From positions 1 through 64,000 of IMG/VR virus record IMGVR_UViG_3300044617_002308: DNA of 64,000 bases; one strand, given 5' to 3'. Below the pieces are notes generated by a model. It searched no databases, was not told where the DNA came from, and worked only from the letters and a program-made list of their open reading frames with translations. This document shows positions 1 through 64,000 of this stretch, one piece after another. This DNA is from a virus. Every line of letters begins with the position of its first letter. Position 1 is the first letter of the stretch. A program made the position numbers and the translations under genes.

Positions 1-147
1 GTCGGTGAGGTCGCTCAGGTTGTAGAAGGCGAGGAGACCGGAGAGGAGACCTTCGCCGCCTCCGCCGCCTCCACCACCGCCGCCTCCGTTGTTGGCGGGT
101 TCAGGGATTTCGATGCGTAGGTTTCCGAGTTTGATGTAGTTTGGCAT
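1..147 (-). CDS. N-terminal part of a tail-fibre-region protein, cut by the window edge
   Basis: ATG at 145-147. The 49 visible residues begin MPNYIKLGNLRIEIPEP, then a run of about nine glycines, then a hydrophobic stretch with LLAFYNLSDLTD that resembles the start of a concanavalin-like or similar beta-sandwich domain. It is the next gene after a cassette of tail-fibre genes in the same orientation, so a tail-fibre or accessory virion role is inferred. The glycine run probably acts as a hinge between an attachment segment and a distal domain. The C-terminus lies outside the window. Confidence 0.55.
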   Translation of the reverse strand, partial: MPNYIKLGNLRIEIPEPANNGGGGGGGGGGGEGLLSGLLAFYNLSDLTD

Positions 148-192
148 ATGAGTGATGTGTTTAGGTATTGATTATTTGTTTGGTTTTAGGGT

Positions 193-221
193 GCCGGGGA
201 GCGGGCTGGCCGCGCCCCGGC
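193..221. terminator. GC-rich hairpin between two fibre genes
   Basis: Inverted repeat GCCGGGG (193-199) / CCCCGGC (215-221) in the 90-bp gap between the long fibre gene and the next gene. A T7 run follows the hairpin on the plus strand (229-235), but no U-tract follows it in the minus (transcribed) direction. It may slow or partly terminate transcription, or act as an mRNA processing hairpin. Confidence 0.3.
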
Positions 222-237
222 GTTGTGATTTTTTTAC

Positions 238-2022
238 TTAGTAGGTTTGTCCTCCGATGACGAAGCCGGTGAGCACGGAGGTGCCGGAGCCGGTGAGGTT
301 GCCGGAGAGGGTGAGGCTCGTGAACGAGGCGCTGCCGTCGGCGTTGATGGTGGCGGTGGGGGTGGCGGAGGCATCGGCTTGGCCGACTTCCAGGCTTTCG
401 AGCATGGCTGTGCCTCCGGTGATCTCGACGGCATCGCTGTTCTGCGTGGACATGGTGCCGAGGCCCGCGATGGTCTCTTCGGCGGCAACGAGGCGGTCTT
501 CCTGGTCGGAGTTCTGGTTCTCGGTGTCGGTGACGCGATCGGAGAGGTCGCTATCGGCGCTCTCGCGTGCCGAGGTCTCATTGGAGAGATCGCTCTGGAG
601 GCTGCTGATGGCGGACTCACGGGCACTGGTCTCATCGGCGATGCTGCTCTCAACAGCGCTAATGGCGCTGGCGCGAGTGCTGGCTTCATCGGCGATGCTG
701 GATTCCAATGCGCTGATGGCTGTGGAGCGCGCGGCGGTCTCGGCGGCGAGATCGGCGGCGAGGCTGGCATCGGCTGAAGAGCGGGTGCTGGCTTCGGAGT
801 CAATGGCACTCTGAAGGGCCGTATCGGCTGCCGTGCGGGCGGCGGTCTCGGTGGTGAGGGCGCTGCTGGCGCTGGAGGCGAGCGAGGTGATGGCTCCGTT
901 CAAATCGGAATCCGCTGCTTGGAAGGCGCTTACAACCTCCGTCAGCGAATCGAGCGCGGTGCCGTCCACATTCGACAAAACATTGTCGATGCGGGTGTTT
1001 ATGGCTGCATCGGCGGCGACACGGGCGGTCTCTTCGGCGGTGAGGGCTGTCTGAAGAGAAGTATCGGCTGCGGCGCGTGTGCTGGCTTCGCTGGTGATGG
1101 CGGTTTGCAGGGCTGTATCGGCAGAGGCGCGTGTGGCGGCCTCGGCGCTGATGGCGGAAGCACGGGTGGTGGCTTCTGCGGTATCGGCGGCTTCGCGGGC
1201 TGCGGCTTCGGCGCTGACGGCTGCGGCGCGGGCGACGATTTCGTCGTCGATTTTTACATCGAGGGCTTCTTCGGCGGCGAGGGCGCGGGTGGTTTCGCCA
1301 GCCAAGTCGCCTGCGAGGGCGGAGATGGCGGCTTCGCGGGCGGATGTCTCGTCGGCGATCTCTTCGGCGCGTGCGGTGGACTCGGCTGAGATGGCTGTCT
1401 CCAAGATGAGGTCGGCGGCGGCGCGGGCGGCAGATTCGTCGGAGACGGCTGTCTGGCGTGCGGAGACTTCGGTGGCGAGGTTTTGGGTGAGCGTGGTATC
1501 GGCTGCGGCGCGAGTAGCGGCCTCGGAGTCGATGGCGTCTTGGAGGTCGGAGTCGGCATTTTCACGCGCTGTGGTCTCGGCGGCCAAGGCGCTGGAGGCG
1601 GAGGCGGCGAGGCTGGTGATGGCTCCGTCGAGCGAGCTATCGGCCCCTTGGAAGGCGGTGACGATTTCCGTCAGCGAATCAAGGGCTTCTGGGTCGAGGT
1701 TGGATTCGACATTGGCGACTCGATTGGTGAGGGTGTCGATGGCCGATTCGCGGGCGGCAACTTCGGTGTCGAGGTTGTCTTGGACGCCTCCGGCGAGGGA
1801 TTCGGCGTAGGCTCGGGTGGCGAAGTGGCCTGCACCGGCTACGGGGACTTGTGTGGTGGCGTTGCCTTCGCCGTCGTTGCCGTAGCCGAGGTAAACGATA
1901 TCGCCGGGCATATCGACGGTGATCTCGGCGGTGAAGCTCTCAAGAGGGGCACCGGGTTGGTTGATGCCGTCGTTGAGGCGGTGGCGTTGTTTGAGGCGAA
2001 TTGGGTCGGTTGGAAGTGACAT
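238..2022 (-). CDS. Long coiled-coil tail fibre protein
   Basis: 594 residues. A short globular N-terminus (about 1-75, rich in Gly/Asp/Thr) is followed by more than 400 residues of Ala/Glu/Ser/Thr-rich repeats with units such as TRAAADTALQ, predicted to form a long trimeric coiled coil. A segment around DALDSLTEIVTAFQGADSSLDGAI occurs again as DSLTEVVSAFQAADSDLNGAI, dividing the shaft into two related halves. The C-terminal about 40 residues switch to beta-rich sequence ending GFVIGGQTY. That ending is almost identical to the end of the fibre protein at 2490-2972. A receptor-binding fibre shaft is inferred from fibre architecture; the receptor is unknown. Confidence 0.75.
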   Translation of the reverse strand: MSLPTDPIRLKQRHRLNDGINQPGAPLESFTAEITVDMPGDIVYLGYGNDGEGNATTQVPVAGAGHFATRAYAESLAGGVQDNLDTEVAARESAIDTLTNRVANVESNLDPEALDSLTEIVTAFQGADSSLDGAITSLAASASSALAAETTARENADSDLQDAIDSEAATRAAADTTLTQNLATEVSARQTAVSDESAARAAADLILETAISAESTARAEEIADETSAREAAISALAGDLAGETTRALAAEEALDVKIDDEIVARAAAVSAEAAAREAADTAEATTRASAISAEAATRASADTALQTAITSEASTRAAADTSLQTALTAEETARVAADAAINTRIDNVLSNVDGTALDSLTEVVSAFQAADSDLNGAITSLASSASSALTTETAARTAADTALQSAIDSEASTRSSADASLAADLAAETAARSTAISALESSIADEASTRASAISAVESSIADETSARESAISSLQSDLSNETSARESADSDLSDRVTDTENQNSDQEDRLVAAEETIAGLGTMSTQNSDAVEITGGTAMLESLEVGQADASATPTATINADGSASFTSLTLSGNLTGSGTSVLTGFVIGGQTY

Positions 2023-2074
2023 AATGGTGTGTTAGCTGATGGTTGTGGTGGTTTGGTTTTTCCTTGGTGGGAAA

Positions 2075-2467
2075 TTAGTTGGTGGAGTTGCTGGAGGTGA
2101 AGTTGCCGGTGGCGTTGCTGCTCAGGGCGGGGAGGATGGTGAGCTTGAAGATGCGGGCGGTGGAGATGCGGGTGGGGGCGGAGGTGTCGGCGGCGACGGC
2201 TTTGATCGTCAAGGTGTCGCGGGCGCTGGGGTAGCCGATGATCTGGCCTGCGGGGGTGAGGGTGAGACCGCCGAGCTTGCCGCTTTCGAGGCTCCATGTG
2301 TAGGGCGGGGTGCCGCCGCGCACGGTGAGTGTAAGGCTTGCGGGCTGGCCCATGCGGATGCTGGGGAGCGTGGGGGAGGTGGTGATGAGCAGGGGTGCCT
2401 GCTGGGCGCTAAGGGTGCCGTGGGCTGCGAGGGTGAGGGCAAGGATGCCGAGTGTTTTGCGGATCAT
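2075..2467 (-). CDS. Secreted putative Ig-fold protein inside the fibre cassette
   Basis: 130 residues. The N-terminus MIRKTLGILALTLAAHGTLSAQ is a textbook Sec signal peptide: basic n-region, hydrophobic core and a likely cleavage after LSA. The rest contains GGTPPYTWSLESG...GLTLTPAGQIIGYPS, the signature of the bacterial putative-Ig (He_PIG) family of cadherin/Ig-like beta-sandwiches. A Ser/Asn-rich tail follows. A signal peptide is odd for a virion part. The protein may be exported by the infected cell or lysogen, perhaps to change the surface, or it may be captured host sequence. It sits in line with, and in the same direction as, fibre genes on both sides. Confidence 0.6.
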   Translation of the reverse strand: MIRKTLGILALTLAAHGTLSAQQAPLLITTSPTLPSIRMGQPASLTLTVRGGTPPYTWSLESGKLGGLTLTPAGQIIGYPSARDTLTIKAVAADTSAPTRISTARIFKLTILPALSSNATGNFTSSNSTN

Positions 2468-2489
2468 GTGTTTATTGGTGGTGGTGTGT

Positions 2490-2972
2490 TTAGTAGGTTG
2501 CTCCCCCGGCGACGAAGCCGAGGAGTTTGTTTGCGCCGCTGCCGAGGATGTCCCCGGCGGCGGAAATGGTGAGGGTGCCTTCGGTGGCGGCGTGGGCGGT
2601 CGCTGCTTCGAGGGTGTCGAAATAGGCGGTGCCGCCGGTGATGGAGGCGGCGTTGGCGTTTTGCTGGGAGAGGGTGCCGAGGGAGGATTCGAGGGTGGCG
2701 AGGTCTTGGGCGGCTGCGGCGCTGATAGCGTGCCGGAAGTTTTGCTTTAGCTCGCCTAAGTCTGACTCTACGCCCCCGAGAAAAACGCGATCGTCTGTGA
2801 TCTCCAGCGCGGGACGACCATTGGCACCGTCCCATATGGATTTTGCGGTAAACGCACTTAAAGGTTGGTCCGGGTCGGCAGGGGCCGCGCCGATGGCGGC
2901 GGGGGTGAGGACGGTTTCTTGGAAAATCCCGCCTGCGGTTTCTTTTGGGACGCGGATGTCGTTAAGTGCCAT
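2490..2972 (-). CDS. Short tail fibre protein, paralogous module organisation
   Basis: 160 residues. The N-terminus (MALNDIRVPKETAGGIFQETVLTP...) matches the pattern of the next gene's N-terminus (ETVLTPADIGA), suggesting a shared attachment module. The middle is helical, with GELKQNFRHAISAAAAQDLATLES. The C-terminus, DILGSGANKLLGFVAGGATY, matches the C-terminus of the long fibre at 238-2022 (GFVIGGQTY), and the similarity is visible in the DNA up to the stop codons. It looks like a shortened fibre made of modules from both neighbours. A tail fibre or adhesin role is inferred. Confidence 0.6.
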   Translation of the reverse strand: MALNDIRVPKETAGGIFQETVLTPAAIGAAPADPDQPLSAFTAKSIWDGANGRPALEITDDRVFLGGVESDLGELKQNFRHAISAAAAQDLATLESSLGTLSQQNANAASITGGTAYFDTLEAATAHAATEGTLTISAAGDILGSGANKLLGFVAGGATY

Positions 2973-2975
2973 AGT

Positions 2976-3767
2976 TTACCACGCCGCGACGGGCACGCGC
3001 CTCCAGTTGTTGTTGGTTACGCAAATGTAGAGATAAGGGTCGGAGTAGGCGAAATCGCCGGGTTGCCCTGGGGAGTTGGGGGTAGGCGGGACGGAGGTGA
3101 ATCCGGCGGGCGCGGGGTTTTCGGCGACCCAAAGGCCGTTCCAGATTGCGGAAAAGACGCCGCTGCCCCGGATGAGGCCGATTTGTTGAACGAATGGCTG
3201 GCCGCCGAGGCGGACGACGGAGATTTGGGAGGAGTTGGTGTTGGTGACGCGGATGACGACGCGGTCGCCATTGTTGGCGAGGGTGGGGAGTTGGAGTTCG
3301 CCGTTGCGGTTCTGGAAATTGAGGATGGTGTAGTGGGTGTTGGCGGCGAGGGGTTCGATCCAGGTGCCGGTGGAGGGGGGCGAGATGGAGAGGAAGTTGA
3401 GTTTGGGGGCCGCGCTGATGTCGGCGGGGGTGAGAGAAACATCGCCGGATTTTCCATTAACGCTGGTGACTGAGGAGGGGGAAACCTCGATGTAGCTGGT
3501 GGTGCCCCAGCGGTAGGCTCTCGGGGGGTTGGTGAGAGTCACATAGATTTTGCCGTTCTCGCCGGGGATGGGGAGCGAGGCAAAGTCGGCGAACTCCAAG
3601 ACATCATCGACATAGGAGGGGAGTTGCGAGGCGGGGACGAGGCCGCCGACGAGGGTGGCGTAGGAGCCTGCGGGCTGCGCGCCGATGTCGGCGGGGGTGA
3701 GGACGGTTTCCTCGAAGGTGCCGTCTGCGAGTAGCTTGGGTGCTAATATGTCGCCGGTGGTTGCCAT
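2976..3767 (-). CDS. Tail fibre protein with receptor-tip-like C-terminus
   Basis: 263 residues. It has an N-terminal module with ETVLTPADIGAQPAGSY, a central VNGKSGDVSLTPADI segment (the NGxxGxVxLTxxDI pattern is common in phage fibre proteins), and a beta-rich distal part. The end, FAYSDPYLYICVTNNNWRRV...W, is the D-x-YLYICV-x-N-x-WRR tip seen in many phage and phage-like receptor-binding proteins. It lies 3 bp from the next fibre gene and is clearly part of the same transcript. It is probably one of several alternative or stacked receptor-binding proteins. Confidence 0.65.
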   Translation of the reverse strand: MATTGDILAPKLLADGTFEETVLTPADIGAQPAGSYATLVGGLVPASQLPSYVDDVLEFADFASLPIPGENGKIYVTLTNPPRAYRWGTTSYIEVSPSSVTSVNGKSGDVSLTPADISAAPKLNFLSISPPSTGTWIEPLAANTHYTILNFQNRNGELQLPTLANNGDRVVIRVTNTNSSQISVVRLGGQPFVQQIGLIRGSGVFSAIWNGLWVAENPAPAGFTSVPPTPNSPGQPGDFAYSDPYLYICVTNNNWRRVPVAAW

Positions 3768-3770
3768 TTT

Positions 3771-4748
3771 TTACCAGGTGGTGGTCATGGGTGAGCGCGC
3801 CCAGCGGAGCGAGGTGGGGCCGTAGGGGACGAGGAGGTAGAGAAATGAGCCGTCGTAGGCCATGGCTCCGGCGGTGGCTCCGTTCGGCACGGTGTAGAAA
3901 TTCGGAGGGGCGGTGAACCATTGGACGCGGCGGGCGTCGGCGAGGCGGGTGTCGTTGGCTAAGACGAGCTGGTGGACGCTCTGGCCCTGGCCGATGTTCT
4001 GGGAGGCGGCGTCGGCGCTGCGCTCGAAGTAGCTGCTGCCGCCGCTTTGGACATCGGTGCGGGTGACGTAGTTGCCGGTGGGTTGTTTGCTATCGAGGGC
4101 GCTCTGGAGGGAGGGGTTCCAGACGGTGCGGTCGATGACCCATGAGGTGCCGTCGTAGACGAAGCGGAGGTTGGTTTTTTTGAGGTCGCTGTCGGCGCTG
4201 GTGACGGCGAGGAGGAGGGTGCCGTCGGGGCGTTTGAAATTGGCTGTCCAGGGCGTGGCGCTGCCGGAGAGGGTGACGTTTACGTAGTCGCCGAGGATTG
4301 GGAAATTTGTGACGCCTGTGACGTTGTTGGGGTTGTTGTTGAAATAAAAATCAACGGTGCGGGCGGCGTTGAATGTGATCTGCCAATCGGTGGCACGCGC
4401 ATAGCCGCCGAAGAGTGCGTTGCCGCTCGTCGGAAAATTTGCGGTGATGGTGTCGCTCTGCGTGACAGACTTGTAGGCGGTGCCGGCAATATTGGAGAGA
4501 TTGCTCTGGACGGCGGAAAGCTCCGCGCTGGTGACTTCGCTGGCGCTAACTTCGCGGTAAGAGTTTAAGTTTGTTCCATTTTCAGGCCAGCGGTAGGCGC
4601 GGTCTGTGGATTTATCCACATAGAGTTTTTCCTGCTCGCCGGGAACCGGGAAGGCGTTCCTATTCGGATATTCCACCACATCATCGGCATAGCTGCCCGG
4701 GCCTGCATTCAGGTCGAGCGTGCCGGTGAATGGATTGAATTGAAACAT
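3771..4748 (-). CDS. Tail fibre / baseplate-type protein
   Basis: 325 residues. It starts MFQFNPFTGTLDL, a typical phage fibre opening (F-N-P-x-T-G-x-L-D). Two segments, DDVVEYPNRNAFPVPGEQEKLYV and DDVLEFADFASLPIPGENGKIYV, are related between this protein and its downstream neighbour, so they share a module. The C-terminus AMAYDGSFLYLLVPYGPTSLRWAR ends in a tip-like pattern parallel to the neighbour's YLYICV...WRRV. The middle is beta-rich with a coiled-coil piece (VTSAELSAVQSNLSNIAG). A structural, host-recognition role is inferred. Confidence 0.65.
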   Translation of the reverse strand: MFQFNPFTGTLDLNAGPGSYADDVVEYPNRNAFPVPGEQEKLYVDKSTDRAYRWPENGTNLNSYREVSASEVTSAELSAVQSNLSNIAGTAYKSVTQSDTITANFPTSGNALFGGYARATDWQITFNAARTVDFYFNNNPNNVTGVTNFPILGDYVNVTLSGSATPWTANFKRPDGTLLLAVTSADSDLKKTNLRFVYDGTSWVIDRTVWNPSLQSALDSKQPTGNYVTRTDVQSGGSSYFERSADAASQNIGQGQSVHQLVLANDTRLADARRVQWFTAPPNFYTVPNGATAGAMAYDGSFLYLLVPYGPTSLRWARSPMTTTW

Positions 4749-4754
4749 CGGCGG

Positions 4755-4994
4755 TTAGCGGATAAAGGGTCCGTCTCCGAGTTGCTGGCGGCGGAGTATT
4801 GCGTTGTCGCTGGTTGGGATGCCGCCGACATAAAAGTGGACAATGTGGGCGATCTCACTCTCGTTGAGGAAAAAATGGATAATTTCTATGGTGCGGGTTC
4901 CTGGGAAATATTCGTATTCCACGGCGTTGTGGACGGGGATCATCATGCCCGTGCGGAGGGCCAAGGTGAGTGCGGTGTAAGCGTCGATCGTCAT
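4755..4994 (-). CDS. Small protein of unknown function
   Basis: 79 residues from ATG at 4992-4994; an in-frame TTG six bases upstream is a weaker start. It is rich in aromatic and His residues (VEYEYFPGTRTIEIIHFFLNE) with no membrane segment or recognisable motif. It lies between the fibre cassette and the small helical gene behind the portal. A copy of the 19-bp repeat ends 23 nt before its start, so it may be the first gene of the fibre transcript. A small virion or chaperone role is possible but not shown. Confidence 0.5.
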   Translation of the reverse strand: MTIDAYTALTLALRTGMMIPVHNAVEYEYFPGTRTIEIIHFFLNESEIAHIVHFYVGGIPTSDNAILRRQQLGDGPFIR

Positions 4995-5017
4995 GGGCAA
5001 AAAAGGCTTCGTGTATC

Positions 5018-5035
5018 TGTCAATTGTCTCGGCAA
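5018..5035 (-). promoter_or_regulatory. Copy of the 19-bp oriented repeat
   Basis: Minus-strand reading TTGCCGAGACAATTGACA, 23 nt before the ATG at 4994. It lies in the 67-bp gap after the small helical gene and ahead of the fibre cassette. Confidence 0.65.
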
Positions 5036-5061
5036 GTTTGCAAGCGGAAGGTTGGTCACTT

Positions 5062-5316
5062 TCATCCCTGTTTGGCTTTCAGCACGCGCTCCAGGGAGCT
5101 TTTGCGGTCGCGCAGGTAGTGGAGGAGATCGCGGGCGGCGACATAGCGGGCGCGGGCGAATTCCAGAGCGGGGCCGGTGGTGTCGGGTGAGAGAAGCGCA
5201 GCGTGGGCGTTGTCGTGGAGTTGCTGGAACCAGGGGAGGAGTTCCTTCTGAAAGTCCTCGTTGGCGAGCAGGCGGTTGATGCGCTCCAGCGCGGCGATTT
5301 GTTCGGAGATGTCCAT
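5062..5316 (-). CDS. Small all-helical protein next to the portal gene
   Basis: 84 residues, almost entirely helical (MDISEQIAALERINRLLANEDFQKELLPWFQQLHD...), ending in a basic LERVLKAKQG. It starts 3 bp after the portal stop codon, so translation is likely coupled. Small helical proteins at this position in other podoviruses are often head-tail or packaging accessories, but no family could be identified and the function is open. Confidence 0.55.
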   Translation of the reverse strand: MDISEQIAALERINRLLANEDFQKELLPWFQQLHDNAHAALLSPDTTGPALEFARARYVAARDLLHYLRDRKSSLERVLKAKQG

Positions 5317-5319
5317 GGG

Positions 5320-7491
5320 TTATTCGAGGCGCTCAGGGGTGGGCGGCATCTGGCCGTCTTCGATCGGGGCGTATTGGAGGTCTTTGGGTGGCGGTTGGTA
5401 GTTTGCGGGGATGCGCGGCATGGCGTCCTCGGGCGCGGGGGCGTCCTCGGGCGCGGGGGCGTCCTCGGGCGGTGGGGCAGGGGCGTCTTCCGTGGGTGCG
5501 GCTTCCTCGGGCGCAGCGGGTTGCCCAGCCTGCGCTTGCATGGCGGCGAGTGCCTCGGGCGGTGGCATGATGGCCAGCGCGGCCTCGGCGGCCATGGCCT
5601 CGGCCCCGAGGGCTTTGTCCACATCCTCGATGCCCATCGTTTGCAGGATGCGGTAAACGATCGGGCGGATGCGCACTTTGGGTTCGGGTGGAAGTTGCTC
5701 GTAGCCCACCAGGATGTCGAAGGCTTGCTTGTGGGCCTCCACCACATCGGAGTCCTTGCTGTTGGAGAGGAGCATTTTGACTTGGTAGGGGAGTTGGGAG
5801 AAGTCGCGGTTTTTCTCCAGCACGGCGGCGGCGTCCTCGCCCATGAGGCGCTCGGCATCGAGGGGATCGTAGTTGCGCAGGGTGAGCGCCACGCAGTCTT
5901 TGAGCACGGCCTCAAAGCCATCCACGATGTCGTAGAGCATGTTTTTGAGAAGCACATTGGCCACGCGGTCCAGAGAGCGAATGCCGGTGGCGAGGCTGGC
6001 GGCGGGGAGTCCGGCGAGGCCGTGGTCGCCCGCGGAGACGATGCCCGCCTCCAACTGCGTCACCTGCATGAGCATGTTCAGCAGGTTCTCGGAGGCTGCG
6101 GCATCGTTTGGGATCGTGATCACCTTGAAGACATCCTCGGCGGCAAAGCCCTCGCGCAGGCGGTAGGTTTTGTTCGTTCCGAATTCGATCGGCTCGCCGG
6201 CCATTCCCTCCTCGGTGGCCATGGGGTTTTCGATCTTGATGTTGCCGGAGAGCGAGGCCGCCAAATTCACGCGGTTGATGAACAAGTCACAAAACTTATG
6301 ACGATCGGCAAAAAGTTCATAAAAACCCGTCCCATACCAACGGTGCGGCACGGGCTCCATTCGGATCACGCGCAGGGGGCGCTGGCCGGTGGGCGACACA
6401 TTGTCGAGGTAGTCGTAGGCGAGGATTTGGTCGTTCTTCGTATCGACAAGGAGGGCGATCTCGTCGGCGATGCCGTCGTCTTGCAACACGACGCGCATGT
6501 AAACCTCGGCGAGTTCGCACAGCGGCAGCGCATCGCGGCTGCGGGCTTCCTCGCCCCGGAATAGCTCGGGCTTCATGCTCTCCTGCTGGCCGTCGGTGTT
6601 CGCGCTGGCGCGCAGCTTGCGGATTGCCTCGCGGGTTTGCAGGCTGTCCTTCACCGGGGCGAGCATGGCGATCACCTTGTCGAGTTCCATGTCCATGCGC
6701 ACGGCGCAGAAGTCCGCGCTGTGGATGTCTTTTTCCACCGTGGAGCAAATGAAGTCGCGGTGGTCGATGCAGGAGGCTTCGAGACCGTCGAAGGTGAGCC
6801 GGTAATGATCGTATTCCTGCTCCACCCACTCGGGAATCTCGCCCTTGACGAGGCGCACCCGCTTGTCGCGGGAGAGAACCAAGTCCTCGCCCTCGTCCAC
6901 CCACACATCGTCCTTGCGCACCACATTGCCATCGCGGGCGCGCACGGGCTGGCCCTCGCGGATCAAAATCTCGCCCTTCTTGCGCGAGCGGGAAACCCGG
7001 CGCTCCCAGGTCGTTTTCACCACCGTCTCGCCGCGAATGCAGGCCAGAGTCTCAGCCTCGCGCAGGATCGAGCGGATGCCGGCGCGTTCGATCTGGTGGC
7101 CGACATAGCGCTCGATCACGCGGGCCACCTCGTAGTCGTCGCCCTTGCCCTCCACGGTGACGCCGAGGATGGGGTTGCTGGTGAGCATGGAGTCGTAGAT
7201 GCGCGCCGCGGTGATTCGGACGAACCGCTTGGGCAGGTTGAGCGTGATGTTGGAAAGCTCAAAAATACTGCCTGGGTCTTTGCGCTCGTCCATGTTGCCC
7301 ATGTATTGCTGCATGGCGCGGTTGCGCTTCTCCAGCCAGCCGCTCTTGGAATAACTCTGCACCGCGCTGCCCATGCGCAACTTGACAAGGCGCATGAGTT
7401 CGCGCTCCTGCGCCCCGGTGAGTTTGAGCGCCCCGCGCAACGGGGTCGTGGGCGGATCGAGGCTTTCGGCGAGTTCGGGAAGTGCGGTCAT
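5320..7491 (-). CDS. Portal protein (head-tail connector)
   Basis: 723 residues from ATG at 7489-7491. Length and layout suit the large podoviral portals (P22/N4-like). The order is: an N-terminal helical part with SIFELSNITLNLPKRFVRI, a wing and stem region with VIERYVGHQIERAGIRSILREAE, charged helices, and a C-terminal tail of about 100 residues dominated by Pro/Ala/Glu (repeated EDAPAP) that is likely disordered. The portal forms the dodecameric DNA gate at the capsid vertex and docks the terminase. The gene lies directly downstream of the giant virion-protein gene. A copy of the 19-bp repeat straddles the end of that gene, 16 bp before this start. Classified by context and overall resemblance, not by a search. 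Confidence 0.8.
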   Translation of the reverse strand: MTALPELAESLDPPTTPLRGALKLTGAQERELMRLVKLRMGSAVQSYSKSGWLEKRNRAMQQYMGNMDERKDPGSIFELSNITLNLPKRFVRITAARIYDSMLTSNPILGVTVEGKGDDYEVARVIERYVGHQIERAGIRSILREAETLACIRGETVVKTTWERRVSRSRKKGEILIREGQPVRARDGNVVRKDDVWVDEGEDLVLSRDKRVRLVKGEIPEWVEQEYDHYRLTFDGLEASCIDHRDFICSTVEKDIHSADFCAVRMDMELDKVIAMLAPVKDSLQTREAIRKLRASANTDGQQESMKPELFRGEEARSRDALPLCELAEVYMRVVLQDDGIADEIALLVDTKNDQILAYDYLDNVSPTGQRPLRVIRMEPVPHRWYGTGFYELFADRHKFCDLFINRVNLAASLSGNIKIENPMATEEGMAGEPIEFGTNKTYRLREGFAAEDVFKVITIPNDAAASENLLNMLMQVTQLEAGIVSAGDHGLAGLPAASLATGIRSLDRVANVLLKNMLYDIVDGFEAVLKDCVALTLRNYDPLDAERLMGEDAAAVLEKNRDFSQLPYQVKMLLSNSKDSDVVEAHKQAFDILVGYEQLPPEPKVRIRPIVYRILQTMGIEDVDKALGAEAMAAEAALAIMPPPEALAAMQAQAGQPAAPEEAAPTEDAPAPPPEDAPAPEDAPAPEDAMPRIPANYQPPPKDLQYAPIEDGQMPPTPERLE
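5423..5476. repeat. Three 18-bp tandem repeats in the portal gene
   Basis: Units beginning GCGTCCTCGGGCGC at 5423, 5441 and 5459 (period 18). On the coding strand they specify three copies of a six-residue EDAPAP-type unit in the disordered tail of the portal. Copy number could vary by slippage without breaking the frame. Confidence 0.85.
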
Positions 7492-7507
7492 GGCGGTGGG
7501 TTACTAA

Positions 7508-7526
7508 TTGTCTATTGTCTCGGCAA
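7508..7526 (-). promoter_or_regulatory. Copy of the 19-bp oriented repeat ahead of the portal gene
   Basis: Minus-strand reading TTGCCGAGACAATAGACAA. It overlaps the last codons (LPRQ) and the TAG stop of the giant gene and ends 16 nt before the portal ATG. Confidence 0.65.
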
Positions 7527-10500
7527 GGTCAAATTGGCTTGCGGTTGGTTGAACATGAGTTCCGGCGTGAGCGTGGAGGGTTGCTGGCGCAGGGACTTGG
7601 GCTTCGGGAACGGTCGGATGTTGACGCCCGTGGCGATCTTGAAGAGCGAAAGGAAGGGATCGCGCACGGCCACATTGTCGGGATCGGGGTAGGTGATGTA
7701 GGTGCGCGTTTCGCCGGACGGGAGTTTTTCATCGTAAACCCGCACGCTCTCCGGGCCAGCGCCCATGGCTTGCAACCGGGCTAGATCGCCTGCGATGTTG
7801 CGGGTGGTCTGGCCTGCGTCGGAAACCTTCGCGGGGTTTACGCCCATGCCGAAAAGAAGTTCGCGCAGATCAATGGGCGCACCGCTGGAAGAAACCGGCG
7901 TGGCGACTTGCGCGGAGAGGTTTGCCAGCGCGGCGTCTTTCTCGGCGGTGGTGAGTTTTTCGTTCGCGCGGATTTTCTTCGCCTCGCGGGCCATGTAGCC
8001 GGCGCGGTCGAAATTGAGCGTGAGGCGGGCCGGGGTGATGGGATCGCCGGCGACGGGGAGGTTTTTGCGCAGGCCGGGGACTTTGGCCATAATGCTTTCC
8101 AGCGGCCCCATCGTGAAGTCGAGGCTCTTGTTGCTCGTCGTGCGGCGCACCACCGGATCGGTCATGTTGTTGATGTATTCGGTGAGGGCGCTGGGGTTGA
8201 TCGGCGAACTGAGCGCCTCGAAAAACGCCTCGCTGGCCAAATTCACCGGGCTCTTCTTTGCATCAATGCTGCCCACTTTGGCGATGCCCACCATGCGGCT
8301 CAGGATGCCGAGCGCGGTGAGGTCGGAAATGTAGGCTCCGGCATCGCGCAGGAAACCGGGCATGTCGCCCCGCACGGCGCGGCCCATGAGAAGACCTTCC
8401 TTCATCCAGGTCATGTTTTGGTAATACATCCAGTAGTCGTCGCCGCGATGGTTCGTGAGATCGTCGTTGATATTCACGCCCGCCATGCGAAGAGCAGTAG
8501 CCACCATGCGGCCAAGTTGGGTTTTGCGCCCGAGCGCGGAGAGGTTCATGCGGCTGCTGGTATCCTGATCGCGGTCCTTGGCCTTGCCTTCGGCGTCGAA
8601 GCGGGAGCCGATGATCGGGTCTTCCTCGTCGTCGCCAGAGAGTAGGGCCGCGCCACCGTAGGCGATGGCGGCGAGCGTGAGCATGTTGGCCAGTCCGCGC
8701 GCGCGCTCCTGCTTGGTGGAGGAAGGCGAGAAGGTTTCAATCGCTCCATCGAGGCCCATGCGCTTCATAAAGCGCACAAAGTTGTATGGCCACTTGATGA
8801 ACCACAGGCCGTGTTCCTTGAGGAATTTTTTTCCTTTCTCTTCGGGCAGGCTCGCGGAGGGGTCCATCCACGCCGGCACATTCGCGTAGTCCATGAAGTA
8901 AAGCCGCGCGGCGTCCATCACCTCGCGGTGGATCGCGGTGTTTTCGCGCACCTGCTTTTGAATCCAGTTGCGCATCCACTCGGAGCGCCCGCTCTTCACC
9001 TTGGCTTCGTTGGCGGCCACCTCGGCGCGGGCGCGGTAGGCCGCATAGGCGCTCTGCTGCTTCACCGCCGCATCGCCGCCGGAGTAGTGCACGGCGTAGA
9101 GGATGCTCGCGGAGATGCCACCTTGTTTGAAGGCGTTCACCAGGCCTTGCGCGGGGCCGCGCAGGATGCCGTTGCGTTTGATGTCATCCACCATGTTGCC
9201 GTAGTCGGTGCCCGCATCGAGGCTGGAAAGCGCGGTGGTGTTGTCGAACAACTCGCGCGGGATGAGATCGCCGATGCGCGATTGATTGAGCGTGTTCGGC
9301 GCGCGGTCGGTAATGAGGCCGCGTAGGAGGAACAGAGCCTCCATCGTATTCACTGCCGCGCCCTTGGAGTCCAGCACCATCAGGTGGGTGATGCCTGCAA
9401 ACATCCGGTTCATGGCCTGCGTGAGCGTGAGAATTTGGTTGCCGATCCAGTTGATGCCTACGGAACCGGCGGCAAGTTTTCCGAGCTTCGCGCCGCGCAG
9501 GAAGAAATTGAGCGTGCGCAGGAGAATGCCTTCGGTCTGCGCGCGGGCCATGGAGAGCATGAGTTCGCGGTAAACATTTTTGTGAACCATCTGCTCGATG
9601 CCGTTGAGCCGCGCGGCGTCGCCCACCAACTTCATGAGTTGCACCTGATCCTTCGGGTTGAGCCCCTTTGAGAGGTGCGGGTAGGCTTTTTTGTCGAGCA
9701 GGCGGGCGGCTTCCACGGCCTTCACGATGCTGCTGAAGACATCCTCCAGCGCCACATAGTCGCCGATGTTCTCGGCAGGCACATCGTCGCGCAGCACGAC
9801 GGCTTTTTCGATGATGCCCTCGCGCATGCGCATACGGATTTTCTCGCGGTGGGCCTCCATCGCACGGGTGCTGAACCCATCGACAAGGTTCTTCACATTG
9901 CCGGCCTCGCGGAGCGCGCCGGTCTTGAAGCGGCGGCCAGGGGATTTGTAGATGCCCAGCAGGCGGGCGATCGTGGCGATGATCGAGCGCTGCGCGGCGA
10001 TGTCGGGCGTGTAGCCCTCCACGCGCGGCACCTCGGGAAGAAGATCGCCGAAGGCATCCTTCAAATCCTGCGGCCACTCGTTCATGAAGGAGAGAAGCGC
10101 CTCGCGGTTGAACTCCACGCTCATCGTGCTGCCAAGGCCCACGGTGTAGGCATCCTTCAAGTCCGGCGTGATCCAGCGGTCGAGGATCGGGAGCGCCTCG
10201 GGGAAGTTCTGCCAGAATTCCTCGTAGATCGCCTGCTGCATTTCCACGCTGATCGGCTCCAGAAGAACAAAGGCTTTTTCATCGGGCAGGAAGTCGCCCA
10301 GGCGGTAGGTGCGGCCATCGTATTGGAACCACTCGCCGTCGCGGAGCCGGAGCTTGCGGGCCTCCACTTGGGAGATCGTGCCGGATCGGCGCTCGAATTC
10401 ACGCCACTCGAAGCCGCCATCCACGCCCGTGCGCTGGGGTTGGAGATAGCTGGCTGTCGGGAGGAGCAGGCGCGTGGCTTCTTTCAGGCGAGTGCGGTTT

Positions 10501-10850
10501 TTGCTCCAAAATGCGGGATCGCCGAAAGCCTTTTGAAGTTCGCGGCGCAGGCCGTCCACCACGGCATTCACGCCGATCTGGGCAAGTGCCTCCTCTTGCT
10601 GCGCGGCTTGCAGAATATTTTTCACGCCGGGGGCGAGGGCGTCGGCCACATCCAAGCGGCCACGGAAAAGGTTTTGGTAGCCGCGCCAAAGTTCGTAAGG
10701 CATGGCCTCGCGGATTTCGCCGGCGACTTTGCGCACGCTGCCCGCGGGCTTCTCCTCCGCCGCGCGCAGGACATTGTTCCAGTTCTCGATCGAGTCCAGG
10801 CTCGCCTCGATGCGCTTCTCCATCGGAGGAAGCGCGGGGCGGCGTTTGGC
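7512..10850 (-). other. C-terminal helical segment of the giant protein
   Basis: About 1110 residues after the last LGAK boundary. Mostly helical, with hydrophobic pieces (LTQAMNRMFAGITHLMVL; ANMLTLAAIAYGGAALLSG) and conserved-looking aromatic patches (WFIKWPYNFVRFMKRM). This is the usual tail of phage large polyvalent proteins. It may be the part that interacts with membrane or the ejection channel; no enzymatic motif was seen. Confidence 0.5.
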
Positions 10851-13800
10851 CCCTAATACAGCCCCGGGCTGTCTCCCCTTGGGAGTTGCTGGAACCACTC
10901 CGGCAGTTCGGCCAGCGCCTCCTCGTCCTCCAGAAGGTCGTCCAGTTCCGTCCCGATCCCGTCCGTCCGCAGGTAGCTCTCCTGCGTCATTGGCTTTTTC
11001 CGATGTTCCAAGATTATTTTCGCCGCTCCTGGCAACCTTTGCCCAGTCCGGTCGGCCCACTCCTGAACCATCCGCAATTGCTTCTGACGCAGTTCTTCCG
11101 CGTCGCCCTTGGAGGGTGTCGCGGTTGCTCCATTCGTCGGTGAGTCGGAATATGAGATCATGGGCTTCTTTGGTGGTGATAATGCCTTGTTCGTGCTTTT
11201 TCCAGATCGCTCGGACCTTGTTGACATTCGCTTTCTGGCTCTTGAACTTCGCTGGGAAAAGTAAACGGACAGACTCCCATGTGATACTCTGGACTTCACG
11301 CGGAAGCAAGTTGAATTCCTTGGCAACGATGCGGTAGGCTTCCGCAAAGGCGGGGTAGAGTCCGCTAATGCCGAGGTTTGCGCTGCCAGCGGCTCCGCCT
11401 TGGCCGAAATTCTGGCTGACCTCCGGGCTGTTGCCGGAGAGGGCTTGCCACAGGATGGCGGCGATGGCGTGGGTATCCATGGTGACATGGCCGTCCGGGT
11501 TCGCGGGGTCCACAATGTTGTTGTAGAACGATCGCACCTTGTGCTGAACGCCGAGTTCGGCGCTGATCGTCTGTATCTCCGCCTCGGCTGGAGCCGAAAG
11601 GATGTTGATCGCTTTTTCAATCGTGTTGTAGCTGCCCCATGCGATGGAGCGTTGCTCGCCTTTTTCTGTGAGCATCGGGTTGCCGAAGCGGCCATCGGGT
11701 GAGACGACGGGGAAGGAGGGTGAGTCGTAAACCTCGCTCCACATGCGGATGAAGCGGGCTTGGAATTCCAGCGGAAGGTCTTTGAGTTTTTTTCCTTTGA
11801 GTTCTTCAATATCCGCCTTGGCTTCCTCAAGTTTCTCCCGCGCCTTGGCGTTGTCCCAATTCTCCCAATCCACGATATCGCCCGCGTCGTTGGTAACCGG
11901 CTTCGCGCCTTTTTCGTAGAGGATGTTTCCTTGGGCGTCGCGCTTGTAGTCGTCTAGCTTCTTGTCCCATTGCGGCTGGGGCTCGCCGCTGCGGCGGATG
12001 TATTGGGCCGCCATGGCATCGTCGAAGATGGTGTCCTGGTGGTTGCGCCAGACATTCATCATGCGCTCGGCCAGGGCCACATTCATGAACCAATCCTTCT
12101 GCGGGCTGAACACGGCCAGCACGGCGGCGGAGCGGTTGAGCGTGGTGCCGAAGCGGGTGGCGAAATCCTGCGCGATGATGTTTGCGCCATCATACCAAAG
12201 GCGGGCGATGTCGCGGAGGTCGGCGGGGAAAAGATCGATGAGGCGCTCCAGATTGTCCACGGCCATCTCGGTGAGGGCTTGGTAAACGCTTTCGGCCATC
12301 GAAGTCGGGAACCGGCGCTCGTTGGCGAGGATGGCCTTCACCTCGTTGTCGAAGGCTTTCTTGGCGACATCGACCTCCGTCTTGGCTTTCTCGGCGGCGG
12401 TGCGGGCGGCGTTGATGCGTGAGACCAGCCCGCGCACCTTGCGGGAGTTCTCATCCGGCTTGGCTTCGATGGCGGCATCCACGGCGGCCATCTTCACCTT
12501 CGCCTTGCGCACGCCCTGCTGGCGGGCGAGTTCGACCTGGAGCGCCTCGCGGGCTTTCTTGTGCTCGTCGGTCTTAATCTCCAATCGGGCCTGCGCCCTC
12601 ACAAGCGGAGCGCGCACCTTGCGGACAAGCGCGGCGGCCTCGGGAAGGCGGCCAGCCACCAGCGGGTAGTCGGCCAGGAGCATGGCGTTCTTGCGGAACA
12701 GCGCGGGGTCTTGGCGCATGGCGTCGAGGCCCACCAGCATCGAGGCGTCCGTGCCGGAGCCGTCTGGATTTTTGCCGGTCGGGTTGCGTGTGCCAACCGC
12801 CGTGCCTGCGACCACTTTGCCTTTTGTCTCGGCAAGGATACGCGCGGGGCGCGATTTGGCGAAGAGCGCGCCCTGTTCAATCACAGGGGCTGCTGGCGCG
12901 GGATCAAGCAAGCCTTCGCGTTGCAACTCGTTGACAATTTCGCCCGAGATCGGTTGGTTGCCTTGCACTTGCCGCGCTTGTTGTGCGATCTGCTGCGCTT
13001 CTTTTTGCTCCACGAACCGGCCTGTGGTGGTGACAAAGCCGAAGTTCTGCGTGGGCGGGAATTCTCCGCCATCCAAGTCATACTTCGTCTCCTCCATGAG
13101 TTCTGCGTGCGTTTTGGCGGGTGAGCTTAGAACAGTGCCGTCCTTGTCGATCACGGCGGTGGCGGCTATGCGCTCGGGCATGGCTTGTGTAGCCGGGGCA
13201 GGCTGTGCAAACAAATCCCCCACATCTTTTGTGTTGATGGCTGGCGCTGTGCTGGCTTCAACACTCGCAATCTCTCGGCTGAAGTTTTCCAGAACCGCGC
13301 TTGGGTCGTCTTCTTGGAAGAGCGCATCGGTAATCGCTTGTTCTCGCGTCTTTCCAGCAGCCACGCCATTGAGAATCTCGCTTCTTACTTTGCTGGCGTC
13401 TGCCGTGACCATGGTGTCCGGGGCGCTTTTTGCAACAACCGCGAGCAATGGGTTGATGTTGACATCAGCCGCCGCTCCGAGGAAATGAATGCGCGGCGGT
13501 TTTGCTTCGGATAAAAACTCCGCAAGTTTTTCCCTGCTGACAGCCTGCGCGTTTGAAGGAATGCCAACAATAAATTTGGATGGATCAATTGTTATTCCTT
13601 TGGAGTTGGAGTTCAGTATCTCAAGAATTTTATTGTAAGCCTGCGCAAGAGATAGTTCGCCAAGCGGAATAGGAATAATCGGAGTAAGTGCCTGCGCTTC
13701 TGTTTCGACTGCGATCCTGTCTTTGTATTTGTCTGTCAAAAGCAAGGATGCCTTTTGGTTGCCGATAATGTCCGGCATGACCATAAGGGGCGAAGGATAG

Positions 13801-16800
13801 TCTTTTTCTACGGCGTTTTCTTTTTGAATCGCATCTAAAATAGAATCGTATTTTTCAAAAATTTTATCAAAACTCAATGGCTTCAAGGTATTCCCCTTTT
13901 CAGCCTCCTTTTGAGACTTGATGAAGTGACTGAATGCCCCGGAATCGATAAAGACTTGCGCGTCGAGATTCACCACCGCGTTGGCCAGCGCCTCTATTGC
14001 ATTTTTAGACAGAAGGCCGACATCAAATCCGACTCCATAGTTCTGCATCCCGCCGCGAACAAATGTGGATGTAGCGAGGTCGCTTATTCCGCTCATGCCC
14101 GAGGCAAAGCGAACCATGTCTTTTTTGATTTTTTCTATCGGCGCATCGATTTCCCTTGTAAAACCAAACTCTGTGGCTGTCGGCGAAGGAGCCGGGGATG
14201 ATGCATCTCCAAACAAATCCTCCACATCCTCGCGCCCGCTGCGGCGGAAGGCTTCTTCGCGGGCTTGGGCGTCCACCACCGTGTCGGGCTTCACCGGCGC
14301 GGGCGGGAGCGTTTCGCCGACTAGGTTGAACGGCGTCTCGTCGCCGAAGAGTTCGCCCGTGGTGTCTGATGAGCGGCGGGGCTTGGCGAAGAGCGGAGTC
14401 TCTTGTCTTCTTTGGGCGTATTCCAACACGGGGCCAAAAACATTGCGCACCAACGGTGGAGGAACTCCATTTCCAATAATTGTGAAAGCAACATCTTGGT
14501 CGGCGGGCAAAGGATAGTCATCAGGAATACCAGTCATTCTGGCTTTTGCTCTTGGTGTCAGCCTTTTAACTATACCGCCTGGAAGAAGTATTCGATCTAC
14601 GGTATTCGGAGACGCCTTAAATGTAAATGCGGGCTGGGTAGCTCTGGCAAAAGCGACCTGCTTGAAAAGAGTCGTGCCGCTCACCAACACAGGCTCGCTC
14701 ACATTTAGCGGATCGGGAAAAGCGCTGCTGAATCCGTTGCCCTCTCTCCAAAGGTATTCTTGACCGGGTTTTGGTTTGTTCTCAATTACATCATCAGGCA
14801 AGTCGTCAATCAAATCAGCAATCGTTTCATACCATCCCGGCCCTTTGACCGGCGTAGGATCGGGGAGAAAAGCGGCTCCGCGAACAGCGCGGAGCAGATA
14901 GCGCCTGCGGGCGGTGGGTGCGCCGTAGTCCGCGGCGTTGTAGATGCCTTCGTCAAAGGTGTAGCCCTCGCGCTCTAGAGCCTCGCGGATGATTCCGGCA
15001 GAAATGGTCTTGCGGTATTCCCAGACATTTTCAATCGTGACCACTTGTGGCTGGATTTCCTTAATGTGGCGGGCAACCGCGCGGGCGGACTCCACATCGA
15101 GGTCTTTCTCGCCGCCGCCCTTCGCTGCGCTGTTCATAAGCGAGGAATTTTTGCAGACCGGCGAGGCGTGGTAGTGGAACGCGCCCTTGTGTTTCTCCAG
15201 CGAAACCTCGCGGATGTCGGAGACCTGGACATGATCGCCGTGCGCGGCGCGGTAGGCTTGGGCGATGGAGGCGTCGTATTCGACGGCGGCGACGGGATTC
15301 ACCAAACCGCGAAGGCCGATTTCCACAAGCCCGCCACCAGAAAAGGTGGTGATGCCGCTCGGGAGTTTGGCGAGATTCGGAACTAAGTCGCTTGAGCCTC
15401 GCGCTGGCTTTGCGCCGAGAATTTGCGGTCCAGAGCTTGGTCGATTGCGCTCTGCATCCATGCGGCTTCGTGCCGCGAAAATTCCTGCTCGGTTGCGAAA
15501 TCTTTCCTTGAGTAATTGCGAACCGGACCAGTTGCGCTCAAGATTGGCGATTCGGTAGATTTCACTGCCTGTAAGGGCTTCGATGGGGAATCCAAGTTCA
15601 CGCTGGAATGTTTCGCTTGTGAGGCCCGCGCGGTCAAGGAGTTTTTGGGTGTCCTGCGGGCGCGGTTTGAGGTAGTTCTGGGACTGGCTGTCGGCCAGGG
15701 CGGCGGCGGCGACAACCTCGGCTCCGTTGGAGACCAGGTGGTCGATCAAAGCCGTGAGCGTGTTGCCGCTGGTGTAAACATCGTCCACCACCACATACTG
15801 CGCCGAGGGATCGACCTCGCCCTCGAAGGTCTGGATGTTGCCCATGCGCTGGGCCGCCGAGACTCCCGTGTTCGACATTCCGCCGCTCTTGACGATGCCG
15901 GTATCCACGCGGCTATTGGGGATGCGGCGTTGGAGGCTGCCAGCCAGCGCGGCGGGTAAGGCGTTGTGGAACACGCCGGGATCGGAATGCCGGACGGGGA
16001 CGAAGATCACATCTTGGTCAGCATTGAGTCTGGCTTTGACTTCATCAACCATTTTCTGGGTGATGAGGGACTCGCTGATATCCACGGCGGCCACGGGGTC
16101 TCCGCCTTTCTTGGCGGCTTGGTAGGCGGGGCTGACCATGGCCAGATCGGGGGCGCGGCCTGCGATGACGGGCGCGGGGTCAAGCTCTACGAGTTGCTCG
16201 CCTGGCTTCAGCCCGGTGGTGCGGAGTTTCGCCACTTTCGTGGACCGGGCGACGATATCAAGTGTGTCGGGGTAGTTCCCAGGAAGGGAACTGGCCGGAG
16301 CAGCGTTGCGGCGCGCCTTGGCGAACAGTGCCACGCCTTGGTCGGTCTCGCGGGTATCAAGCGTGTCGAACAGGATATCGTAGGCTTGGCGGATGCCTCC
16401 TTCCATTTCCTGCGGGAGCGGGTAGGCTTCGCCGCTGGGGTCGATGTTGGCGAGGTAGTCGTTGGTGACGCTGCTCTTGGCGAGGCGTTCGACGACATAG
16501 GTTTCAAACGCGCGGGCGGCTTTCTCGATGGTGGTGCCGTAGTAGGGCGTGGAGCGGGTGGCATCGAGCTTCTTGCTGCGCTCGGCGAAGGTTCCCGTGC
16601 CCACGGCGTTGCGGATGGCGCGGAAGGCGTCCATCACGGCGGGGCGCACATTCTTGGGGTTGCGGATCGAGTCGGTGGCGTATTCGTCCACGGCCTTGGG
16701 CGCTGTGCTTCCGGTGCGCTCCACGCGGGCGAAGTAGTTGTCGAGCGCGTGGAACCATTCGTGGGCCAAGCTGCCAGGGCCTGCGTTTTTTGTGAGGTTG

Positions 16801-19800
16801 ATGACAACTTGGCCGGGTTCGTAATGCGCGGCGGCGGGGCGCTTGCCTCCTGTGCCTCGCGCGCCAAAGGCCATTCCAAGAGCGCCATCAAGCGAGAGCG
16901 CTTTGGTGGGGACGTTGAGCGCCTCGGCCAAGTCCATAAGGGCGTCGAAGGCGTTGTTCAAATCGCGCTGGCGGCGCTCGCCTTCCACATAGTTGCCAAA
17001 TTGGACTCCACGGAAGCCGAATGCCTCGGTGAACATCTCGGGCGAGACATCGCCTTCGCGGCGGGCTGGGCCGGTGCGCGGATCGTTGAGGGCTTTGCGA
17101 AGGATCGGCTCCTTGCGCATTTCCTCCCATTGGAAGCGCAGGTTGTCGTAGTTGTCGGTGAGCCAGTTGCTCGCCTCCTTCACACTCTTGAATCCGGGCT
17201 TGAGGCGAATCACGCCGCTCGCGCCTTTTTTGCCAATGAAGATGTCTCCAGTCGTGCGGTCGCTGTAGAATTGGAAGTCGATCTTCTTGGCCTCGGCGGG
17301 CTTCGCGGCCTGCGCTTGGAGGTGGGCGCGGAATTTTTCAAGCGTTTGGCTGTAGCCGCGCCTCCAGTCGCCATCAGGGACGACGGAGGAAAGGTTCCAT
17401 GCCATGCGATAGTCCTTCTCCATGTAGGAAACGATGTCGCTGGCTTTGGTGGGTTGGCCGTTGAAGGTGGTGTAGCCTTGCTTCTGGCGCAGTTTCCAGC
17501 CTTTGGCCTCCAGCATGAGCGGGTAGCCAAGAGCATCGTAAAGTTCCACTTGGTCGCGCATCTCGGGGGCGTCGGCGAGCAACAGGTTGAAGCGTTCGAT
17601 GGCGATGGGGTTTGAGGGATCGACGAGGCGCTGGATGATCGTGCGCGTGCTGATCAAGCCCTCGGTCCAGCGGCGGAGCTTCCAGCCGGTCGATGGTTTT
17701 CTCGGGATCAAGTCGCGCAGGGCGCGCACGGCGGCGACACGGCGCGGCTCCATGCCGCTGGCCAACATGGCTTCGTAGTCCGGCTCGGGGAGGAATTTCG
17801 CCAAGGTGATGTCGGCGGAATCTTCGGGCAGGTCGGCCATGATGGCGTCGGTGTATTTTTGCCAGAGGTCTTTGCGCGCGCCTTCGATCTTCTCGCCGAA
17901 GTCTTCGATGCGGGCGGTGTTCTCGGTCTGCGGCTCCAGCTTGAGTTCGGGAGCGTTCTCCACCTTCGTGTCGGCCTTGGCCTGCCAGCTTGGAGTCCAG
18001 GGTTTCGCGGTCTGGTTATAGGCGTCAGCAAAGAGATCGAGTTGCTGGGCTTGGCGGGGCTTGGCTCCCAAGTAGGTGGCCGGTTCTTCAAGAAGTCCGG
18101 CTTCTTTGAAGGAGAAATAGTTGCTGCCGTCTTCTTTCACGGCATCGATAAAGGTCACTTGCATTCTTCCTGTGACTTCGCGCAATTGCTGAACCAATCT
18201 GCCTTGCGCGAATCCAGGATCGACTCCCGCGCCTTTCAGCGTGGGCAGCAATACGGTGAAAGCATGTGCGCCTTCCCTTGAAACGGTCTGGAAAATTTGC
18301 TGGCCGAGTTCCTGTGCGGTCGGGTTTTTCTTATTAAACTGCTCGACGGCCAGAACGCGCAACTTGGTGTTGAGATAGACAATGTGTCCGGCGTCGGGAT
18401 TGGACTGGCTTAATTCCTTGGCGATGGCTGCAAACTGGAAAGGCAACTCCGCCGTAGCAAGTGTATCGAATGAAACCTTTTCCCACTCCGCCTGTGTAGG
18501 GGTTTCAAACGAGCCTGATCCGAAACCCTTGAGCGAATAATACTTTGTTCCGTTGGTGATGACATGATCGATCAGATTGAAATCCAGCGCGCTTGCGAGT
18601 TCCTCGAAGTTTTTTTGAACTCTGTAATCCGCCTGCGAGGGCGTGGGGTCGCCGCTCGGATGGTTGTGCGAGATGATAATGTTTTCGTATTTTTTGCCAT
18701 ACCGCTCCGAGACCCTTGCCAAAAACCCAAGAACATTGCGGGGATGCGCCATGGCTTCGTTGAGCGAGCCGACGCTGACGATCTGCGCGCTGACAATGTT
18801 CAAGTCGTCGTCCAGCACGGCCACCTTGATCATCTCATGGTAGGGCGAGCGGATCGGCATCATCAGGGCCGCGAAGTCTTTTGTCTCGGTGATCTTCGTG
18901 CCGACTGGGTTCCATGCGGGAATAGTTGAATCAACAAGCTGCGGGAGGATCGCGGAGGCGCGTCCGCGCATCGCTACGGCGTTGGCAAGTGCTTTCCAGT
19001 CGCCAGCCAGGCCGCGCTCGACGAGTTGTTCGTATTCGTCCTCGGCAACTTCCACTGGCTCGTTGGCTGGAGCGGAGCGGTCGAAAAGATCGAGTTGGTA
19101 GGTAGTCTGCCGGAATGGCGATGCGACTTGGGCAAGCTGCATGGCCACGGCATCTTCGGCGACATTGGCGGGTTGGCTGCCGTTGGCTTCGGTGTAGGCT
19201 TTCGCAGAGGCGCGCTGGGCGGCTGTGGGCTTGGCCCCAAGCACCCTGGCGTTGCCGATCTCCTCGCCGTTTTCCGCGATGATGCGGATGAGGTTTTCGT
19301 CGAAGATCACATAGTTGTAGGTGCGCTCTGGAAAATTCCGCAGGAGGTCTGCGCGCATTTTTTCCTTGGCTTTTGGCGCGTCATAGACACTCCGCATGAA
19401 GTCATCGACGGCAGCTTCCTTGTTGCCGTTATTCTTCGTGGCAAGCTCCAAAAGTCGCTCGTCCGTGGCGTTGAATTGCCGGCTGCCTTGGTCGGCGTAG
19501 CGGATGCCGGGGATGCCTGCGGCGAGGAGGGCTTCGGAGGCTTTCTTTGAAGCGTCAACGCCATCGCGTGAAAACTCCGCATCGGGAAATGTGGCGCGAA
19601 GTGTGCTGTATAATGCCCCGCCAACCTGCTCCCCACTTTTCCCAAAAATTGCGTCCTGCCACAACCAATTGCCGGAGATTGATTGCAATGCTGCCTGCAC
19701 CTTTGGACTTTGGTCGGAGAGCGGCTTGTCCCAATCGAGCATGTCAGCATCATCCACATCGAGTTCGACGGCGTAGAGGTTGCCGGGTTGAGTTGTTTCT

Positions 19801-22800
19801 CTGCCTACGCGCGGGATAACCGCATCATAAGCAGCGATGATTCTTTCTTTGTTCGCGTAGTTATCATCGTATTTGGTTGCATTGTCGCGTTGCTGAATAA
19901 GCCACGCTTTTAGATCGCTGGTTCCATTTGCGGGAAATGCGCCGATGTCGTTAAATACCAACCGGACATTTTCATCTGAACTTGATTTGAGTTTTTTGGC
20001 CAGCGTTGGAGTGATCGTTTGCCCATCAAGTGTATTCTTCTTCCGTAAATCTCCAGCCAGCCTTCTGCGGTATTCCTCCGCAGCAGCCCGCGCCTCCGCA
20101 AAATAAAGCCCCCAGCCATAAGCCTGCGCGCCCTCGCCGGTTCCGATCTTGTCGAGGCGGAAGCGGTCCACCTTGTGCGGCGTGCCGTGGTGGGCTTTTT
20201 TGAGGAACAGGATGCCGGGTTCGGTGGTAACCTCGGCGTTGGCCAAACGCACGCGGGGCTTTGCGGCTACGGCGCGTTCGCCCATGCCGTCATCGAAGTC
20301 CGTGGTGGTGCCATACATCGGGCGGTTTTCGGTGAACCGCGCATCCACCAAGTCGAGCACGTCGCTGGGCGTGAAGGTGTCGAACCCATGCCCGCGCAGG
20401 CTTTGGGCGAGCCGATCCAAGTCGGGCGCGTTTTTGCGGAAGATGCGGGAAACAAAAATGCCCTTGCCGCCGTAGGCTCCCTTGCCCATGGCTTTGGCGC
20501 TTTCAAAGAGCGTGGTGAGTTCGCCGCGGTGGCTTTCGGCGCTTTCAGAAGTGGGCGAGGGCAGTCCGCCCGCCATTTGGATGGCGTCCAAAAGCTCGAA
20601 GCCGCTGGCGCTGGCGTCTTCCATGGCTTTGTCGAGGTTGCCCGCCTCGGCTCGCAGATCGTCGAGATACTCGCGCTGCATGGCCTCCAACTCGGCCTGC
20701 TCAGCGTCGGTTTTCATTTGCTCGGGCGTCTTGCCCATGCGCACGCGCAGGGAGCCATCCGGGCGCGGCGTGGCTTTGAGCGCGCCGAGTTGGATCATTT
20801 GCGCCCAGGAGAGCGGAGCGGAGTCGCGGTTGGTGAACCCGGCGGGGCTGGCGATGCCGGCCTTCAATGTCAAGTCGGCGGGGGCGATGTCGCGGGTGCC
20901 ATCCTGCAAGACGTCATGCACGGCGTCGATGAAGGCGGCCTGCGAGCGCAGGAGCGGGCCTTCCGGCAAGCGGCTCATGTTCATGAGGAGTGTGCCGGGG
21001 TGGAGATTCGCCATGCCGAGGCGCTTGGCCACAGCCACAGCCTGCGTGACAAGGCGGTCGAGACTCTCGGGCGTGGACTCGCCGCGCTCGCGGGCCTCGC
21101 GGAAGTCGCGCATCTGGCTCACAAAAAGCTGGTAGAATTTCGGGACGAGCTTGGCGTCTTTGTCGCTCAACTCCGGCATGCCCTCGTCCTCGGCGGCTGG
21201 ATCGGCCTCCTGCTCCATCTCGGCGGCGCGGGCTTCCAGTTCGGCCTCCTTCGCGTCGAATTCGGCGGCAACGCGATTGGCCTCGGTGCGGGCCTGCGCA
21301 TCGTCCGTGATCGGAATCTGCGCGGGCGTGCCTCCCTGCGGGCCGCGAACGAGGTAAAGCCGGCCACTCTTGGTGACGCGCGGGTGGAGCGGGATGTCGG
21401 ACGCGGGTTTTTCCACCGGGCCGAGTTGGGCATCGATCTCCTCCACACGCTCATTGCGGGTGAGGCGCGGGGCGATGCCCGCCTTGGCCATGAGGTCGTA
21501 GCCTTTCTGGTTGATCACGCGCTGCCCGCGGTAGATGTCCACCATGCCGCGCTGGCGCAGATCGGCGACATCGGCCTCGCTGGCGGTGTTGCCCGCCACG
21601 GCGGCGAGTTTTTCCAAAACCGGAGCCTGCTTGGCGGCGCGCTCGGCGGCGTAGGCATCGAGCGCTTCCTGCGTGAAGAGGTAGTTGTTGCCGCGCTTCT
21701 CGGCGGGAATCACGGCGGCTTTCACTAGGCGCAGGAGTTCCTTCGGCGTGACGCCAAGGGTTTTCGCGGCTTGGGCCATTTTGATCGTGGGCGCGGCGGC
21801 TGGCTCTGTAGGCTCCGGCGGCAATGGCGGCGGGGTCGCCTCGTCTGTCACGACTTCCTGCTTCGGTGTCACGACTTCTTCCGGCGGGAGCGGGGGCGGT
21901 GTGGCTTCGACGCTCTGCACCGGCTGCACGGGCAAAGTGGTAGCAGGAGCGGGAGTCGAACCCGCGTCTCCAGGATATGAGCCTGGCAACTTAACCTCTC
22001 GTCCATCCTGCGGTGTGGAAAATTCTTGGGAAACTGGTGCAACGGCTGTCGGCGCGGCCACACGCTCGAAGAGATCGCGCACGGCTTGGGGCTTTTTGTT
22101 AAATTCTTGGATGCCTTTTTTGAACGCCGCCTTCACCTGATCAAGGTTCGTGACGAGGATCGCGGTATCGGCTAGGCCTGAGAGGATCAGGAACGGCTGG
22201 GCCGTCATCACGCCGGAGACGAGTTTGAGCCCGATGCCCACGGTGGCGAAGATCACCTGTGGCTTGCTGAGTTTTCCGCCTTGGGCAGCGCGGTAGAGCT
22301 TGTAGGTGCCAAGGAACGAGAGTCCGCCGCCGAAAACCTCGCCGATGTTGGTCGAGAGCCAGTCGGTGGCCACGCGGTCGCTCACTGCGCCGCTCTGCAC
22401 CAAAAGCTCCACGCCGGGGAGCGGCAGGCCGCTGCGGGTGAGGCTGTCTTTGAAAAGTTGGATGATGTAGCTCGGGACTTCGCTCCAGCCGAACTCGGCG
22501 GCCACATTGTCCACATTGGTGAAAAAGTCGTGTCCATACCACACGCGGTGCAGTCCGGGTTCGCTCGCGGCTTGGATGATCGCGTTACCGGCGGGGTTGG
22601 TGTCCGCGTTCATGGCGTCGATCCATTTCCCGATTTCGTTTCCGGGGTTGAGCTTGTCGTAGAGCGCGGTGCCGTAGTTCAGCGTCTCGCCGTAGGCCGT
22701 GTATTGGCTCGGGATGCCGGTATCGACGATCTTGTAGCCGAAGGAGCCAGCAGCGGAAGTGAGGGAGGTATTGAGGGCTTCTTGCGTCCACTTCTGCGCC

Positions 22801-25800
22801 CCGCGAGCGGGCTTGGGAACGAAGGCTTGGTTGCGCGGTGCGGCCTTCTCGGGCAGGCGGGTGAGCGGCGCGGCGGGAGTGTCGATTGTCTCGGCAGGCT
22901 CAACAGCAGAAACCGGCGGCGCGTTGGCCTGCTCCACGGGAGCCTCCATGGGCGAAGCAGCCTCGGCGGCGGGAGTCGCGGGCTGCGGGGTGATGCCAAG
23001 CATGGCGTCGAGTTTGGCCACTTCGGCATCGATCTTGGCGGCGGTTTGCTCAAACTCGGCGCGGGTGTCGGGATCAAGTTGGCCGAGAAGCTCCTCGCGC
23101 AGCCAGCGGGCGATGTCTTGGAGCGCTTCCTTGATGCGCTGGGCGAAGGAAGGATCGCTTTCCGCAAGTGAAGCCACCTCGGAGGCCATGTCCACCTGCT
23201 CGGTGGTGCGGCCCTCGGTGACGGCGTTCAAATACATGCGCCAGAACTCGGCTCCGGCTTGGAACTCATCCACTTCGACTTGCGTCCAGTCGCCGCCCAC
23301 GGCTTCGAGTTCGGCGGTGAAGTAGGTTTCCACCACACGCTGCTTGGCGGTGTCGGGCAGGGTTTGCCAGTCTTGGATCACCTCGGCGCGCTTGCGCACG
23401 TTCATGGTGGCGACATGGATCACCTCCTCGCGCAGGGCGGCTTTGAGTTTTTCTTGGCGGGCTTCGGGGGCGACTCCGCCCAAGTATTCCACCAGCGCGG
23501 TTTCATCGATGTAAACCTTGCCTTGATGGGCAAACATGGGCGATGGGCTCGGCGTGTAGCGGGCGCGCTCTTGCTTAGGAAGCTCGGCGTAGGTTTTGGC
23601 ATCCACCACCCGGTTGCCGCGCGTGAAAAAGCGTGGCGAACGAACCACCAGAGGTGCGCTGGAAACCCACGGCGCGGCGGTTTGAAGCATGAGAAGCGCG
23701 GTGCCGCGGTTGACGGGTTGGGTGAAGACATCGGCGGTTTCCGTCTCGGGAAGCGGCGGGGGCGTTGTGTCTGCGGTTGGATCGAGGGTAGTGGTGACGC
23801 TCTCGGAAGTCGTGTCGGTAGCGCTGCCTGCCGGGGTGGTGGCCGTGTAACCTTCTTGGCCAAACTCGCCGGGTTGCACGGCATCAGGAGTCTGCGGGTT
23901 GAGCGCGTAGGCGGCCTTGTCTTCGAGCGTCTGGAAAAACTGCGTGTTCTCCGGCGTGATGGTGAAGATCGGAGCCTCGGGGCTGGTTTGCTGCCAAGTG
24001 CCATCGGGTTGCTTCTCAAAAGTTCCGGTGACTTGCGCGCCGTCCGGGGTTTGGAAGTTTTGCGTGACGGGCGGCGTGACAGAGATCGGAGCGGGGATTT
24101 GCGGGCCGGTGGTATTGGTTGGGGTGCTTGGCGTGACTGGCGCGGGCACTGGAGTCTCGCCAACAGGAGTCTGCGGCGTGGCAGGAGCAGGCGTTGTTGG
24201 CTGCACCGGAACAGTCGGCGTGGCGGGCGCGCTGGGGGCAGGAGCGGAAGGCGTGGTGCTGGCGGCTGGCGGTTGCGTGGAGACGCTTGGCGTGGTCGGT
24301 GTGGGCGCGGAGGGCTGAACGGGAGTTGTCGCGCTGGCGGGTTTCTTGTCGGCGATCAAAACAGGACGGCCATTCACCATGCGAAACACGCCGCCATACT
24401 TGGCGCGGAGTTCGGCGTCGCGCTCGGCTTGCGTTTTGCGAAGCACGGGGGCTTTGGCCGTCTCGGGCGCGGCTTGTTTGATCTCCTCGCGGAATTCATC
24501 GGTGAGCACGATGTCGTCGCCGTAGGTGTAGGCGGCGGGCTTGCCGCTCGCGGTCTGGTGGCCGAGGAGCGTGGACTCCTGCGAGACGCTCAAGGGCACG
24601 CCGTTGGCGGCGCGCAGGGCGGCATCCACCACCTCGCGCTGGCCGGGGGGCAGGGCGTTGATCTCGCGGGCGGTGTTGATCGACATCTCGCTCACGGCGG
24701 CGGTGTCGAGCAGGTTGGCTTGGAGGGAGTTCTCGATGCGGGATTTTTCCGAGAGGAGTTGTTGGCGCTGCGGGTTCGGCGTGAACGGGATGTTGCCCGG
24801 GCGCACTTGCGGATCGGCGGGAAGGGCGTTGAGACGGGCATTGACATCGGCCAATTGCACCATCAAGTCCTTGCGCTGGGTGTTGAGCGTGGCAACGAAC
24901 TGCGGGCTTTGGTAGTTCTGGGCCTGGCGGGCGACTTCCACCGTGAGTTGGGTGCCGGTGTTGTTGTGTTTGTTGTAGTTGGCAACGAACTTGGTGAGCG
25001 CCTTGGTTTGCGCCCGCTCGTTTAGCATTTGCTTGGTGGCGTCGTAGCCCAGGCTGACGGCTCCGCCGCCAATGGCATGAACTGGCCCCATGCCGACGCC
25101 GAGGATCGCTCCATGGATGCCTTGGTTGATGGCATCTCCGAATGATGCTCCGGCTTCGCCAAACGAGGCCACGGCTTCTTGGAAAAACTCGCCGCCGCCG
25201 GAGACGAGGGACTGCTTGCCGAAGTCCACGCTGGAGTTCCAGATTTGCTGCCCTCGGGTGAGGGAGATGCCGGGTGTGGTTTCGATCTTGCCAAGGGTGC
25301 GCCAACTATCGGCGATGTTGTCGCCGATGCGTGAAAAGGAAGACACGGCATTGGCGGCCTTATTGAGGTTCGAGCCCACGCGGGTGGCCGCGCCCACGGC
25401 TTTCACGCCGTAAAGTGCGCCGCCTGAAACAATGCCAAGGAGGTTGACTCCCAGTTCGATGGCTTGCTCTGTCAGAGGGGCGACATAGCCGCCGCGAATG
25501 GCGGACTTGAAGCCGCCGAATGGCGTTGTCTCATTGATCGCGCCGTTCATGGTGGCGTAGTCGGCGGCGGCGCGCTGAATTTCGAGTTCGGACTGGCTGC
25601 TGAACGAGGCGGCGCGGGCCTGCGCGGCGAGGCGGGGATCGCGGGTCTGCTGGTAGGCGGCGGCGAATTGCGCGATGGCCGAGCGAGGATCGCTCATGCT
25701 GTTCTCGTAGCTCATGCGGTAGCCCGCGCCGTCTTCGAGGCCGAGCGCGGAAGTCCAGCCGCTGGCATTCGCGCGCATCTGGTTGAATTCCCCAGTGAGT

Positions 25801-28601
25801 CGGGAAATTTTTTCCTCATGGGCCTTGTATTTGACTTTCGTCAGGTTGCCGGAATCGACATCGCGCAGGTAGTCGTCCCACGCGCGGTTAAGCGCGCCGG
25901 CGGTTTTTCCGTCCCAGACATCTTTCATGGCATCGTCCACGGCGTAGGTGCCAGTGAGGGCTTGCAGGGCAATGCCGGTGGGTGATGTCAAAAATGAAAG
26001 GTTACGGATCGGGGTGATGCGATCGGCCACGGCAGCCGACATATTGCGCACGCTGGCCATCGTCTGGCTGCCGATGATTTGCTTTTCCTGATCGGTTAAA
26101 AGATTTCTGCCCCCCTCGGGAAGCCACGCATTGACTTTGGAGGAAACCGTCTCTCCGGCCAGGTTGGCCAGCGGGCGGGCCACAGAGCCAAAAACATCGG
26201 TGACTTTGTTGTAAAGTCCGTCGCCCAGAATCGCGCCTGTGCCTTGTAATATGCCGACAACCGATCCGCCCATGTCGACGATGTCCCAGAAACCTTTATT
26301 CACCCACTCGGTGAATGGCACATCCTTGAGTGCATTGTCGCGGGCGGCAGTAAAAGCCGGGTCGGTGAAGTCCACGCGGGTGCGGTTCTGATCAAGATAT
26401 TCGGAAAGGAAGGCTTGGCGGGCGTCGGCGGTGAGGTTGGTGGCGCGGCGCTGGGCTTCGCCGCCTTTGAACAGGCTCCCCACAAAGTCGATCGTGCTTT
26501 GTCCGAAAAGATCAAGCTGCTTGTCTTTTAGGATGCCACCGAGTTTCTGTGTGTATTCTTGGCCTTTGGCGGTGTTTTTCTGCCAGTCCTGCCAAGCCTC
26601 GTTCACGCTCGGCATCACGGGATCGGTGCCGTAGAACGCGCGCTCCAGCAGTCGGCCTTCCTGCGCGCTGATGATGCCATTCTCGAAAAGAGCACGGGTA
26701 TCAAGGCGGCGGTTGGCCGGGGCGATGTCCTTCTGGCGCGGGTCCAACTCCGCGATCATCTCTTGGCGCTGGGCGGGCGTGGCCACGGTCCAGCGGGTGA
26801 GCGTGTCGTTGAAGCGCTCGGCGTCCATTTTCTGGCCAGCCCAGGCGTCCTTGGCGGTTTGCTCCCAAGTGGCGAGTTCGTTCTTGTAGTTGTTCATCAC
26901 CTCGCGGCGCTGGTCGGCCGGGAGCATGGAAAGGGAGAGATCGCTGGGCTTGCGGGGCTTGAACTGCGAGGCCCACTCATCTGACATCGGCAGGTATTCC
27001 TTCACGCCGTCGAGCGGGCTGCCGCTGAGTTGGGAGGGGGAGAGGCGGTTGTCCTTGTTGAGTTCGATAAATGGCACGCCGTTGCGGTCGAACTGGTAGG
27101 TGCCGACATCCACGGGCTTGCCCTTGGAAGTCCACGGCATGGGGATGCCCCAGATGCTCGACTGCTCGTCGCGGGTGGTGGTGATCGCGCCTTTGTTCAG
27201 AACGAAGTTCTGCGGAAGTTTGACGTCGTAGAGGCCGAACTGGTTGGCGTTGGCGCGGGCTTCCTGCGCCTCGGGCGTCATCCAGGAGCGGGGAATCTCG
27301 GTGATGCCGGTTTTGTTGACGAAGTCTTGGATTTTGGCCTTGATGGCGGGCGAGGCGTCGGGATCGTGCAGGAGGCCGGTGGGCTGGCCTTTGGCGTTCG
27401 TGCCGGTGAGCTTGTAGGTGCCGGTGGCGTCCATCTTGGCCAGCAGGGCGTTGGTTTGCTCGATGGACTTGTTGCGGCCCCAGGCGTCGATCTTGGCGTC
27501 GGTGCGGGCTTTTTGGTTGGCGTTCCAAGCGTTCGTGATCGAGTCCGCGATCTTGAGGGAGTCGGGCGCGAGGTTTTTGGCAGTCGCGATGCTGCGATCT
27601 GTGATCGCGCCCATGAGGGCGGCGACGGGATCGTTGTTGTAAGTGGTGGCGGACTGCTGGGACTTGGAGATGCGATCAAGCGCGCTTTGCAGGCCGAGGC
27701 CGCCTTTGGGATCGCCCTGGTAGGCGAGCTTCTGGCGGGAGGCGAGGTCGTCGGCGAGGCGCTGGTCGTTGGCGCTTTCGACCTGCTGGCGGTAGGCGGC
27801 TTTCTTGTAGGCATCGATCTGTTCGAGTTCCAGGCGCTCGCGCAGGCCCTTGTTCTTGCCGTTGAGTTGGTCGATCTCGCCTTGGAGGCGCTTGTGCTCC
27901 TCGCTGTTGGACTGGCGTTGTTGCTTTTCCAGCGCGCGGATCGCCTTTTCGTTGTCGGCAATGAGCTTGCGGGTGGCCGCGGCCTTGTCGCTGGCTTGGT
28001 CGGCCTCGCGCTTGGCATCGGCGGTCTTGGCGGCGAGTTCCTTGGCCAGCGCGGGATCGTTGCCGACTTTGGAAGGATCGAAGCCCACCCATTTCCACGG
28101 GAGCCCTTCGACAACTTTGTAAACATGGCCGTCCTTGACGACGGTTTTCCCATCCGCATCGGGATCGATCGGCGTCATGGCCCTCGTCTTGGGGTCCATG
28201 GCGTAGGGAAGGCCAGTGTCGCCGTCCCAAAGCACACCGCTGTTGCCCCACTTCTTCATCACGCCGCCGGAGGGGGCGGTGATCGGGACAATGCGCCGCG
28301 AAGCTCCGCTGCCCTCGGTGAAAAATGCAATGGCATCGCCCTTGTAGTCGCTGGCTTGCTGGCGGGCGGCGCGCTCGGCATCGCGGGCTTGCTGGCGGGC
28401 TTGGCGCTCTTGTTCACGCTGGGCGCGGATGAGTTCGCGTTGGGCTTTTTCCTGCGCCTTGGCGTATTCGCGCAAACCGCGCTCGGCTTGCCGCATGATG
28501 TCGCGGGAACCAAAGCGCGCCGCTTGGCTCGCCACTTCCTGCATTCCGCTCACATCACCGCCGCGCATGGCGCGCTGGAGTTTTTGGTTGAGGTAATTCA
28601 T
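7512..28601 (-). CDS. Giant multidomain virion-type protein (7029 residues)
   Basis: One uninterrupted 21.1-kb frame from ATG at 28599-28601, filling the slot of the ejected internal virion proteins of podoviruses (after terminase, before portal). The layout matches the large polyvalent proteins of phages. N-terminal coiled coil (about 20-290); helical region with glycine-rich hydrophobic stretches (about 770-1080); Pro/Thr linker (about 1420-1500); hydrophobic hairpin (about 2115-2155); a translated tRNA (2197-2222); MerR-like helix-turn-helix (about 2270-2320). Then come ADP-ribosyltransferase-like (2800-3105), RadC/JAB (3230-3360), zincin (motif near 3945), phosphoribosyltransferase (4110-4370), cytosine-5 methyltransferase (4410-4720), TGT-like (4820-5130) and DUF7178-like (5430-5800) domains, and a long helical C-terminus. 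LGAK/LFAK tetrapeptides mark most late domain borders. It is probably packaged and ejected with the DNA to counter host defence and prepare the cell; that role is inferred from the family. It may be cleaved into pieces. Confidence 0.85.
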   Translation of the reverse strand: MNYLNQKLQRAMRGGDVSGMQEVASQAARFGSRDIMRQAERGLREYAKAQEKAQRELIRAQREQERQARQQARDAERAARQQASDYKGDAIAFFTEGSGASRRIVPITAPSGGVMKKWGNSGVLWDGDTGLPYAMDPKTRAMTPIDPDADGKTVVKDGHVYKVVEGLPWKWVGFDPSKVGNDPALAKELAAKTADAKREADQASDKAAATRKLIADNEKAIRALEKQQRQSNSEEHKRLQGEIDQLNGKNKGLRERLELEQIDAYKKAAYRQQVESANDQRLADDLASRQKLAYQGDPKGGLGLQSALDRISKSQQSATTYNNDPVAALMGAITDRSIATAKNLAPDSLKIADSITNAWNANQKARTDAKIDAWGRNKSIEQTNALLAKMDATGTYKLTGTNAKGQPTGLLHDPDASPAIKAKIQDFVNKTGITEIPRSWMTPEAQEARANANQFGLYDVKLPQNFVLNKGAITTTRDEQSSIWGIPMPWTSKGKPVDVGTYQFDRNGVPFIELNKDNRLSPSQLSGSPLDGVKEYLPMSDEWASQFKPRKPSDLSLSMLPADQRREVMNNYKNELATWEQTAKDAWAGQKMDAERFNDTLTRWTVATPAQRQEMIAELDPRQKDIAPANRRLDTRALFENGIISAQEGRLLERAFYGTDPVMPSVNEAWQDWQKNTAKGQEYTQKLGGILKDKQLDLFGQSTIDFVGSLFKGGEAQRRATNLTADARQAFLSEYLDQNRTRVDFTDPAFTAARDNALKDVPFTEWVNKGFWDIVDMGGSVVGILQGTGAILGDGLYNKVTDVFGSVARPLANLAGETVSSKVNAWLPEGGRNLLTDQEKQIIGSQTMASVRNMSAAVADRITPIRNLSFLTSPTGIALQALTGTYAVDDAMKDVWDGKTAGALNRAWDDYLRDVDSGNLTKVKYKAHEEKISRLTGEFNQMRANASGWTSALGLEDGAGYRMSYENSMSDPRSAIAQFAAAYQQTRDPRLAAQARAASFSSQSELEIQRAAADYATMNGAINETTPFGGFKSAIRGGYVAPLTEQAIELGVNLLGIVSGGALYGVKAVGAATRVGSNLNKAANAVSSFSRIGDNIADSWRTLGKIETTPGISLTRGQQIWNSSVDFGKQSLVSGGGEFFQEAVASFGEAGASFGDAINQGIHGAILGVGMGPVHAIGGGAVSLGYDATKQMLNERAQTKALTKFVANYNKHNNTGTQLTVEVARQAQNYQSPQFVATLNTQRKDLMVQLADVNARLNALPADPQVRPGNIPFTPNPQRQQLLSEKSRIENSLQANLLDTAAVSEMSINTAREINALPPGQREVVDAALRAANGVPLSVSQESTLLGHQTASGKPAAYTYGDDIVLTDEFREEIKQAAPETAKAPVLRKTQAERDAELRAKYGGVFRMVNGRPVLIADKKPASATTPVQPSAPTPTTPSVSTQPPAASTTPSAPAPSAPATPTVPVQPTTPAPATPQTPVGETPVPAPVTPSTPTNTTGPQIPAPISVTPPVTQNFQTPDGAQVTGTFEKQPDGTWQQTSPEAPIFTITPENTQFFQTLEDKAAYALNPQTPDAVQPGEFGQEGYTATTPAGSATDTTSESVTTTLDPTADTTPPPLPETETADVFTQPVNRGTALLMLQTAAPWVSSAPLVVRSPRFFTRGNRVVDAKTYAELPKQERARYTPSPSPMFAHQGKVYIDETALVEYLGGVAPEARQEKLKAALREEVIHVATMNVRKRAEVIQDWQTLPDTAKQRVVETYFTAELEAVGGDWTQVEVDEFQAGAEFWRMYLNAVTEGRTTEQVDMASEVASLAESDPSFAQRIKEALQDIARWLREELLGQLDPDTRAEFEQTAAKIDAEVAKLDAMLGITPQPATPAAEAASPMEAPVEQANAPPVSAVEPAETIDTPAAPLTRLPEKAAPRNQAFVPKPARGAQKWTQEALNTSLTSAAGSFGYKIVDTGIPSQYTAYGETLNYGTALYDKLNPGNEIGKWIDAMNADTNPAGNAIIQAASEPGLHRVWYGHDFFTNVDNVAAEFGWSEVPSYIIQLFKDSLTRSGLPLPGVELLVQSGAVSDRVATDWLSTNIGEVFGGGLSFLGTYKLYRAAQGGKLSKPQVIFATVGIGLKLVSGVMTAQPFLILSGLADTAILVTNLDQVKAAFKKGIQEFNKKPQAVRDLFERVAAPTAVAPVSQEFSTPQDGREVKLPGSYPGDAGSTPAPATTLPVQPVQSVEATPPPLPPEEVVTPKQEVVTDEATPPPLPPEPTEPAAAPTIKMAQAAKTLGVTPKELLRLVKAAVIPAEKRGNNYLFTQEALDAYAAERAAKQAPVLEKLAAVAGNTASEADVADLRQRGMVDIYRGQRVINQKGYDLMAKAGIAPRLTRNERVEEIDAQLGPVEKPASDIPLHPRVTKSGRLYLVRGPQGGTPAQIPITDDAQARTEANRVAAEFDAKEAELEARAAEMEQEADPAAEDEGMPELSDKDAKLVPKFYQLFVSQMRDFREARERGESTPESLDRLVTQAVAVAKRLGMANLHPGTLLMNMSRLPEGPLLRSQAAFIDAVHDVLQDGTRDIAPADLTLKAGIASPAGFTNRDSAPLSWAQMIQLGALKATPRPDGSLRVRMGKTPEQMKTDAEQAELEAMQREYLDDLRAEAGNLDKAMEDASASGFELLDAIQMAGGLPSPTSESAESHRGELTTLFESAKAMGKGAYGGKGIFVSRIFRKNAPDLDRLAQSLRGHGFDTFTPSDVLDLVDARFTENRPMYGTTTDFDDGMGERAVAAKPRVRLANAEVTTEPGILFLKKAHHGTPHKVDRFRLDKIGTGEGAQAYGWGLYFAEARAAAEEYRRRLAGDLRKKNTLDGQTITPTLAKKLKSSSDENVRLVFNDIGAFPANGTSDLKAWLIQQRDNATKYDDNYANKERIIAAYDAVIPRVGRETTQPGNLYAVELDVDDADMLDWDKPLSDQSPKVQAALQSISGNWLWQDAIFGKSGEQVGGALYSTLRATFPDAEFSRDGVDASKKASEALLAAGIPGIRYADQGSRQFNATDERLLELATKNNGNKEAAVDDFMRSVYDAPKAKEKMRADLLRNFPERTYNYVIFDENLIRIIAENGEEIGNARVLGAKPTAAQRASAKAYTEANGSQPANVAEDAVAMQLAQVASPFRQTTYQLDLFDRSAPANEPVEVAEDEYEQLVERGLAGDWKALANAVAMRGRASAILPQLVDSTIPAWNPVGTKITETKDFAALMMPIRSPYHEMIKVAVLDDDLNIVSAQIVSVGSLNEAMAHPRNVLGFLARVSERYGKKYENIIISHNHPSGDPTPSQADYRVQKNFEELASALDFNLIDHVITNGTKYYSLKGFGSGSFETPTQAEWEKVSFDTLATAELPFQFAAIAKELSQSNPDAGHIVYLNTKLRVLAVEQFNKKNPTAQELGQQIFQTVSREGAHAFTVLLPTLKGAGVDPGFAQGRLVQQLREVTGRMQVTFIDAVKEDGSNYFSFKEAGLLEEPATYLGAKPRQAQQLDLFADAYNQTAKPWTPSWQAKADTKVENAPELKLEPQTENTARIEDFGEKIEGARKDLWQKYTDAIMADLPEDSADITLAKFLPEPDYEAMLASGMEPRRVAAVRALRDLIPRKPSTGWKLRRWTEGLISTRTIIQRLVDPSNPIAIERFNLLLADAPEMRDQVELYDALGYPLMLEAKGWKLRQKQGYTTFNGQPTKASDIVSYMEKDYRMAWNLSSVVPDGDWRRGYSQTLEKFRAHLQAQAAKPAEAKKIDFQFYSDRTTGDIFIGKKGASGVIRLKPGFKSVKEASNWLTDNYDNLRFQWEEMRKEPILRKALNDPRTGPARREGDVSPEMFTEAFGFRGVQFGNYVEGERRQRDLNNAFDALMDLAEALNVPTKALSLDGALGMAFGARGTGGKRPAAAHYEPGQVVINLTKNAGPGSLAHEWFHALDNYFARVERTGSTAPKAVDEYATDSIRNPKNVRPAVMDAFRAIRNAVGTGTFAERSKKLDATRSTPYYGTTIEKAARAFETYVVERLAKSSVTNDYLANIDPSGEAYPLPQEMEGGIRQAYDILFDTLDTRETDQGVALFAKARRNAAPASSLPGNYPDTLDIVARSTKVAKLRTTGLKPGEQLVELDPAPVIAGRAPDLAMVSPAYQAAKKGGDPVAAVDISESLITQKMVDEVKARLNADQDVIFVPVRHSDPGVFHNALPAALAGSLQRRIPNSRVDTGIVKSGGMSNTGVSAAQRMGNIQTFEGEVDPSAQYVVVDDVYTSGNTLTALIDHLVSNGAEVVAAAALADSQSQNYLKPRPQDTQKLLDRAGLTSETFQRELGFPIEALTGSEIYRIANLERNWSGSQLLKERFRNRAGIFAARSRMDAERNRPSSGPQILGAKPARGSSDLVPNLAKLPSGITTFSGGGLVEIGLRGLVNPVAAVEYDASIAQAYRAAHGDHVQVSDIREVSLEKHKGAFHYHASPVCKNSSLMNSAAKGGGEKDLDVESARAVARHIKEIQPQVVTIENVWEYRKTISAGIIREALEREGYTFDEGIYNAADYGAPTARRRYLLRAVRGAAFLPDPTPVKGPGWYETIADLIDDLPDDVIENKPKPGQEYLWREGNGFSSAFPDPLNVSEPVLVSGTTLFKQVAFARATQPAFTFKASPNTVDRILLPGGIVKRLTPRAKARMTGIPDDYPLPADQDVAFTIIGNGVPPPLVRNVFGPVLEYAQRRQETPLFAKPRRSSDTTGELFGDETPFNLVGETLPPAPVKPDTVVDAQAREEAFRRSGREDVEDLFGDASSPAPSPTATEFGFTREIDAPIEKIKKDMVRFASGMSGISDLATSTFVRGGMQNYGVGFDVGLLSKNAIEALANAVVNLDAQVFIDSGAFSHFIKSQKEAEKGNTLKPLSFDKIFEKYDSILDAIQKENAVEKDYPSPLMVMPDIIGNQKASLLLTDKYKDRIAVETEAQALTPIIPIPLGELSLAQAYNKILEILNSNSKGITIDPSKFIVGIPSNAQAVSREKLAEFLSEAKPPRIHFLGAAADVNINPLLAVVAKSAPDTMVTADASKVRSEILNGVAAGKTREQAITDALFQEDDPSAVLENFSREIASVEASTAPAINTKDVGDLFAQPAPATQAMPERIAATAVIDKDGTVLSSPAKTHAELMEETKYDLDGGEFPPTQNFGFVTTTGRFVEQKEAQQIAQQARQVQGNQPISGEIVNELQREGLLDPAPAAPVIEQGALFAKSRPARILAETKGKVVAGTAVGTRNPTGKNPDGSGTDASMLVGLDAMRQDPALFRKNAMLLADYPLVAGRLPEAAALVRKVRAPLVRAQARLEIKTDEHKKAREALQVELARQQGVRKAKVKMAAVDAAIEAKPDENSRKVRGLVSRINAARTAAEKAKTEVDVAKKAFDNEVKAILANERRFPTSMAESVYQALTEMAVDNLERLIDLFPADLRDIARLWYDGANIIAQDFATRFGTTLNRSAAVLAVFSPQKDWFMNVALAERMMNVWRNHQDTIFDDAMAAQYIRRSGEPQPQWDKKLDDYKRDAQGNILYEKGAKPVTNDAGDIVDWENWDNAKAREKLEEAKADIEELKGKKLKDLPLEFQARFIRMWSEVYDSPSFPVVSPDGRFGNPMLTEKGEQRSIAWGSYNTIEKAINILSAPAEAEIQTISAELGVQHKVRSFYNNIVDPANPDGHVTMDTHAIAAILWQALSGNSPEVSQNFGQGGAAGSANLGISGLYPAFAEAYRIVAKEFNLLPREVQSITWESVRLLFPAKFKSQKANVNKVRAIWKKHEQGIITTKEAHDLIFRLTDEWSNRDTLQGRRGRTASEAIADGSGVGRPDWAKVARSGENNLGTSEKANDAGELPADGRDRDGTGRPSGGRGGAGRTAGVVPATPKGRQPGAVLGAKRRPALPPMEKRIEASLDSIENWNNVLRAAEEKPAGSVRKVAGEIREAMPYELWRGYQNLFRGRLDVADALAPGVKNILQAAQQEEALAQIGVNAVVDGLRRELQKAFGDPAFWSKNRTRLKEATRLLLPTASYLQPQRTGVDGGFEWREFERRSGTISQVEARKLRLRDGEWFQYDGRTYRLGDFLPDEKAFVLLEPISVEMQQAIYEEFWQNFPEALPILDRWITPDLKDAYTVGLGSTMSVEFNREALLSFMNEWPQDLKDAFGDLLPEVPRVEGYTPDIAAQRSIIATIARLLGIYKSPGRRFKTGALREAGNVKNLVDGFSTRAMEAHREKIRMRMREGIIEKAVVLRDDVPAENIGDYVALEDVFSSIVKAVEAARLLDKKAYPHLSKGLNPKDQVQLMKLVGDAARLNGIEQMVHKNVYRELMLSMARAQTEGILLRTLNFFLRGAKLGKLAAGSVGINWIGNQILTLTQAMNRMFAGITHLMVLDSKGAAVNTMEALFLLRGLITDRAPNTLNQSRIGDLIPRELFDNTTALSSLDAGTDYGNMVDDIKRNGILRGPAQGLVNAFKQGGISASILYAVHYSGGDAAVKQQSAYAAYRARAEVAANEAKVKSGRSEWMRNWIQKQVRENTAIHREVMDAARLYFMDYANVPAWMDPSASLPEEKGKKFLKEHGLWFIKWPYNFVRFMKRMGLDGAIETFSPSSTKQERARGLANMLTLAAIAYGGAALLSGDDEEDPIIGSRFDAEGKAKDRDQDTSSRMNLSALGRKTQLGRMVATALRMAGVNINDDLTNHRGDDYWMYYQNMTWMKEGLLMGRAVRGDMPGFLRDAGAYISDLTALGILSRMVGIAKVGSIDAKKSPVNLASEAFFEALSSPINPSALTEYINNMTDPVVRRTTSNKSLDFTMGPLESIMAKVPGLRKNLPVAGDPITPARLTLNFDRAGYMAREAKKIRANEKLTTAEKDAALANLSAQVATPVSSSGAPIDLRELLFGMGVNPAKVSDAGQTTRNIAGDLARLQAMGAGPESVRVYDEKLPSGETRTYITYPDPDNVAVRDPFLSLFKIATGVNIRPFPKPKSLRQQPSTLTPELMFNQPQANLTLPRQ
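11170..12310 (-). other. DUF7178-like domain of the giant protein
   Basis: Contains FSPQKDWFMNVALAERM, RFGNPML and HVTMDTHAIAAILWQALSG. This pattern recurs in phage proteins as a stand-alone or fused domain and resembles the helical core of HhH DNA glycosylases. Biochemical function is unknown. It is bounded by LFAK (near 12857) and LGAK (near 10847). Confidence 0.5.
13220..14150 (-). other. TGT-like (queuine/deazaguanine transferase-type) barrel domain
   Basis: Contains QVFIDSGAFSHF, MVMPDIIGN, PIIPIPLGE and PRIHFLGAA. The D-S-G-x-F element and the later LG segment recall tRNA-guanine transglycosylases and phage DpdA-type DNA deazaguanine transferases. If active it would exchange a base in nucleic acid, a known way to evade restriction. 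The assignment rests on motif resemblance only. Its local codon use is more AT-rich than the flanking domains, which hints at separate acquisition. Confidence 0.4.
14440..15375 (-). other. Cytosine-5 DNA methyltransferase domain embedded in the giant protein
   Basis: Conserved blocks appear in the normal order: motif I FSGGGLVEIGL, motif IV with the catalytic cysteine in ASPVCKNSS (the usual SPPC reads SPVC), motif VI ENVWEY, motif VIII YGAPTARRRYLL, motif IX RLTPRAKARMTGIPDDY, and motif X GNGVPPPLV. It is complete enough to be active. It would methylate cytosines in phage or host DNA, probably against restriction. Confidence 0.85.
15500..16280 (-). other. Phosphoribosyltransferase domain of the giant protein
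   Basis: The PRPP-binding loop VVVDDVYTSGNTL is clearly present (15757-15801), with an upstream VIFVPVRHSDPG and a downstream DSQSQNYLKPR. Type I phosphoribosyltransferase folds are frequent in phage large polyvalent proteins. The substrate is unknown. Confidence 0.7.
16730..16790 (-). other. Zincin metallopeptidase motif of the giant protein
   Basis: SLAHEWFHALDNYF carries HExxH (HEWFH) in the setting usual for the large-polyvalent-protein zincins. It lies in the segment between the YLGAKP boundary (near 18068) and the LFAK boundary (near 16315). It could act on host proteins or process the giant protein itself. Confidence 0.7.
18530..18890 (-). other. RadC/JAB metal-binding domain of the giant protein
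   Basis: The motif SHNHPSGDPTPSQAD (HxHPSGxxxPSxxD) at about 18627-18675 is the metal-binding signature of RadC-type JAB domains. VAVLDDDLNIVSAQIVSVGS precedes it and DHVITNGTKYYSL follows. Known RadC-like proteins sit in anti-defence and mobile contexts but their activity is not settled. Confidence 0.8.
19290..20200 (-). other. ADP-ribosyltransferase-like domain of the giant protein
   Basis: HHGTPHKVDRF and GTGEGAQAYGWGLYFAE near the start, and YNYVIFDENLIRII at the end, match the phage ADP-ribosyltransferase-like module found in MuF and large polyvalent proteins. It would be expected to modify host proteins after ejection (inference). Confidence 0.7.
21640..21800 (-). other. Helix-turn-helix (MerR/excisionase-like) segment of the giant protein
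   Basis: KMAQAAKTLGVTPKELLRLV...GNNYLFTQEALDAYAAER has the two-helix plus wing pattern of MerR/Xis-type DNA-binding domains. It follows directly after the tRNA-derived and Pro-rich stretch. Confidence 0.5.
21938..22012 (-). tRNA. tRNA with anticodon CAU lying in sense inside the giant gene
   Basis: The minus strand folds into a full cloverleaf of 75 nt with encoded CCA. Acceptor CGCAGGA/TCCTGCT has six pairs and a C1-T72 mismatch. D arm GACG...AGTT with the GG-containing loop AGAGGTTA; anticodon stem CCAGG/CCTGG with loop CTCATAT (anticodon CAT); 4-nt variable loop; T stem GCGGG/CCCGC with loop TTCGACT; discriminator A. It could be elongator tRNA-Met or a tRNA-Ile read by a lysidine-modified CAU. 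The three G-C pairs of initiator tRNA are absent (AGG/CCT), although the 1-72 mismatch is initiator-like. The same bases are translated as residues 2197-2222 of the giant protein (...GREVKLPGSYPGDAGS...). Confidence 0.85.
22130..22265 (-). other. Hydrophobic hairpin in the giant protein
   Basis: VIFATVGIGLKLVSGVM and PFLILSGLADTAILVTNL form two closely spaced hydrophobic stretches just before the tRNA-coded segment. They are the best candidate membrane-inserting element of the protein, as expected for an ejected protein that crosses the host envelope. Confidence 0.55.
22880..22896 (-). repeat. Copy of the 19-bp repeat inside the giant gene
   Basis: Minus-strand TGCCGAGACAATCGACA is a full match to the consensus core, but lies inside the coding frame, where it encodes AETID. 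It may be a functional internal site or a chance match favoured by codon use. Confidence 0.45.
24090..24345 (-). other. Pro/Thr/Ala-rich linker of the giant protein
   Basis: About 85 residues built mainly of P, T, A, S and V (for example PAPATPQTPVGETPVPAP). Such a stretch is certainly disordered. It separates the N-terminal structural half from the enzymatic half. Confidence 0.8.
27700..28540 (-). other. N-terminal coiled coil of the giant protein
   Basis: Dense heptad-like Arg/Gln/Glu/Ala sequence (EKAQRELIRAQREQERQARQQ, later EKQQRQSNSEEHKRLQGEI) over about 280 residues, interrupted by a short beta-rich piece around residues 85-170. Confidence 0.7.
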
Positions 28602-28613
28602 CCAGCGATGGGG

Positions 28614-30167
28614 TTAGGCAATTAAAACTTTGCGTCCTTTGATCGTGCGCCATGTTCCTCCGCCGCCGGCAGATGCGGATGAACCGATTTGTGGCAAGGG
28701 AACATCCGGCATCGGTATTGGACCTCCGAATCCATCGCTTTGCGGGACATTGTATTGCCAAGGATCAGCGGCAGGAACACTGGGTTGGTTTTTCGGATCG
28801 GACATTTTTGGGGTGTTTTTCCACTGAGCGTCACGCTGTTTCTGGGCGTAGGCGGAATCTGAAAGTCCGCCCATATCTTCGCGGCGGGCGGCTTCGGCGG
28901 CGCGTTTGGCCGCCAGATCGTTGCGCTCCTTGGCGGTCATCTGTGGGCTGCGGTTGCCGCCGCGCTTGCCCCCCCCACCCCCGCCACCTCCGATTGGTAA
29001 TTTATCTCCGATATTGCCGATCTTGGCTCCGGCTTTTTCCGCTTCGGCGGCATTTGGGAAGCCCATCTTTCTGGCGGCGGCATCGCGGGCGGCTTGGTTT
29101 TCTGCGGCCTTGCGGGCGGCCTCGCGTTGTGCTGCCGCTTGCGCCGCCATTTCTCTTGCGCGGTTGCGTTTGTCCATCTCGGCGGCCATCTCCTCGGCGG
29201 TTGGAGGCTTGGAGGGACTGGCGGACGATTTGATTTGCTGGTTTGGCGGCGGCGAACCTGAAGGTCTGCTTGGCGTGCTTGGCCGTTTTTCTTGAAGCGT
29301 CTTCACAGCTTCGGCAGCTTGAGGGTCGCCTGCGGCTGCGCGTTGTTGGAGTTGAGTTAGCGCACCAGCGTTTCCGGCGCTGGCGTTTTGAGCAAGATTG
29401 TTCAGCGAGCTTTTCCCGCTTTTGGCGAATTCCGCAGCCTCACGAATTGCTGGCGAGTCCGTTTTTCCATGTAGGCGATCCAGCGCGGGGCGGCTCATGC
29501 TTTTGGTTCCAAGTCCCAACTCAAGACGACGCGCAATTTCGTTTTTGGCTTTTTGATCCCCGCGCGCTGCGGCTTTTTCCATCTCCCAAGATTCCTCGGG
29601 GGTTGTGCGCTGATAAAGCGATTTTCCTGTGAAGTTGTTTTCTTTGCGGTTTGGCCCGCCTTGGTTAAACCAGCTTTCAAAAGTCCTCTGATTTCCGAAT
29701 ACCCACTCCTTGTTGTTTTTATAGAATTCTTTGGAGTTCGTGTCTGGCGGTAGCTGCGGCTTTGGACTGCTTTTTGTAGTGGAAGGGCTTGGGGATTTTG
29801 ATCCTTTTATGGCCCACTCATTGGTTGGATATTGGAAGTTAGAATTCGGGTTGCTGATCGGGTTGCTGCCGACCGCTCCGCTGCGCCATTGTTGTTGATC
29901 GCGAGGATTGTTGCTTGGCGCTTCATGTAAACGCGGTGGCATGTTCGACCATGAGTTGGTGCTTGGGTCGCGATACAGCCCGGGTCGTGGCGCATTGATG
30001 TCTTCAAGTGTATTGGAAAATCTTGGATCAATAGGCGGGTTTTGAGGAGGGATTCGGACAGGTCCCCCGGGAATGTTGCGCGGGCCGTCGTCGCGTGGCT
30101 GTTCTCGCGCGCCTCCATTATTCCACCACGGGCGCGGACCCATGTCTTCAATTTTTGGTTTTTTCAT
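28614..30167 (-). CDS. Disordered, low-complexity protein upstream of the giant gene
   Basis: 517 residues. Rich in Pro/Asn/Ser/Gly in the first 150, Ala/Arg/Glu helices in the middle (MAAQAAAQREAARKAAENQAARDAA), an eight-glycine run, and a short C-terminal tail GGGGTWRTIKGRKVLIA. The tail matches the end of the 667-residue protein at 30771-32774 (GGGAKPTFRNIKGRVVAL). Lies 12 bp upstream of the giant gene. A structural, scaffold-like or ejected-protein role is inferred from position only. Confidence 0.6.
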   Translation of the reverse strand: MKKPKIEDMGPRPWWNNGGAREQPRDDGPRNIPGGPVRIPPQNPPIDPRFSNTLEDINAPRPGLYRDPSTNSWSNMPPRLHEAPSNNPRDQQQWRSGAVGSNPISNPNSNFQYPTNEWAIKGSKSPSPSTTKSSPKPQLPPDTNSKEFYKNNKEWVFGNQRTFESWFNQGGPNRKENNFTGKSLYQRTTPEESWEMEKAAARGDQKAKNEIARRLELGLGTKSMSRPALDRLHGKTDSPAIREAAEFAKSGKSSLNNLAQNASAGNAGALTQLQQRAAAGDPQAAEAVKTLQEKRPSTPSRPSGSPPPNQQIKSSASPSKPPTAEEMAAEMDKRNRAREMAAQAAAQREAARKAAENQAARDAAARKMGFPNAAEAEKAGAKIGNIGDKLPIGGGGGGGGKRGGNRSPQMTAKERNDLAAKRAAEAARREDMGGLSDSAYAQKQRDAQWKNTPKMSDPKNQPSVPAADPWQYNVPQSDGFGGPIPMPDVPLPQIGSSASAGGGGTWRTIKGRKVLIA

Positions 30168-30194
30168 GCTTGGGATGTTGGCTTGCGGTTTACT

Positions 30195-30212
30195 CTGTCA
30201 AATGTCTCGGCA
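30195..30212 (-). promoter_or_regulatory. Copy of the 19-bp oriented repeat
   Basis: Minus-strand TGCCGAGACATTTGACAG in the 76-bp gap between the 175-residue gene and the 517-residue gene, 27 nt before the latter's ATG. It probably serves the transcript that includes the giant gene. Confidence 0.65.
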
Positions 30213-30243
30213 GTATCAATTGAAAAGTTGATTCATTTTTTGC

Positions 30244-30771
30244 CTATCCCGCATCTTCGGTGGCTTGGGCGCGGGCGGCTTCGCGTTGAAGTTGTTTTTC
30301 GGTGGGTTGCTTGGGACCGATGGATTTGACGCCGGGAGTTGTGGGGTTCACGCGCTTCACAGCCTTGTCCATGCGATATTGGATGGCATCGACGATGTAT
30401 TGCGGAGTTTTCTTCATGCCGGCGATGCCGCCTTTGTTGAGCACATCATTGATGTCGAGCATGCGGCCATCGACGCTGCGCACGGCTTTTTCTTCTCCGC
30501 GCAGGGTGAGGCGGTCCTTGCGGTTGTAGTCCTTGGTGAGTCGGCGCGGCTTGCGGAAGGTGCGCTTTTTCACGGCCTCGGGGTTGGGCGGGACGACTTT
30601 GGTGAGGGCGACGAGCGCATTGCGGGCTTCGAGGTTCCCATCCTGCGCGGTCTTGATGAGTTGCACGCGGGCCACCATGGCTTCCGGCGTGGTGCCTGCG
30701 GCGGTCGCCGTCAAAGCGGCGAGGCTTTTCTCGGGCTCGGGGAAGAAGACTTGGCTGGGAGGGTTGGGCAT
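30244..30771 (-). CDS. Basic protein of unknown function
   Basis: 175 residues, helical N-terminus (MPNPPSQVFFPEPEKSLAAL), then a strongly basic middle (VKKRTFRKPRRLTKDYNRKDRL) and a Lys/Gln-rich end. Its start overlaps the previous stop as TAATG, so it is translationally coupled to the 667-residue protein. The basic patch suggests nucleic-acid or internal-virion association, but no family was recognised. Confidence 0.55.
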   Translation of the reverse strand: MPNPPSQVFFPEPEKSLAALTATAAGTTPEAMVARVQLIKTAQDGNLEARNALVALTKVVPPNPEAVKKRTFRKPRRLTKDYNRKDRLTLRGEEKAVRSVDGRMLDINDVLNKGGIAGMKKTPQYIVDAIQYRMDKAVKRVNPTTPGVKSIGPKQPTEKQLQREAARAQATEDAG

Positions 30772-32774
30772 TATCGCATTCCTGCCCGGGTTTTTGCTTT
30801 AGTTGGAGCCGATGGGCGAGTTGGCTGGGTTTGCCCCATGGACTGCGGCAAATCGGCCTCGTTGGGGGACTTGGGACCGGTTGTGCCGACAACTCGAACT
30901 TGGCCGCCGAGCGCGACAACCCTTCCCTTGATATTTCGGAAGGTGGGTTTTGCGCCACCTCCTGCGGTTGGCGGAGGAGTTTGGGCAGCGGGCTTTCCTT
31001 TGAAGGAGAAAGTCGTTGGGCCTGCGGAAACCTGCATATTGCCATCGCCGCCATAGGACATTTGGGTATTAAACGAGTCTGGAGTCAGCGTGGTTGATCC
31101 GACAGCGCCGGGGCGGTTGTGGCTAATCGTGATCGAGGGCGCGGAACCTTTCTTGGCATTGAGTGCGGAGAGTTTGTCCAGCGGGCTAGGAAGAGTCTGG
31201 CCTCCTCTGGGCGGTTTGCTTGCTGTTCCACGGACTTTGCCTCTGACGGGTTGTGCGGGTTGTCCGCCAGCGGATTGCTGCGCTTCTTGCTCGGCAATCA
31301 ACTGTTTCGCATACGGCGTGAGTTGATCCGGGGACTGTGCGCCTCGTCTTTTGTATTCGGCTTGCCGCTCCTCAAACTGTTGCTTGGCAGCCTCGTAATA
31401 CATTGGATTGATTTTTGTAAGCCTAAAAGCCCCTTGGTAGTCTGGCTGTTTGCCGGTCCTAACCTGCTCGCCGATTTTCAAGAGTTCTTGAGCTGTCTTG
31501 GAATCGGGGCGTGGCATGTTTTTGATTTGCTCGCGCTGCCATTCTTCCTCCATGGCGTCGGGATTTCCTCTGGCTGCCGCAAGCATCAACGCATTGGCTT
31601 GCTCTTGGGTGATCGGCATCTTGGCCCGCTCTTGCGGGGTGCTTGGTTGGGATTGGGTTTGAGGGGCTGGCCTTGGTTTGCTGGACGGCTTGGTTGGTGA
31701 GGCTCCTGCGCCAGCGGGGAGTTGCGTGGCACGCAATGCGGATGGTTGAGCATAAACCAATTGTATTTCGCCACCGGATGCGAAATCTATGGCTCCGGTT
31801 TTTGGATCTCTTGCAAAAACTCGTTGGGTTTTCCCGTCGTCAAGCATGTAACGCCCGTCCGGCATAATGCTTCCCCTAGGTTGTGGGTCTACGATGGGAC
31901 GGCCTGGACGGATAACGGACTCTCTGACGCCACCTGGTTGCTGGTAAAAATGCCTCATGTTTGGAGGAATGGCCTCAAGTGGTCGATCTCGATATGGAAC
32001 ACTGCTGTAGTCGGGAACATCGCCAGGTCGTATTGGGCTTGGCCTTACAGGATAACCAGGGCCGGGGTTGACTGGGTATCCTCCGGGCTTGACTGGGGTG
32101 CCGGGTCTTGGCCTTCCTCCGGGCTGGACTGGGGAGCCGGGCTGCGATTCATCGTTTGGCAGGAATGACTGGTTAGGGTTGGGGGGCAGCGGAGGTTTTC
32201 CTGTTCCTTGCGCTTGATTCAGTTCCTCTTGAGCCTTGCGGGCGGCTTCGTTTTGTTTTGCTTGTTCTCGAAGGTTGATGTCTTGTTGATCGAGTTTGTT
32301 TAATTCGTATCTTCCCGGTTGATTGCCAACTACTTTATATCCCAAATCCCAGAGCTGGTTTTCCAGGGCTTTGCGGCGTGCTCGGATTTCGTTATTCTTT
32401 TCCATCTGGCCTGGATACATGGTGTTAAGGTTATACCCCCCTTTTCGCACAATATTATTCGGTATTGGCAAAGCGTTTAACTGCTCCAAAATTCGGATAT
32501 GCTCAGTCTTTTTTAGTTCAATATCGTGAAGCTCTCCTCGTTTTTTCGCATACTCCTCGTCTTGCTTTTTTATCGTAAGGTATTGAGTGGGATTTTCATT
32601 GAATCTCTTTAAGTTTCGCAGTATTTCTTCCCGCTGGGAACCGGTGGGCGCTTTGTAATCACCGCCCGTTCCGTATCTTAACTGGTTTTCTAGGGTTTTT
32701 CTATAGGCTTTGATTTCAGCGTCAGAAAAAACTGGATTGGAGACGTTCTGTGAAGTCTGTTGAGTCTGGTTCAT
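30771..32774 (-). CDS. Large disordered Pro/Gln/Gly-rich protein
   Basis: 667 residues from ATG at 32772-32774 (MNQTQQT). A longer frame to 32813 would run through the 19-bp repeat and is less likely. N-terminal charged coiled coil (KAYRKTLENQLRYG, EEILRNLKRF), then long Pro/Gly-rich repeats (PGSPVQPGGRPRPGTPVKPGG). The tail contains FRNIKGRVVAL, shared with the 517-residue neighbour. It lies between the large terminase and the giant gene. Likely a virion-internal or assembly protein; the enzymatic content is nil as far as can be seen. Confidence 0.55.
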   Translation of the reverse strand: MNQTQQTSQNVSNPVFSDAEIKAYRKTLENQLRYGTGGDYKAPTGSQREEILRNLKRFNENPTQYLTIKKQDEEYAKKRGELHDIELKKTEHIRILEQLNALPIPNNIVRKGGYNLNTMYPGQMEKNNEIRARRKALENQLWDLGYKVVGNQPGRYELNKLDQQDINLREQAKQNEAARKAQEELNQAQGTGKPPLPPNPNQSFLPNDESQPGSPVQPGGRPRPGTPVKPGGYPVNPGPGYPVRPSPIRPGDVPDYSSVPYRDRPLEAIPPNMRHFYQQPGGVRESVIRPGRPIVDPQPRGSIMPDGRYMLDDGKTQRVFARDPKTGAIDFASGGEIQLVYAQPSALRATQLPAGAGASPTKPSSKPRPAPQTQSQPSTPQERAKMPITQEQANALMLAAARGNPDAMEEEWQREQIKNMPRPDSKTAQELLKIGEQVRTGKQPDYQGAFRLTKINPMYYEAAKQQFEERQAEYKRRGAQSPDQLTPYAKQLIAEQEAQQSAGGQPAQPVRGKVRGTASKPPRGGQTLPSPLDKLSALNAKKGSAPSITISHNRPGAVGSTTLTPDSFNTQMSYGGDGNMQVSAGPTTFSFKGKPAAQTPPPTAGGGAKPTFRNIKGRVVALGGQVRVVGTTGPKSPNEADLPQSMGQTQPTRPSAPTKAKTRAGMR

Positions 32775-32788
32775 AGGTTCCACCACAC

Positions 32789-32807
32789 TTGCCAAGTGTT
32801 TCGGCAA
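32789..32807 (-). promoter_or_regulatory. Copy of the 19-bp oriented repeat with perfect dyad ends
   Basis: Minus-strand TTGCCGAAACACTTGGCAA. The outer TTGCC/GGCAA arms are perfect inverted repeats. It lies between the terminase stop and the ATG at 32774 (14 nt). Confidence 0.65.
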
Positions 32808-32838
32808 ACGCAACTGAAATGTTGTGCCCTTTTGCGCC

Positions 32839-34593
32839 TCAACGGCATTCGGCGACGAGTTGGCGGGCGGGGCGGTAGTAGGCGCTGCGGCGGGCTTGGC
32901 GGGCGAGTTTGGTTTCTTCGCTCTCCATCACGCGGGCGGCGGGGAGAACATGGGCGAGGATGGCGAGGGCCATCACCCAGTCGTCGTGCGCGCCTTCGGC
33001 GGCGGCTTCGGTGCCGTCGGAATGAACGATGAAGTTGCGCAGTTCGGCGAGAATGCGCGGGCAGGGGATTTCGAGTTCCTGTTCGCGGATCAAGGTGGCG
33101 AGTTCGCCGATGATCTGGCGCTTGGTGCTGGTGTTGGTTTGGAAGCCGGGGACCATCACGGTTTTGCCGGTGCCTTGCTTCTTGCGCATCCAGAGGTTTG
33201 CGCCGTGCCGGCGGATGAGTTCGATGATGCCGTGGAGGTTGTTGACTTCCGGGGCCATCAAGCACCCGCCGTAGAATTTGGAGAGGAGTGCGATGCGCTC
33301 GGCCACGATGTCCAAGTCTTTCTGGCGGTCGTCGGGCATGAAGGCGGCGACGATCGCGGCCTTGTGGGGTTCTTGGCTGTCGTCGATGTAGGCGGCGCGC
33401 GCGATGAGCGTGGCATGGCAGTCGCTTTCGCGGCGGGAGCCTGCGGCCTGCTCGCCGGTCATGAAGTCGTCGGCCCCGATGTAGCGGCGGCCTTCCTTGG
33501 GGAATTCCCAAATGCGCACCCAGGCTTCGTGGCGGGCGGTTTGGATGAAGGTGGGGGCGGCGGCTCCTTCGGGCTGTTCGAGGATGCCGTATTGAGGTTC
33601 TTGGCGCAGGGCGATCTGGTCGCTGAGGACATCGAGGCCTTCGGCGTCGAAGCGTCCAGAACCGCTTTGCAGAAAACAACTTATGGAGTCACTCGGATAT
33701 TCTTGTTGAAACTTTCTTGGATCGCCGCCGCAGGCCGGGGAGTCGATGATTTGCCTGCGCCACTTGAGTTTGTCGGCGGTGACGCCGTGGCGTTCGACAA
33801 GGGCGATCTCGCCGTTGTAGCGGCTTTCGCTGTCGAGATCATCGAGGATCGCCTTCTCCTCGCCGGGGTGGAGCGGAGCGCGGCTGTCGTCGAATTCGAA
33901 CCACGGGGCAAAGATGCGGATGTAGCCGTTGCCCTCGCGGCCCGCTTGGAATTCGGAAAAGTCCACGGCGTTTTGCCAGGTGTTGTAGAACACGCCCTGC
34001 GTTCCATTGGGTGTGGACTCGATGATCACGCAGGAGGAGGGGAGGTTCGGCACCGAGTTCATCACCGACTGCATCACATACTCGCCGCTGGTTTTTCCTT
34101 TGGATCGGTAGTGCGCGGCTTCGGAGGCGAGGAGGAAATGGATGTCGCCGCCCATACCGGCGCGGGGATCGTTGGCGGTTTCCTCGTAAACCTTGCTACC
34201 GTGACTGAACGCTCGCTTGCTCAAGGAGGGTTCATTGCCCCAATGCTTGAATTTGTCGTGCTCGACATAGCGGTTCCAGGTCTCCATGAGCTTGGCGGTG
34301 GTGCCGAGGTCGTCGCCAAGCACGGCTCCGTAACCCATGTGGTTGCGTAGATGGGTGTAGGCCAGCGCGAGGGAGACGGTCGAGGAGCCTTTGCGCCGGG
34401 GTTTGAGGATGATGATCCGGCAGGGTTTCTGGTGGTCGCGGCACCAGCGGTAAACTCCGAAGACGCGCGCTTGGAAGCTATTGGCCGTTGGTCTGATCAA
34501 CTCGCCAGCGCGGTTCAAAATCGTTCCGAAAACCTCGAACCAGAGTTGCGGGTCGGTGCGGATTTCGTAGGCGGCTTGTTCCTCTGGGGTCAT
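32839..34593 (-). CDS. terL: Terminase large subunit (packaging ATPase-nuclease)
   Basis: 584 residues. N-terminal ATPase: a Walker A-like basic loop in IILKPRRKGSSTVSLA (residues about 60-75), Walker B with catalytic Glu in HFLLASEAAHY (about 150), and a coupling motif in VIIESTPNGT. The C-terminal nuclease has acidic residues in GADDFMTGEQ, MAPEVNN and AHDDWVMALAIL, as expected for the RNase H-like domain. It pumps DNA through the portal and cuts concatemers. Its small subunit is likely the gene at 42825-43454, an unusual 8 kb away. The gene starts 18 bp downstream of the 503-residue protein. Confidence 0.9.
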   Translation of the reverse strand: MTPEEQAAYEIRTDPQLWFEVFGTILNRAGELIRPTANSFQARVFGVYRWCRDHQKPCRIIILKPRRKGSSTVSLALAYTHLRNHMGYGAVLGDDLGTTAKLMETWNRYVEHDKFKHWGNEPSLSKRAFSHGSKVYEETANDPRAGMGGDIHFLLASEAAHYRSKGKTSGEYVMQSVMNSVPNLPSSCVIIESTPNGTQGVFYNTWQNAVDFSEFQAGREGNGYIRIFAPWFEFDDSRAPLHPGEEKAILDDLDSESRYNGEIALVERHGVTADKLKWRRQIIDSPACGGDPRKFQQEYPSDSISCFLQSGSGRFDAEGLDVLSDQIALRQEPQYGILEQPEGAAAPTFIQTARHEAWVRIWEFPKEGRRYIGADDFMTGEQAAGSRRESDCHATLIARAAYIDDSQEPHKAAIVAAFMPDDRQKDLDIVAERIALLSKFYGGCLMAPEVNNLHGIIELIRRHGANLWMRKKQGTGKTVMVPGFQTNTSTKRQIIGELATLIREQELEIPCPRILAELRNFIVHSDGTEAAAEGAHDDWVMALAILAHVLPAARVMESEETKLARQARRSAYYRPARQLVAECR

Positions 34594-34611
34594 GAGGAGT
34601 GTGGTGGAAGT

Positions 34612-36123
34612 CTATGCTGTGATCGGAATCACTTTGCCGTCGCGGGTGAAGAAGCCGGTGGCTCCACCTCGGCCTCCAGTTCCACCGGCGGGAGCATAGG
34701 CCGAAGCATTGTTCATGGCGGGAATTCCCTCCATCAATTCTTGCATGGGATCGGTTGGCAAATTGCCATTCAGTTTATTCTTATCGGCTTTGGACAAAGG
34801 CTTGATGCCGCTCAAGTCTTCGTTTTTCTTGTCGCTGATTTTCTTTTCGCGGTCCTTGGCCTTGTCGGCGTATTCGGCAGCCATCTGGAGGGCGTGTTCC
34901 TTTTGCTCGGGGGTGGTGGCCTTGGCGGCTTTGTCGCGCCAGCGTTGTTCGACTTCGCGAAAGTCTTTGACTTGATCGTTTAGGTCGCGGGTTTCGGCGT
35001 TGCGCTTGCCTTGATCCACGATGGATTTTCGTTTCGCCGCATCAGACTCCATCAACTGGTGGTTTTTCTTGATGTCGTCGGCGGTGACTTTGTCGTCGGC
35101 TTTTTTGACGGACTCAGAAGCCATCGCTGCGTTCATCATGTCGCTCCGGTATGCGGCGTCCTCGGCGGCATTGGTGGGGGGATTCATTGTCCAATCCCTG
35201 CCACTTGGTTTTGCGCTCGATGATGGCGTGGACGATGGCTTTGGGGACGAGGCCGCTGGCGGGCCGGGTTTCGGCTTGGCGTTTTCGTAAGGTTGGACGT
35301 TGGTGAAGTTCCCATTGTAGCCGAGTTGCTTGGCCTTCGCTCTTTGTTCGGAGGCCGTCTGGTTCCACATATTGGCGGCCCAAGTGTCTCCTTTGGCTTT
35401 TGCCCGGTCGGCTTGTTGTTGAAACGCCTGCGCTCGAAACGCAGCATTGTGGGCTGGGCTGTTTTGAGCTTCCCGGGCGGCCACGTCGGCTTTGGATTTT
35501 TCTGTGACTTGGCGGGTGCGCGGGCTAACGTCGTATTTTCCTCTTGAGGCGTTAGCTGCTTCGGCTCGCGGGACATAACCCAAGCCTTCCTTGGTGGCGT
35601 CACTGATGTATGCGCCTGGGGCGGCTTTGGCGGCGGCTTGTTCTGTCGAATAAATTGAGATTTTCGAAGTTGGGTTGCTGGAAGAATTGGTTTTTGCTAG
35701 GTTGTTCGCTTGATTGGCCAGTGCCTGCCATTTGGCGGCGGATGTTGCGTTTCCTTTTTTCAATTCTCGTTCCGCTATGTCCGCATAAAGATCGGAGCGC
35801 TTGGCAGCATTCGATGCCGAAATATTAGGATCGTATTTTGATCCATCGCCGGATTTCGGCATTGGATCGAATTTTATTTTCCTGTTTTTTTCTACAAAAT
35901 TTTTAACTTTATCTGGAATTTTTCGACCAGCTTTTTCGTGGCTATCAATTAAGGTAATAAATTCATCCGTAGTTAGCCCATACGCTGTAGGGTGGGGCAT
36001 TGTGGGAACAGGATTTGCGGTAAATTTTTTTCCCATCTCCGCGTTGGAAATATTGCCACCTGTCCATTGGGCGGGCGTATCATTCCAAAAATCATTTGGA
36101 AGTGGTATTTGTCGTGTTGCCAT
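34612..36123 (-). CDS. Helical, low-complexity protein ahead of the large terminase
   Basis: 503 residues. Rich in Ala/Lys/Asn/Asp with many short helices (EYADKAKDREKKISDKKNEDL) and Pro/Ser linkers (PGPPAASSPKPSSTPSSS). It ends in a glycine-rich tail GGTGGRGGATGFFTRDGKVIPITA; the last PITA also occurs near the N-terminus of the giant protein (RIVPITAPSGG). It has a 19-bp repeat 8 nt before its ATG and is therefore likely the first gene of the late transcript. Function unknown; virion or assembly role inferred. Confidence 0.55.
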   Translation of the reverse strand: MATRQIPLPNDFWNDTPAQWTGGNISNAEMGKKFTANPVPTMPHPTAYGLTTDEFITLIDSHEKAGRKIPDKVKNFVEKNRKIKFDPMPKSGDGSKYDPNISASNAAKRSDLYADIAERELKKGNATSAAKWQALANQANNLAKTNSSSNPTSKISIYSTEQAAAKAAPGAYISDATKEGLGYVPRAEAANASRGKYDVSPRTRQVTEKSKADVAAREAQNSPAHNAAFRAQAFQQQADRAKAKGDTWAANMWNQTASEQRAKAKQLGYNGNFTNVQPYENAKPKPGPPAASSPKPSSTPSSSAKPSGRDWTMNPPTNAAEDAAYRSDMMNAAMASESVKKADDKVTADDIKKNHQLMESDAAKRKSIVDQGKRNAETRDLNDQVKDFREVEQRWRDKAAKATTPEQKEHALQMAAEYADKAKDREKKISDKKNEDLSGIKPLSKADKNKLNGNLPTDPMQELMEGIPAMNNASAYAPAGGTGGRGGATGFFTRDGKVIPITA

Positions 36124-36131
36124 CCCGCAAC

Positions 36132-36150
36132 TTGTCTATCGTCTCGGCAA
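36132..36150 (-). promoter_or_regulatory. Copy of the 19-bp oriented repeat at the head of the late block
   Basis: Minus-strand TTGCCGAGACGATAGACAA, 8 nt before the ATG at 36123. A TTGACA hexamer sits immediately upstream, but no matching -10 box is at the right distance. Confidence 0.7.
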
Positions 36151-36152
36151 TG

Positions 36153-36365
36153 TCAACGCTTTTGGCGTGACAGTTTTTCGCCGTTTTGCATGGCAAGCCA
36201 CGTTACGGCCTTGCCGGAGTCTCCGACCTCGGCGGCGGAAACGCAGTTGTCGCTGATGACGCCGTGGCCTTGGAGTTCGTTCATGGCTTCCACTTCATCG
36301 AGGCCGGTGGCGGCGAGATAGTCTTGGAGACTGTTAGTCTTTGCAGAAGGCGGTGTCGTGGGCAT
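36153..36365 (-). CDS. Small protein of unknown function
   Basis: 70 residues, MPTTPPSAKTNSLQDYLAATG..., ending in a basic KLSRQKR. It overlaps the end of the preceding gene by 32 bp. It has an acidic middle (LDEVEAMNELQGHGVISDN) that could be a small UBA- or HTH-like helical fold, but this is not firm. Last gene of the early block. Confidence 0.45.
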   Translation of the reverse strand: MPTTPPSAKTNSLQDYLAATGLDEVEAMNELQGHGVISDNCVSAAEVGDSGKAVTWLAMQNGEKLSRQKR

Positions 36366-37026
36366 TGCGGCGGCTGGTTTCGGCGTGCCAGGTGTTCGGG
36401 GCCATCACGCGGTAGTCGAGCGGGTGGCCGGGTTTGACGAACGAATCGTCCTTCCAAAGGATTCTGTTGTTGGGCTGGGCCGCGATCTGACCAGAACCAT
36501 CCTCCAATAGGAGGAGGTGGTAGCATTTGTGTTCCGGCGGGTATTGGCTGTAGCCGTTGTCCGAATGGTCGAGGGTGAACCAATAGCTGGCATTCACCAG
36601 CGAGCCGTCGCGTTTGCGGAAGGCGCAGCCCATTTCGCGCAGATATTCGTAGCGGCAGACGGCGAAATCCCACCCGTGCGCGTCCCACATTTGCAGGTCG
36701 GTGAGCGGGTGGACCGGCGCTCCTGCATCGGGGAGTTCCCAGCGCAGCATGTGCAAGGGGATTCGTGCCCATTGGGCACCGGACTCGCAGAGGATCGAAA
36801 AATGCAGGGCGCGGGAGGGGATCGAGGTGACGCCGAAAATCACGCAGGGTTCATAGCGCTTCGGGCGCGGGATGCGTTTTCGGAAAATCCAGCACAGGAT
36901 TCGTCGCCACAACGTCTCGGGATGGACCGCTGGCGGGTCGGGTTCCAGTCCTTGGAGGATCGTCCGCCGCACGAAACCATACAGGTGCTGTGGGACGCTG
37001 GCGTTCATGGCGTGGTGGTTGGTCAT
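36334..37026 (-). CDS. Hypothetical protein, aromatic- and Cys-rich
   Basis: 230 residues from ATG at 37024-37026, overlapping the previous stop as ATGA; a second in-frame ATG (MNASVPQHLY) lies six codons in. The sequence is rich in Trp/His/Cys (ETLWRRILCWIFRKRIPR; LQMWDAHGWDFAVCRYEYLREMG), with one basic-hydrophobic stretch and no transmembrane helix. It looks like a compact globular protein. No family recognised. The frame continues upstream of this start, but the upstream part is out of register with real genes. Confidence 0.55.
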   Translation of the reverse strand: MTNHHAMNASVPQHLYGFVRRTILQGLEPDPPAVHPETLWRRILCWIFRKRIPRPKRYEPCVIFGVTSIPSRALHFSILCESGAQWARIPLHMLRWELPDAGAPVHPLTDLQMWDAHGWDFAVCRYEYLREMGCAFRKRDGSLVNASYWFTLDHSDNGYSQYPPEHKCYHLLLLEDGSGQIAAQPNNRILWKDDSFVKPGHPLDYRVMAPNTWHAETSRRNAHDTAFCKD

Positions 37027-37274
37027 GGCGTGGGTTGGAAAAGGCGGCGGATGCGGTCGATCCAGTTTTCTGATGGCGGGGGCGGAAGGCGGAATTGGCG
37101 TTTGGGTTTGTATCGGCCACGGCGGGTGTCTTTGTGCAACCACTGATCCACGCTGGTTTCGGCGGTGTAGAACGCCTGTCGGCATTTCAGGCAGCGGCGG
37201 CGGCGGGCCACACCGTGCAGGAACCGGCGGGTATCGAGCACCTTTGTGCTGGCTTGGCAATTCGGGCAGGTCAT
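37023..37274 (-). CDS. NrdR-like zinc-ribbon protein
   Basis: 83 residues. MTCPNCQASTKVLDTRRFL and RRRRCLKCRQAFYTAE reproduce the CxxC...RRRRxCxxCxxxFxTxE zinc ribbon of NrdR, the repressor of ribonucleotide reductase genes. The ATP-cone that follows in NrdR is absent; instead there is a basic Pro-rich tail. It may be a DNA-binding regulator or a captured zinc module. The ATG at 37272-37274 shares its A with the last base of a 19-bp repeat, so if that repeat were a promoter the mRNA would have almost no leader. Confidence 0.65.
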   Translation of the reverse strand: MTCPNCQASTKVLDTRRFLHGVARRRRCLKCRQAFYTAETSVDQWLHKDTRRGRYKPKRQFRLPPPPSENWIDRIRRLFQPTP

Positions 37275-37292
37275 TGTCAATCGTCTCGGCAG
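37274..37292 (-). promoter_or_regulatory. Copy of the 19-bp oriented repeat touching a start codon
   Basis: Minus-strand CTGCCGAGACGATTGACAA. It encodes the last residues (CRDD) and stop of the zinc protein upstream and runs into the ATG of the NrdR-like gene. Confidence 0.65.
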
Positions 37293-37501
37293 GTTGTTTT
37301 TTTCCGTTTCTTGGCGGTCTTGCGCTGGCGCGGGGCGTCGTCATACCACTCGGCAAAGTGGCCGAAGTCGCGTGGTTGTGTCACTTCGGCATTCTTTCCG
37401 CACACATCGCAGCGCCCGTAGTGCCAGCAGGAGACTTCCTTCTGGCGGGTGCCGTGTTCAAGACCGCAGGGCTGACAGGTCCAGTTCGGGTAGGGTTTCA
37501 C
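37277..37501 (-). CDS. Small zinc-binding protein, paralogue of the one at 39557-39766
   Basis: 74 residues. Two CxxC pairs (WTCQPCGLEHG, RCDVCGKNAEV) plus His suggest a zinc finger, followed by VTQPRDFGHFAEWYDD and a very basic tail (RQRKTAKKRKK). The pattern C-x2-C...SxWHxGxCxVCG...VTxPRDFxHFxxW is shared with the protein at 39557-39766, so the two are duplicates. The start overlaps the upstream HTH gene as ATGA. Confidence 0.6.
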   Translation of the reverse strand: MKPYPNWTCQPCGLEHGTRQKEVSCWHYGRCDVCGKNAEVTQPRDFGHFAEWYDDAPRQRKTAKKRKKTTCRDD

Positions 37502-37800
37502 GGGTTGAAAACACGGCGCAGTTTTTTCAACACGCGGCGGGTGATTCGGCGCTTTCCGGTTTCAAGGTCGCTCCAGTGAGGGCCGGAAATGCCGATGCGC
37601 TCGGCGGCGGCGCGCATCGAGAGGTTTTCGGTTTCGCGGATGGCATGGAGCACTTGCCCCATGGGGACGCGCAGGCGCTCGGCGGTCTTTTGCGCGGCAC
37701 TGATCGTGTTGAGGGCGACCTCGTATTCGAGGAAGGTTTCCGAGGCGGAGGATGAGGTGGTTCTTGCGCGGAACGCGGTGAGTATGTTGCGAAGGATCAT
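37498..37800 (-). CDS. Small Cro/CI-type helix-turn-helix protein
   Basis: 100 residues. The C-terminal half holds a classic helix-turn-helix: NLSMRAAAERIGISGPHWSDLE followed by TGKRRITRRVLKKL. The N-terminal half is helical. Likely a sequence-specific DNA-binding regulator of the early or late block; target unknown. One of two HTH candidates that might act on the 19-bp repeat. Coupled to neighbours by ATGA overlaps. Confidence 0.65.
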   Translation of the reverse strand: MILRNILTAFRARTTSSSASETFLEYEVALNTISAAQKTAERLRVPMGQVLHAIRETENLSMRAAAERIGISGPHWSDLETGKRRITRRVLKKLRRVFNP

Positions 37801-38264
37801 GGTGTTTTTTTCAGGGTGATTTTGAGAGGAGGTTCGTGGAGGAGTTCGGCGATGGTTTCGCGCAGGCGGGCGCGCTCCTCGGTGAGTTTCTTGATTTTGT
37901 CGTGGAGTCCTTCCAGTTCCTTCACCATGCGGTCGTGGTGTTCCGCTTCGCGTTGGGCATCAAGGCGGAGGATGTCTCGCTCGGCTTGCGCTTCCTCACA
38001 TCTCCGCTCCAAATCCCGAACGCGCTCGGTTGTCCACGCTTCCCATCCGATGCCCTCGCGCAGCCAATGGGCGTGAACCCGGTGCGGGTCGTTGAGCATT
38101 GCAATCGCTTCATTGCGATCGCCTTCCATTGCTGAAAACTCTTCGCGAATAGTAGCCAGTTCAGATTCTGTGAGAATAAGCCAACCCTGTGGGGCTTTGT
38201 GTTTGTTCAGCCATTCGGCTCGGAGTTTGGCTTCTTCCAGGTTTGCTTCTGGCGTGTCGCTCAT
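37797..38264 (-). CDS. Coiled-coil protein of unknown function
   Basis: 155 residues; begins MSDTPEANLEEAKLRAEWL and ends in a long coiled coil (RDLERRCEEAQAERDILRLDAQREAEHHDRMVKEL). The N-terminal SDTPE and a central DRNEAIAML element recur in the next-upstream gene (SDTPETN, ERDEAIATL), so the two are likely diverged duplicates. Overlaps both neighbours by 4 nt. Confidence 0.55.
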   Translation of the reverse strand: MSDTPEANLEEAKLRAEWLNKHKAPQGWLILTESELATIREEFSAMEGDRNEAIAMLNDPHRVHAHWLREGIGWEAWTTERVRDLERRCEEAQAERDILRLDAQREAEHHDRMVKELEGLHDKIKKLTEERARLRETIAELLHEPPLKITLKKTP

Positions 38265-38548
38265 TTCGCGCCCTCCAGTGCCTTCTTTGCTTTATTTCGC
38301 GCCCAATTTCCTATGTTGTCGAAGTGGCTTGCATTTGCAATTTCTCGCAGGGTAGCAATTGCCTCATCGCGCTCGCCGCAGACTTTATTGATCGCTAGCA
38401 TGTGTTCGGTAGCTTCGATGTCGAATTTCTCCAGCGCCGCGTCGCGTTCGCGTTCCAGTTTGCGGGAAAAGTCGGCATCCACCACCTCTCCACCCTGTCC
38501 GGCGAAGGGATCGAAGGCGGCGGTGTTGGTTTCGGGCGTGTCGCTCAC
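38261..38548 (-). CDS. Coiled-coil protein, relative of its downstream neighbour
   Basis: 95 residues from GTG at 38546-38548, chosen because it overlaps the upstream stop as GTGA, the pattern of this block. VSDTPETNTAAFDPFAGQGGEVV, then helices (SRKLERERDAALEKFDIEATEHML). It shares SDTPE and ERDEAIATL with the 155-residue gene downstream. Function unknown. Confidence 0.5.
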   Translation of the reverse strand: MSDTPETNTAAFDPFAGQGGEVVDADFSRKLERERDAALEKFDIEATEHMLAINKVCGERDEAIATLREIANASHFDNIGNWARNKAKKALEGAK

Positions 38549-39108
38549 AAGTCCCTCCATTTCTTGCCGGTGCGCTCGTTGTAAAACGCCGTGAGTCCGG
38601 CCATGCAGAGTTGCCATTGGCAGGTTTTCCCGTCCGTGATGCGAATCCCCATGAGGCCCACCTTGTCGATGAGGTCGTGCAGATCGCTCCAGTCCTCGGG
38701 CGCGTCGTGGGTTTTGGCTTTGCTTGCGGAGATCGCGGGCTTTGGCGGGGCGGTTGGTTCGCCGTAGCACACGCCCTCGGTGTCGTGGCTGTCGAGGCCC
38801 CAATACAGGCGGATGTAAACAAACGGACGGCGCTCGTCCTCGTCGATCCCGCTCTGGTAAATGGCGGTGAATCCTCCCGAGGACGATCCACAGCGGGTGC
38901 GAGCCGCTTCGCGGAGCATTTCGCGGGCGGCTCGGCGCAGGCGGCGCTCGTCGGGGAATTCCATTTCCTGCGCGCTCTCCTCGGTGCGCCATTTCCAGTC
39001 CACGGCCCGCATCATTTGCTCCACTTGGCCGAAATCAAAGGTGTCCATGATCTCGTCGATGATCTCGGTGCAAGCGTCGTCGTGGGTTTTGGGTGCGGTT
39101 TTGGTCAT
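38545..39108 (-). CDS. Hypothetical protein
   Basis: 187 residues from ATG at 39106-39108 (ATGA overlap upstream). Acidic helical N-terminus (TEIIDEIMDTFDFGQVEQMMR), an Arg-rich helix, a beta segment with FVYIRLYWGLDSHDTEG, and a C-terminal CQWQLCMAGLTAFYNERTGKKW. It looks like a compact alpha/beta fold. No family recognised. Confidence 0.5.
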   Translation of the reverse strand: MTKTAPKTHDDACTEIIDEIMDTFDFGQVEQMMRAVDWKWRTEESAQEMEFPDERRLRRAAREMLREAARTRCGSSSGGFTAIYQSGIDEDERRPFVYIRLYWGLDSHDTEGVCYGEPTAPPKPAISASKAKTHDAPEDWSDLHDLIDKVGLMGIRITDGKTCQWQLCMAGLTAFYNERTGKKWRDL

Positions 39109-39560
39109 GGGTTTGTCGAAACAGGGGGTTCTTTGGGCAAGGGCTTTCCGTAATGCCGGCGGATCTTCTCGAAAAACCGCTCGCGGGCGGTGCCGTGTTG
39201 AAAATCCGGCCCGGTTTTTTCCACCTTGGCCCAGTAGTCGAGGATGCGGTCGCTCATGCGGCGGGGGCTTTCCTCCAGTAGGCTTTTGTAGGGCGAGAGC
39301 ACGCCCTGCCAGTAGCCGGAGGCGAGGTCGGCGAGGATGTCCTCGGCCTCGGTGAGCCGTTGGCAGGCTTGGGCGCGTTCGCGCACGGCGCGCTGCTCGG
39401 TCAAAACGCTGTTGGCCCAGCCGTCTTGGCAGGGGTGGAGTTCGCGCAGGCGCTCGGCGGCTTCGCGTAGGCAAAGCGCGGGCACGTCGTCGGGGCTCTG
39501 GATGTCGCGGGCGAGGACATCGAGCGCGCCGGCCAGCGTGAGGGTGTCGCTTCGTTTCAT
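39105..39560 (-). CDS. Hypothetical helical protein
   Basis: 151 residues from ATG at 39558-39560, overlapping the upstream stop as ATGA. All-helical (LCLREAAERLRELH, AQACQRLTEAEDILADLASGYWQGVL), with a basic end (FEKIRRHYGKPLPKEP). Unknown function. Confidence 0.5.
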   Translation of the reverse strand: MKRSDTLTLAGALDVLARDIQSPDDVPALCLREAAERLRELHPCQDGWANSVLTEQRAVRERAQACQRLTEAEDILADLASGYWQGVLSPYKSLLEESPRRMSDRILDYWAKVEKTGPDFQHGTARERFFEKIRRHYGKPLPKEPPVSTNP

Positions 39561-39766
39561 TGGGCGGGGCTTTGGGGGTTGGGCGAGGGCCAGAACGGGA
39601 AATGCCGGAAGTCGCGGGGCTCGGTGACGGGTTTTTCCTGCCCGCACACGCCGCAAATTCCGGTGTGCCAGGTGGAGACATGGCCCTCGGGCATTCCGCG
39701 GCCATAGTCTTCGCCGCAGTCGCGGCATGTCCAGACGGGATAGGGTGGCGGTTCGGAGGCGTTCAT
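39557..39766 (-). CDS. Small zinc-binding protein, paralogue of 37277-37501
   Basis: 69 residues from ATG at 39764-39766. WTCRDCGEDYG and GICGVCGQEKPVTEPRDFRHFPFW give two CxxC pairs and the same PRDFxHF signature as its paralogue. The two copies lie about 2 kb apart in the same operon and lack significant DNA identity, so the duplication is old. Confidence 0.6.
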   Translation of the reverse strand: MNASEPPPYPVWTCRDCGEDYGRGMPEGHVSTWHTGICGVCGQEKPVTEPRDFRHFPFWPSPNPQSPAQ

Positions 39767-39954
39767 TCGCGCAGGATTCGCAGCACGTCGGGGTTGCTTT
39801 TCCAACCGAGGCGCTCGGCCAGCCCGCGGACGCGGCGTTTTTTCTTTGCCGGAGCGGGAGCGGGCAGGTTGTGCTTTTGGGACAGGTGGCGCACGGCGGA
39901 CAGGGTGGCCTCGTAGTCGTAGGGTTGCGGGTGGATGGTTTTGGCGTGGTTCAT
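39763..39954 (-). CDS. Very small basic protein
   Basis: 63 residues from ATG at 39952-39954 with ATGA overlap. MNHAKTIHPQPYDYEATLSAVRHL, then PAPAKKKRRVRGLAERLGW, then NPDVLRIL. The last part could be a small HTH-like helix pair. Function unknown. Confidence 0.45.
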   Translation of the reverse strand: MNHAKTIHPQPYDYEATLSAVRHLSQKHNLPAPAPAKKKRRVRGLAERLGWKSNPDVLRILRE

Positions 39955-40394
39955 CGATGCTTGGCGGTTTTGGCGGCGATTTTCTTGGGTTGGCTGGCGA
40001 ATTGCTCCCCGGCGCGGGTCGCTTCGCGCTTGGCTTGGCTGGTGGCGCGGTATTCGGCGGGCGTGAGGGCGGCAATCGCGCGCTTGGGCAGGTAACGCTC
40101 GCCCGTGGCCTCGGGCCCTTGGGTGCTGGGCTTGCCGCTCTTGGTTCCCCATTTTTCGCGGGTCCATTTGTCGAGGCTTTTCTGGGGCGCGGCCTTCCCG
40201 CTGCGGTAGCCGCCACCGGCTTTCTTGTATTCGGCGGCGAGCATCTGGGCCTTGCGGGCGCTCCATTGGCCCGGTGCCCCGCCCTTGTCGCCGGCGAGGA
40301 GGCGGTTTTTGAGGCGCTCTCGGAGCGCGGGCTGGGTGTAGGTGGGTTTTTTCATGTCACAGGCTTTGCATCCGCAGGGTTTCCCGGCTTTCAT
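39951..40394 (-). CDS. DUF5872-like small protein with Cys-rich N-terminus
   Basis: 147 residues from ATG at 40392-40394. The start MKAGKPCGCKACDMKKPTYTQPALRERL leads into AGDKGGAPGQWSARKAQMLAAEYKKAGGGY and LDKWTREKW. This is the GxxGQWSARKAQxLxxEYxxxGGGY...SLxKWTxExW signature of a widespread phage and bacterial small domain (DUF5872). Its function is unknown; the domain is often fused to or beside nucleic-acid enzymes. An alternative start is the inner Met before KKPTYT. Confidence 0.65.
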   Translation of the reverse strand: MKAGKPCGCKACDMKKPTYTQPALRERLKNRLLAGDKGGAPGQWSARKAQMLAAEYKKAGGGYRSGKAAPQKSLDKWTREKWGTKSGKPSTQGPEATGERYLPKRAIAALTPAEYRATSQAKREATRAGEQFASQPKKIAAKTAKHR

Positions 40395-40714
40395 GGTTCC
40401 TTCACAAAGGTTCCCTCGGGCGTGAGATAGCCTTTGCGGTCCTTGATCTCCTCGTAGGCGCTGGCGAGGCAGTCGGTGAGCTTCAGTCCGCGGATCGCGG
40501 CGTAATTGATCAGGCACACCAGCACGTCGCCGAGGCCGTCGATCACTCCGGCGGTGTCGTGCTTGGCGTGGGCGTCGGCCAGTTCGCCCATCTCGGCGAT
40601 GGCTTTCAAAAGCTGGCTGGTTGTGGTCGAGTTCTGGATGATCTGGCGGGCTTTCGCCCAGGCGATCACGCTGGCTTCGAGGGTTTCGTAGGTGGTTGGG
40701 TTCATGGTTTGCAT
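40391..40714 (-). CDS. MazG-like nucleotide pyrophosphohydrolase
   Basis: 107 residues from ATG at 40712-40714, which overlaps the upstream TAA as TAATG. AIAEMGELADAHAKHD followed by VIDGLGDVLVCLINYAAIRGL gives the ExxELxxA...DxxGDxxVxL metal-binding pattern of all-alpha NTP pyrophosphohydrolases (MazG / phage MazG-like). It would hydrolyse (d)NTPs or alarmone-like nucleotides in the cytoplasm, keeping the pool suited to phage replication. Confidence 0.75.
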   Translation of the reverse strand: MQTMNPTTYETLEASVIAWAKARQIIQNSTTTSQLLKAIAEMGELADAHAKHDTAGVIDGLGDVLVCLINYAAIRGLKLTDCLASAYEEIKDRKGYLTPEGTFVKEP

Positions 40715-41178
40715 TAAAAAACTTCCTGCGGATCGCAAAACCGCACATGCTTCACCGGCACGGTGTAGTTGCGGCATTTGCGGCCCTGCTTGGCGTCGAA
40801 AACCTCTTCGATCTGCCAGTGCCGGCGCGTCCACCCGTAAACCACCGCGGCGGCGGTGCGCTCCGCGTTCTCGATCACATAGGCGAAAACCGGATCGCCG
40901 GCCTTGGTTTCCACCTTGTAGGCTTCGTCCACGATCACGGTCGGGTAGGGGTAGTCTTCGCGGGAGCGGAAATGCAGGTTGCGCACCTTGTGCTCCACGC
41001 GGCCCTGCACCATCAGGTCTCCGGCGTCCGCATACTCCTCCCGCTGCGCCGCATCCGGGCGCGTCCGCTGGGGCGGCAGCCAGACCTTCAAGCCCTTTTG
41101 CCGCAATTTGTCGGCAAAGTCGTTCACCGCCCTGCGGCTGGAATCCAAATCGTTGAGAAAATCCTTGTCGCTTTTCAC
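40714..41178 (-). CDS. Putative PD-(D/E)XK-type nuclease or DNA-binding protein
   Basis: 154 residues. The segment RQKGLKVWLPP...YADAGDLMVQGRVEHKVRNLHF has a D...ExK arrangement (GDLMV / VEHKV) after a helix, as in PD-(D/E)XK nucleases, and continues with PYPTVIVDEAYKVE. The fold call is tentative. It is translationally coupled to both neighbours. Confidence 0.45.
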   Translation of the reverse strand: MKSDKDFLNDLDSSRRAVNDFADKLRQKGLKVWLPPQRTRPDAAQREEYADAGDLMVQGRVEHKVRNLHFRSREDYPYPTVIVDEAYKVETKAGDPVFAYVIENAERTAAAVVYGWTRRHWQIEEVFDAKQGRKCRNYTVPVKHVRFCDPQEVF

Positions 41179-41402
41179 TTGGGCGTCTCAGCGGGGTGGT
41201 ATTTTTCAAGCATCGCGTGCGCGATGTCCTCGATGGCGTGGGCGAGGTGAAAAAGCGCCCAGTCCTGGCGGGTAAGGGGCTCGGGCGGCTGGTTCTTCCC
41301 GGCGCAGATGTCGCGGGCGATCGAACAGGAGAGTTTTGCGCGGTAGAGTTCCGCGCTGCGGGCGAGTTCGCCGAGCTTTTTGGGTGAGCGGGGTTGGCTC
41401 AT
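41175..41402 (-). CDS. Small helical protein
   Basis: 75 residues, MSQPRSPKKLGELARSAELY..., with WALFHLAHAIEDIAHAMLEKYH forming one amphipathic helix. First gene after a 19-bp repeat (31 nt upstream) and a 175-bp gap, so it probably heads a transcription unit. No family recognised. Confidence 0.5.
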   Translation of the reverse strand: MSQPRSPKKLGELARSAELYRAKLSCSIARDICAGKNQPPEPLTRQDWALFHLAHAIEDIAHAMLEKYHPAETPK

Positions 41403-41433
41403 GGAGCCGGGAAGTTTTCACAGCCCCCGGTAA

Positions 41434-41452
41434 TTGTCAAATGTTTTGGCAA
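41434..41452 (-). promoter_or_regulatory. Diverged copy of the 19-bp oriented repeat
   Basis: Minus-strand TTGCCAAAACATTTGACAA, 31 nt before the ATG at 41402, in the longest gap of the early block (41403-41577). The rest of that gap holds short GC-rich inverted repeats (GGGGCTCCGCCCC near 41495 and GGCACGGGCGTGCC near 41556, the latter followed by a T-run on the plus strand). Confidence 0.6.
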
Positions 41453-41577
41453 TTCATGGCGGGTTGTTCACACGCGTGTGAATTGTTCACGATGGGGCTC
41501 CGCCCCAGGGCCCCGATGCTCGCCGCATAGGCGTTCGGGGGTAACGCGATACTAAGGCACGGGCGTGCCCCTGTTTT

Positions 41578-41835
41578 TCAAGGCTTCGCGGGGCGGATGG
41601 AAAAGCCGATCTCGCCCACCGGAATGGCCTGCCCTCGGCATCCTCTCCAGTAGCCTTGGGCCTCCAAAAGCACCACGCGCTTGTCGATCACCGAAAACGC
41701 CTCGCGCAGCCCCACAGGTTCAGGCGTCAACGGGATTTCCGGCTCTCCCTCCACAATCGGGAAAATGTCGTATTTTGTCATGGGCGCGCTCGGTGCTTCC
41801 GGTGAATCCACCGAATCGATCCGCGCTTCAATCAA
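41578..41835 (-). CDS. Small hypothetical protein
   Basis: 85 residues, or 67 from the inner ATG (MTKYDIFPIVEGEPEIPLTP). Beta-rich, with EAFSVIDKRVVLLEAQGYWRGCRGQAIPVGEIGFSIR. Unknown function. It ends just before a gap with a GC-rich hairpin, so it may close a sub-operon. Confidence 0.45.
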   Translation of the reverse strand: MIEARIDSVDSPEAPSAPMTKYDIFPIVEGEPEIPLTPEPVGLREAFSVIDKRVVLLEAQGYWRGCRGQAIPVGEIGFSIRPAKP

Positions 41836-41850
41836 AAACTCGCCGGCGGA

Positions 41851-42090
41851 TTACTTTTTCTTCCGCTTCTTGCTTTTCTTCGGGCGCTGGGGCGGATCGT
41901 CGGGACCGAAATCATCGTAGCTCCAGATCGGCTTTCCGGTGTCTTCAAGGAACGGAAAATGCCGTGTGCAGGATCGCACCCGCTGCCGCATCTCGGCCAC
42001 CGTCTTCGGCCTCTTCTGCGGGTCCATCAAATCCCACAGAAAATCCCGCGTCTTGCGCAGGGCCCCGTATTGCTCAAAGCGCAGGCTCAT
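41851..42090 (-). CDS. Small basic protein
   Basis: 79 residues from ATG at 42088-42090. MSLRFEQYGALRKTRDFLWDLMDP, EMRQRVRSCTRHFPFLED, and a terminal run of lysines (KKSKKRKKK) typical of nucleic-acid-binding tails. Small proteins of this pattern are common in phage operons; no function is known. Confidence 0.5.
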   Translation of the reverse strand: MSLRFEQYGALRKTRDFLWDLMDPQKRPKTVAEMRQRVRSCTRHFPFLEDTGKPIWSYDDFGPDDPPQRPKKSKKRKKK

Positions 42091-42554
42091 AGGGAAAGAA
42101 TTCGGGCGGGCGGGACGCTGCCCCCGCTGGTGCCGGTTTCCGTCGCGGCCCCGGCGTTGCCGCTCGCTGGGTGAGAGCATTGGTGTTCGCGGGTTTTCGG
42201 CCTCCGCGTGGCCCTGTGTCTGCGGCTTCCACAGCGCCGCCCGAAAATGGATTCCCCGCCGCTGGAGTCCCCCGAGAATTCCCGAAGGTGGTGATGCCCT
42301 CCTTGCGCTTGATGCTTTTCCGGCCCGACCACCATACGGTAGCCCTTTTCAGAGGCATCATCTCGTCCGGCAAAGGAACGGGGAAAACTCTCGCAGGAAC
42401 GGGCGCGCGCTCCCTTTTCAGGCGTGGGCGTTCGGGAGTCCAGGGCCATCGAGGGCCGCCCAGTCCCACCAGTCGATAGTGTGCGTCGTTGCCGAGAGGC
42501 CCGCCTGGTCGTGTCATCCACCTGCCTGCGAAATTCTGGAAAATGTTTCACCAT
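42087..42554 (-). CDS. Uncertain gene; two competing frames in this stretch
   Basis: The frame given (155 residues, MVKHFPEFRRQVDD...) starts at ATG 42552-42554 and ends in an ATGA overlap with the next gene, as do most neighbours. However, its composition (Arg/Ser/Gly/His-rich) looks poor. A second frame, 42074-42517 (147 residues, MTRPGGPLGNDAHYRL... MMPLKRATVWWSGRKSI), has more protein-like sequence but overlaps the next gene by 17 bp. One of the two is probably real; neither matches a family I recognise. Confidence 0.35.
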   Translation of the reverse strand: MVKHFPEFRRQVDDTTRRASRQRRTLSTGGTGRPSMALDSRTPTPEKGARARSCESFPRSFAGRDDASEKGYRMVVGPEKHQAQGGHHHLREFSGDSSGGESIFGRRCGSRRHRATRRPKTREHQCSHPASGNAGAATETGTSGGSVPPARILSL

Positions 42555-42820
42555 AAGTTCTTACAAGCCCAGTAGCCGGGCTTTGTCTTGTCGGTTTTCT
42601 CCGCGCAATTGTGGCGGGCATGGAAATTCTTCCGGCGCTTCTCGTTCTTGTGCTTCGTGAAATCACTCATCGAGGCATCGCCGAAATGCACCACCCGCAC
42701 TTTCCCGCTCTCTGGATCGCGCACATACACCGTTCGTTTCTTTCCTGCCGGCGTGACTCCCGCGATCTTGCGCGGTTTGTTGAGCGTGACGGCCTTTCCT
42801 TGGTGTTCGGCGACTGGCAT
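42548..42820 (-). CDS. Conserved basic phage protein (ARHNC...YWACKNLW type)
   Basis: 90 residues from ATG at 42818-42820. VTLNKPRKIAGVTPAGKKRTVYVRD, VRVVHFGDASMSD, RRKNFHARHNC and KPGYWACKNLW give the FGD...RxxFxARHxC...YWxCxxW signature of a small protein widespread in phages and often located near prohead or packaging genes. The paired Cys/His residues suggest metal binding. It lies 4 bp downstream of the small terminase. Confidence 0.65.
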   Translation of the reverse strand: MPVAEHQGKAVTLNKPRKIAGVTPAGKKRTVYVRDPESGKVRVVHFGDASMSDFTKHKNEKRRKNFHARHNCAEKTDKTKPGYWACKNLW

Positions 42821-42824
42821 GGCG

Positions 42825-43454
42825 TTACCCCTCCCCTCCCGTGGTGAGGAGTTTGTTTTCCTCAAGCTCCAGGCTCGCGCGGCGGGCTTTGCTCTCTTCA
42901 ATCCTGCGCCGAAGCTCGTCCAGCGGGATGAAGTCGGTTTTGACTTCATGCTCGATCTTGTCGCCGTAGCGCTTCGCGTTCCATTTTCCGATGAGCCGGA
43001 TGCGCGTATCAATCCGCACCCGCTTGTCCGCGGGGTCCATGAGCGGGTCGTCGGCGATTTCGATGCACTGATCGGCCAAAACGTGCGTTCCGTGCTCCCT
43101 CGCGCGCGCGGACAATTGCGCGAATTCCCCGATTTTCGACTCCCATTCAAACACGGTGGTGATGCACGGCATGTGGTTCATCATGCAAATGCTCTTGAGC
43201 GTTTGGCCCTGCGCGAGCCGCCAGCAAATTTCCTCGGCGATTTCGCGCGAGTAGGTGCTCGGAGCGCCCGGGCCTTTCTTTGGCGGCGGAGTGGCCGCGT
43301 CGTCGGCGAGCAGGCTTTTCTTTGGCGCGCCGTTGTCGTTTTGGGAAAAATCCCCCGCCTTTTTTGGCGTGCCGGAGCCGTCCTCCGGGGCCGTGCTTTT
43401 TTTGCGGCCACGCGGTTTTTCCACGCTCTCGGTGCTGGTGTTTTCCGTTGTCAT
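42825..43454 (-). CDS. terS: Terminase small subunit
   Basis: 209 residues from ATG at 43452-43454 (MTTENTSTES), which overlaps the upstream stop as ATGA; a longer frame would run through the 19-bp repeat. A disordered Lys/Pro N-terminus is followed by STYSREIAEEICWRLAQGQTLKSIC...TVFEWESKIGEFAQLSARAREH, the helix-turn-helix and following helix of phage small terminases, then an acidic oligomerisation region and AKRYGDKIEHEVKTD. It would recognise the packaging site and load the large subunit encoded at 32839-34593. Confidence 0.8.
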   Translation of the reverse strand: MTTENTSTESVEKPRGRKKSTAPEDGSGTPKKAGDFSQNDNGAPKKSLLADDAATPPPKKGPGAPSTYSREIAEEICWRLAQGQTLKSICMMNHMPCITTVFEWESKIGEFAQLSARAREHGTHVLADQCIEIADDPLMDPADKRVRIDTRIRLIGKWNAKRYGDKIEHEVKTDFIPLDELRRRIEESKARRASLELEENKLLTTGGEG

Positions 43455-44044
43455 TTCGTGGGTTGTTTTTTGGAGTGTAAACTTTGTCGATTGTCTCGGC
43501 AATTTTTTTCTTGACGCCTTTTCGGAATCGTCGTTAAAATGGGCTCACTGGTGTGAGCGGAGCAGGAAGTTTGTGTGGTGTTGCTCTTTTGTTTTTTGGG
43601 TTTCGCGTCGATGTGCCTTCGGATGAAACCCGGCACCAATCCTGACTCTTCGGGCGATTCGACAAACACGGGCAGATGTCCGATTCGGATGGTTTCGTTG
43701 AGATATTCCACGCAGTCGGCGAATGTGTGGCAGCGTTTCCAGCAATGCTTTTCGACGCCGGCTTTTTTCGCTTCCTCGTTGTCGATCGTCTCGAAAATTT
43801 CGCGCGGGTGCTGGGTGGTTGTCTCGTCGAATTTCGCGCGCTCCAGGTGGAGTGTCACGGTGGTTTTGGTTCCGTGCACGGTTCGCGTGAAATACACGGC
43901 GTGGTGGCTTTTGAGCGCATCGGCGGCGGCGGCGAAAAGCCACTGGCTTTCGTTCGCGCGGTAGGGACCGGCGAAGGGTTCGAGGTTCGGGGGGATGTTC
44001 TTTTTGTCGAGGATTCGGAGGTGGAGCAGCGGGTTGAGTGTCAT
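43451..44044 (-). CDS. Hypothetical protein
   Basis: 197 residues from ATG at 44042-44044 (MTLNPLLHLRIL). Alpha/beta sequence with DALKSHHAVYFTRTVHGTKTTVTLHLERAKF, a Cys/His pair region (EKHCWKRCHTFADCVEYL), and a basic C-terminal tail. The last residues (NCRDNRQ) are encoded by a 19-bp repeat. No family recognised. Confidence 0.5.
   Translation of the reverse strand: MTLNPLLHLRILDKKNIPPNLEPFAGPYRANESQWLFAAAADALKSHHAVYFTRTVHGTKTTVTLHLERAKFDETTTQHPREIFETIDNEEAKKAGVEKHCWKRCHTFADCVEYLNETIRIGHLPVFVESPEESGLVPGFIRRHIDAKPKKQKSNTTQTSCSAHTSEPILTTIPKRRQEKNCRDNRQSLHSKKQPTK
43484..43502 (-). promoter_or_regulatory. Copy of the 19-bp oriented repeat ahead of the small terminase
   Basis: Minus-strand TTGCCGAGACAATCGACAA, inside the end of the upstream gene and 29 nt before the small-terminase ATG at 43454. 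Confidence 0.65.
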
Positions 44045-44301
44045 GGTTGGTTTTTGAGTTTTTGGTAGTGGGCGAGTGCGGCGTTTTCGGGGTTCTGGGT
44101 TTGGAGGACGGCGGCGAGTTGCTCGGCGCAGTCCTGCCATCGGGAGAGTTTTGCGGCGTCGTCGCGCAGCCAGAGCCGGAGCGTGCGGGCCTCGGTGGTG
44201 AGGTGCTCGATGCTGGCGCGCAGGGCGTCGTTTTCTTTTCGCAGATGCCGGAGTTCGCTGATCAGCGCGTCGATCGCGGCGGGGTTGCTGTCGGATGTCA
44301 T
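44041..44301 (-). CDS. Coiled-coil protein
   Basis: 86 residues from ATG at 44299-44301, overlapping the upstream TAA as TAATG. LISELRHLRKENDALRASIEHL and ARTLRLWLRDDAAKLSRWQDCAEQL are clear coiled-coil helices. Function unknown. Confidence 0.5.
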   Translation of the reverse strand: MTSDSNPAAIDALISELRHLRKENDALRASIEHLTTEARTLRLWLRDDAAKLSRWQDCAEQLAAVLQTQNPENAALAHYQKLKNQP

Positions 44302-44582
44302 TAGGCGTAGGCGGTGGTTTGGTTTTTGAGGTTGCGGTGGGCGTCCTGGAGCGCGGCCCAAAGCATTTGGGCGAGCGGTTGGAGGGTTTGCGGGCGGTGG
44401 CGGCCGATCACGGTTGGCCAGGCCCAAATGCGGGCCTCGATCAGGTTGCCCGTGTGATCGAGGCTCCAGCCGAGCCGGAGGTTTTCGATCTTGCCCACCA
44501 TGTAGTCGGGCGTGACCGCGGGATCGTCCGCGGGGAAGGGTTGCAGGAATTCGGCGAGGGCTTCGGGTGGTGGGTGTGTCAT
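44301..44582 (-). CDS. Small hypothetical protein
   Basis: 93 residues, MTHPPPEALAEFLQPFPADDPAVTP..., with GKIENLRLGWSLDHTGNLIEARIWAWP as a beta core and a helical end. The ATG overlaps, as ATGA, the stop of the overlapping frame in the methyltransferase gene upstream. A 19-bp repeat ends 4 nt before the ATG. Unknown function. Confidence 0.5.
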   Translation of the reverse strand: MTHPPPEALAEFLQPFPADDPAVTPDYMVGKIENLRLGWSLDHTGNLIEARIWAWPTVIGRHRPQTLQPLAQMLWAALQDAHRNLKNQTTAYA

Positions 44583-45907
44583 AAAATGTCAATCGTTTCG
44601 GCAGAGTTCGGAAAAGAGGGTTCGGTAGGCGAGTTCTCCGGTGGTAACGCACACGCCGTTGCCAAGCAGCCGGAGTTCGTCGGTGCGGTTCGTGCAGCGC
44701 TCCATCCACTCGTAAATTTCGGCCAGTTCCGAATCACCGAGGGCGGGCAGTCCGGGCTCGTCCAGCCGAGCGGGACCGCTTGGAGCATCTCCACCCAGCG
44801 AGGGTTGAGTTTGCCGCTCTGCGTCCTCTCCACCATCGGCGTGAGTTCCTTGTATTCCCGCTCCTCGTTGCCCCGTCCGCTCTTGTGGTCGCGGGCTGTT
44901 GGGGTGCCCCAGCACTTCACCTGCGCCGTCAGCGGCATGGTCGCCACATCGCCCTTGGCCTGCCTCGCTGCCCATGTCTCGGGGTTCTCGTCCGTGGTCT
45001 TGCCGCTGCGGGGCGTTGCCCATTGGGCCGTCTTCTCGACCTGTATTGTCAGACTTGGGCTGCAATGCTGGCCTCGGTCGCCGTTCCTCGACACAAAGGT
45101 CGAGTCTCCGGTTGGCTCGTTGGCTCTTGGCGTCAACCACAACCCTTGGCGGCTCCCATCCGTGCTGGGGTTCGCCGGGGCGGCTTGGCCATATGTTGGC
45201 ATGGCAACTTGTATCTCCAGCCTGCCGTCTCCCGTTGGTCCCTGTTTGCTCGGTCTGGTCGGTGATCCGTCCATCTGGGCGCAGGGTGTCGCCCAATTCG
45301 CCGCATCCTGCATCAGCGCCATCGTTCCAAGCGGAATCGAATTGCGATGCTCCTGCGATTTGCCAACCGAGTTCTTCGACTCGTTGACGCTGATCGTGGG
45401 CCAAGATAAAGACCCGCTTGCGTTGGTGCGGTGCGCCGACTTCAGACGCGCTGAATATTCCCCACGCCGTTTGGTAACCGATTGATTCCAGCTCTCCAAT
45501 GACTTCTCGGAGTCCAAGGCTAATGTGTCCTTCGACATTCTCGAAATAGCAGAGTCGGGGGCGAAGAAGTCGAATTCCGTCTGCGATGAAAGGCCAGAGG
45601 TGCCGAGGGTCTTCTGTGCCGAGGCGCTTTCCGGCTGCGCTGAAGGGCTGGCAGGGATAGCCCCCAGTGAGGATGTCCACGCGGTCACGAAACTCTGCCC
45701 ATGGGAAGGATTTAAGATCCGTCCAGATAGGAGCGCAGTCCATGAGTCCCGCTTCCATTTTGCTGACCAGGTTCGCGCAGGCGAAGGCTTCGATCTCACA
45801 AAGAGCGACCGTGCGCAGATTTCGGATAACTCGGTGCAGTCCAATCTCAATGCCGCCGTATCCGGCACAAAGGCCGATGTGTGTAATTGTTTTGGGATTA
45901 TCCACAT
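44579..45907 (-). CDS. Overlapping long frame within the methyltransferase gene
   Basis: 442 codons with no stop in the +1 frame relative to the methyltransferase. It carries protein-like repeated motifs: SWPTISVNESKNS, WATPRSGKTT, WGTPTARDHKSG, and SGKLNPRWVEMLQAVPLGWT. The W-x-TP repeats and LNPxWVExL...P-x-GWT are, from memory, features of phage methyltransferase-associated sequences. It ends in an ATGA overlap with the next gene, whereas the methyltransferase frame stops 4 bp short of it. Either a genuine overlapping gene, or the true target-recognition region reached by frameshifting. The start is uncertain. Confidence 0.45.
   Translation of the reverse strand: MWIIPKQLHTSAFVPDTAALRLDCTELSEICARSLFVRSKPSPARTWSAKWKRDSWTALLSGRILNPSHGQSFVTAWTSSLGAIPASPSAQPESASAQKTLGTSGLSSQTEFDFFAPDSAISRMSKDTLALDSEKSLESWNQSVTKRRGEYSARLKSAHRTNASGSLSWPTISVNESKNSVGKSQEHRNSIPLGTMALMQDAANWATPCAQMDGSPTRPSKQGPTGDGRLEIQVAMPTYGQAAPANPSTDGSRQGLWLTPRANEPTGDSTFVSRNGDRGQHCSPSLTIQVEKTAQWATPRSGKTTDENPETWAARQAKGDVATMPLTAQVKCWGTPTARDHKSGRGNEEREYKELTPMVERTQSGKLNPRWVEMLQAVPLGWTSPDCPPSVIRNWPKFTSGWSAARTAPTNSGCLATACALPPENSPTEPSFPNSAETIDIL
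44587..44603 (-). promoter_or_regulatory. Copy of the 19-bp oriented repeat
   Basis: Minus-strand TGCCGAAACGATTGACA, overlapping the stop codon of the methyltransferase and ending 4 nt before the ATG at 44582. Confidence 0.65.
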
Positions 45908-45923
45908 AATTTTGGGGTTTCAT
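44589..45923 (-). CDS. Cytosine-5 DNA methyltransferase (Dcm-like)
   Basis: 444 residues from ATG at 45921-45923 (MKPQNY). Motif I HIGLCAGYGGIEIGL, motif IV GGYPCQPFSAAG with the catalytic Cys, motif VI FENVEGH, motif VIII QRKRVFILA and motif X LLGNGVCVTTGELAYR are all present. It methylates cytosine C5 in DNA using S-adenosylmethionine, probably protecting phage DNA. The target-recognition region (about residues 190-400) is Gly/Arg/Gln-rich and looks out of frame, while another frame over the same bases looks selected (see the next entry). A 19-bp repeat lies 5 nt before the ATG. A second methyltransferase domain is embedded in the giant protein. Confidence 0.85.
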   Translation of the reverse strand: MKPQNYVDNPKTITHIGLCAGYGGIEIGLHRVIRNLRTVALCEIEAFACANLVSKMEAGLMDCAPIWTDLKSFPWAEFRDRVDILTGGYPCQPFSAAGKRLGTEDPRHLWPFIADGIRLLRPRLCYFENVEGHISLGLREVIGELESIGYQTAWGIFSASEVGAPHQRKRVFILAHDQRQRVEELGWQIAGASQFDSAWNDGADAGCGELGDTLRPDGRITDQTEQTGTNGRRQAGDTSCHANIWPSRPGEPQHGWEPPRVVVDAKSQRANRRLDLCVEERRPRPALQPKSDNTGREDGPMGNAPQRQDHGREPRDMGSEAGQGRCGDHAADGAGEVLGHPNSPRPQERTGQRGAGIQGTHADGGEDAERQTQPSLGGDAPSGPARLDEPGLPALGDSELAEIYEWMERCTNRTDELRLLGNGVCVTTGELAYRTLFSELCRND

Positions 45924-45928
45924 AATGT

Positions 45929-45947
45929 TTGCCAATCGTCTCGGCAA
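45929..45947 (-). promoter_or_regulatory. Copy of the 19-bp oriented repeat with perfect dyad ends
   Basis: Minus-strand TTGCCGAGACGATTGGCAA, with exact TTGCC/GGCAA arms. It fills the gap between the SSB-like gene and the methyltransferase ATG (5 nt away). Confidence 0.7.
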
Positions 45948-45949
45948 GA

Positions 45950-46261
45950 TCAAAACGGAATGTCGTCGCCGGCGTCGTCCTGGGCGCGGCCTTCGTAGCG
46001 TTGGGCGGGGGGTTTGGAGCGGGCGGGTTGCTCGTTTTCCCAGCCGAATTTTTTCTTGGCGCTGCCGATGTAAATTTTCGGAGACTTGGCGGTGCGCTCC
46101 TCTTTGGTTTGCGCCATGCTCACGCTGGCATCGTTGCCGAATTTGTCCGGCTCGTCGTTGAGCCAGATGTCGGCATCGAGGTAGGTGCCTTTTTCGCCCT
46201 TGAAGAGGCGGTTTTTGTCGATTTTGGTGACGTCGATTTTGATGGTGATGAGTTTGCTCAT
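45950..46261 (-). CDS. SSB-like single-stranded-DNA-binding protein
   Basis: 103 residues. The N-terminus ITIKIDVTKIDKNRLFKGEKGTYLDADIWL and AKSPKIYIGSAKKKFGW form a small beta-rich domain of a type found in phages and plasmids. The C-terminus is a flexible Arg/Gln/Asp region ending GDDIPF. An acidic tail ending DDIPF is the partner-binding tip of bacterial SSB, so this protein likely coats single-stranded DNA and recruits host or phage replication proteins. It lies one small gene downstream of the helicase. Confidence 0.65.
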   Translation of the reverse strand: MSKLITIKIDVTKIDKNRLFKGEKGTYLDADIWLNDEPDKFGNDASVSMAQTKEERTAKSPKIYIGSAKKKFGWENEQPARSKPPAQRYEGRAQDDAGDDIPF

Positions 46262-46443
46262 GGTTGGTTTTGATTTTGGTTTTTGGTTGGTTCGGGGTTG
46301 GGAAAATAGGTGTCGCGGAGTTCCACGGCGCGGCGGTAGGCGGCTTCAGCCTGCGGGTAGCGGGCGGTCTCCTTGGACTCCCAGATTTTTGCGCAGAATT
46401 CCAAGTCCAGACTGGCGGCCTCGTAGACGAGATCGGTGTTCAT
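46258..46443 (-). CDS. Very small helical protein
   Basis: 61 residues from ATG at 46441-46443. MNTDLVYEAASLDLEFCAKIWES, RYPQAEAAYRRAVELRDTYF and a Pro/Asn/Gln tail. The start overlaps the helicase stop and the end overlaps the SSB-like start (ATGA both sides). Unknown function, likely replication-associated by position. Confidence 0.45.
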   Translation of the reverse strand: MNTDLVYEAASLDLEFCAKIWESKETARYPQAEAAYRRAVELRDTYFPNPEPTKNQNQNQP

Positions 46444-47708
46444 GCTTCGGGGGCCTCCTCGAAGCGGCTGATTTCGCCGCGCATGGTGACCGGGATCGTG
46501 ACTCCGCGCTGACCGCGGCGGTTTTTGTCCACGACGATGATCGGGGAGCCGTCGTGCCAGATGTTCACCACGGCGTCGGCATGGTGGCCGATCGCGCGGC
46601 TTTCGCGCAGGCGGCCTTCCTCGTTGAGTTGGCTGGCCGTCAAAACGACGCTGCGGGTTTTCAGCGCCGTGAGTTTCAAGCGGCGGGCGAGTTCGCTGAT
46701 CGCTTGTTCCCGGCTGTCGGCCTTCGGCATGGTGACGATTTGCAGGTAGTCCACGACGATCATGTCGGCCTTGCCGGTTAAGGCGAGCCGGTGGGCCTCG
46801 GCGTCGATCTCGCCCACCTCGGAGAGTGTGTCGTGGATCGTGAGGGGCATCCGCATCAGGCGGCCCAGGGCGTTGGAAAGTTCGTGGCCGGTCGCGATGT
46901 TGCGCTGGTCTGTGGCTTGAAGGATGTCCCGCGCGCCTTCCACTCGCTTGCCGATCAGGTTCGCGGCCATGCGTCGCAGGATCGCCTTCGCGGGCATTTC
47001 CAAGGAAAAGATCGCCACGTTTTTGTTGTCCTCCAAGGCTTTCAACGCGGCTTGGTAGAGCAGAATGCTCTTGCCGCCGCCGGTGTCGGCCCCGACGACG
47101 AGCATTTCGCCGCGCATCATTCCGCCGTGAAATGCCTTGTCGAGCGCCGGGATGCCGGTGCTGAAAGTTTCCAGCGGGGTTTTCTGCTCCAGGTCGTCGA
47201 TGAGTTCGGCCAAGTGCTCCTTGATCGTTTTGGCTTCGGCCACGTTGTCTTGGGCGGCTGTGGCGATTGTCTCGGCAAGGGTGGAGAGTTCCGTGCGCAT
47301 CCGGCGGATGTCGGGTTCGGCCTCCTCCCATGCGGCCAGCGCGTCGCGGTAGCCTTTGGCCTTGGCTAGTTGCCGGCGGTAGTCCGCGGCCACGGACTGC
47401 GCGATCGTGCCGGGACCATGGAGCGCTGTGCGGAAAATCTCCATCACGCCCTCGGTGCCGCCGCAGAAGTCCAGCTTGCCGGTCGTCTCAAGCTCGGAAA
47501 TGGCCTGTATCGCACTGCAAGTGCCGCTCCGCTGGTGGACCCTTTCTATGGCCCCGAAAAGCGTCCTGTGGGCATCCAGCGCGAAAAGCGAGGCATCCCA
47601 CGGAAGGGAGGAAAAGATATCGGGATCGGTGACGATGAGCCCCAGGGCCGCGGCCTCGGCGGTTTTGGCGATGGGGACGGATTTTGTGGTGTCGGGTTGG
47701 GTTTTCAC
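46440..47708 (-). CDS. dnaB: Replicative DNA helicase, DnaB family
   Basis: 422 residues from GTG at 47706-47708, chosen because it overlaps the upstream stop as GTGA; the longer open frame upstream is not protein-like. An N-terminal helical domain (about 1-150) is followed by a RecA-like core: Walker A GADTGGGKSILLYQ, Walker B MIVVDYLQIV, LTASQLNEEGRLRESRAIG, and the arginine-finger region VDKNRRGQRG. The hexamer unwinds the replication fork 5' to 3'. It is paired with the putative initiator/loader encoded immediately upstream. Confidence 0.9.
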   Translation of the reverse strand: MKTQPDTTKSVPIAKTAEAAALGLIVTDPDIFSSLPWDASLFALDAHRTLFGAIERVHQRSGTCSAIQAISELETTGKLDFCGGTEGVMEIFRTALHGPGTIAQSVAADYRRQLAKAKGYRDALAAWEEAEPDIRRMRTELSTLAETIATAAQDNVAEAKTIKEHLAELIDDLEQKTPLETFSTGIPALDKAFHGGMMRGEMLVVGADTGGGKSILLYQAALKALEDNKNVAIFSLEMPAKAILRRMAANLIGKRVEGARDILQATDQRNIATGHELSNALGRLMRMPLTIHDTLSEVGEIDAEAHRLALTGKADMIVVDYLQIVTMPKADSREQAISELARRLKLTALKTRSVVLTASQLNEEGRLRESRAIGHHADAVVNIWHDGSPIIVVDKNRRGQRGVTIPVTMRGEISRFEEAPEA

Positions 47709-48409
47709 AGGCAGGAGGCGGCGCGGGGTTTCACAAAGGGAGTTCTGACAATTGTTCCGGCAGGGGTGGTTTTGGGCGGGAAGATTCCCTGCCAGCCGTT
47801 GGCGATGGTTTCGGTGATCGCGGCGATGGCCATGTCGTGGCCCCACTCGGAGAGTTTTTTGAGTTGGGCGGTGATGCTGGCGGTTTGGAGGGGTTTCATG
47901 CGTGCCGTCTTGCGGTAGGCGATGTAGCCGTCCCATGCCTTGCGGAAAGCGATTGTCTGGAGGTTCACCGGGAATTCCACCTCTGCCTCTCTTTTATTAT
48001 TATTATCTTCTCTTATCTTATCTAGTAACGCTTCATCCGTTACCTCGGTAACTTTTCGAGCGTTACTTTTCGCCTTGGATTTTCGGACTCGTTCTTTCGT
48101 AAGAGTTCTAGTTTTAGCCCCTTCGGAAAGATGCCGATCAAAGTGGGGGATTTCGAGAGAGCCTGAGCGGTCTCGAAGCCAGCCAACCTTGAGGAGCGCA
48201 TCCGTCATACCAGTGTGCCCGATGACAAAATCGAGCGTTACCTTGGTAACGCCGCGAGCGTTACCGTCGAGGATCTGGTCGTCACACCACATCCAAAATT
48301 TTACACACAGTCCAAAGGCGTGGACAGGGTGGATATTCAGCTCCTCGGAAAGAGCCAGCACCTCGGGTTTGTGAAGGGTGGCTTTTTCCACTTTGATCCA
48401 GTCGCTCAT
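47705..48409 (-). CDS. Phage replication initiator / helicase-loading protein
   Basis: 234 residues from ATG at 48407-48409. MSDWIKVEKATLHKPEVLALS...VHAFGLCVKFWMWCDDQ is the N-terminal winged-helix pattern of phage replisome-organiser (gpO/DnaD-like) proteins. A Lys/Arg-rich linker (KERVRKSKAKSNARK) follows, then RKAWDGYIAYRKTARMKPLQ...WGHDMAIAAITETIANGWQGIF, a typical partner-binding C-terminus. It probably binds the phage origin and recruits the DnaB protein encoded downstream. The DNA encoding the linker is AT-rich with a TTATTATTATT stretch near 47997, a candidate unwinding element. Confidence 0.7.
   Translation of the reverse strand: MSDWIKVEKATLHKPEVLALSEELNIHPVHAFGLCVKFWMWCDDQILDGNARGVTKVTLDFVIGHTGMTDALLKVGWLRDRSGSLEIPHFDRHLSEGAKTRTLTKERVRKSKAKSNARKVTEVTDEALLDKIREDNNNKREAEVEFPVNLQTIAFRKAWDGYIAYRKTARMKPLQTASITAQLKKLSEWGHDMAIAAITETIANGWQGIFPPKTTPAGTIVRTPFVKPRAASCL
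47745..47762 (-). promoter_or_regulatory. Weak copy of the 19-bp repeat ahead of the helicase gene
   Basis: Minus-strand TGCCGGAACAATTGTCAG, with three or four changes from consensus. It lies in the end of the initiator gene, 36 nt before the helicase GTG. Confidence 0.3.
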
Positions 48410-48861
48410 GGCGCAACCTCCGCCGCCGGCGCTTCGGCCTCGGCCCCGCGCTTCCAGGAGAAAGGCAGACGCTCGCCCTCGGGCAGGAGCCAGAGGTGGC
48501 GCATGTTGGCGATTTTCACCTCGTCGCTCTGCGGAGGGAAGACTTCGATCGCCTCGCGCTCGGCAAAGCCGCATTCGTTTTTGATCCGCTGCATTTCCTC
48601 CCACGAAATCCCGTCCTGCCACATGCCGTCCTTGTTGAGAGCCGTGCGGCACAGAGAAATGCGGGTCACGCCCGCGGGATCGTCGTGGATTTGGGCGCAG
48701 TAGTCGCGGGATCGCCAGACGGCGCTCACCGTGCCGGGGTTTGCCTCCTCGGCCTCCTCGGTCCAGTCCTCGCGGGGGATCGGCCGCATTTCGCGGCCAA
48801 ATTGGCGGTTCTGGAGCTTCAGGAATTTGCGTTTCAGGGAAAGCTCTTGGTTTTTTTTCAT
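48406..48861 (-). CDS. DUF7694-like phage protein
   Basis: 151 residues. The pattern VWRSRDYCAQIHDD...RISLCRTALN...WQDGISWEEMQRIKNECGF...AIEVFPPQSDEVKIANMRHLWLL is the signature of a small domain (DUF7694) common in phage genomes. Its function is unknown. A basic N-terminus (KKNQELSLKRKFLKLQNRQF) and an Ala/Glu tail flank it. Coupled to the initiator gene by ATGA. Confidence 0.65.
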   Translation of the reverse strand: MKKNQELSLKRKFLKLQNRQFGREMRPIPREDWTEEAEEANPGTVSAVWRSRDYCAQIHDDPAGVTRISLCRTALNKDGMWQDGISWEEMQRIKNECGFAEREAIEVFPPQSDEVKIANMRHLWLLPEGERLPFSWKRGAEAEAPAAEVAP

Positions 48862-48865
48862 GGGT

Positions 48866-49198
48866 TCAGTTGTTTTGGGTTTGGGTTTTGATCAGAATGA
48901 GTTCGCTGAGTTTTTTCTGCGCCTCCACGGTCGTCACCTTGTCGAGGGCGGCGAGCGCGATCATTTTGCAGATCACCACCTCCTCCTCGGCCTTCTTGGC
49001 GCGGGTCTTCCAGTATTTGCGCCCGCGGGCGAGGCCGGTGGCGGCTTTGGACAGGCACTCCATGCGGTCGGCGGCGTCCAGGCAGAGAGCCTTGGTTTGG
49101 GCAACCATCTCCGCCATGGTGTCCTCCGGCGCGGGCACTTCGATGTTTTGCCCGAGCGTGCGCAGGGCAAGATAGATATTGTGGGTGGGGTTGTTCAT
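48866..49198 (-). CDS. Small helical protein
   Basis: 110 residues from ATG at 49196-49198. MNNPTHNIYLALRTLGQNIEVPAPEDTM..., then RKYWKTRAKKAEEEVVICKMIALAALDKVTTVEAQKKL. Helical, weakly amphipathic. No family recognised. Confidence 0.5.
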   Translation of the reverse strand: MNNPTHNIYLALRTLGQNIEVPAPEDTMAEMVAQTKALCLDAADRMECLSKAATGLARGRKYWKTRAKKAEEEVVICKMIALAALDKVTTVEAQKKLSELILIKTQTQNN

Positions 49199-49395
49199 GC
49201 TTCGTAATTCTTGTGGGTGAGGTGCCAGTATTTGCAAAATGGGCAGCGGTAAACGCGCAGGCGCAGGTTGCGGTTGCGGCGGGCGCGCTGGAGGCCCGCG
49301 CGGTGTCTTTCCGCGCTGCTGGGGCTCGGATACCGGCGTTTTGCGGCGCATTGGCTTTCGTAGGCTCCGGGGGCGGTAAATTCGGCGGCTTTCAT
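49195..49395 (-). CDS. Small zinc-finger-like protein
   Basis: 66 residues from ATG at 49393-49395. KAAEFTAPGAYESQCAAKRRYPSP and YRCPFCKYWHLTHKNY give one CxxC with a WHLTH end, the pattern of a widespread phage mini-protein that probably binds zinc and nucleic acid. The middle is rich in Arg (ERHRAGLQRARRNRNLRLR). Confidence 0.6.
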   Translation of the reverse strand: MKAAEFTAPGAYESQCAAKRRYPSPSSAERHRAGLQRARRNRNLRLRVYRCPFCKYWHLTHKNYEA

Positions 49396-50039
49396 GGAAT
49401 GTAGGATTCTTTGAGCCAAGGATTCTCCTCGCCGATCCGCTCCAACCGCTGGGCCGTGCCGATAAATTGCTCGCCATCAAGATAAATGCTCAAGCGGCTG
49501 AACAGCCAATGGGCTGTGCGCTTGAGGGCGGCGAGTTCATCCTGCAACTCGTTGCATTTCTTCCTGTTTTCGTTCAACTGGGCTTCTTGAAACTTGAAAA
49601 GTTCCCGTCGAAATTCCAACGCCTCCCGCGCCTCGTCGCGCTCGCGCTCAAGGAGGCGGGCCACCTCAGTCGGCACCATGTATTCGCCAGAAAAAGCCAT
49701 GCGCTCGGCTTGGTTGCTTACAGGCGTATCGGCGTTTTCGTCGGCGTCCAGTTCGGCGCACAAGCGCGTGGCTTCGGCGAGGGGAAGGTGGATCGTGTCG
49801 CTCATGGCTTTTTCTGCCATCATCGGCACATCGTCGCCCATCAACCATTCTGCCGAAAAACCCGTTATACCTTGAAATAAAACAGCCTTTTCGTATTGAA
49901 GCTCTGTTTGACCGCAGGATACTTTTGTAAGCCACGAACGGCTAACGCCAGATTTATCAATTAAATAACTTGGTTTTCCCTTCGGACCAAGTTTGTGGCG
50001 CATTATCGCAAACCGCGTTTTAAGTTTTGAAACGGCCAT
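49392..50039 (-). CDS. Putative phage regulator with Cro/CI-like N-terminus
   Basis: 215 residues from ATG at 50037-50039 (1-nt overlap, TGATG). The first 70 residues, FAIMRHKLGPKGKPSYLIDKSGV...SRSWLTKVSCGQTELQYEKA...GFSAEWLMGDD, fit a Cro/CI-type helix-turn-helix domain with the usual last helix and WLxxG-like end. A long coiled coil follows (LLERERDEAREALEFRRELF). It is the only full-length HTH regulator in the window and therefore a candidate repressor for the 19-bp sites. It lacks a recognisable LexA/CI-type protease domain. Confidence 0.55.
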   Translation of the reverse strand: MAVSKLKTRFAIMRHKLGPKGKPSYLIDKSGVSRSWLTKVSCGQTELQYEKAVLFQGITGFSAEWLMGDDVPMMAEKAMSDTIHLPLAEATRLCAELDADENADTPVSNQAERMAFSGEYMVPTEVARLLERERDEAREALEFRRELFKFQEAQLNENRKKCNELQDELAALKRTAHWLFSRLSIYLDGEQFIGTAQRLERIGEENPWLKESYIP

Positions 50040-50503
50040 CACTCCAGCCCTCCTTTGCGGTTGCGCCCAGAGGCATTCCATTTTTTTGCCTCCAAAAGTT
50101 GAAGTATTGCAATGACATCGGCCACGCCGTGGACGACATGGACGATCCAGCCGTCGTCGCGCATTTTGTCGTGCCGCTCCAGTTGCTCGGGCCGGGGCTT
50201 GCAGCCTTGGGCCTTCACCTCGAAAGCCAGCGCGTGCCCGCGGAAGGCCAAGGTGAAGTCCGGCCAGCCCTCGGGGAGCAGGCTGCGCTTGTTCATGGGT
50301 GGGCAGATGAATTGCAAGCCCCTCATTCGCAGGTAGCCGGCGATTTCCTTCTGCGCGTGCTTCTCGGTTTTCTTGTTGAGTTCTTGCCGGATTTCCTCGG
50401 CGGTTTTCCCGGCGTTCGGGTGGCCCACCGCCTTGGCGTGGGACGCGCGGTCCTCGGGGGACATGCAGCGCAAGATGTTGTCGGGCAGGACTTCGGATTT
50501 CAC
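50039..50503 (-). CDS. VRR-NUC type nuclease
   Basis: 154 residues. A helical N-terminus (AKAVGHPNAGKTAEEIRQELNKK) is followed by GWPDFTLAFRGHALAFEVKAQGCKPRPEQLERHDKMRDDGW and VVHGVADVIAIL. These are the PD...ExK...Q elements of the VRR-NUC/PD-(D/E)XK family, which includes phage Holliday-junction-like and recombination nucleases. It lies in the recombination and replication block. Confidence 0.8.
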   Translation of the reverse strand: MKSEVLPDNILRCMSPEDRASHAKAVGHPNAGKTAEEIRQELNKKTEKHAQKEIAGYLRMRGLQFICPPMNKRSLLPEGWPDFTLAFRGHALAFEVKAQGCKPRPEQLERHDKMRDDGWIVHVVHGVADVIAILQLLEAKKWNASGRNRKGGLE

Positions 50504-50715
50504 TTTTTCCCTTTCTCCTTGGCTTTGCGTTCTGCGGCCTCCTCCTTGAGGATGTCGGCCAAGTGTTTCATGCGCCAGAGATCAAGCTCCTCCCAGCCGA
50601 CATCGAGAATTTGCGAGGCCGCGCGGATCGCCGCGAGGCTCTGGAAAATGCGTTCCAGTTGATCTTCCGCCGCCGAGAGGCGGGACTGGAGTTGTTGGTA
50701 GGTTGGTTTTTTCAT
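50500..50715 (-). CDS. Small coiled-coil protein
   Basis: 71 residues. MKKPTYQQLQSRLSAAEDQLERIFQSLAAIR..., ending in KEEAAERKAKEKGKK. A single coiled coil with a basic tail; ATGA overlaps on both sides. Unknown function. Confidence 0.5.
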   Translation of the reverse strand: MKKPTYQQLQSRLSAAEDQLERIFQSLAAIRAASQILDVGWEELDLWRMKHLADILKEEAAERKAKEKGKK

Positions 50716-51017
50716 GCGTATATTCCTGGCACCACGCCGCGTTTTGGGAGTTCAATGGTTTTCGGGACTGTGTAGCCGCATTTTGTGCAAACGGCGTTTT
50801 CATGGCCAAATATCCAGTTGTGATCGTGTGTTCCTTTTCCGTTTTTGTTTACGGCATTTGAAAGAAACCGGCCCTTTCTCTCTTGAATTGCGCCGATACT
50901 GCTTGAGCCCGGCAAACTGCCGGATTCTGTTTGTGCGCCAGAATCTGGGCGCATGGCCTTCCAATCCGAAGCCCAGCCTGTTCCGCCTTTTCGTTTTAAC
51001 GGGGATGTTTTATTCAT
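50712..51017 (-). CDS. Small protein with a CxxC-like finger
   Basis: 101 residues from ATG at 51015-51017. Ser/Gly/Lys-rich, with HDHNWIFGHENAVCTKCGYTV near the end as a possible one-sided zinc site. No family recognised. Coupled by ATGA to the mini-protein before it. Confidence 0.45.
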   Translation of the reverse strand: MNKTSPLKRKGGTGWASDWKAMRPDSGAQTESGSLPGSSSIGAIQERKGRFLSNAVNKNGKGTHDHNWIFGHENAVCTKCGYTVPKTIELPKRGVVPGIYA

Positions 51018-51148
51018 GGCTTCGCTTCCTGTCCGCACAACGGGCAGAGGTTCAGGTTCGGTTGGGCGGCTTCGTGCCAGTAGAGGGCGCAGGCCCCGAG
51101 GTAGAGCAGCACCAGCATTGCGCCGGCGGCGATGGCGGAGGGTTTCAT
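51014..51148 (-). CDS. 44-residue mini-protein with lipobox-like or membrane segment
   Basis: ATG at 51146-51148 and TGA at 51014-51016, both in 4-nt overlaps with neighbours, which supports it as real. MKPSAIAAGAMLVLLYLGACALYW is a hydrophobic N-terminus with an L-G-A-C lipobox-like site. The tail contains CPLCG. It is either a small lipoprotein (compare Rz1-type outer spanins) or a one-span membrane peptide with a zinc-knuckle tail. Confidence 0.45.
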   Translation of the reverse strand: MKPSAIAAGAMLVLLYLGACALYWHEAAQPNLNLCPLCGQEAKP

Positions 51149-51303
51149 AGTTCGTCAAATTCCTCCCGGCGCATCATGCGTTCGCGCTCCCGGCGGCGCA
51201 TGTTTTGCCAGCGAATGCGTTCCTCCCATTTCCCGAGGCTGTAGCTCACAAAGGCGCTGGCCAGCGTGAGCAAAAGCAGGCCGATGGCGAATGACAGCGT
51301 CAT
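51145..51303 (-). CDS. 52-residue single-span membrane protein
   Basis: ATG at 51301-51303 with ATGA overlaps on both sides. MTLSFAIGLLLLTLASAFVSYSLG is a transmembrane helix, followed by a strongly charged helix (RIRWQNMRRRERERMMRREEF). Topology resembles a small inner-membrane spanin or holin-like peptide. It is placed directly before the lipobox mini-protein, a pairing reminiscent of Rz/Rz1, but the location in the replication block argues for caution. Confidence 0.45.
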   Translation of the reverse strand: MTLSFAIGLLLLTLASAFVSYSLGKWEERIRWQNMRRRERERMMRREEFDEL

Positions 51304-51605
51304 GGTTGGGCCTCCTTCACGGCGGGCACGGCGGGGTATTCCAGCCAATGGGTGACGGGTTCGTTCACGGCGTCGCCGGAAATGAATTTCCACGCGCCGT
51401 CGTCGGCCAGGAAGCCGGTCCATTCCTCCCCGCACAGCAGGGCCATGAGGACATTCTTGCCCTCCTCGGGGAGTTCGTGGCGGGCGTCGCGCCAGCGGCA
51501 AATCGCGAGGTGGCTGCCGGACGGGGCGGTAATCGAACCAATCCAGACCGTCTCGCCATGGCCGCGGATGAGTTCATCGGGCTTGTCGATAATGGGGTTT
51601 GTCAT
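51300..51605 (-). CDS. DUF551-like protein
   Basis: 101 residues from ATG at 51603-51605. LPEEGKNVLMALLCGEEWTGFLADDGAWKFISG...PVTHWLEYPAVP matches the LPExGxxVLV...W...VTHWxxLPxxP pattern of DUF551, a small domain frequent in phages and prophages with unknown function. Confidence 0.65.
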   Translation of the reverse strand: MTNPIIDKPDELIRGHGETVWIGSITAPSGSHLAICRWRDARHELPEEGKNVLMALLCGEEWTGFLADDGAWKFISGDAVNEPVTHWLEYPAVPAVKEAQP

Positions 51606-51919
51606 TGGGCTCCTTCCCAAACGGCGACGGGCCGTGCGTGGCACTCGGGGCGGGTGCTGTTCACCCATTTTCCCGTGCGGCGGATCACTCCGCTGCGGGC
51701 CAAGCTCATCATGGTGGCCCCGAGGGCGCGCGGCTCGGGCGGCTGGCCGTCCAGGCGGCTCCACACTTCGTCGGTGGTAAACTCGCCGCCGCGGCGGGCG
51801 AGAGTTTCGACGACATGCCGGAGCGCGGTGCGCCATTCGGGCGGGGTGCTTTTGGCCACTTTGGCCACCGCCCGGTCGCGGGCGGCGGTGCTTTGGAAGA
51901 GGTCGAGTTGGGCGATCAT
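51602..51919 (-). CDS. Winged-helix-like small protein
   Basis: 105 residues from ATG at 51917-51919 (MIAQLDLFQST). TALRHVVETLARRGGEFTTDEVWSRL...PRALGATMMSLARSGVIRRTGKWV reads as a winged helix like those found in small phage DNA-binding proteins that follow a QLDLF start. Likely DNA- or protein-interaction role. Confidence 0.55.
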   Translation of the reverse strand: MIAQLDLFQSTAARDRAVAKVAKSTPPEWRTALRHVVETLARRGGEFTTDEVWSRLDGQPPEPRALGATMMSLARSGVIRRTGKWVNSTRPECHARPVAVWEGAQ

Positions 51920-52074
51920 GAGCGAACCTCCAATTCTTTTGTGTCGAACTCCCGGTCGCGGACTTGGCCGTGCAAGCGCACCCAGGCTTTTTTGCCTTCG
52001 ATGCGTTTCACAACGCCATGCCGACAAGACTGAGGTCGCGGGTGCTTGGTGCGAACGTAGGTTCCAACTTTCAT
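51916..52074 (-). CDS. 52-residue protein with SH3-like fold
   Basis: ATG at 52072-52074 and TGA at 51916-51918, with ATGA overlaps on both sides. MKVGTYVRTKHPR, GVVKRIEGKKAWVRLHGQ and REFDTKELEV form five short strands with a GxV-x(5)-GKKAWV centre, the pattern of KOW/SH3-like small barrels. Probably a nucleic-acid or protein adaptor; unknown. Confidence 0.5.
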   Translation of the reverse strand: MKVGTYVRTKHPRPQSCRHGVVKRIEGKKAWVRLHGQVRDREFDTKELEVRS

Positions 52075-52355
52075 TTCAGTCCCTCCGGTTGGGCTGCGGC
52101 TTCGAGTCGGGTGATCTCGGCTTCGATCGCGGCGAGCCTGCGCCAGTCGGCGCGGGTGTAGGGGTTGCGCATGTCGAATTCCGCGCGTTGGAATTCGCCA
52201 TTCGCGAAGTGAATTCGGGTGCCGCCTTCGTAGGCGAATTCATGCCGATGTTCGTGGGTGCTGATGCCGTTGTAGTGCGTCGTCACTTGTGTGTGCGTGC
52301 TGCTGATCAGTTCCATTTTGGGCAGGCTGATCCGGTAGGGCGTCGGGTCTTCCAT
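52071..52355 (-). CDS. Small hypothetical protein
   Basis: 94 residues from ATG at 52353-52355. This is one of few genes here with a good Shine-Dalgarno-like AAAGGA 7 nt ahead. Beta-rich middle (TQVTTHYNGISTHEHRHEFAYEGG) and a helical end (DWRRLAAIEAEITRLEAA). Separated by 11 bp from the exonuclease gene, so not in a 4-nt overlap. Unknown function. Confidence 0.5.
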   Translation of the reverse strand: MEDPTPYRISLPKMELISSTHTQVTTHYNGISTHEHRHEFAYEGGTRIHFANGEFQRAEFDMRNPYTRADWRRLAAIEAEITRLEAAAQPEGLK

Positions 52356-52366
52356 GGTGGTTCCTT

Positions 52367-53179
52367 TCAGGCGGCTTTCGCCCAGCGGGGCAGGGTGATG
52401 GTTTCGATTTCCTGCGAGTAACCAGCCCACTCGTTGGTCTTGAGGCAGAGTTCCAGCAGGTCGAGGTGCCGGTTGTTGCGCTCGCGGCCCAACGCGATCG
52501 ATTCCTCGTCGAGGCAGTAAACAGCCACCTCGTAAGGGGCGGCCTTCTCCACGGCGATGAAGAGGAAGTAACTGGCTCCCACCAGGTCCATGTAGAATGC
52601 GGCCTGTTGCGCGTAGCCCCATTGAGCGATCGCGCGGGCAAAAGCATCCGGGCTCGCATCGTCGGTGGTCTTGATGTCCGCGATCGTGGTGAGCCCTTGC
52701 TCGTCCACGGTCACGCCATCGAGGCGGCCTTTCAGCAATAGATCGCTGGTGAGGCTGCGGCGCTTGAACACGCTCACTTCCTTCTGCGCTCCCGCAAGCA
52801 CGGCGCTGGCGCGGGGGTGGGCGAGCACCTTCGCCGCGGCTTCGGTGAGCGCGGTGGCTTGGCCTCTGTCAATGATCGGGGCGGTTTGTGCGTCGCGCCA
52901 TTCCTTCCCGGCTTTGCTACGGAAGTCCATGTCCTCGGGTTTCACGACGAACGAACCGGCGAGTTTCTCGGGCTCCAGGCACGCGCGGTGCAGGAGGGTG
53001 CCGAAGATCATGGCGGGCGTGGGTTCCTGCTTCGGTCCCGTCACCCGCGCATGGTAGTGCGCGGGCGAGCGGCCCATGAGTTTGAGGTTGCTGATGTTCA
53101 CTCCGGGGGCTTGGCGGTAGATGTCCTCCGGCAGGTTGTGGAAGACGCCCTCGGCGTTGGGTTCAAAGAGGTCGCTCAT
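52367..53179 (-). CDS. RecE-like PD-(D/E)XK exonuclease
   Basis: 270 residues. NISNLKLMGRSPAHYHARV...AMIFGTLLHRACLEPE in the first third, then LLKGRLDGVTVDEQGLTTIADIKTTDDASPDAFARAIAQWGYAQQAAFY with the catalytic D...D-x-K and the following Q. This is the layout of the RecE C-terminal / DUF3799 nuclease. It would chew one strand from DNA ends and hand the single strand to the RecT protein made just upstream; the start overlaps the recT stop as TAATG. Confidence 0.85.
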   Translation of the reverse strand: MSDLFEPNAEGVFHNLPEDIYRQAPGVNISNLKLMGRSPAHYHARVTGPKQEPTPAMIFGTLLHRACLEPEKLAGSFVVKPEDMDFRSKAGKEWRDAQTAPIIDRGQATALTEAAAKVLAHPRASAVLAGAQKEVSVFKRRSLTSDLLLKGRLDGVTVDEQGLTTIADIKTTDDASPDAFARAIAQWGYAQQAAFYMDLVGASYFLFIAVEKAAPYEVAVYCLDEESIALGRERNNRHLDLLELCLKTNEWAGYSQEIETITLPRWAKAA

Positions 53180-54285
53180 TATTTGGCCTCCTCGATGTTG
53201 GCGATGATGTAGTCGATGTCCTTGAGCGCCTCGGCGGCGACATGGTCGGTGAGTTCCGAGAGCGTCGCGGCCTTCTTGGCGGCGGGGACGATTTTCTTGA
53301 GCGCCTTCATGAATTCGGCTTCGGGAACCGAAGCGTCGGAGAGAGCGAGTGCTAAATTTTTTTGCGGCGTGTCGGCTTCAAAAACCGGAAGCTCGTCTTC
53401 GGCGATCGGGGCCGCGGGCTTGCTGGCGCGGGGCGGCGGCGCGGCGCTGGCGCTGGCCTCCGGCGTGTCCATCGGGATCTCGTCCATTTCCATCTCCAGG
53501 GCCGGAGCCGGTGCGGCGGGGCGGGTGAAGACGGGTTTGGCCTGCGCAGCCTTCTCCACCACCATGCCCTGAATCGCGGGAAGTTGATCGGCGTCCTTGT
53601 CCAGCGCGTCGCGATATTCCGAGGAGATCGGGAGCCATTTTGAGAGGCGGCGGAAAACCGTCTTCTTCGCCATCTCGTCAAAGTCCGTCACCCACGGGCC
53701 AGAGTTGCCGGCGCGGCTGCGGTTGCGGATCGCCTCCACTTCCTCCAGCGTCATCACCTCGGCCTTCTCCGTCCCGTCCTTGAACCGGCAGAGCGCGTAG
53801 TAGGCATAGGCACGGCCGCGTGGGCGCTTGAAGTCGATCTGGTGCCGCCCGATCTGCCCGCGGTCGTAGTCGAAAATGTCGTTCTCGCAGATTTTATCCG
53901 CGTGGACATTGCTGATCTCCCCGGTGCGCATGGCCAGTTCCAGCAGGCCCATGTAGCTGATGATGAGTTGGCACTCGGTCACGCCGCGTTTGCGGTTATC
54001 AAACGGAATGAGGTAGGCGCGGCGTCCGTCCGGTTCGATGCCGCACTGCGAGAGCGTGAGGAGCGAGTTGAAGAAGCTCGCCTGATCGCAGTCCGCCAGC
54101 TTCGGCGTGCGCGTCATCGCGGTGATCGCCACGCGAATGAACCGCTCTGCGGGCAAATGTTTCGGCAAGGCCGCGGTGATGGCGTTCTTGAATTGTTCCC
54201 CCTCCAGCAAGCTGCGGAGGCCTTTTTTGGGCTGGCTGTTGACAACCGCCCCGTTTTGGGTAGTGATTTCGGTGTTAGGATTCAT
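53179..54285 (-). CDS. recT: RecT single-strand annealing protein
   Basis: 368 residues from ATG at 54283-54285. LLEGEQFKNAITAALPKHLPAERFIRVAITAMTRTPKLADCDQASFFNSLLTLSQCGIEPDGRRAYLIPF and IISYMGLLELAMRTGEISNVHADKIC are hallmark RecT sequences. The C-terminus is extended with an Ala/Pro-rich part and a helical end. It binds and anneals single strands in phage recombination with the adjacent exonuclease. The mRNA leader carries a strong GC hairpin 16 nt before the ATG, and a 19-bp repeat lies further upstream. Confidence 0.92.
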   Translation of the reverse strand: MNPNTEITTQNGAVVNSQPKKGLRSLLEGEQFKNAITAALPKHLPAERFIRVAITAMTRTPKLADCDQASFFNSLLTLSQCGIEPDGRRAYLIPFDNRKRGVTECQLIISYMGLLELAMRTGEISNVHADKICENDIFDYDRGQIGRHQIDFKRPRGRAYAYYALCRFKDGTEKAEVMTLEEVEAIRNRSRAGNSGPWVTDFDEMAKKTVFRRLSKWLPISSEYRDALDKDADQLPAIQGMVVEKAAQAKPVFTRPAAPAPALEMEMDEIPMDTPEASASAAPPPRASKPAAPIAEDELPVFEADTPQKNLALALSDASVPEAEFMKALKKIVPAAKKAATLSELTDHVAAEALKDIDYIIANIEEAK

Positions 54286-54300
54286 ATTCTTCGATAGGAG

Positions 54301-54324
54301 CCCCGCCGGTTTGCCCCGGCGGGG
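54301..54324. terminator. Strong hairpin with T-run on the plus strand, in the recT leader
   Basis: CCCCGCCGG (54301-54309) / CCGGCGGGG (54316-54324), then TTTTTGTTTTT on the plus strand: a textbook intrinsic terminator for plus-strand transcription. On the minus strand the same hairpin sits 16 nt before the recT ATG with an A-rich stretch ahead of it. Confidence 0.65.
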
Positions 54325-54348
54325 TTTTTGTTTTTGGTTGGGTTTTGG

Positions 54349-54525
54349 TTATTCGCCTTGTCGATCGTCTCGGCAGGGCGAAGTTTCGCGGCTCTTGCGG
54401 CCTTCGCAGTAGTCGCGGAATTGTTCGATGATGTAGTTTTGGCCAGCCTCGTAGCCGAGCTTCCAGCAGGCCCACATGGAGCCAAAGCCCAGAACGGTGA
54501 GGGCGATCGCGAATTCGGCGCTCAC
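54349..54525 (-). CDS. 58-residue membrane protein
   Basis: GTG at 54523-54525, overlapping the upstream stop as GTGA. SAEFAIALTVLGFGSMWACWKLGYEAGQNY is one hydrophobic span, followed by a charged tail whose last residues (CRDDRQ) are encoded by a 19-bp repeat. Possibly a small membrane regulator or holin-like peptide; unknown. Confidence 0.45.
   Translation of the reverse strand: MSAEFAIALTVLGFGSMWACWKLGYEAGQNYIIEQFRDYCEGRKSRETSPCRDDRQGE
54358..54375 (-). promoter_or_regulatory. Copy of the 19-bp oriented repeat upstream of recT
   Basis: Minus-strand TGCCGAGACGATCGACAA, 72 nt before the recT ATG and in the end of the small membrane-protein gene. The leader between it and recT carries the strong hairpin. 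Confidence 0.65.
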
Positions 54526-54728
54526 AGGAGACTGTCCTCCAGCACGCGAATGTCCTTGTTGACTCGGCAGATTTCCTCGGTGCTTGGAAACATCGGGTGG
54601 ATGTTGTGTTGCAGGCACAGTTCCGCGCCGTGGACGTTAAAGGCGAACATGCCTTTGAATGCTGGGTGCAACATTTCCCATTCCACGCGCCGGCCGTTGA
54701 AGAACATGAAGGCACCATCCGCGCTCAT
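54522..54728 (-). CDS. Small hypothetical protein
   Basis: 68 residues from ATG at 54726-54728 (MSADGAFMFFNGRRVEWEML). Another ATG 18 bp upstream is possible, but this one overlaps the previous mini-gene's stop as ATGA. FKGMFAFNVHGAELCLQHNIHPMF suggests a beta core. Unknown function. Confidence 0.5.
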   Translation of the reverse strand: MSADGAFMFFNGRRVEWEMLHPAFKGMFAFNVHGAELCLQHNIHPMFPSTEEICRVNKDIRVLEDSLL

Positions 54729-54835
54729 CGTGCGGCGAGCCTCCATGTGATGACGCCCGCCACCAGCGCGGGGCCAAATGTCCAACCTGCGTCTAGCGTA
54801 TAGCCAAGCAGGCGGAGAATTGATTCGGGGTTCAT
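54725..54835 (-). CDS. 36-residue membrane mini-protein
   Basis: MNPESILRLLGYTLDAGWTFGPALVAGVITWRLAAR: a complete small frame with ATG at 54833-54835 and TGA overlapping the next start (ATGA). WTFGPALVAGVITWRL is a short hydrophobic span. Support comes mainly from the overlap pattern. Confidence 0.4.
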   Translation of the reverse strand: MNPESILRLLGYTLDAGWTFGPALVAGVITWRLAAR

Positions 54836-54885
54836 TTGTTTTTACATGGGTGGCCCGCCGCGAGCACGGCAGCGGGCTGGTAGAG

Positions 54886-55143
54886 TTAGGCCGTGCCGCC
54901 TGGGGTAAACGCCGCCTGCGCTTCTTCAAGAGAAGCGAAGTAGGCTTTGAGACTTTTGAAGTTGACGATGCGGGCCGCTTTGCGCATACCCGGTTCCCGA
55001 AGAGAAACGCTGCGGACAGGGGCGTTGTAGTTGTTCCGCTTGGAGGGAACACACAGGCGCTCCAGCACGCTGCGTTTCAGGCCAGTGTGCGGACACACGC
55101 CACGGCTTGGCAGGCGGATGTAGAGGGGTTCGATGTCTTTCAT
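54886..55143 (-). CDS. Excisionase-like / MerR-type DNA-binding protein
   Basis: 85 residues from ATG at 55141-55143. YIRLPSRGVCPHTGLKRSVLERL, NAPVRSVSLREPGMRKAARIVNFKSLKAYFASL matches a small family (PHTGLSRSxLxxL...PVxSxSLR...RLIxxxSLLxYL) found in many phages and islands, read as a helix-turn-helix with a wing. Position near the integrase makes it a good recombination-directionality-factor candidate. A 13-bp palindrome shared with the regulator promoter lies 18 bp before its ATG, so the ribbon-helix-helix proteins may control it. Confidence 0.6.
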   Translation of the reverse strand: MKDIEPLYIRLPSRGVCPHTGLKRSVLERLCVPSKRNNYNAPVRSVSLREPGMRKAARIVNFKSLKAYFASLEEAQAAFTPGGTA

Positions 55144-55301
55144 TGGCGCAGTTTCGCGTCGGGTGCATTGCACCTTTTTGCCAAAAAAAATCGGAGCAGG
55201 GCGCTGGGGTTGCTACCAGCTGCGGCAGCGAGTTTTTCAAGTTGCCTTTTCAGGCGACGATCCACGGCGAAGCTAGCGACGACGGTTGCCTGTTTTTCCA
55301 T
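55140..55301 (-). CDS. Ribbon-helix-helix protein 2
   Basis: 53 residues from ATG at 55299-55301, with AAGGA ahead (about 16 nt). ATVVASFAVDRRLKRQLEKLAAAAGSNPSALLRFFLAKR is a short strand followed by two helices, the Arc/CopG pattern. It overlaps the end of the first regulator gene. Probably a DNA-binding repressor. Confidence 0.55.
   Translation of the reverse strand: MEKQATVVASFAVDRRLKRQLEKLAAAAGSNPSALLRFFLAKRCNAPDAKLRQ
55162..55174. promoter_or_regulatory. 13-bp palindrome GGTGCATTGCACC (copy 2)
   Basis: Exact match to the palindrome in the regulator promoter at 55540-55552. It lies 18 bp before the ATG of the excisionase-like gene, inside the end of the second ribbon-helix-helix gene. 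Confidence 0.75.
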
Positions 55302-55524
55302 GTGTTGTTTTTTTCCTTTTTTGTTGCTGTTCGATTTCATCGGCGATCGTTCTATAATCTTCCGCCGTGAGTTCAACATGTTGGAGTTCTTCCATCAAAA
55401 TTCGGTTCACCAAGCCGGTTGGAGTGATATTTTGAACTTTGGCCTCTTTTTCAATTTGGTGTTTCAAGGCCCGTTCCAACCGCACCACCAGTTGGGTTTT
55501 GTTAATGTCGGGGCTGTTAGGCAT
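55273..55524 (-). CDS. Ribbon-helix-helix protein 1 (Arc/CopG-like)
   Basis: 83 residues from ATG at 55522-55524. KTQLVVRLERALKHQIEKEAKVQNITPTGLVNRILMEELQ gives the strand-helix-helix fold of Arc/CopG-type regulators, followed by a charged tail (EQQQKRKKTTHGKTGNRRR). First gene after the promoter at 55531-55558, whose spacer contains a 13-bp palindrome, the classic design of an autoregulated repressor. Confidence 0.7.
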   Translation of the reverse strand: MPNSPDINKTQLVVRLERALKHQIEKEAKVQNITPTGLVNRILMEELQHVELTAEDYRTIADEIEQQQKRKKTTHGKTGNRRR

Positions 55525-55530
55525 GGAGGT

Positions 55531-55558
55531 AGAATACAAGGTGCATTGCACCCGTCAA
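55531..55558 (-). promoter_or_regulatory. Promoter with operator palindrome in the spacer
   Basis: Minus strand: -35 TTGACG (55553-55558), 16-bp spacer containing the perfect palindrome GGTGCAATGCACC (55540-55552), -10 TATTCT (55531-55536), ATG 6 bp further on. A repressor on the palindrome would block polymerase directly. Confidence 0.75.
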
Positions 55559-55615
55559 TGGATATTTGAAAAAAAATTCAATAGGGCGTTCACCTACCAG
55601 ACAAAAAACTATTGA

Positions 55616-55670
55616 CACCCGCATAAACAAAGGCGCAGCGGGCTAAAAAATATTTTCACCCGCTTAAACA
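55616..55670. repeat. Pair of 14-bp direct repeats in the regulatory gap
   Basis: CACCCGCATAAACA (55616-55629) and CACCCGCTTAAACA (55657-55670), 41 bp apart and differing at one base, each followed by a GC-rich stretch. They lie in the 239-bp gap (55525-55763) between the regulator promoter and the membrane-protein gene. They are possible binding sites for a phage regulator, Xis or the integrase arm domain. Confidence 0.5.
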
Positions 55671-55763
55671 CTGCATCCGCAGCCCGAATCATTTTGCGTG
55701 TCCCGCGTGTCACACTTTTCAACAGCCCGAAAAACCGCATGAATACTGAATCTGCGGGCGTTT

Positions 55764-56360
55764 TCAATTTCTATACGAAAAGTGTTTTTTCTGTTTCGCG
55801 CGGCGCGCATCGAAGAAAAAATAAATTCCAAGCAGTGCCGTAAGCAGCACCCAATACGGGAAAATTCCAACCGCCCGCTCGATGGCTGCCGCGATCAAAA
55901 CAGCCGCGATCGGGAAGTCTTTGGCTTGCGGAATATCTTTCCGGCTGGGTTCAAAGCCCGCCACCTTGGCCGTCTGCCAATACGCAAAGTAATGAAGCTC
56001 GCGATACCAATCGTCTTTCCGCGTTGGCTCGATGTTTTTCGACTCCATGCTACCGATCGGATACACGCGGCTTTGCTTGTCGTTTCCAAGGGAAACCGCC
56101 ACATAGCGCGGCTCCATGAACTGCACCGGATGTTGTGCCATGTGATAAACCGGCAGGTAAATAATGAACGCCATTAAAATCAGGGTTTCGCTGTCTGCTT
56201 CCAAGCGCACAAGCCATGGCAAAGCAAAAATGCAAACCACAGTTCCGACGCCACAAGCCAGCAAGATCAAAGGCGCGCTCGGCGTCCAAGGGAACTGCGG
56301 GGAGGAAAGCAACTGCCAGGCCGCGATCACCGAACCAGCAAACCAGAGTCGTGTTTTCAT
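55764..56360 (-). CDS. Multi-span membrane protein beside the attachment site
   Basis: 198 residues from ATG at 56358-56360. Three hydrophobic spans near the start (LWFAGSVIAAWQLL; LILLACGVGTVVCIFALPWLV; LILMAFIIYLPVYHM), then a periplasm- or cytoplasm-facing region (RVYPIGSMESKNIEP...LHYFAYWQTAKVAGFEPSRKDIPQAKDF), then two spans (AAVLIAAAIERAVGIF; WVLLTALLGIYFFFDARRAKQ). It lies between integrase and regulators, where lysogenic-conversion or superinfection-exclusion genes are often found. That role is inferred only. Confidence 0.55.
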   Translation of the reverse strand: MKTRLWFAGSVIAAWQLLSSPQFPWTPSAPLILLACGVGTVVCIFALPWLVRLEADSETLILMAFIIYLPVYHMAQHPVQFMEPRYVAVSLGNDKQSRVYPIGSMESKNIEPTRKDDWYRELHYFAYWQTAKVAGFEPSRKDIPQAKDFPIAAVLIAAAIERAVGIFPYWVLLTALLGIYFFFDARRAKQKKHFSYRN

Positions 56361-56473
56361 GGAAGGCAATGGTAGGTTTCAAAAACTTTCCGGGAAGAAT
56401 TTTGAAAGAAAACTATCCTTCGCCAAGTGCTTTTATTGCTGCTATGTGCAACAGATGCATCAGACGCCAGAAT

Positions 56474-56483
56474 TGTTGCCAGT
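56474..56483 (+). repeat. TGTTGCCAGT repeat, copy 1 (left of attP core)
   Basis: One of three exact 10-bp copies around the attachment site; likely an integrase or excisionase arm site. Confidence 0.5.
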
Positions 56484-56535
56484 CCAAAATAAAAACATTG
56501 ATAAAACAAATACTTATGTAATGATAAAAGCACCC

Positions 56536-56563
56536 GTGGGTTCGAATCCCACCCTCTCCGCCA
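56536..56563 (+). other. attP core: tRNA 3'-end sequence
   Basis: GTGGGTTCGAATCCCAC (T arm) then CCTCTCCG and CCA: the last 28 nt of a tRNA, with a T stem of 5 bp and an acceptor 3' strand that would pair with GGAGAGG. G at the discriminator position and the acceptor sequence fit tRNA-Ser. No 5' half exists in the window, so this is not a tRNA gene. It is the segment a tRNA-targeting integrase leaves intact on the phage. The integrase starts 93 bp to the right. Confidence 0.85.
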
Positions 56564-56625
56564 TGCCTCTTCCCTCTAGTGTTGATGCACCAGAAACAAT
56601 AAAAACACATAAAAAAATAGGTGAC

Positions 56626-56647
56626 TGTTGCCAGTGATGTTGCCAGT
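56626..56647 (+). repeat. TGTTGCCAGT repeats, copies 2 and 3 (right of attP core)
   Basis: Exact copies at 56626-56635 and 56638-56647 (period 12), between attP and the integrase ATG. Together with the left copy they resemble P and P' arm sites, and might also let the integrase repress its own gene. Confidence 0.5.
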
Positions 56648-56655
56648 ATTTAGGC

Positions 56656-57816
56656 ATGGCTAGCGTAAGAAAAAAGCGGGCTTCGGCGTATTGGTTTGGA
56701 TGCTTTGTGATGCCGGACGGGAGGCGGGTGCAACGCTCAACCAAGTCAAAAGACAAAATGGAGGCTCTTCAAATTGCCCTGACTTGGGAGAAGGCGGCGC
56801 GCAAACGGGTGACGGTGGAGCAGTCAAAAAAAGTTGTCGCGAGCATTGTGAAGCTCGTCCACGGCGATGTGGTTTCCGAGGAGACGGTGAGAACCTATTT
56901 CCTGCGTTGGGTGCAGAGGAAGACGATCGAGGTGGGCAAGAACACGGCGGATCGCTACCAGAACTGCCTGGATAGTTTTTCGGAATATCTCGGAACCAAA
57001 GCGGACGGGCCGCTGGCCGAGGTGCAGGCGACACAGGTGGCGCAGTGGCGGGACGGCTTGGCCAAGAAGCTGGCGGCGGGAACCGTGAATGTTTATTTGA
57101 AAGTGGTGCGCTCGGCGTTCCGCGATGCCCATGCCGAGGGCGCAATCACCGAGTCGCCGGTGGGCGCGATCAAACTGCTCAAGCGTTCGGTGGCGGAGAA
57201 AAGCGCGGCGGCTTCGTCGCGGCGGGCGTTCACTGCGGACGAGTTGAAAAAGACGGCCGCCATCATTCCCGAGGACTCCGAGTGGCGCGGGATGTTCCTT
57301 GCAGGGCTCTACACGGGCCAAAGGCTCTCGGATATTGCCACCATGCAGAAAGGCGAGTTGAAAAGCGGTTGGTGGCGTTTCCGCGTGAAAAAAACCGGAC
57401 GCTCGGCTGCGGTGCCGCTTGCGAAGCCGCTTGCAGAGTGGCTCGCCAAACACTCCAAAAAAACGATCGGGCCAAATGTTTTTCCTGCGGCGGTGAAAAC
57501 CTTGGAGCGTTCCAAAGGAACTCCAGGAACATTATCAAACCAGTTTCGCCGGTATTTGGAACTGGCCGGCGTGGTGGAATATCGCATGCACCGCTCGAAA
57601 GGCGTTGGCCGCGACGGCAAGCGCTCCACGGGCGGGCTCTCTTTCCATTGCCTGCGCCACACCACCAACTCGCTCCTGAAGGCCGCTGGCGTGCAGGAAA
57701 GCGTGGCGATGGACTTCGTAGGCCATGAGAGCGAGCAGATCTCCCGCCTCTACACGCACGTTCCCGAGGAGTCGCTGCTGGCTGCGGCGAGGAAGCTGGA
57801 GGATGTGCTGGGGTGA
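56656..57816 (+). CDS. int: Tyrosine integrase
   Basis: 386 residues. N-terminal arm-binding strand region (MASVRKKRASAYWFGCFVMPDGRR), SAM-like core-binding domain (TADRYQNCLDSFSEYLG...YLKVVRSAFRDAHAEGAI), and a catalytic domain with Arg I in LYTGQRLSDIAT, the Lys/beta region, HCLRHTTNS (HxxRH), VGHES, and the nucleophile Tyr in ISRLYTHV. It inserts the phage at a tRNA 3' end via the adjacent attP. The gene is one of two plus-strand genes and is transcribed away from the regulatory region. Confidence 0.95.
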   Translation: MASVRKKRASAYWFGCFVMPDGRRVQRSTKSKDKMEALQIALTWEKAARKRVTVEQSKKVVASIVKLVHGDVVSEETVRTYFLRWVQRKTIEVGKNTADRYQNCLDSFSEYLGTKADGPLAEVQATQVAQWRDGLAKKLAAGTVNVYLKVVRSAFRDAHAEGAITESPVGAIKLLKRSVAEKSAAASSRRAFTADELKKTAAIIPEDSEWRGMFLAGLYTGQRLSDIATMQKGELKSGWWRFRVKKTGRSAAVPLAKPLAEWLAKHSKKTIGPNVFPAAVKTLERSKGTPGTLSNQFRRYLELAGVVEYRMHRSKGVGRDGKRSTGGLSFHCLRHTTNSLLKAAGVQESVAMDFVGHESEQISRLYTHVPEESLLAAARKLEDVLG

Positions 57817-57830
57817 ATGCCCCATCTGTT

Positions 57831-57852
57831 TTGCCGAAACAATTGTTGTCAA
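57831..57852 (+). promoter_or_regulatory. Plus-strand copy of the 19-bp oriented repeat
   Basis: TTGCCGAAACAATTG then TTGTCAA on the plus strand (a 3-bp insertion relative to consensus), 28 nt before the only other plus-strand gene. It is the sole copy on the plus strand and faces that gene. Confidence 0.55.
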
Positions 57853-57880
57853 TATTTCCGGCTTGCGCTTTTGTTGCTGC

Positions 57881-58261
57881 ATGAAGAATTCAAAATCCGA
57901 TTCGGACTACAACCGGGAATGGCGTCTGAGAAATGCGGAATACGATCGTGAGCGCAAACGCCAGTGGTATTTGGACAACCGGGCGAAGCTGGTTGAAAAG
58001 GCCAAGGCCAGACTCTCCAAAGTGCGCCAGCAGGACGGGCCAAAGTATCGGGTGGATACAACCAGAAGCTATGTGATCGCGGACGGGCGCGTGTATTTCA
58101 ATTCCAAGCTCGGCTTCTCGGAGGAGGAAATTTTGCAGATCGCGCTCAAAATGCGCCAAGCCGCGCGGGATGAGGCGAGGCGCTTGATTAGCGAGTCTTC
58201 TGTCGGTCGTATCCCAGCACGGCGTCGCGCAAAACAAAAGGCCGGTTCGCCGACAACGTGA
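57881..58261 (+). CDS. Small basic, possibly DNA-binding protein
   Basis: 126 residues, ATG at 57881. SDSDYNREWRLRNAEYDRERKRQWYLDNRAKLVEKAKARL, then TTRSYVIADGRVYFNSKLGFSEEEILQIALKMRQ, then a basic tail. The first part looks like a charged helix found in small phage and HNH-neighbour proteins (YNREWRxxNPEY...). Its end overlaps by 74 bp, convergently, the end of the tail-tube gene on the other strand. Confidence 0.55.
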   Translation: MKNSKSDSDYNREWRLRNAEYDRERKRQWYLDNRAKLVEKAKARLSKVRQQDGPKYRVDTTRSYVIADGRVYFNSKLGFSEEEILQIALKMRQAARDEARRLISESSVGRIPARRRAKQKAGSPTT

Positions 58262-60932
58262 CTTCCATGGCGAGCCGCACGGCGTAGCCGGAAAGCATAA
58301 ACGCACATTTGTTGCGCTCGCCGCGGAGTTGGCCGTAGTTGAAAGTTTTTGTGCGGCCCTCGTCGGTTTCGAGGGTGATCACAATGTTCTCGGCGTAGCT
58401 GCCGCGCACCGTGTTGAAGAGGAATTCGAGATAGGCTTTTTGTTCGTGCGGGACTCCGAAGTCCATGAATTGGGTTTGGAAAAAAAGTTTGTTTGGCGAG
58501 ACGGACAGAAAATTTCCTTCAAATGTTTCGGCAGGTTGGAATTCGTCTCGGTTGATGTCCTTGGAGTCGATGACGACCAGGTTGCCGTCCTCGGTTTGGC
58601 CGACGATGCGGGGATCGATGGCCGAGAGTTTTGTGGTGCTGATGAGCCCCGGCCAGGTGATCGGGCCGGAAAAGCCCTTTGTTTCGTAGTCGAACAGGAA
58701 ACCGGCGAGGCGGGTGGTCCCGTCGATCTTGCACGGCAGCCACACCCAGACGAGTTGGTTCGTGAGATCGCCGGCCACATTGGCGCGCCAGGGGTTGCGC
58801 TCCAGTTCGGCTATGTCCGCAAAGGAGCGGATGAATTCCCAACTCGCCGCGCTGGCGATGTTGCTTTTGAGCGCTTGCTGGTTGGACATTTCGTAAAGCA
58901 CGCCGTCCGCGCCAAGGTATGGGGAAATGTGGTGGCTCCAGCTTGTGGCGGCGGCGGGGTTCATCGCGCCGAAGTCCGAGCGAGAAAACGCGCGAACAAA
59001 AGTAGATCCATGAATGAGCGTGATGCCGCGGGAAGTGTGAACCTGGAGGCGTTGCTCCATGGCTTTGAGGTGCGTCACCTTGGCGTTGCTGCCCTCTTCC
59101 TTGCGCGCGGGCATGTCGATGTATTTTTTGGAAAGGTTGAAACCCTCGGGGAGGAGTTCGGTTTTGTGGACGGGCTGGGAATACCAGATGCGCGTCGGAT
59201 TCGCCGGGTTGCCGCTGGCAAAAATTTTCCCCTCGCAGAGTTCAAACATCGTGCAAGGCGGGAGGCGATTGATATCGGTGCCGTCGAAAAAGATTGAGTC
59301 GTTGGTGAGTTGGCGTGGAAGCGAGGCTCGGAATGTTGCGCCGGGAGCATTGTTGCATTCGCCGAGGAGGAGCCAGGTGTTCGCGGGAAGGCCGTTGGTT
59401 TGGTTTGGGGTGGGCTGGCGATACCACACGCGGAATTTCGAGTAGCGGGCAAATTCTCCAGCGGTGTTGCTGCCGGGTATGATTGTTTTAATGTCTGAAG
59501 TTCTGATTCTCGTTGGAATGCTCAAGCCAGAGCTAAAACCAAGCCCATTCACCCCAGGATCGAAAAAACTGGTAGCAATTTCTCCGGTGCCCTCCAGCGG
59601 GTCTTCAGTTCGAGTTCCAGTGCCGAGGCCGCCTGTAAGCGCTGTTGCGGCCAAGTCACCAATTGCTGGCGCTCCGCCTGGCGATAGCGATTGCAACTGC
59701 ACTGTAAGAATACCTTGAATCACTTCATCGCGATCAATGTATTCAATAATTTTATCACTCGTAGTCGAGCCGACTCCATAAACCGTATAAATGAGCGGAC
59801 TAGCGGCTGTCCCTTCTCCCGAACGGCTAGAGCTAAGTGTTGCACCTGCGGAAACAAAAGCTATGCGCAGATGGTTTCCAGTTTCCCCAAGAAACGAGAC
59901 TCCGGCGGTCGCCTTGAGCGTGGTGAAAATGTCAGTGGTGCCGTTGATCGGAGTTTGAGTTGGCTCGCCCAAATTATTTCCATTTGTTTGAGTCGCAGAC
60001 ATGGTGCGATTGACGCCCGCATCAGAATTTCCAGAAATGTTCGCATCGTATTTGGCTCGCACTCGGTAGTAGTAAAGTGTGCTAAAACTCAGCCCTTCAA
60101 AAGTGTGCGATGTGGCCGATGTGGAAATGGTTGTTGGTGCCGTGAACGCCGAAGTTGCGGATATATCTACCTCGTATTCGCTGGCCGTATCCGCGGGCGT
60201 CCACTTTACCTTGAGCCATGGAGCGGCTGGTGTGCCGGCGATTCCTGTTTCGGAAAGCGGGCGCGGCGGCGGGTTGTAGCGTTTGCCGGTAAAAACCAAA
60301 TTCGCTTCAGCTTGGATTGTTGGCGTGATGGTAACGCTTGCGCTGCTCACAATCGGCGCTTCCGGCTGCGCATCACTCCCCATCGTGCGCAGGCGCATCG
60401 ATGTTCGGGCATGCTGGTAGATCAGATTTTCATCCACGCCATTGCCCATCACGATCGCGTCGTAGAAACGGTAAAAGAACCAGCGCTTGTTTTCGGCCAG
60501 GCCTTTTTTGAGGACTTGGATGGTCGTGGTGATGGAGGGCGGTGAGGCGTTCTGGGGAAGGAAATGATAGAGGCTTTCAAGCGAGATGTCTTGGTTGCTT
60601 GCGGCCAAGTCCACCGCGCAGAAGAGGCCCATGGCCTTGTTGTTTTTGAAGTCGTGGGCAACGAGGAAGACGGCGGGAGTGTTGTTGGTTCCTTGGGGCT
60701 GGCTGATGGAGAGTAGACAGGTTTTATCCACGGCGGGATCGATGCCGAGTTGCGTGGCGTAGGTGCCGAGCGCGTTGAGGTTCCAAAGTTTTCGGAAGGG
60801 CGGCATGCGACTCACTGAGCCGCGCGGGCGCAGGACGACATTCTCGGCAATCCGCAGACTCTGCTCGCTGGCATCCGTGCTTTCTTCGGAGACATCGATC
60901 CCTTTGAAGCGGTTCAGCCGTTTGTATTCCAT
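58188..60932 (-). CDS. Tail tubular protein B-like / nozzle protein with fibronectin III domain
   Basis: 914 residues. The start NRFKGIDVSEE...LRIAENVVLRPRGSVSRMPPF is the opening of podoviral tail-nozzle (T7 gp12-type) proteins. About residues 225-320 (WLKVKWTPADTASEYEVDISA...LSFSTLYYYRVRAKYD) form a fibronectin type III module. Later segments (FARYSKFRVWYRQ, YSQPVHKTELLPEGF, VTHLKAMEQRLQVHTSRGITLIHG) suit the beta-propeller-like nozzle. It forms the distal tail tube through which DNA leaves. Last gene of the capsid-tail block. Confidence 0.7.
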   Translation of the reverse strand: MEYKRLNRFKGIDVSEESTDASEQSLRIAENVVLRPRGSVSRMPPFRKLWNLNALGTYATQLGIDPAVDKTCLLSISQPQGTNNTPAVFLVAHDFKNNKAMGLFCAVDLAASNQDISLESLYHFLPQNASPPSITTTIQVLKKGLAENKRWFFYRFYDAIVMGNGVDENLIYQHARTSMRLRTMGSDAQPEAPIVSSASVTITPTIQAEANLVFTGKRYNPPPRPLSETGIAGTPAAPWLKVKWTPADTASEYEVDISATSAFTAPTTISTSATSHTFEGLSFSTLYYYRVRAKYDANISGNSDAGVNRTMSATQTNGNNLGEPTQTPINGTTDIFTTLKATAGVSFLGETGNHLRIAFVSAGATLSSSRSGEGTAASPLIYTVYGVGSTTSDKIIEYIDRDEVIQGILTVQLQSLSPGGAPAIGDLAATALTGGLGTGTRTEDPLEGTGEIATSFFDPGVNGLGFSSGLSIPTRIRTSDIKTIIPGSNTAGEFARYSKFRVWYRQPTPNQTNGLPANTWLLLGECNNAPGATFRASLPRQLTNDSIFFDGTDINRLPPCTMFELCEGKIFASGNPANPTRIWYSQPVHKTELLPEGFNLSKKYIDMPARKEEGSNAKVTHLKAMEQRLQVHTSRGITLIHGSTFVRAFSRSDFGAMNPAAATSWSHHISPYLGADGVLYEMSNQQALKSNIASAASWEFIRSFADIAELERNPWRANVAGDLTNQLVWVWLPCKIDGTTRLAGFLFDYETKGFSGPITWPGLISTTKLSAIDPRIVGQTEDGNLVVIDSKDINRDEFQPAETFEGNFLSVSPNKLFFQTQFMDFGVPHEQKAYLEFLFNTVRGSYAENIVITLETDEGRTKTFNYGQLRGERNKCAFMLSGYAVRLAMEVTLSANRPFVLRDAVLGYDRQKTR

Positions 60933-60945
60933 GAGAGAGAAAGTA

Positions 60946-62148
60946 TCAGTAAACGATACGAACGCGGCCCACGCTGATGGGTTGGGGCTTGAGCTTGGCG
61001 AGGATTTGCCAGGCTTCGTCGTATTGAGTTTTGTATTCGTTGCCTTGGTTGCCGAGGTTCACATGTTTCCAAGTGGAAAACTGGTAGCGGAGGATCGGGA
61101 GAAAAACCGAGTGCGCGTAATTCTGCGGGATAGGAATTTCCGTGGTGGTGTTGAGCGCGGTGATCTCTGGCGCACCGAGGCGGACATCGAAACGCAGGGC
61201 GTATTCTTTGTCGGGAAGCGGCGAGACGCGCAGGCGCAGGGTGGTTTTGCCGGAGGCGCGGCGGTAGTTTTCTACATAGAAACCTACCGGCACATCGATG
61301 TCGCGGTTCTCAGCGATGACGGTGGAGCCCGGGCCGACAACAGTATCGGCGTAGGAGTGGAAGTTGTAAGCGTCGCTGAAAAGCATGACATCGCGCTGGC
61401 TGCGGAGCGGTTTCAACTCATGCTCGCCGTGGATGAGCACGGGCGGGATCACGCTCATCACGGCATCAGGCAAAATAATGCTGTCCGTGAATAATGTTCC
61501 GGTGCCTGCAGTCGTAGTGGTGCCGGCGTAGGGGCGCACCAGCGTGGCGGTTTTTGTCGCCACATCGTAGGCGGCCAGTTCGTTGTCGAAGGGATCGTCG
61601 CCGAGGCGCACGGTTTGGCCAAGCATCGAGGGGTTGAAAACTTCATCGGGGTAAATTGTCTCTTGAGCAACAGCGGGACTGGGGCTTACTCCAGAGACAT
61701 TCGTGTATCCGCTAGCCGGAGGCATCGCTGCGCTGCTGGTAACTTGGTAATAATGCGCGATGCGCCAGATTGTGCCGCCCGAATCTGAATTTATTGAAAG
61801 CGGCCCCTTCACCCACACGGGCTTTCCGTCCACAGTAGTGTTGTGGAGCGTGTAAACTCCGTTCGCAGCGGCTGTGCCAGCACCGCTCACGATTAAATTG
61901 CCGGTTGGCACCTGCACCTGAATTGAAGATGAGCCTTTCGTAAGCGGGAATCCGCTGATCGGCTGCGGCCCGCGGAGCACGCCGCCGCTTTTGCCCGCGC
62001 TCCACCAAGGTGAGGCCATCGTCCAGATTTTTTGGAGGACGAGGTTGATGTCGCTCTGGATGCGGCGGAGGATCGAGTCGCTGGCGTGGGCCGGGTCTTC
62101 GATGCCGATCATGCTTAACAGATCGTCGCGGGCTTCGGCGCTGGTCAT
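60946..62148 (-). CDS. Tail tubular protein A-like / head-tail adaptor
   Basis: 400 residues from ATG at 62146-62148 (ATGA overlap). N-terminal helices (ARDDLLSMIGI...RIQSDINLVLQKIW), a beta-rich insert with Gly/Ser/Thr repeats (residues about 70-230), and a C-terminal LPILRYQFSTWKHVNLGNQGNEYKTQYDEAWQILAK typical of T7 gp11 / P22 gp4-like adaptors. It connects the portal to the nozzle. Confidence 0.65.
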   Translation of the reverse strand: MTSAEARDDLLSMIGIEDPAHASDSILRRIQSDINLVLQKIWTMASPWWSAGKSGGVLRGPQPISGFPLTKGSSSIQVQVPTGNLIVSGAGTAAANGVYTLHNTTVDGKPVWVKGPLSINSDSGGTIWRIAHYYQVTSSAAMPPASGYTNVSGVSPSPAVAQETIYPDEVFNPSMLGQTVRLGDDPFDNELAAYDVATKTATLVRPYAGTTTTAGTGTLFTDSIILPDAVMSVIPPVLIHGEHELKPLRSQRDVMLFSDAYNFHSYADTVVGPGSTVIAENRDIDVPVGFYVENYRRASGKTTLRLRVSPLPDKEYALRFDVRLGAPEITALNTTTEIPIPQNYAHSVFLPILRYQFSTWKHVNLGNQGNEYKTQYDEAWQILAKLKPQPISVGRVRIVY

Positions 62149-62555
62149 TGGTCGATGGGTTCCTTGTGGGCGGGTTTACGCCGGCGTGGGCGGGCGGTTT
62201 TTTTGGAGGACTTGGCTTTGGCGAGCGCGGCTTCGAGTTCCGCGACGCGGGCCTCCAGCGCGGGGACGAGGCTTTGCTCCTCGCGCTCCTCGCCCTCTTC
62301 ATAAATAAATTCCAAGTCTGGGATGAGGTGGAAGAACCGGCGGCGGGCGGTGAAGAGATTCTCTTTATGTCGCCGGAAGACATCCACCGGCATTCGCAGA
62401 CAATGCCGGTTGCGGATCGGGCAGAATGTCATCAGCCCGATCTCGCTGCCGTCCGCTCCGGGAACCGGGAAGACGGGGCTGGTGGGCTGCTCGGTGAGTT
62501 CAAGGACGACGACGACTTCCTTGATGCATTTTGGTTTTTCGGTGGTGTTTTCCAT
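62145..62555 (-). CDS. Small protein between capsid and adaptor genes
   Basis: 136 residues. Beta-rich first half (VVVVLELTEQ...VPGADGSEIGLMTF), a basic hydrophobic middle (VFRRHKENLFTARRRFFHLIP), then a coiled coil (ALEARVAELEAALAKAK) and a Lys/Arg tail. Possibly a head-decoration or assembly factor; no family recognised. Confidence 0.55.
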   Translation of the reverse strand: MENTTEKPKCIKEVVVVLELTEQPTSPVFPVPGADGSEIGLMTFCPIRNRHCLRMPVDVFRRHKENLFTARRRFFHLIPDLEFIYEEGEEREEQSLVPALEARVAELEAALAKAKSSKKTARPRRRKPAHKEPIDQ

Positions 62556-62590
62556 TGGGGTAAAAATATGGCGGGGCGCTTACCTGACTG

Positions 62591-62648
62591 GAGGGGGCGA
62601 GTCGAAACCCGCCCCCTCGTTGTCAAGTCAGTTACCCCTAGCTGACTT
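62591..62648 (-). terminator. Two stem-loops after the major capsid gene
   Basis: GAGGGGGCG (62591-62599) / CGCCCCCTC (62610-62618) with a 10-nt loop, and AAGTCAG (62625-62631) / CTGACTT (62642-62648), the latter touching the capsid stop codon. A strong hairpin after a capsid gene commonly limits downstream expression or stabilises capsid mRNA. No T-run follows, so full termination is unlikely. Confidence 0.45.
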
Positions 62649-64000
62649 AAACTGTCGGGAAGCCCGGGATGGGCAGGGCGCACTCCACGACGGCGTAGCC
62701 GCCGACTTGGCCATCGATACGCTCGAAGGCGCGGGAGCCGAAGGTGGTTTCCAGGCCGATGGCGTGATCCATGTCGTGGTTGCGGTGCTCTTCCGTGCGC
62801 TTGGCGATGGCGGATTTGCCGTCGATCGATCCGTGGCCCATGACTCCGGCCATCTCGCCGAGGGCGAGGACATAGCCGAAGGGCACGCCGAAGCTGTTGA
62901 CTTCGACGATGAGCGCGCCTTCGTGGGCGGCGTCAGCAAGGGCAACGCCACCGTAGGAGGCAGAGCCCCAGGTGATGTTGCCGATCTGGGTGGCTTGGTC
63001 GCCGGAGTTCGAGGCACCGAGGCGCTTGAACATGGTGAGCTTGTTGCCGTTGTTCACCTTGTAGGAGGCAAACATCACTTTTCCGGCGTTGGCACCGGTG
63101 TGGTTGAGGATCGCGACGAAACGCTCGGTCGAGGCATCCGCGGCGCGCTTCTGGCCTTCGCAACCCACAATGGGCGAGTTGGAGAAGTAGCCGAAGAATT
63201 GCACGTCGGTATCAGCCGCGTTCGCGCTGGAACCGCCGCCTTTGATGTCCGTGGCGCTGGTGCCGCTGGCAATCGCGTTGCCGAGGTAGGCACGGGCGAC
63301 GAGCGGGCAGCCCGCGGGAGCGAGGTCTTCAGGGTCTTCGACATTCCACTGGTAAATGGCGTTGCCATTCCAGGGTGTGATGTCGCCCGTGAAGAGGGAG
63401 TTTTCAGAACCGCGGACTTCGGCGTTGTAGGCTGCCTCCAAGTAGGTGGAGGAGTTTTTGAGCGCCTCCATGGCAAACTGGGTGCCGAGGAAGGTGAACA
63501 TGCGGATGTCCGCTCCGGCATTGCTCTTGGCGAGCTTGACGGGTTTCGCGCCGAGGCTCGTCAGCGTGGCTTGGCCACGGAGGACGGTGCTGGTGCTGAA
63601 CACGTCAGCGGTGCGGAGCGCATCGCGGGTGCCCTTGTTGTTCGGGCGCACGGTGTTGCGGGCGTTTGAGCGGACGAGGAGTTCGAGCAGCATGTCGTCG
63701 GTTTTCTTGATACCGAGGTTGCGCTGGAGGAACTGGCTCGCGGCGCGATCCCACTTGGAACCGATCACCGTCTCGTTGAGGGCCACGCTGTTGATGGCGA
63801 AACCATCCCACCAGCGTCCGATCTTGAAGTCGAAGTCTTTGGGGACGAGTTTCTTTTCCTTACCGATGCGGTCGCCGCTACCTTGGACGCCGCCGCCGCG
63901 CGCTCCGCCGACGAGGGGGAGGACGACTCGGTTGCCCGCGGTGACGCGGAGGTCGGAATGTTCGATGAACGCCTTGCCGGAGCCGAGAGGCCCGACGAGG
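62647..64000 (-). CDS. Major capsid protein, N4-gp56 family (start beyond the window)
   Basis: 450 residues of open frame to the window edge; the true start lies outside. The internal GTG at 63784-63786 is not the start, because protein-like sequence continues upstream (GDRIGKEKKLVPKDFDFKIGR, WWDGFAINS). WDRAASQFLQRNLGIKKTDDMLLELL, FTFLGTQFAMEAL and the C-terminal PLVARAYLG...VVECALPIPGFP suit the N4-gp56-type HK97-fold capsid proteins. It forms the icosahedral shell. Confidence 0.75.
   Translation of the reverse strand, partial: LVGPLGSGKAFIEHSDLRVTAGNRVVLPLVGGARGGGVQGSGDRIGKEKKLVPKDFDFKIGRWWDGFAINSVALNETVIGSKWDRAASQFLQRNLGIKKTDDMLLELLVRSNARNTVRPNNKGTRDALRTADVFSTSTVLRGQATLTSLGAKPVKLAKSNAGADIRMFTFLGTQFAMEALKNSSTYLEAAYNAEVRGSENSLFTGDITPWNGNAIYQWNVEDPEDLAPAGCPLVARAYLGNAIASGTSATDIKGGGSSANAADTDVQFFGYFSNSPIVGCEGQKRAADASTERFVAILNHTGANAGKVMFASYKVNNGNKLTMFKRLGASNSGDQATQIGNITWGSASYGGVALADAAHEGALIVEVNSFGVPFGYVLALGEMAGVMGHGSIDGKSAIAKRTEEHRNHDMDHAIGLETTFGSRAFERIDGQVGGYAVVECALPIPGFPTV

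What the first reader, a model, noticed from the sequence alone, without database searches (positions are those of the whole stretch)
55162..55552. Ribbon-helix-helix lysogeny switch with two identical 13-bp operators
GGTGCATTGCACC occurs twice, exactly. One copy lies in the spacer of a good promoter (TTGACG, 16 bp, TATTCT) for two ribbon-helix-helix genes; the other lies just before the excisionase-like gene. This is a compact autoregulated circuit that could decide between integration and excision.
Basis: partly seen in the sequence, partly recalled or inferred. Interest (0 to 1): 0.62.

Follow-up and report, generated by a model that had tools for sequence, protein, structure and literature searches.

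The report
Phage double ribbon-helix-helix operator cassette
Two small overlapping phage genes, probably DNA-binding repressors, carry the same 13-letter palindrome in their own promoter and again inside the second gene; both copies are unchanged in four related phages with other neighbouring genes, which points to a self-regulating early-gene switch of a familiar general type.

Summary
The two palindromes are real, exact and meaningful. GGTGCAWTGCACC occurs exactly twice in the 71-kb record, and exactly twice in each of four related virus records found in IMG/VR, always at the same two places: in the -35/-10 spacer of the first RHH-like gene, and about 350 bp further on. The second copy is not intergenic: it lies inside the coding sequence of the second RHH-like gene, where all five codons it touches are unchanged while 18 of 23 other conserved-residue codons vary synonymously. 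So both copies are under DNA-level selection. The 13-bp, 4-5-4 layout (GGTG-CAWTG-CACC) has the geometry described for the RHH repressor AmrZ, and RHH protein MobC autorepresses from a palindrome between its own -35 and -10. Most likely the first gene (perhaps with the second) encodes an autorepressor of the early operon, which continues into a small, possibly xis, gene and recT/exonuclease. The integration/excision "decision" is inference: RHH assignment rests on weak profile hits, the window's Xis-like gene has none, integrases and downstream genes differ among relatives, and no binding data exist. A new, well-conserved variant of a known kind of circuit; moderate interest.

The parts
55540..55552 (.). 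Palindrome copy A (operator candidate) in the promoter spacer of RHH1; half-sites GGTG/CACC with 5-bp linker
   Evidence: identical place in L001-L004; exactly two copies per record
55553..55558 (-). -35 hexamer TTGACG
   Evidence: TTGAC(C)/TTGGC(G) in relatives
55531..55536 (-). -10 hexamer TATTCT; 6 nt before ATG, so the RHH1 mRNA is predicted leaderless; no Shine-Dalgarno
   Evidence: same spacing in all five records
55273..55524 (-). RHH1, 83 aa, Arc-like ribbon-helix-helix protein (predicted DNA-reading strand QLVVRL, invariant)
   Evidence: phrog_582 Arc-like repressor E=3.5e-4, 1e-3 and 2.9e-3 in relatives; alignment A1; weak Foldseek hits to CopG helices
55140..55301 (-). RHH2, 53 aa, CopG-like ribbon-helix-helix protein; overlaps RHH1 by 29 nt
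   Evidence: Pfam RHH_1 E=0.0026, below cut-off; phrog_7325 CopG-like E=3.5e-4, 5.3e-5 in L002; profile-profile RHH1/RHH2 E=5e-5 in RHH register
55162..55174 (.). Palindrome copy B (operator candidate), inside RHH2 coding sequence (R-C-N-A-P codons), 18 nt before the downstream ATG
55183..55190 (-). T8 tract (FFL codons TTT TTT TTG) in RHH2, invariant in all five records, 8 nt upstream of copy B; role unknown
54886..55143 (-). Small Xis/AlpA-looking protein, 85 aa; start overlaps RHH2 stop (ATGA); homologue only in L001
   Evidence: by eye only; no profile hit; L001 homologue at 6388-6672
53179..54285 (-). RecT-like annealing protein, downstream early gene
   Evidence: RecT E=1.8e-45
52367..53179 (-). 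RecE/exonuclease VIII-like PDDEXK nuclease, downstream early gene
   Evidence: DUF3799 E=5.8e-30; phrog_412 E=2e-71
55585..55594 (.). Imperfect palindrome upstream of the promoter (GGTGAACGCC on minus strand; GGTGATCACC in L002-L004), possible further site
   Evidence: alignment

Best explanation
The region is the head of a phage early operon controlled by its own first product(s). RHH1 (an Arc-like ribbon-helix-helix protein), alone or with RHH2, binds as a pair of dimers to the 13-bp operator GGTG-CAWTG-CACC. Copy A lies between the -35 and -10, so binding blocks RNA polymerase and represses RHH1-RHH2 and the co-directional genes behind them (a small DNA-binding/Xis-like gene, then recT and exonuclease). 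Copy B, the same operator inside RHH2, is a second binding site: it tightens repression by cooperative binding or looping, or acts as a roadblock so that downstream genes such as xis are shut off more firmly than the repressor genes. Shown: the two sites, their exact conservation at DNA level, their restriction to this cassette, the gene overlaps and the promoter geometry. Inferred: that the RHH proteins bind the sites, that binding represses, the role of copy B, and any effect on integration and excision.
For: Four relatives in IMG/VR (RHH1 76-86% identical) carry both copies exactly in the same two places. Each of the five records holds exactly two copies; no one-mismatch copy lies elsewhere in them. 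Copy B codons are 5/5 invariant while 18 of 23 other conserved-residue codons of RHH2 vary (hypergeometric 0.0026), and RHH2 is only 66% identical in DNA to L002-L004 just upstream. The codon choice AGG-TGC-AAT-GCA has probability about 0.001 under local codon usage. Both proteins match RHH profiles, weakly but consistently in several members, and align to each other in RHH register. [quoted passage not shown] Arc and CopG have 5-base linkers (same paper); [quoted passage not shown] MobC of RA3, an RHH protein, autorepresses by binding a palindrome between its own -35 and -10 (PMC4175270).
Against: No binding or expression data. RHH1 has no Pfam hit, the AlphaFold2 monomer model has a helix where the strand should be, and no Foldseek match was significant. 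No promoter can be recognised at copy B. Copy spacing is 378, 381 and 373 bp (36.0, 36.3, 35.5 turns), so there is no fixed helical phase for looping. Only five records, effectively three lineages, are known.
Confidence: 0.68

Rival explanations
1. Only copy A is a regulatory operator (plain autorepression). Copy B is a binding site with another job, for example an anchor or decoy that buffers repressor level, or a cassette boundary or recombination sequence by which the RHH1-RHH2 unit moves between phages.
For: Sequence downstream of RHH2 diverges soon after copy B and the downstream genes differ between L001, L003 and L002/L004; no promoter at copy B; no fixed helical phase between the copies.
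Against: Homology extends about 170 bp upstream of copy A, so the copies do not bound the conserved block. A boundary sequence would not need to be a perfect palindrome in the promoter spacer.
Confidence: 0.2
2. Excision switch: RHH proteins bound at copy B control xis separately from copy A, and so decide between integration and excision.
For: The cassette is within a few genes of the integrase in 5/5 records, and a small Xis-like or HTH_17 gene lies downstream on the same strand in 5/5, with different sequences (excisionase PHROGs hits for L003 and L004).
Against: The window and L001 Xis-like proteins have no profile hit. In L002 and L004 two unrelated genes separate copy B from the HTH gene. 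No independent xis promoter is seen. In the window int is inverted relative to L001, so the RHH cassette need not sit beside int in the prophage.
Confidence: 0.2
3. The palindromes are sites for another protein (host regulator, Int/Xis arm sites), not for the RHH proteins.
For: Binding partner untested; the sites are near an integrase.
Against: The sites accompany the RHH cassette and are unchanged across differing integrases and different downstream genes, and occur nowhere else in these phages. They lie about 1 kb from the tRNA-like attP core (56536-56563), which has its own flanking GTTGCCAGT repeats.
Confidence: 0.1
4. Copy B (with the T8 tract) is an RNA hairpin governing translation coupling or termination rather than a DNA operator.
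For: GGUGC-AAU-GCACC can fold, and the T8 tract is invariant.
Against: With the palindrome held fixed, flank shuffles give z of 0.12, -0.65, -1.82, 0.43 and -1.06, so there is no consistent surrounding structure. The same sequence sits upstream of the transcription start in copy A, where it is not transcribed from its own promoter.
Confidence: 0.07

Closest known systems
MobC of plasmid RA3 (RHH autorepressor; PMC4175270)
   Same: RHH protein, first gene of its operon, palindromic operator between its own -35 and -10
   Different: Larger protein (176 aa), conjugation role, imperfect 8+8 palindrome with unrelated sequence; no intragenic twin operator was mentioned in the passages read
CopG of pMV158/pLS1
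   Same: Small RHH autorepressor of a polycistronic operon; 13-bp symmetric operator element; RHH2 matches a CopG-like PHROG
   Different: One RHH gene, plasmid copy control; operator sequence not compared here
Arc/Mnt of phage P22
   Same: Phage-encoded RHH repressors; RHH1 matches the Arc-like PHROG, and its predicted reading residues Q-V-R recall Arc Q-N-R (latter from memory)
   Different: Arc and Mnt are not one overlapping operon with twin operators ahead of xis/recT (from general knowledge)
AmrZ of Pseudomonas aeruginosa (PMC3325190)
   Same: RHH autorepressor, dimer-of-dimers on two half-sites 5 bp apart, with two sites at its own gene
   Different: Both AmrZ sites are upstream; cellular regulator; GGC half-sites
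lac operator O2 type intragenic auxiliary operator (general knowledge)
   Same: A second copy of the operator within a coding sequence of the regulated operon
   Different: Unrelated helix-turn-helix repressor; here no fixed helical phasing across relatives

Membership tests
Ribbon-helix-helix superfamily (RHH1) | Significant match to an RHH profile | tested here: inconclusive
   phrog_582 Arc-like E=3.5e-4, residues 8-53, repeated in two relatives; no Pfam or NCBIfam RHH hit
Ribbon-helix-helix superfamily (RHH1) | Strand-helix-helix fold as a dimer | tested here: inconclusive
   Monomer model only: helices 9-30 and 35-48, no strand; CopG 1ea4 TMt 0.70 over 35 columns but E=6.2
Ribbon-helix-helix superfamily (RHH2) | Match to an RHH profile | tested here: inconclusive
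   Pfam RHH_1 18.1 bits against cut-off 20.5; phrog_7325 CopG-like E=5e-5 to 2e-3 in four members; model extended N-terminus plus helices 15-28 and 32-44
RHH autorepressor operon | Palindromic operator overlapping the promoter of the RHH gene | tested here: met
   Copy A in the 16-17 bp spacer in 5/5 records
[quoted passage not shown]
   GGTG-CAWTG-CACC, compared with AmrZ and linkers quoted for Arc and CopG; which bases are really contacted is not known
RHH autorepressor operon | Protein binds its operator and represses | not testable with these tools
   Needs gel shift and reporter
Phage excisionase (downstream gene 54886-55143) | Match to an excisionase or HTH_17/AlpA profile | tested here: not met
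   0 families for the window protein and its L001 homologue; L003 and L004 analogues do match HTH_17 and excisionase PHROGs
Type II toxin-antitoxin operon with RHH antitoxin | A toxin gene next to the RHH gene | tested here: not met
   No toxin profile; the neighbour is a second RHH-like gene and the next gene differs among relatives

The most novel reading that the evidence does not exclude
A mobile two-gene RHH regulatory cassette carrying its own pair of identical operators, one embedded in the coding sequence of the second repressor, is plugged ahead of different early genes in different phages, so that repressor occupancy at the intragenic site gates the downstream genes (xis, recombination) independently of the repressor genes.
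Probability: 0.25. Interest if true: 0.6.

Novelty: new variant of a known kind. Interest (0 to 1): 0.42.

Why it matters
It is a small self-contained regulatory cassette from uncultured phages whose operator can be named to the base. The intragenic operator is preserved at codon level, which is uncommon and directly testable, and the cassette is shared by phages with different integrases and early genes. It gives a predicted specificity (GGTG half-sites) for two uncharacterised RHH-like proteins. If copy B gates the downstream genes, it would be a compact way of setting a different threshold for repressor and effector genes in one transcript.

Tried and rejected
RNA hairpin role of copy B: rejected with flank-shuffle controls. 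Slippage at the T8 tract fusing RHH2 to the downstream frame: that frame is open in the window and L002-L004 but closed by a stop in L001, so not conserved. Toxin-antitoxin pair: no toxin. Promoter at copy B for xis: no -10 recognisable on the minus strand. Strict-phase DNA looping: spacing differs among relatives. Search for cassettes elsewhere: none in phages or plasmids, none in genome contigs with RHH1 or the integrase, and only the same four in viral contigs by protein (RHH1, RHH2) and by operator pair. One more promoter-like copy (L014) is a single site inside an unrelated ORF, about the number expected by chance. PDB sequence searches gave nothing useful. Host phylum could not be established.

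Full report
What was claimed.

Observation. Both copies are exact, at 55162-55174 and 55540-55552. They are the only copies in the 71,267-base virus record, the next best site having two mismatches. A repeated odd palindrome with 6-bp arms appears somewhere in 65 of 300 dinucleotide shuffles, but within 400 bp in only 2. The promoter TTGACG-16-TATTCT is there, although promoter-like matches as such are no more frequent than in shuffled sequence. On the minus strand the genes are RHH1 (55524-55273, 83 aa), RHH2 (55301-55140, 53 aa, overlapping RHH1 by 29 nt) and an 85-aa protein (55143-54886, overlapping RHH2 by ATGA). Two points were not in the finding. Copy B lies inside RHH2, coding for R-C-N-A-P, so it is not in an intergenic promoter. 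RHH1's ATG falls where transcription should start, six bases after the -10 and with no Shine-Dalgarno, so its mRNA is probably leaderless.

Conservation. A protein search of IMG/VR with RHH1 gave four relatives (L001-L004; RHH1 76-86% identical, depending on the length compared). All four hold both palindromes in the same two places. Each of the five records has exactly two copies and no one-mismatch copy elsewhere. Scans with the operator pair, the copy B element and RHH2 return only these records. In copy A the spacer, the -10 region and the six-base distance to ATG are kept, while the -35 and the flanks vary. In copy B the five codons AGG-TGC-AAT-GCA-CCC are invariant, whereas among the other RHH2 codons with an unchanged residue 18 of 23 vary synonymously (hypergeometric 0.0026); the DNA just upstream is only 66% identical between the window and L002-L004. 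AGG, AAT and GCA are minority codons in this phage, and the chosen set has probability about 0.001 under local usage. These phylogenetic counts rest on about three independent lineages. I take this as good evidence that both copies are DNA sites under selection.

Proteins. RHH1 matches the PHROGs Arc-like repressor family (E 3.5e-4, and 1e-3 to 3e-3 in relatives), and RHH2 the CopG-like family (E 5e-5 to 2e-3) and Pfam RHH_1 just under its cut-off. Profile-profile comparison aligns RHH1 and RHH2 in the RHH register (E 5e-5). The structure models are monomers on five sequences: RHH2 shows the expected two helices, RHH1 shows a helix where the strand should be, and Foldseek gives only weak CopG-type matches. 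RHH membership is therefore likely but not proven. By register, the predicted DNA-facing residues are Q11, V13 and R15 in RHH1, invariant in all five, and less conserved small residues in RHH2; I therefore favour RHH1 as the sequence reader (inference).

Context. The 85-aa protein has no profile hit and a homologue only in L001. In L003 an HTH_17/excisionase-like gene follows RHH2 directly. In L002 and L004 two unrelated genes intervene before an HTH_17-type gene. Integrases lie upstream in all five records but differ (those of the window and L001 are 64% identical), and RecT and exonuclease genes lie downstream in the window and L001. The constant part is thus the RHH1-RHH2 cassette with its two palindromes and about 170 bp upstream; what it controls varies.

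Mechanism. The 13-bp site splits into GGTG-CAWTG-CACC. [quoted passage not shown]), and the same paper quotes five-base linkers for Arc and CopG. MobC of RA3 autorepresses by binding a palindrome between its own -35 and -10 (PMC4175270). Copy A therefore most likely makes RHH1, with or without RHH2, an autorepressor of an early operon. Copy B would be a second operator acting by cooperative binding, looping or roadblock. Strict helical phasing is absent (373, 378, 381 bp), no promoter is visible there, and RNA structure is not supported once the palindrome itself is held constant. The effect on integration and excision is plausible from position only.

Verdict. The feature is real, conserved and probably functional; it is a new variant of a known kind of circuit. 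The lysogeny-decision claim remains unproven.

Noticed in passing
window 56474-57800 against L001 3713-5034: The attP core plus integrase block is inverted between two close relatives while both flanks stay collinear; the junction at the int 3' end is within 26 bp. The integrase faces away from the RHH operon in the window but the same way in L001.
   Followed up: partly
window 56466-56483, 56536-56563, 56630-56647: tRNA 3'-end sequence (GTGGGTTCGAATCCCACCCTCTCCGCCA) flanked by two GTTGCCAGT-type repeats just upstream of int: a likely attP with arm-type repeats. L001, L002 and L004 have different tRNA 3' ends next to their integrases.
   Followed up: partly
window 55183-55190: A T8 tract in RHH2 (TTT TTT TTG) is invariant in all five records although the other codons drift; reason unknown.
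   Followed up: partly
window 55585-55594: A second, different imperfect palindrome (GGTGATCACC in L002-L004, GGTGAACGCC here) upstream of the RHH promoter.
   Followed up: no
window about 55640-55667 (minus strand): TTTAAGCGGGTGAAAATATTTTTT upstream of the promoter is strongly conserved, with a GCGGGTGTCAA...TTTTTT repeat about 45 bp further on; possible further regulatory sites.
   Followed up: no
window 49392-50081, minus: A protein with a weak match to phage transcriptional repressors (phrog_2328, E 0.027), a candidate separate lysogeny repressor.
   Followed up: no
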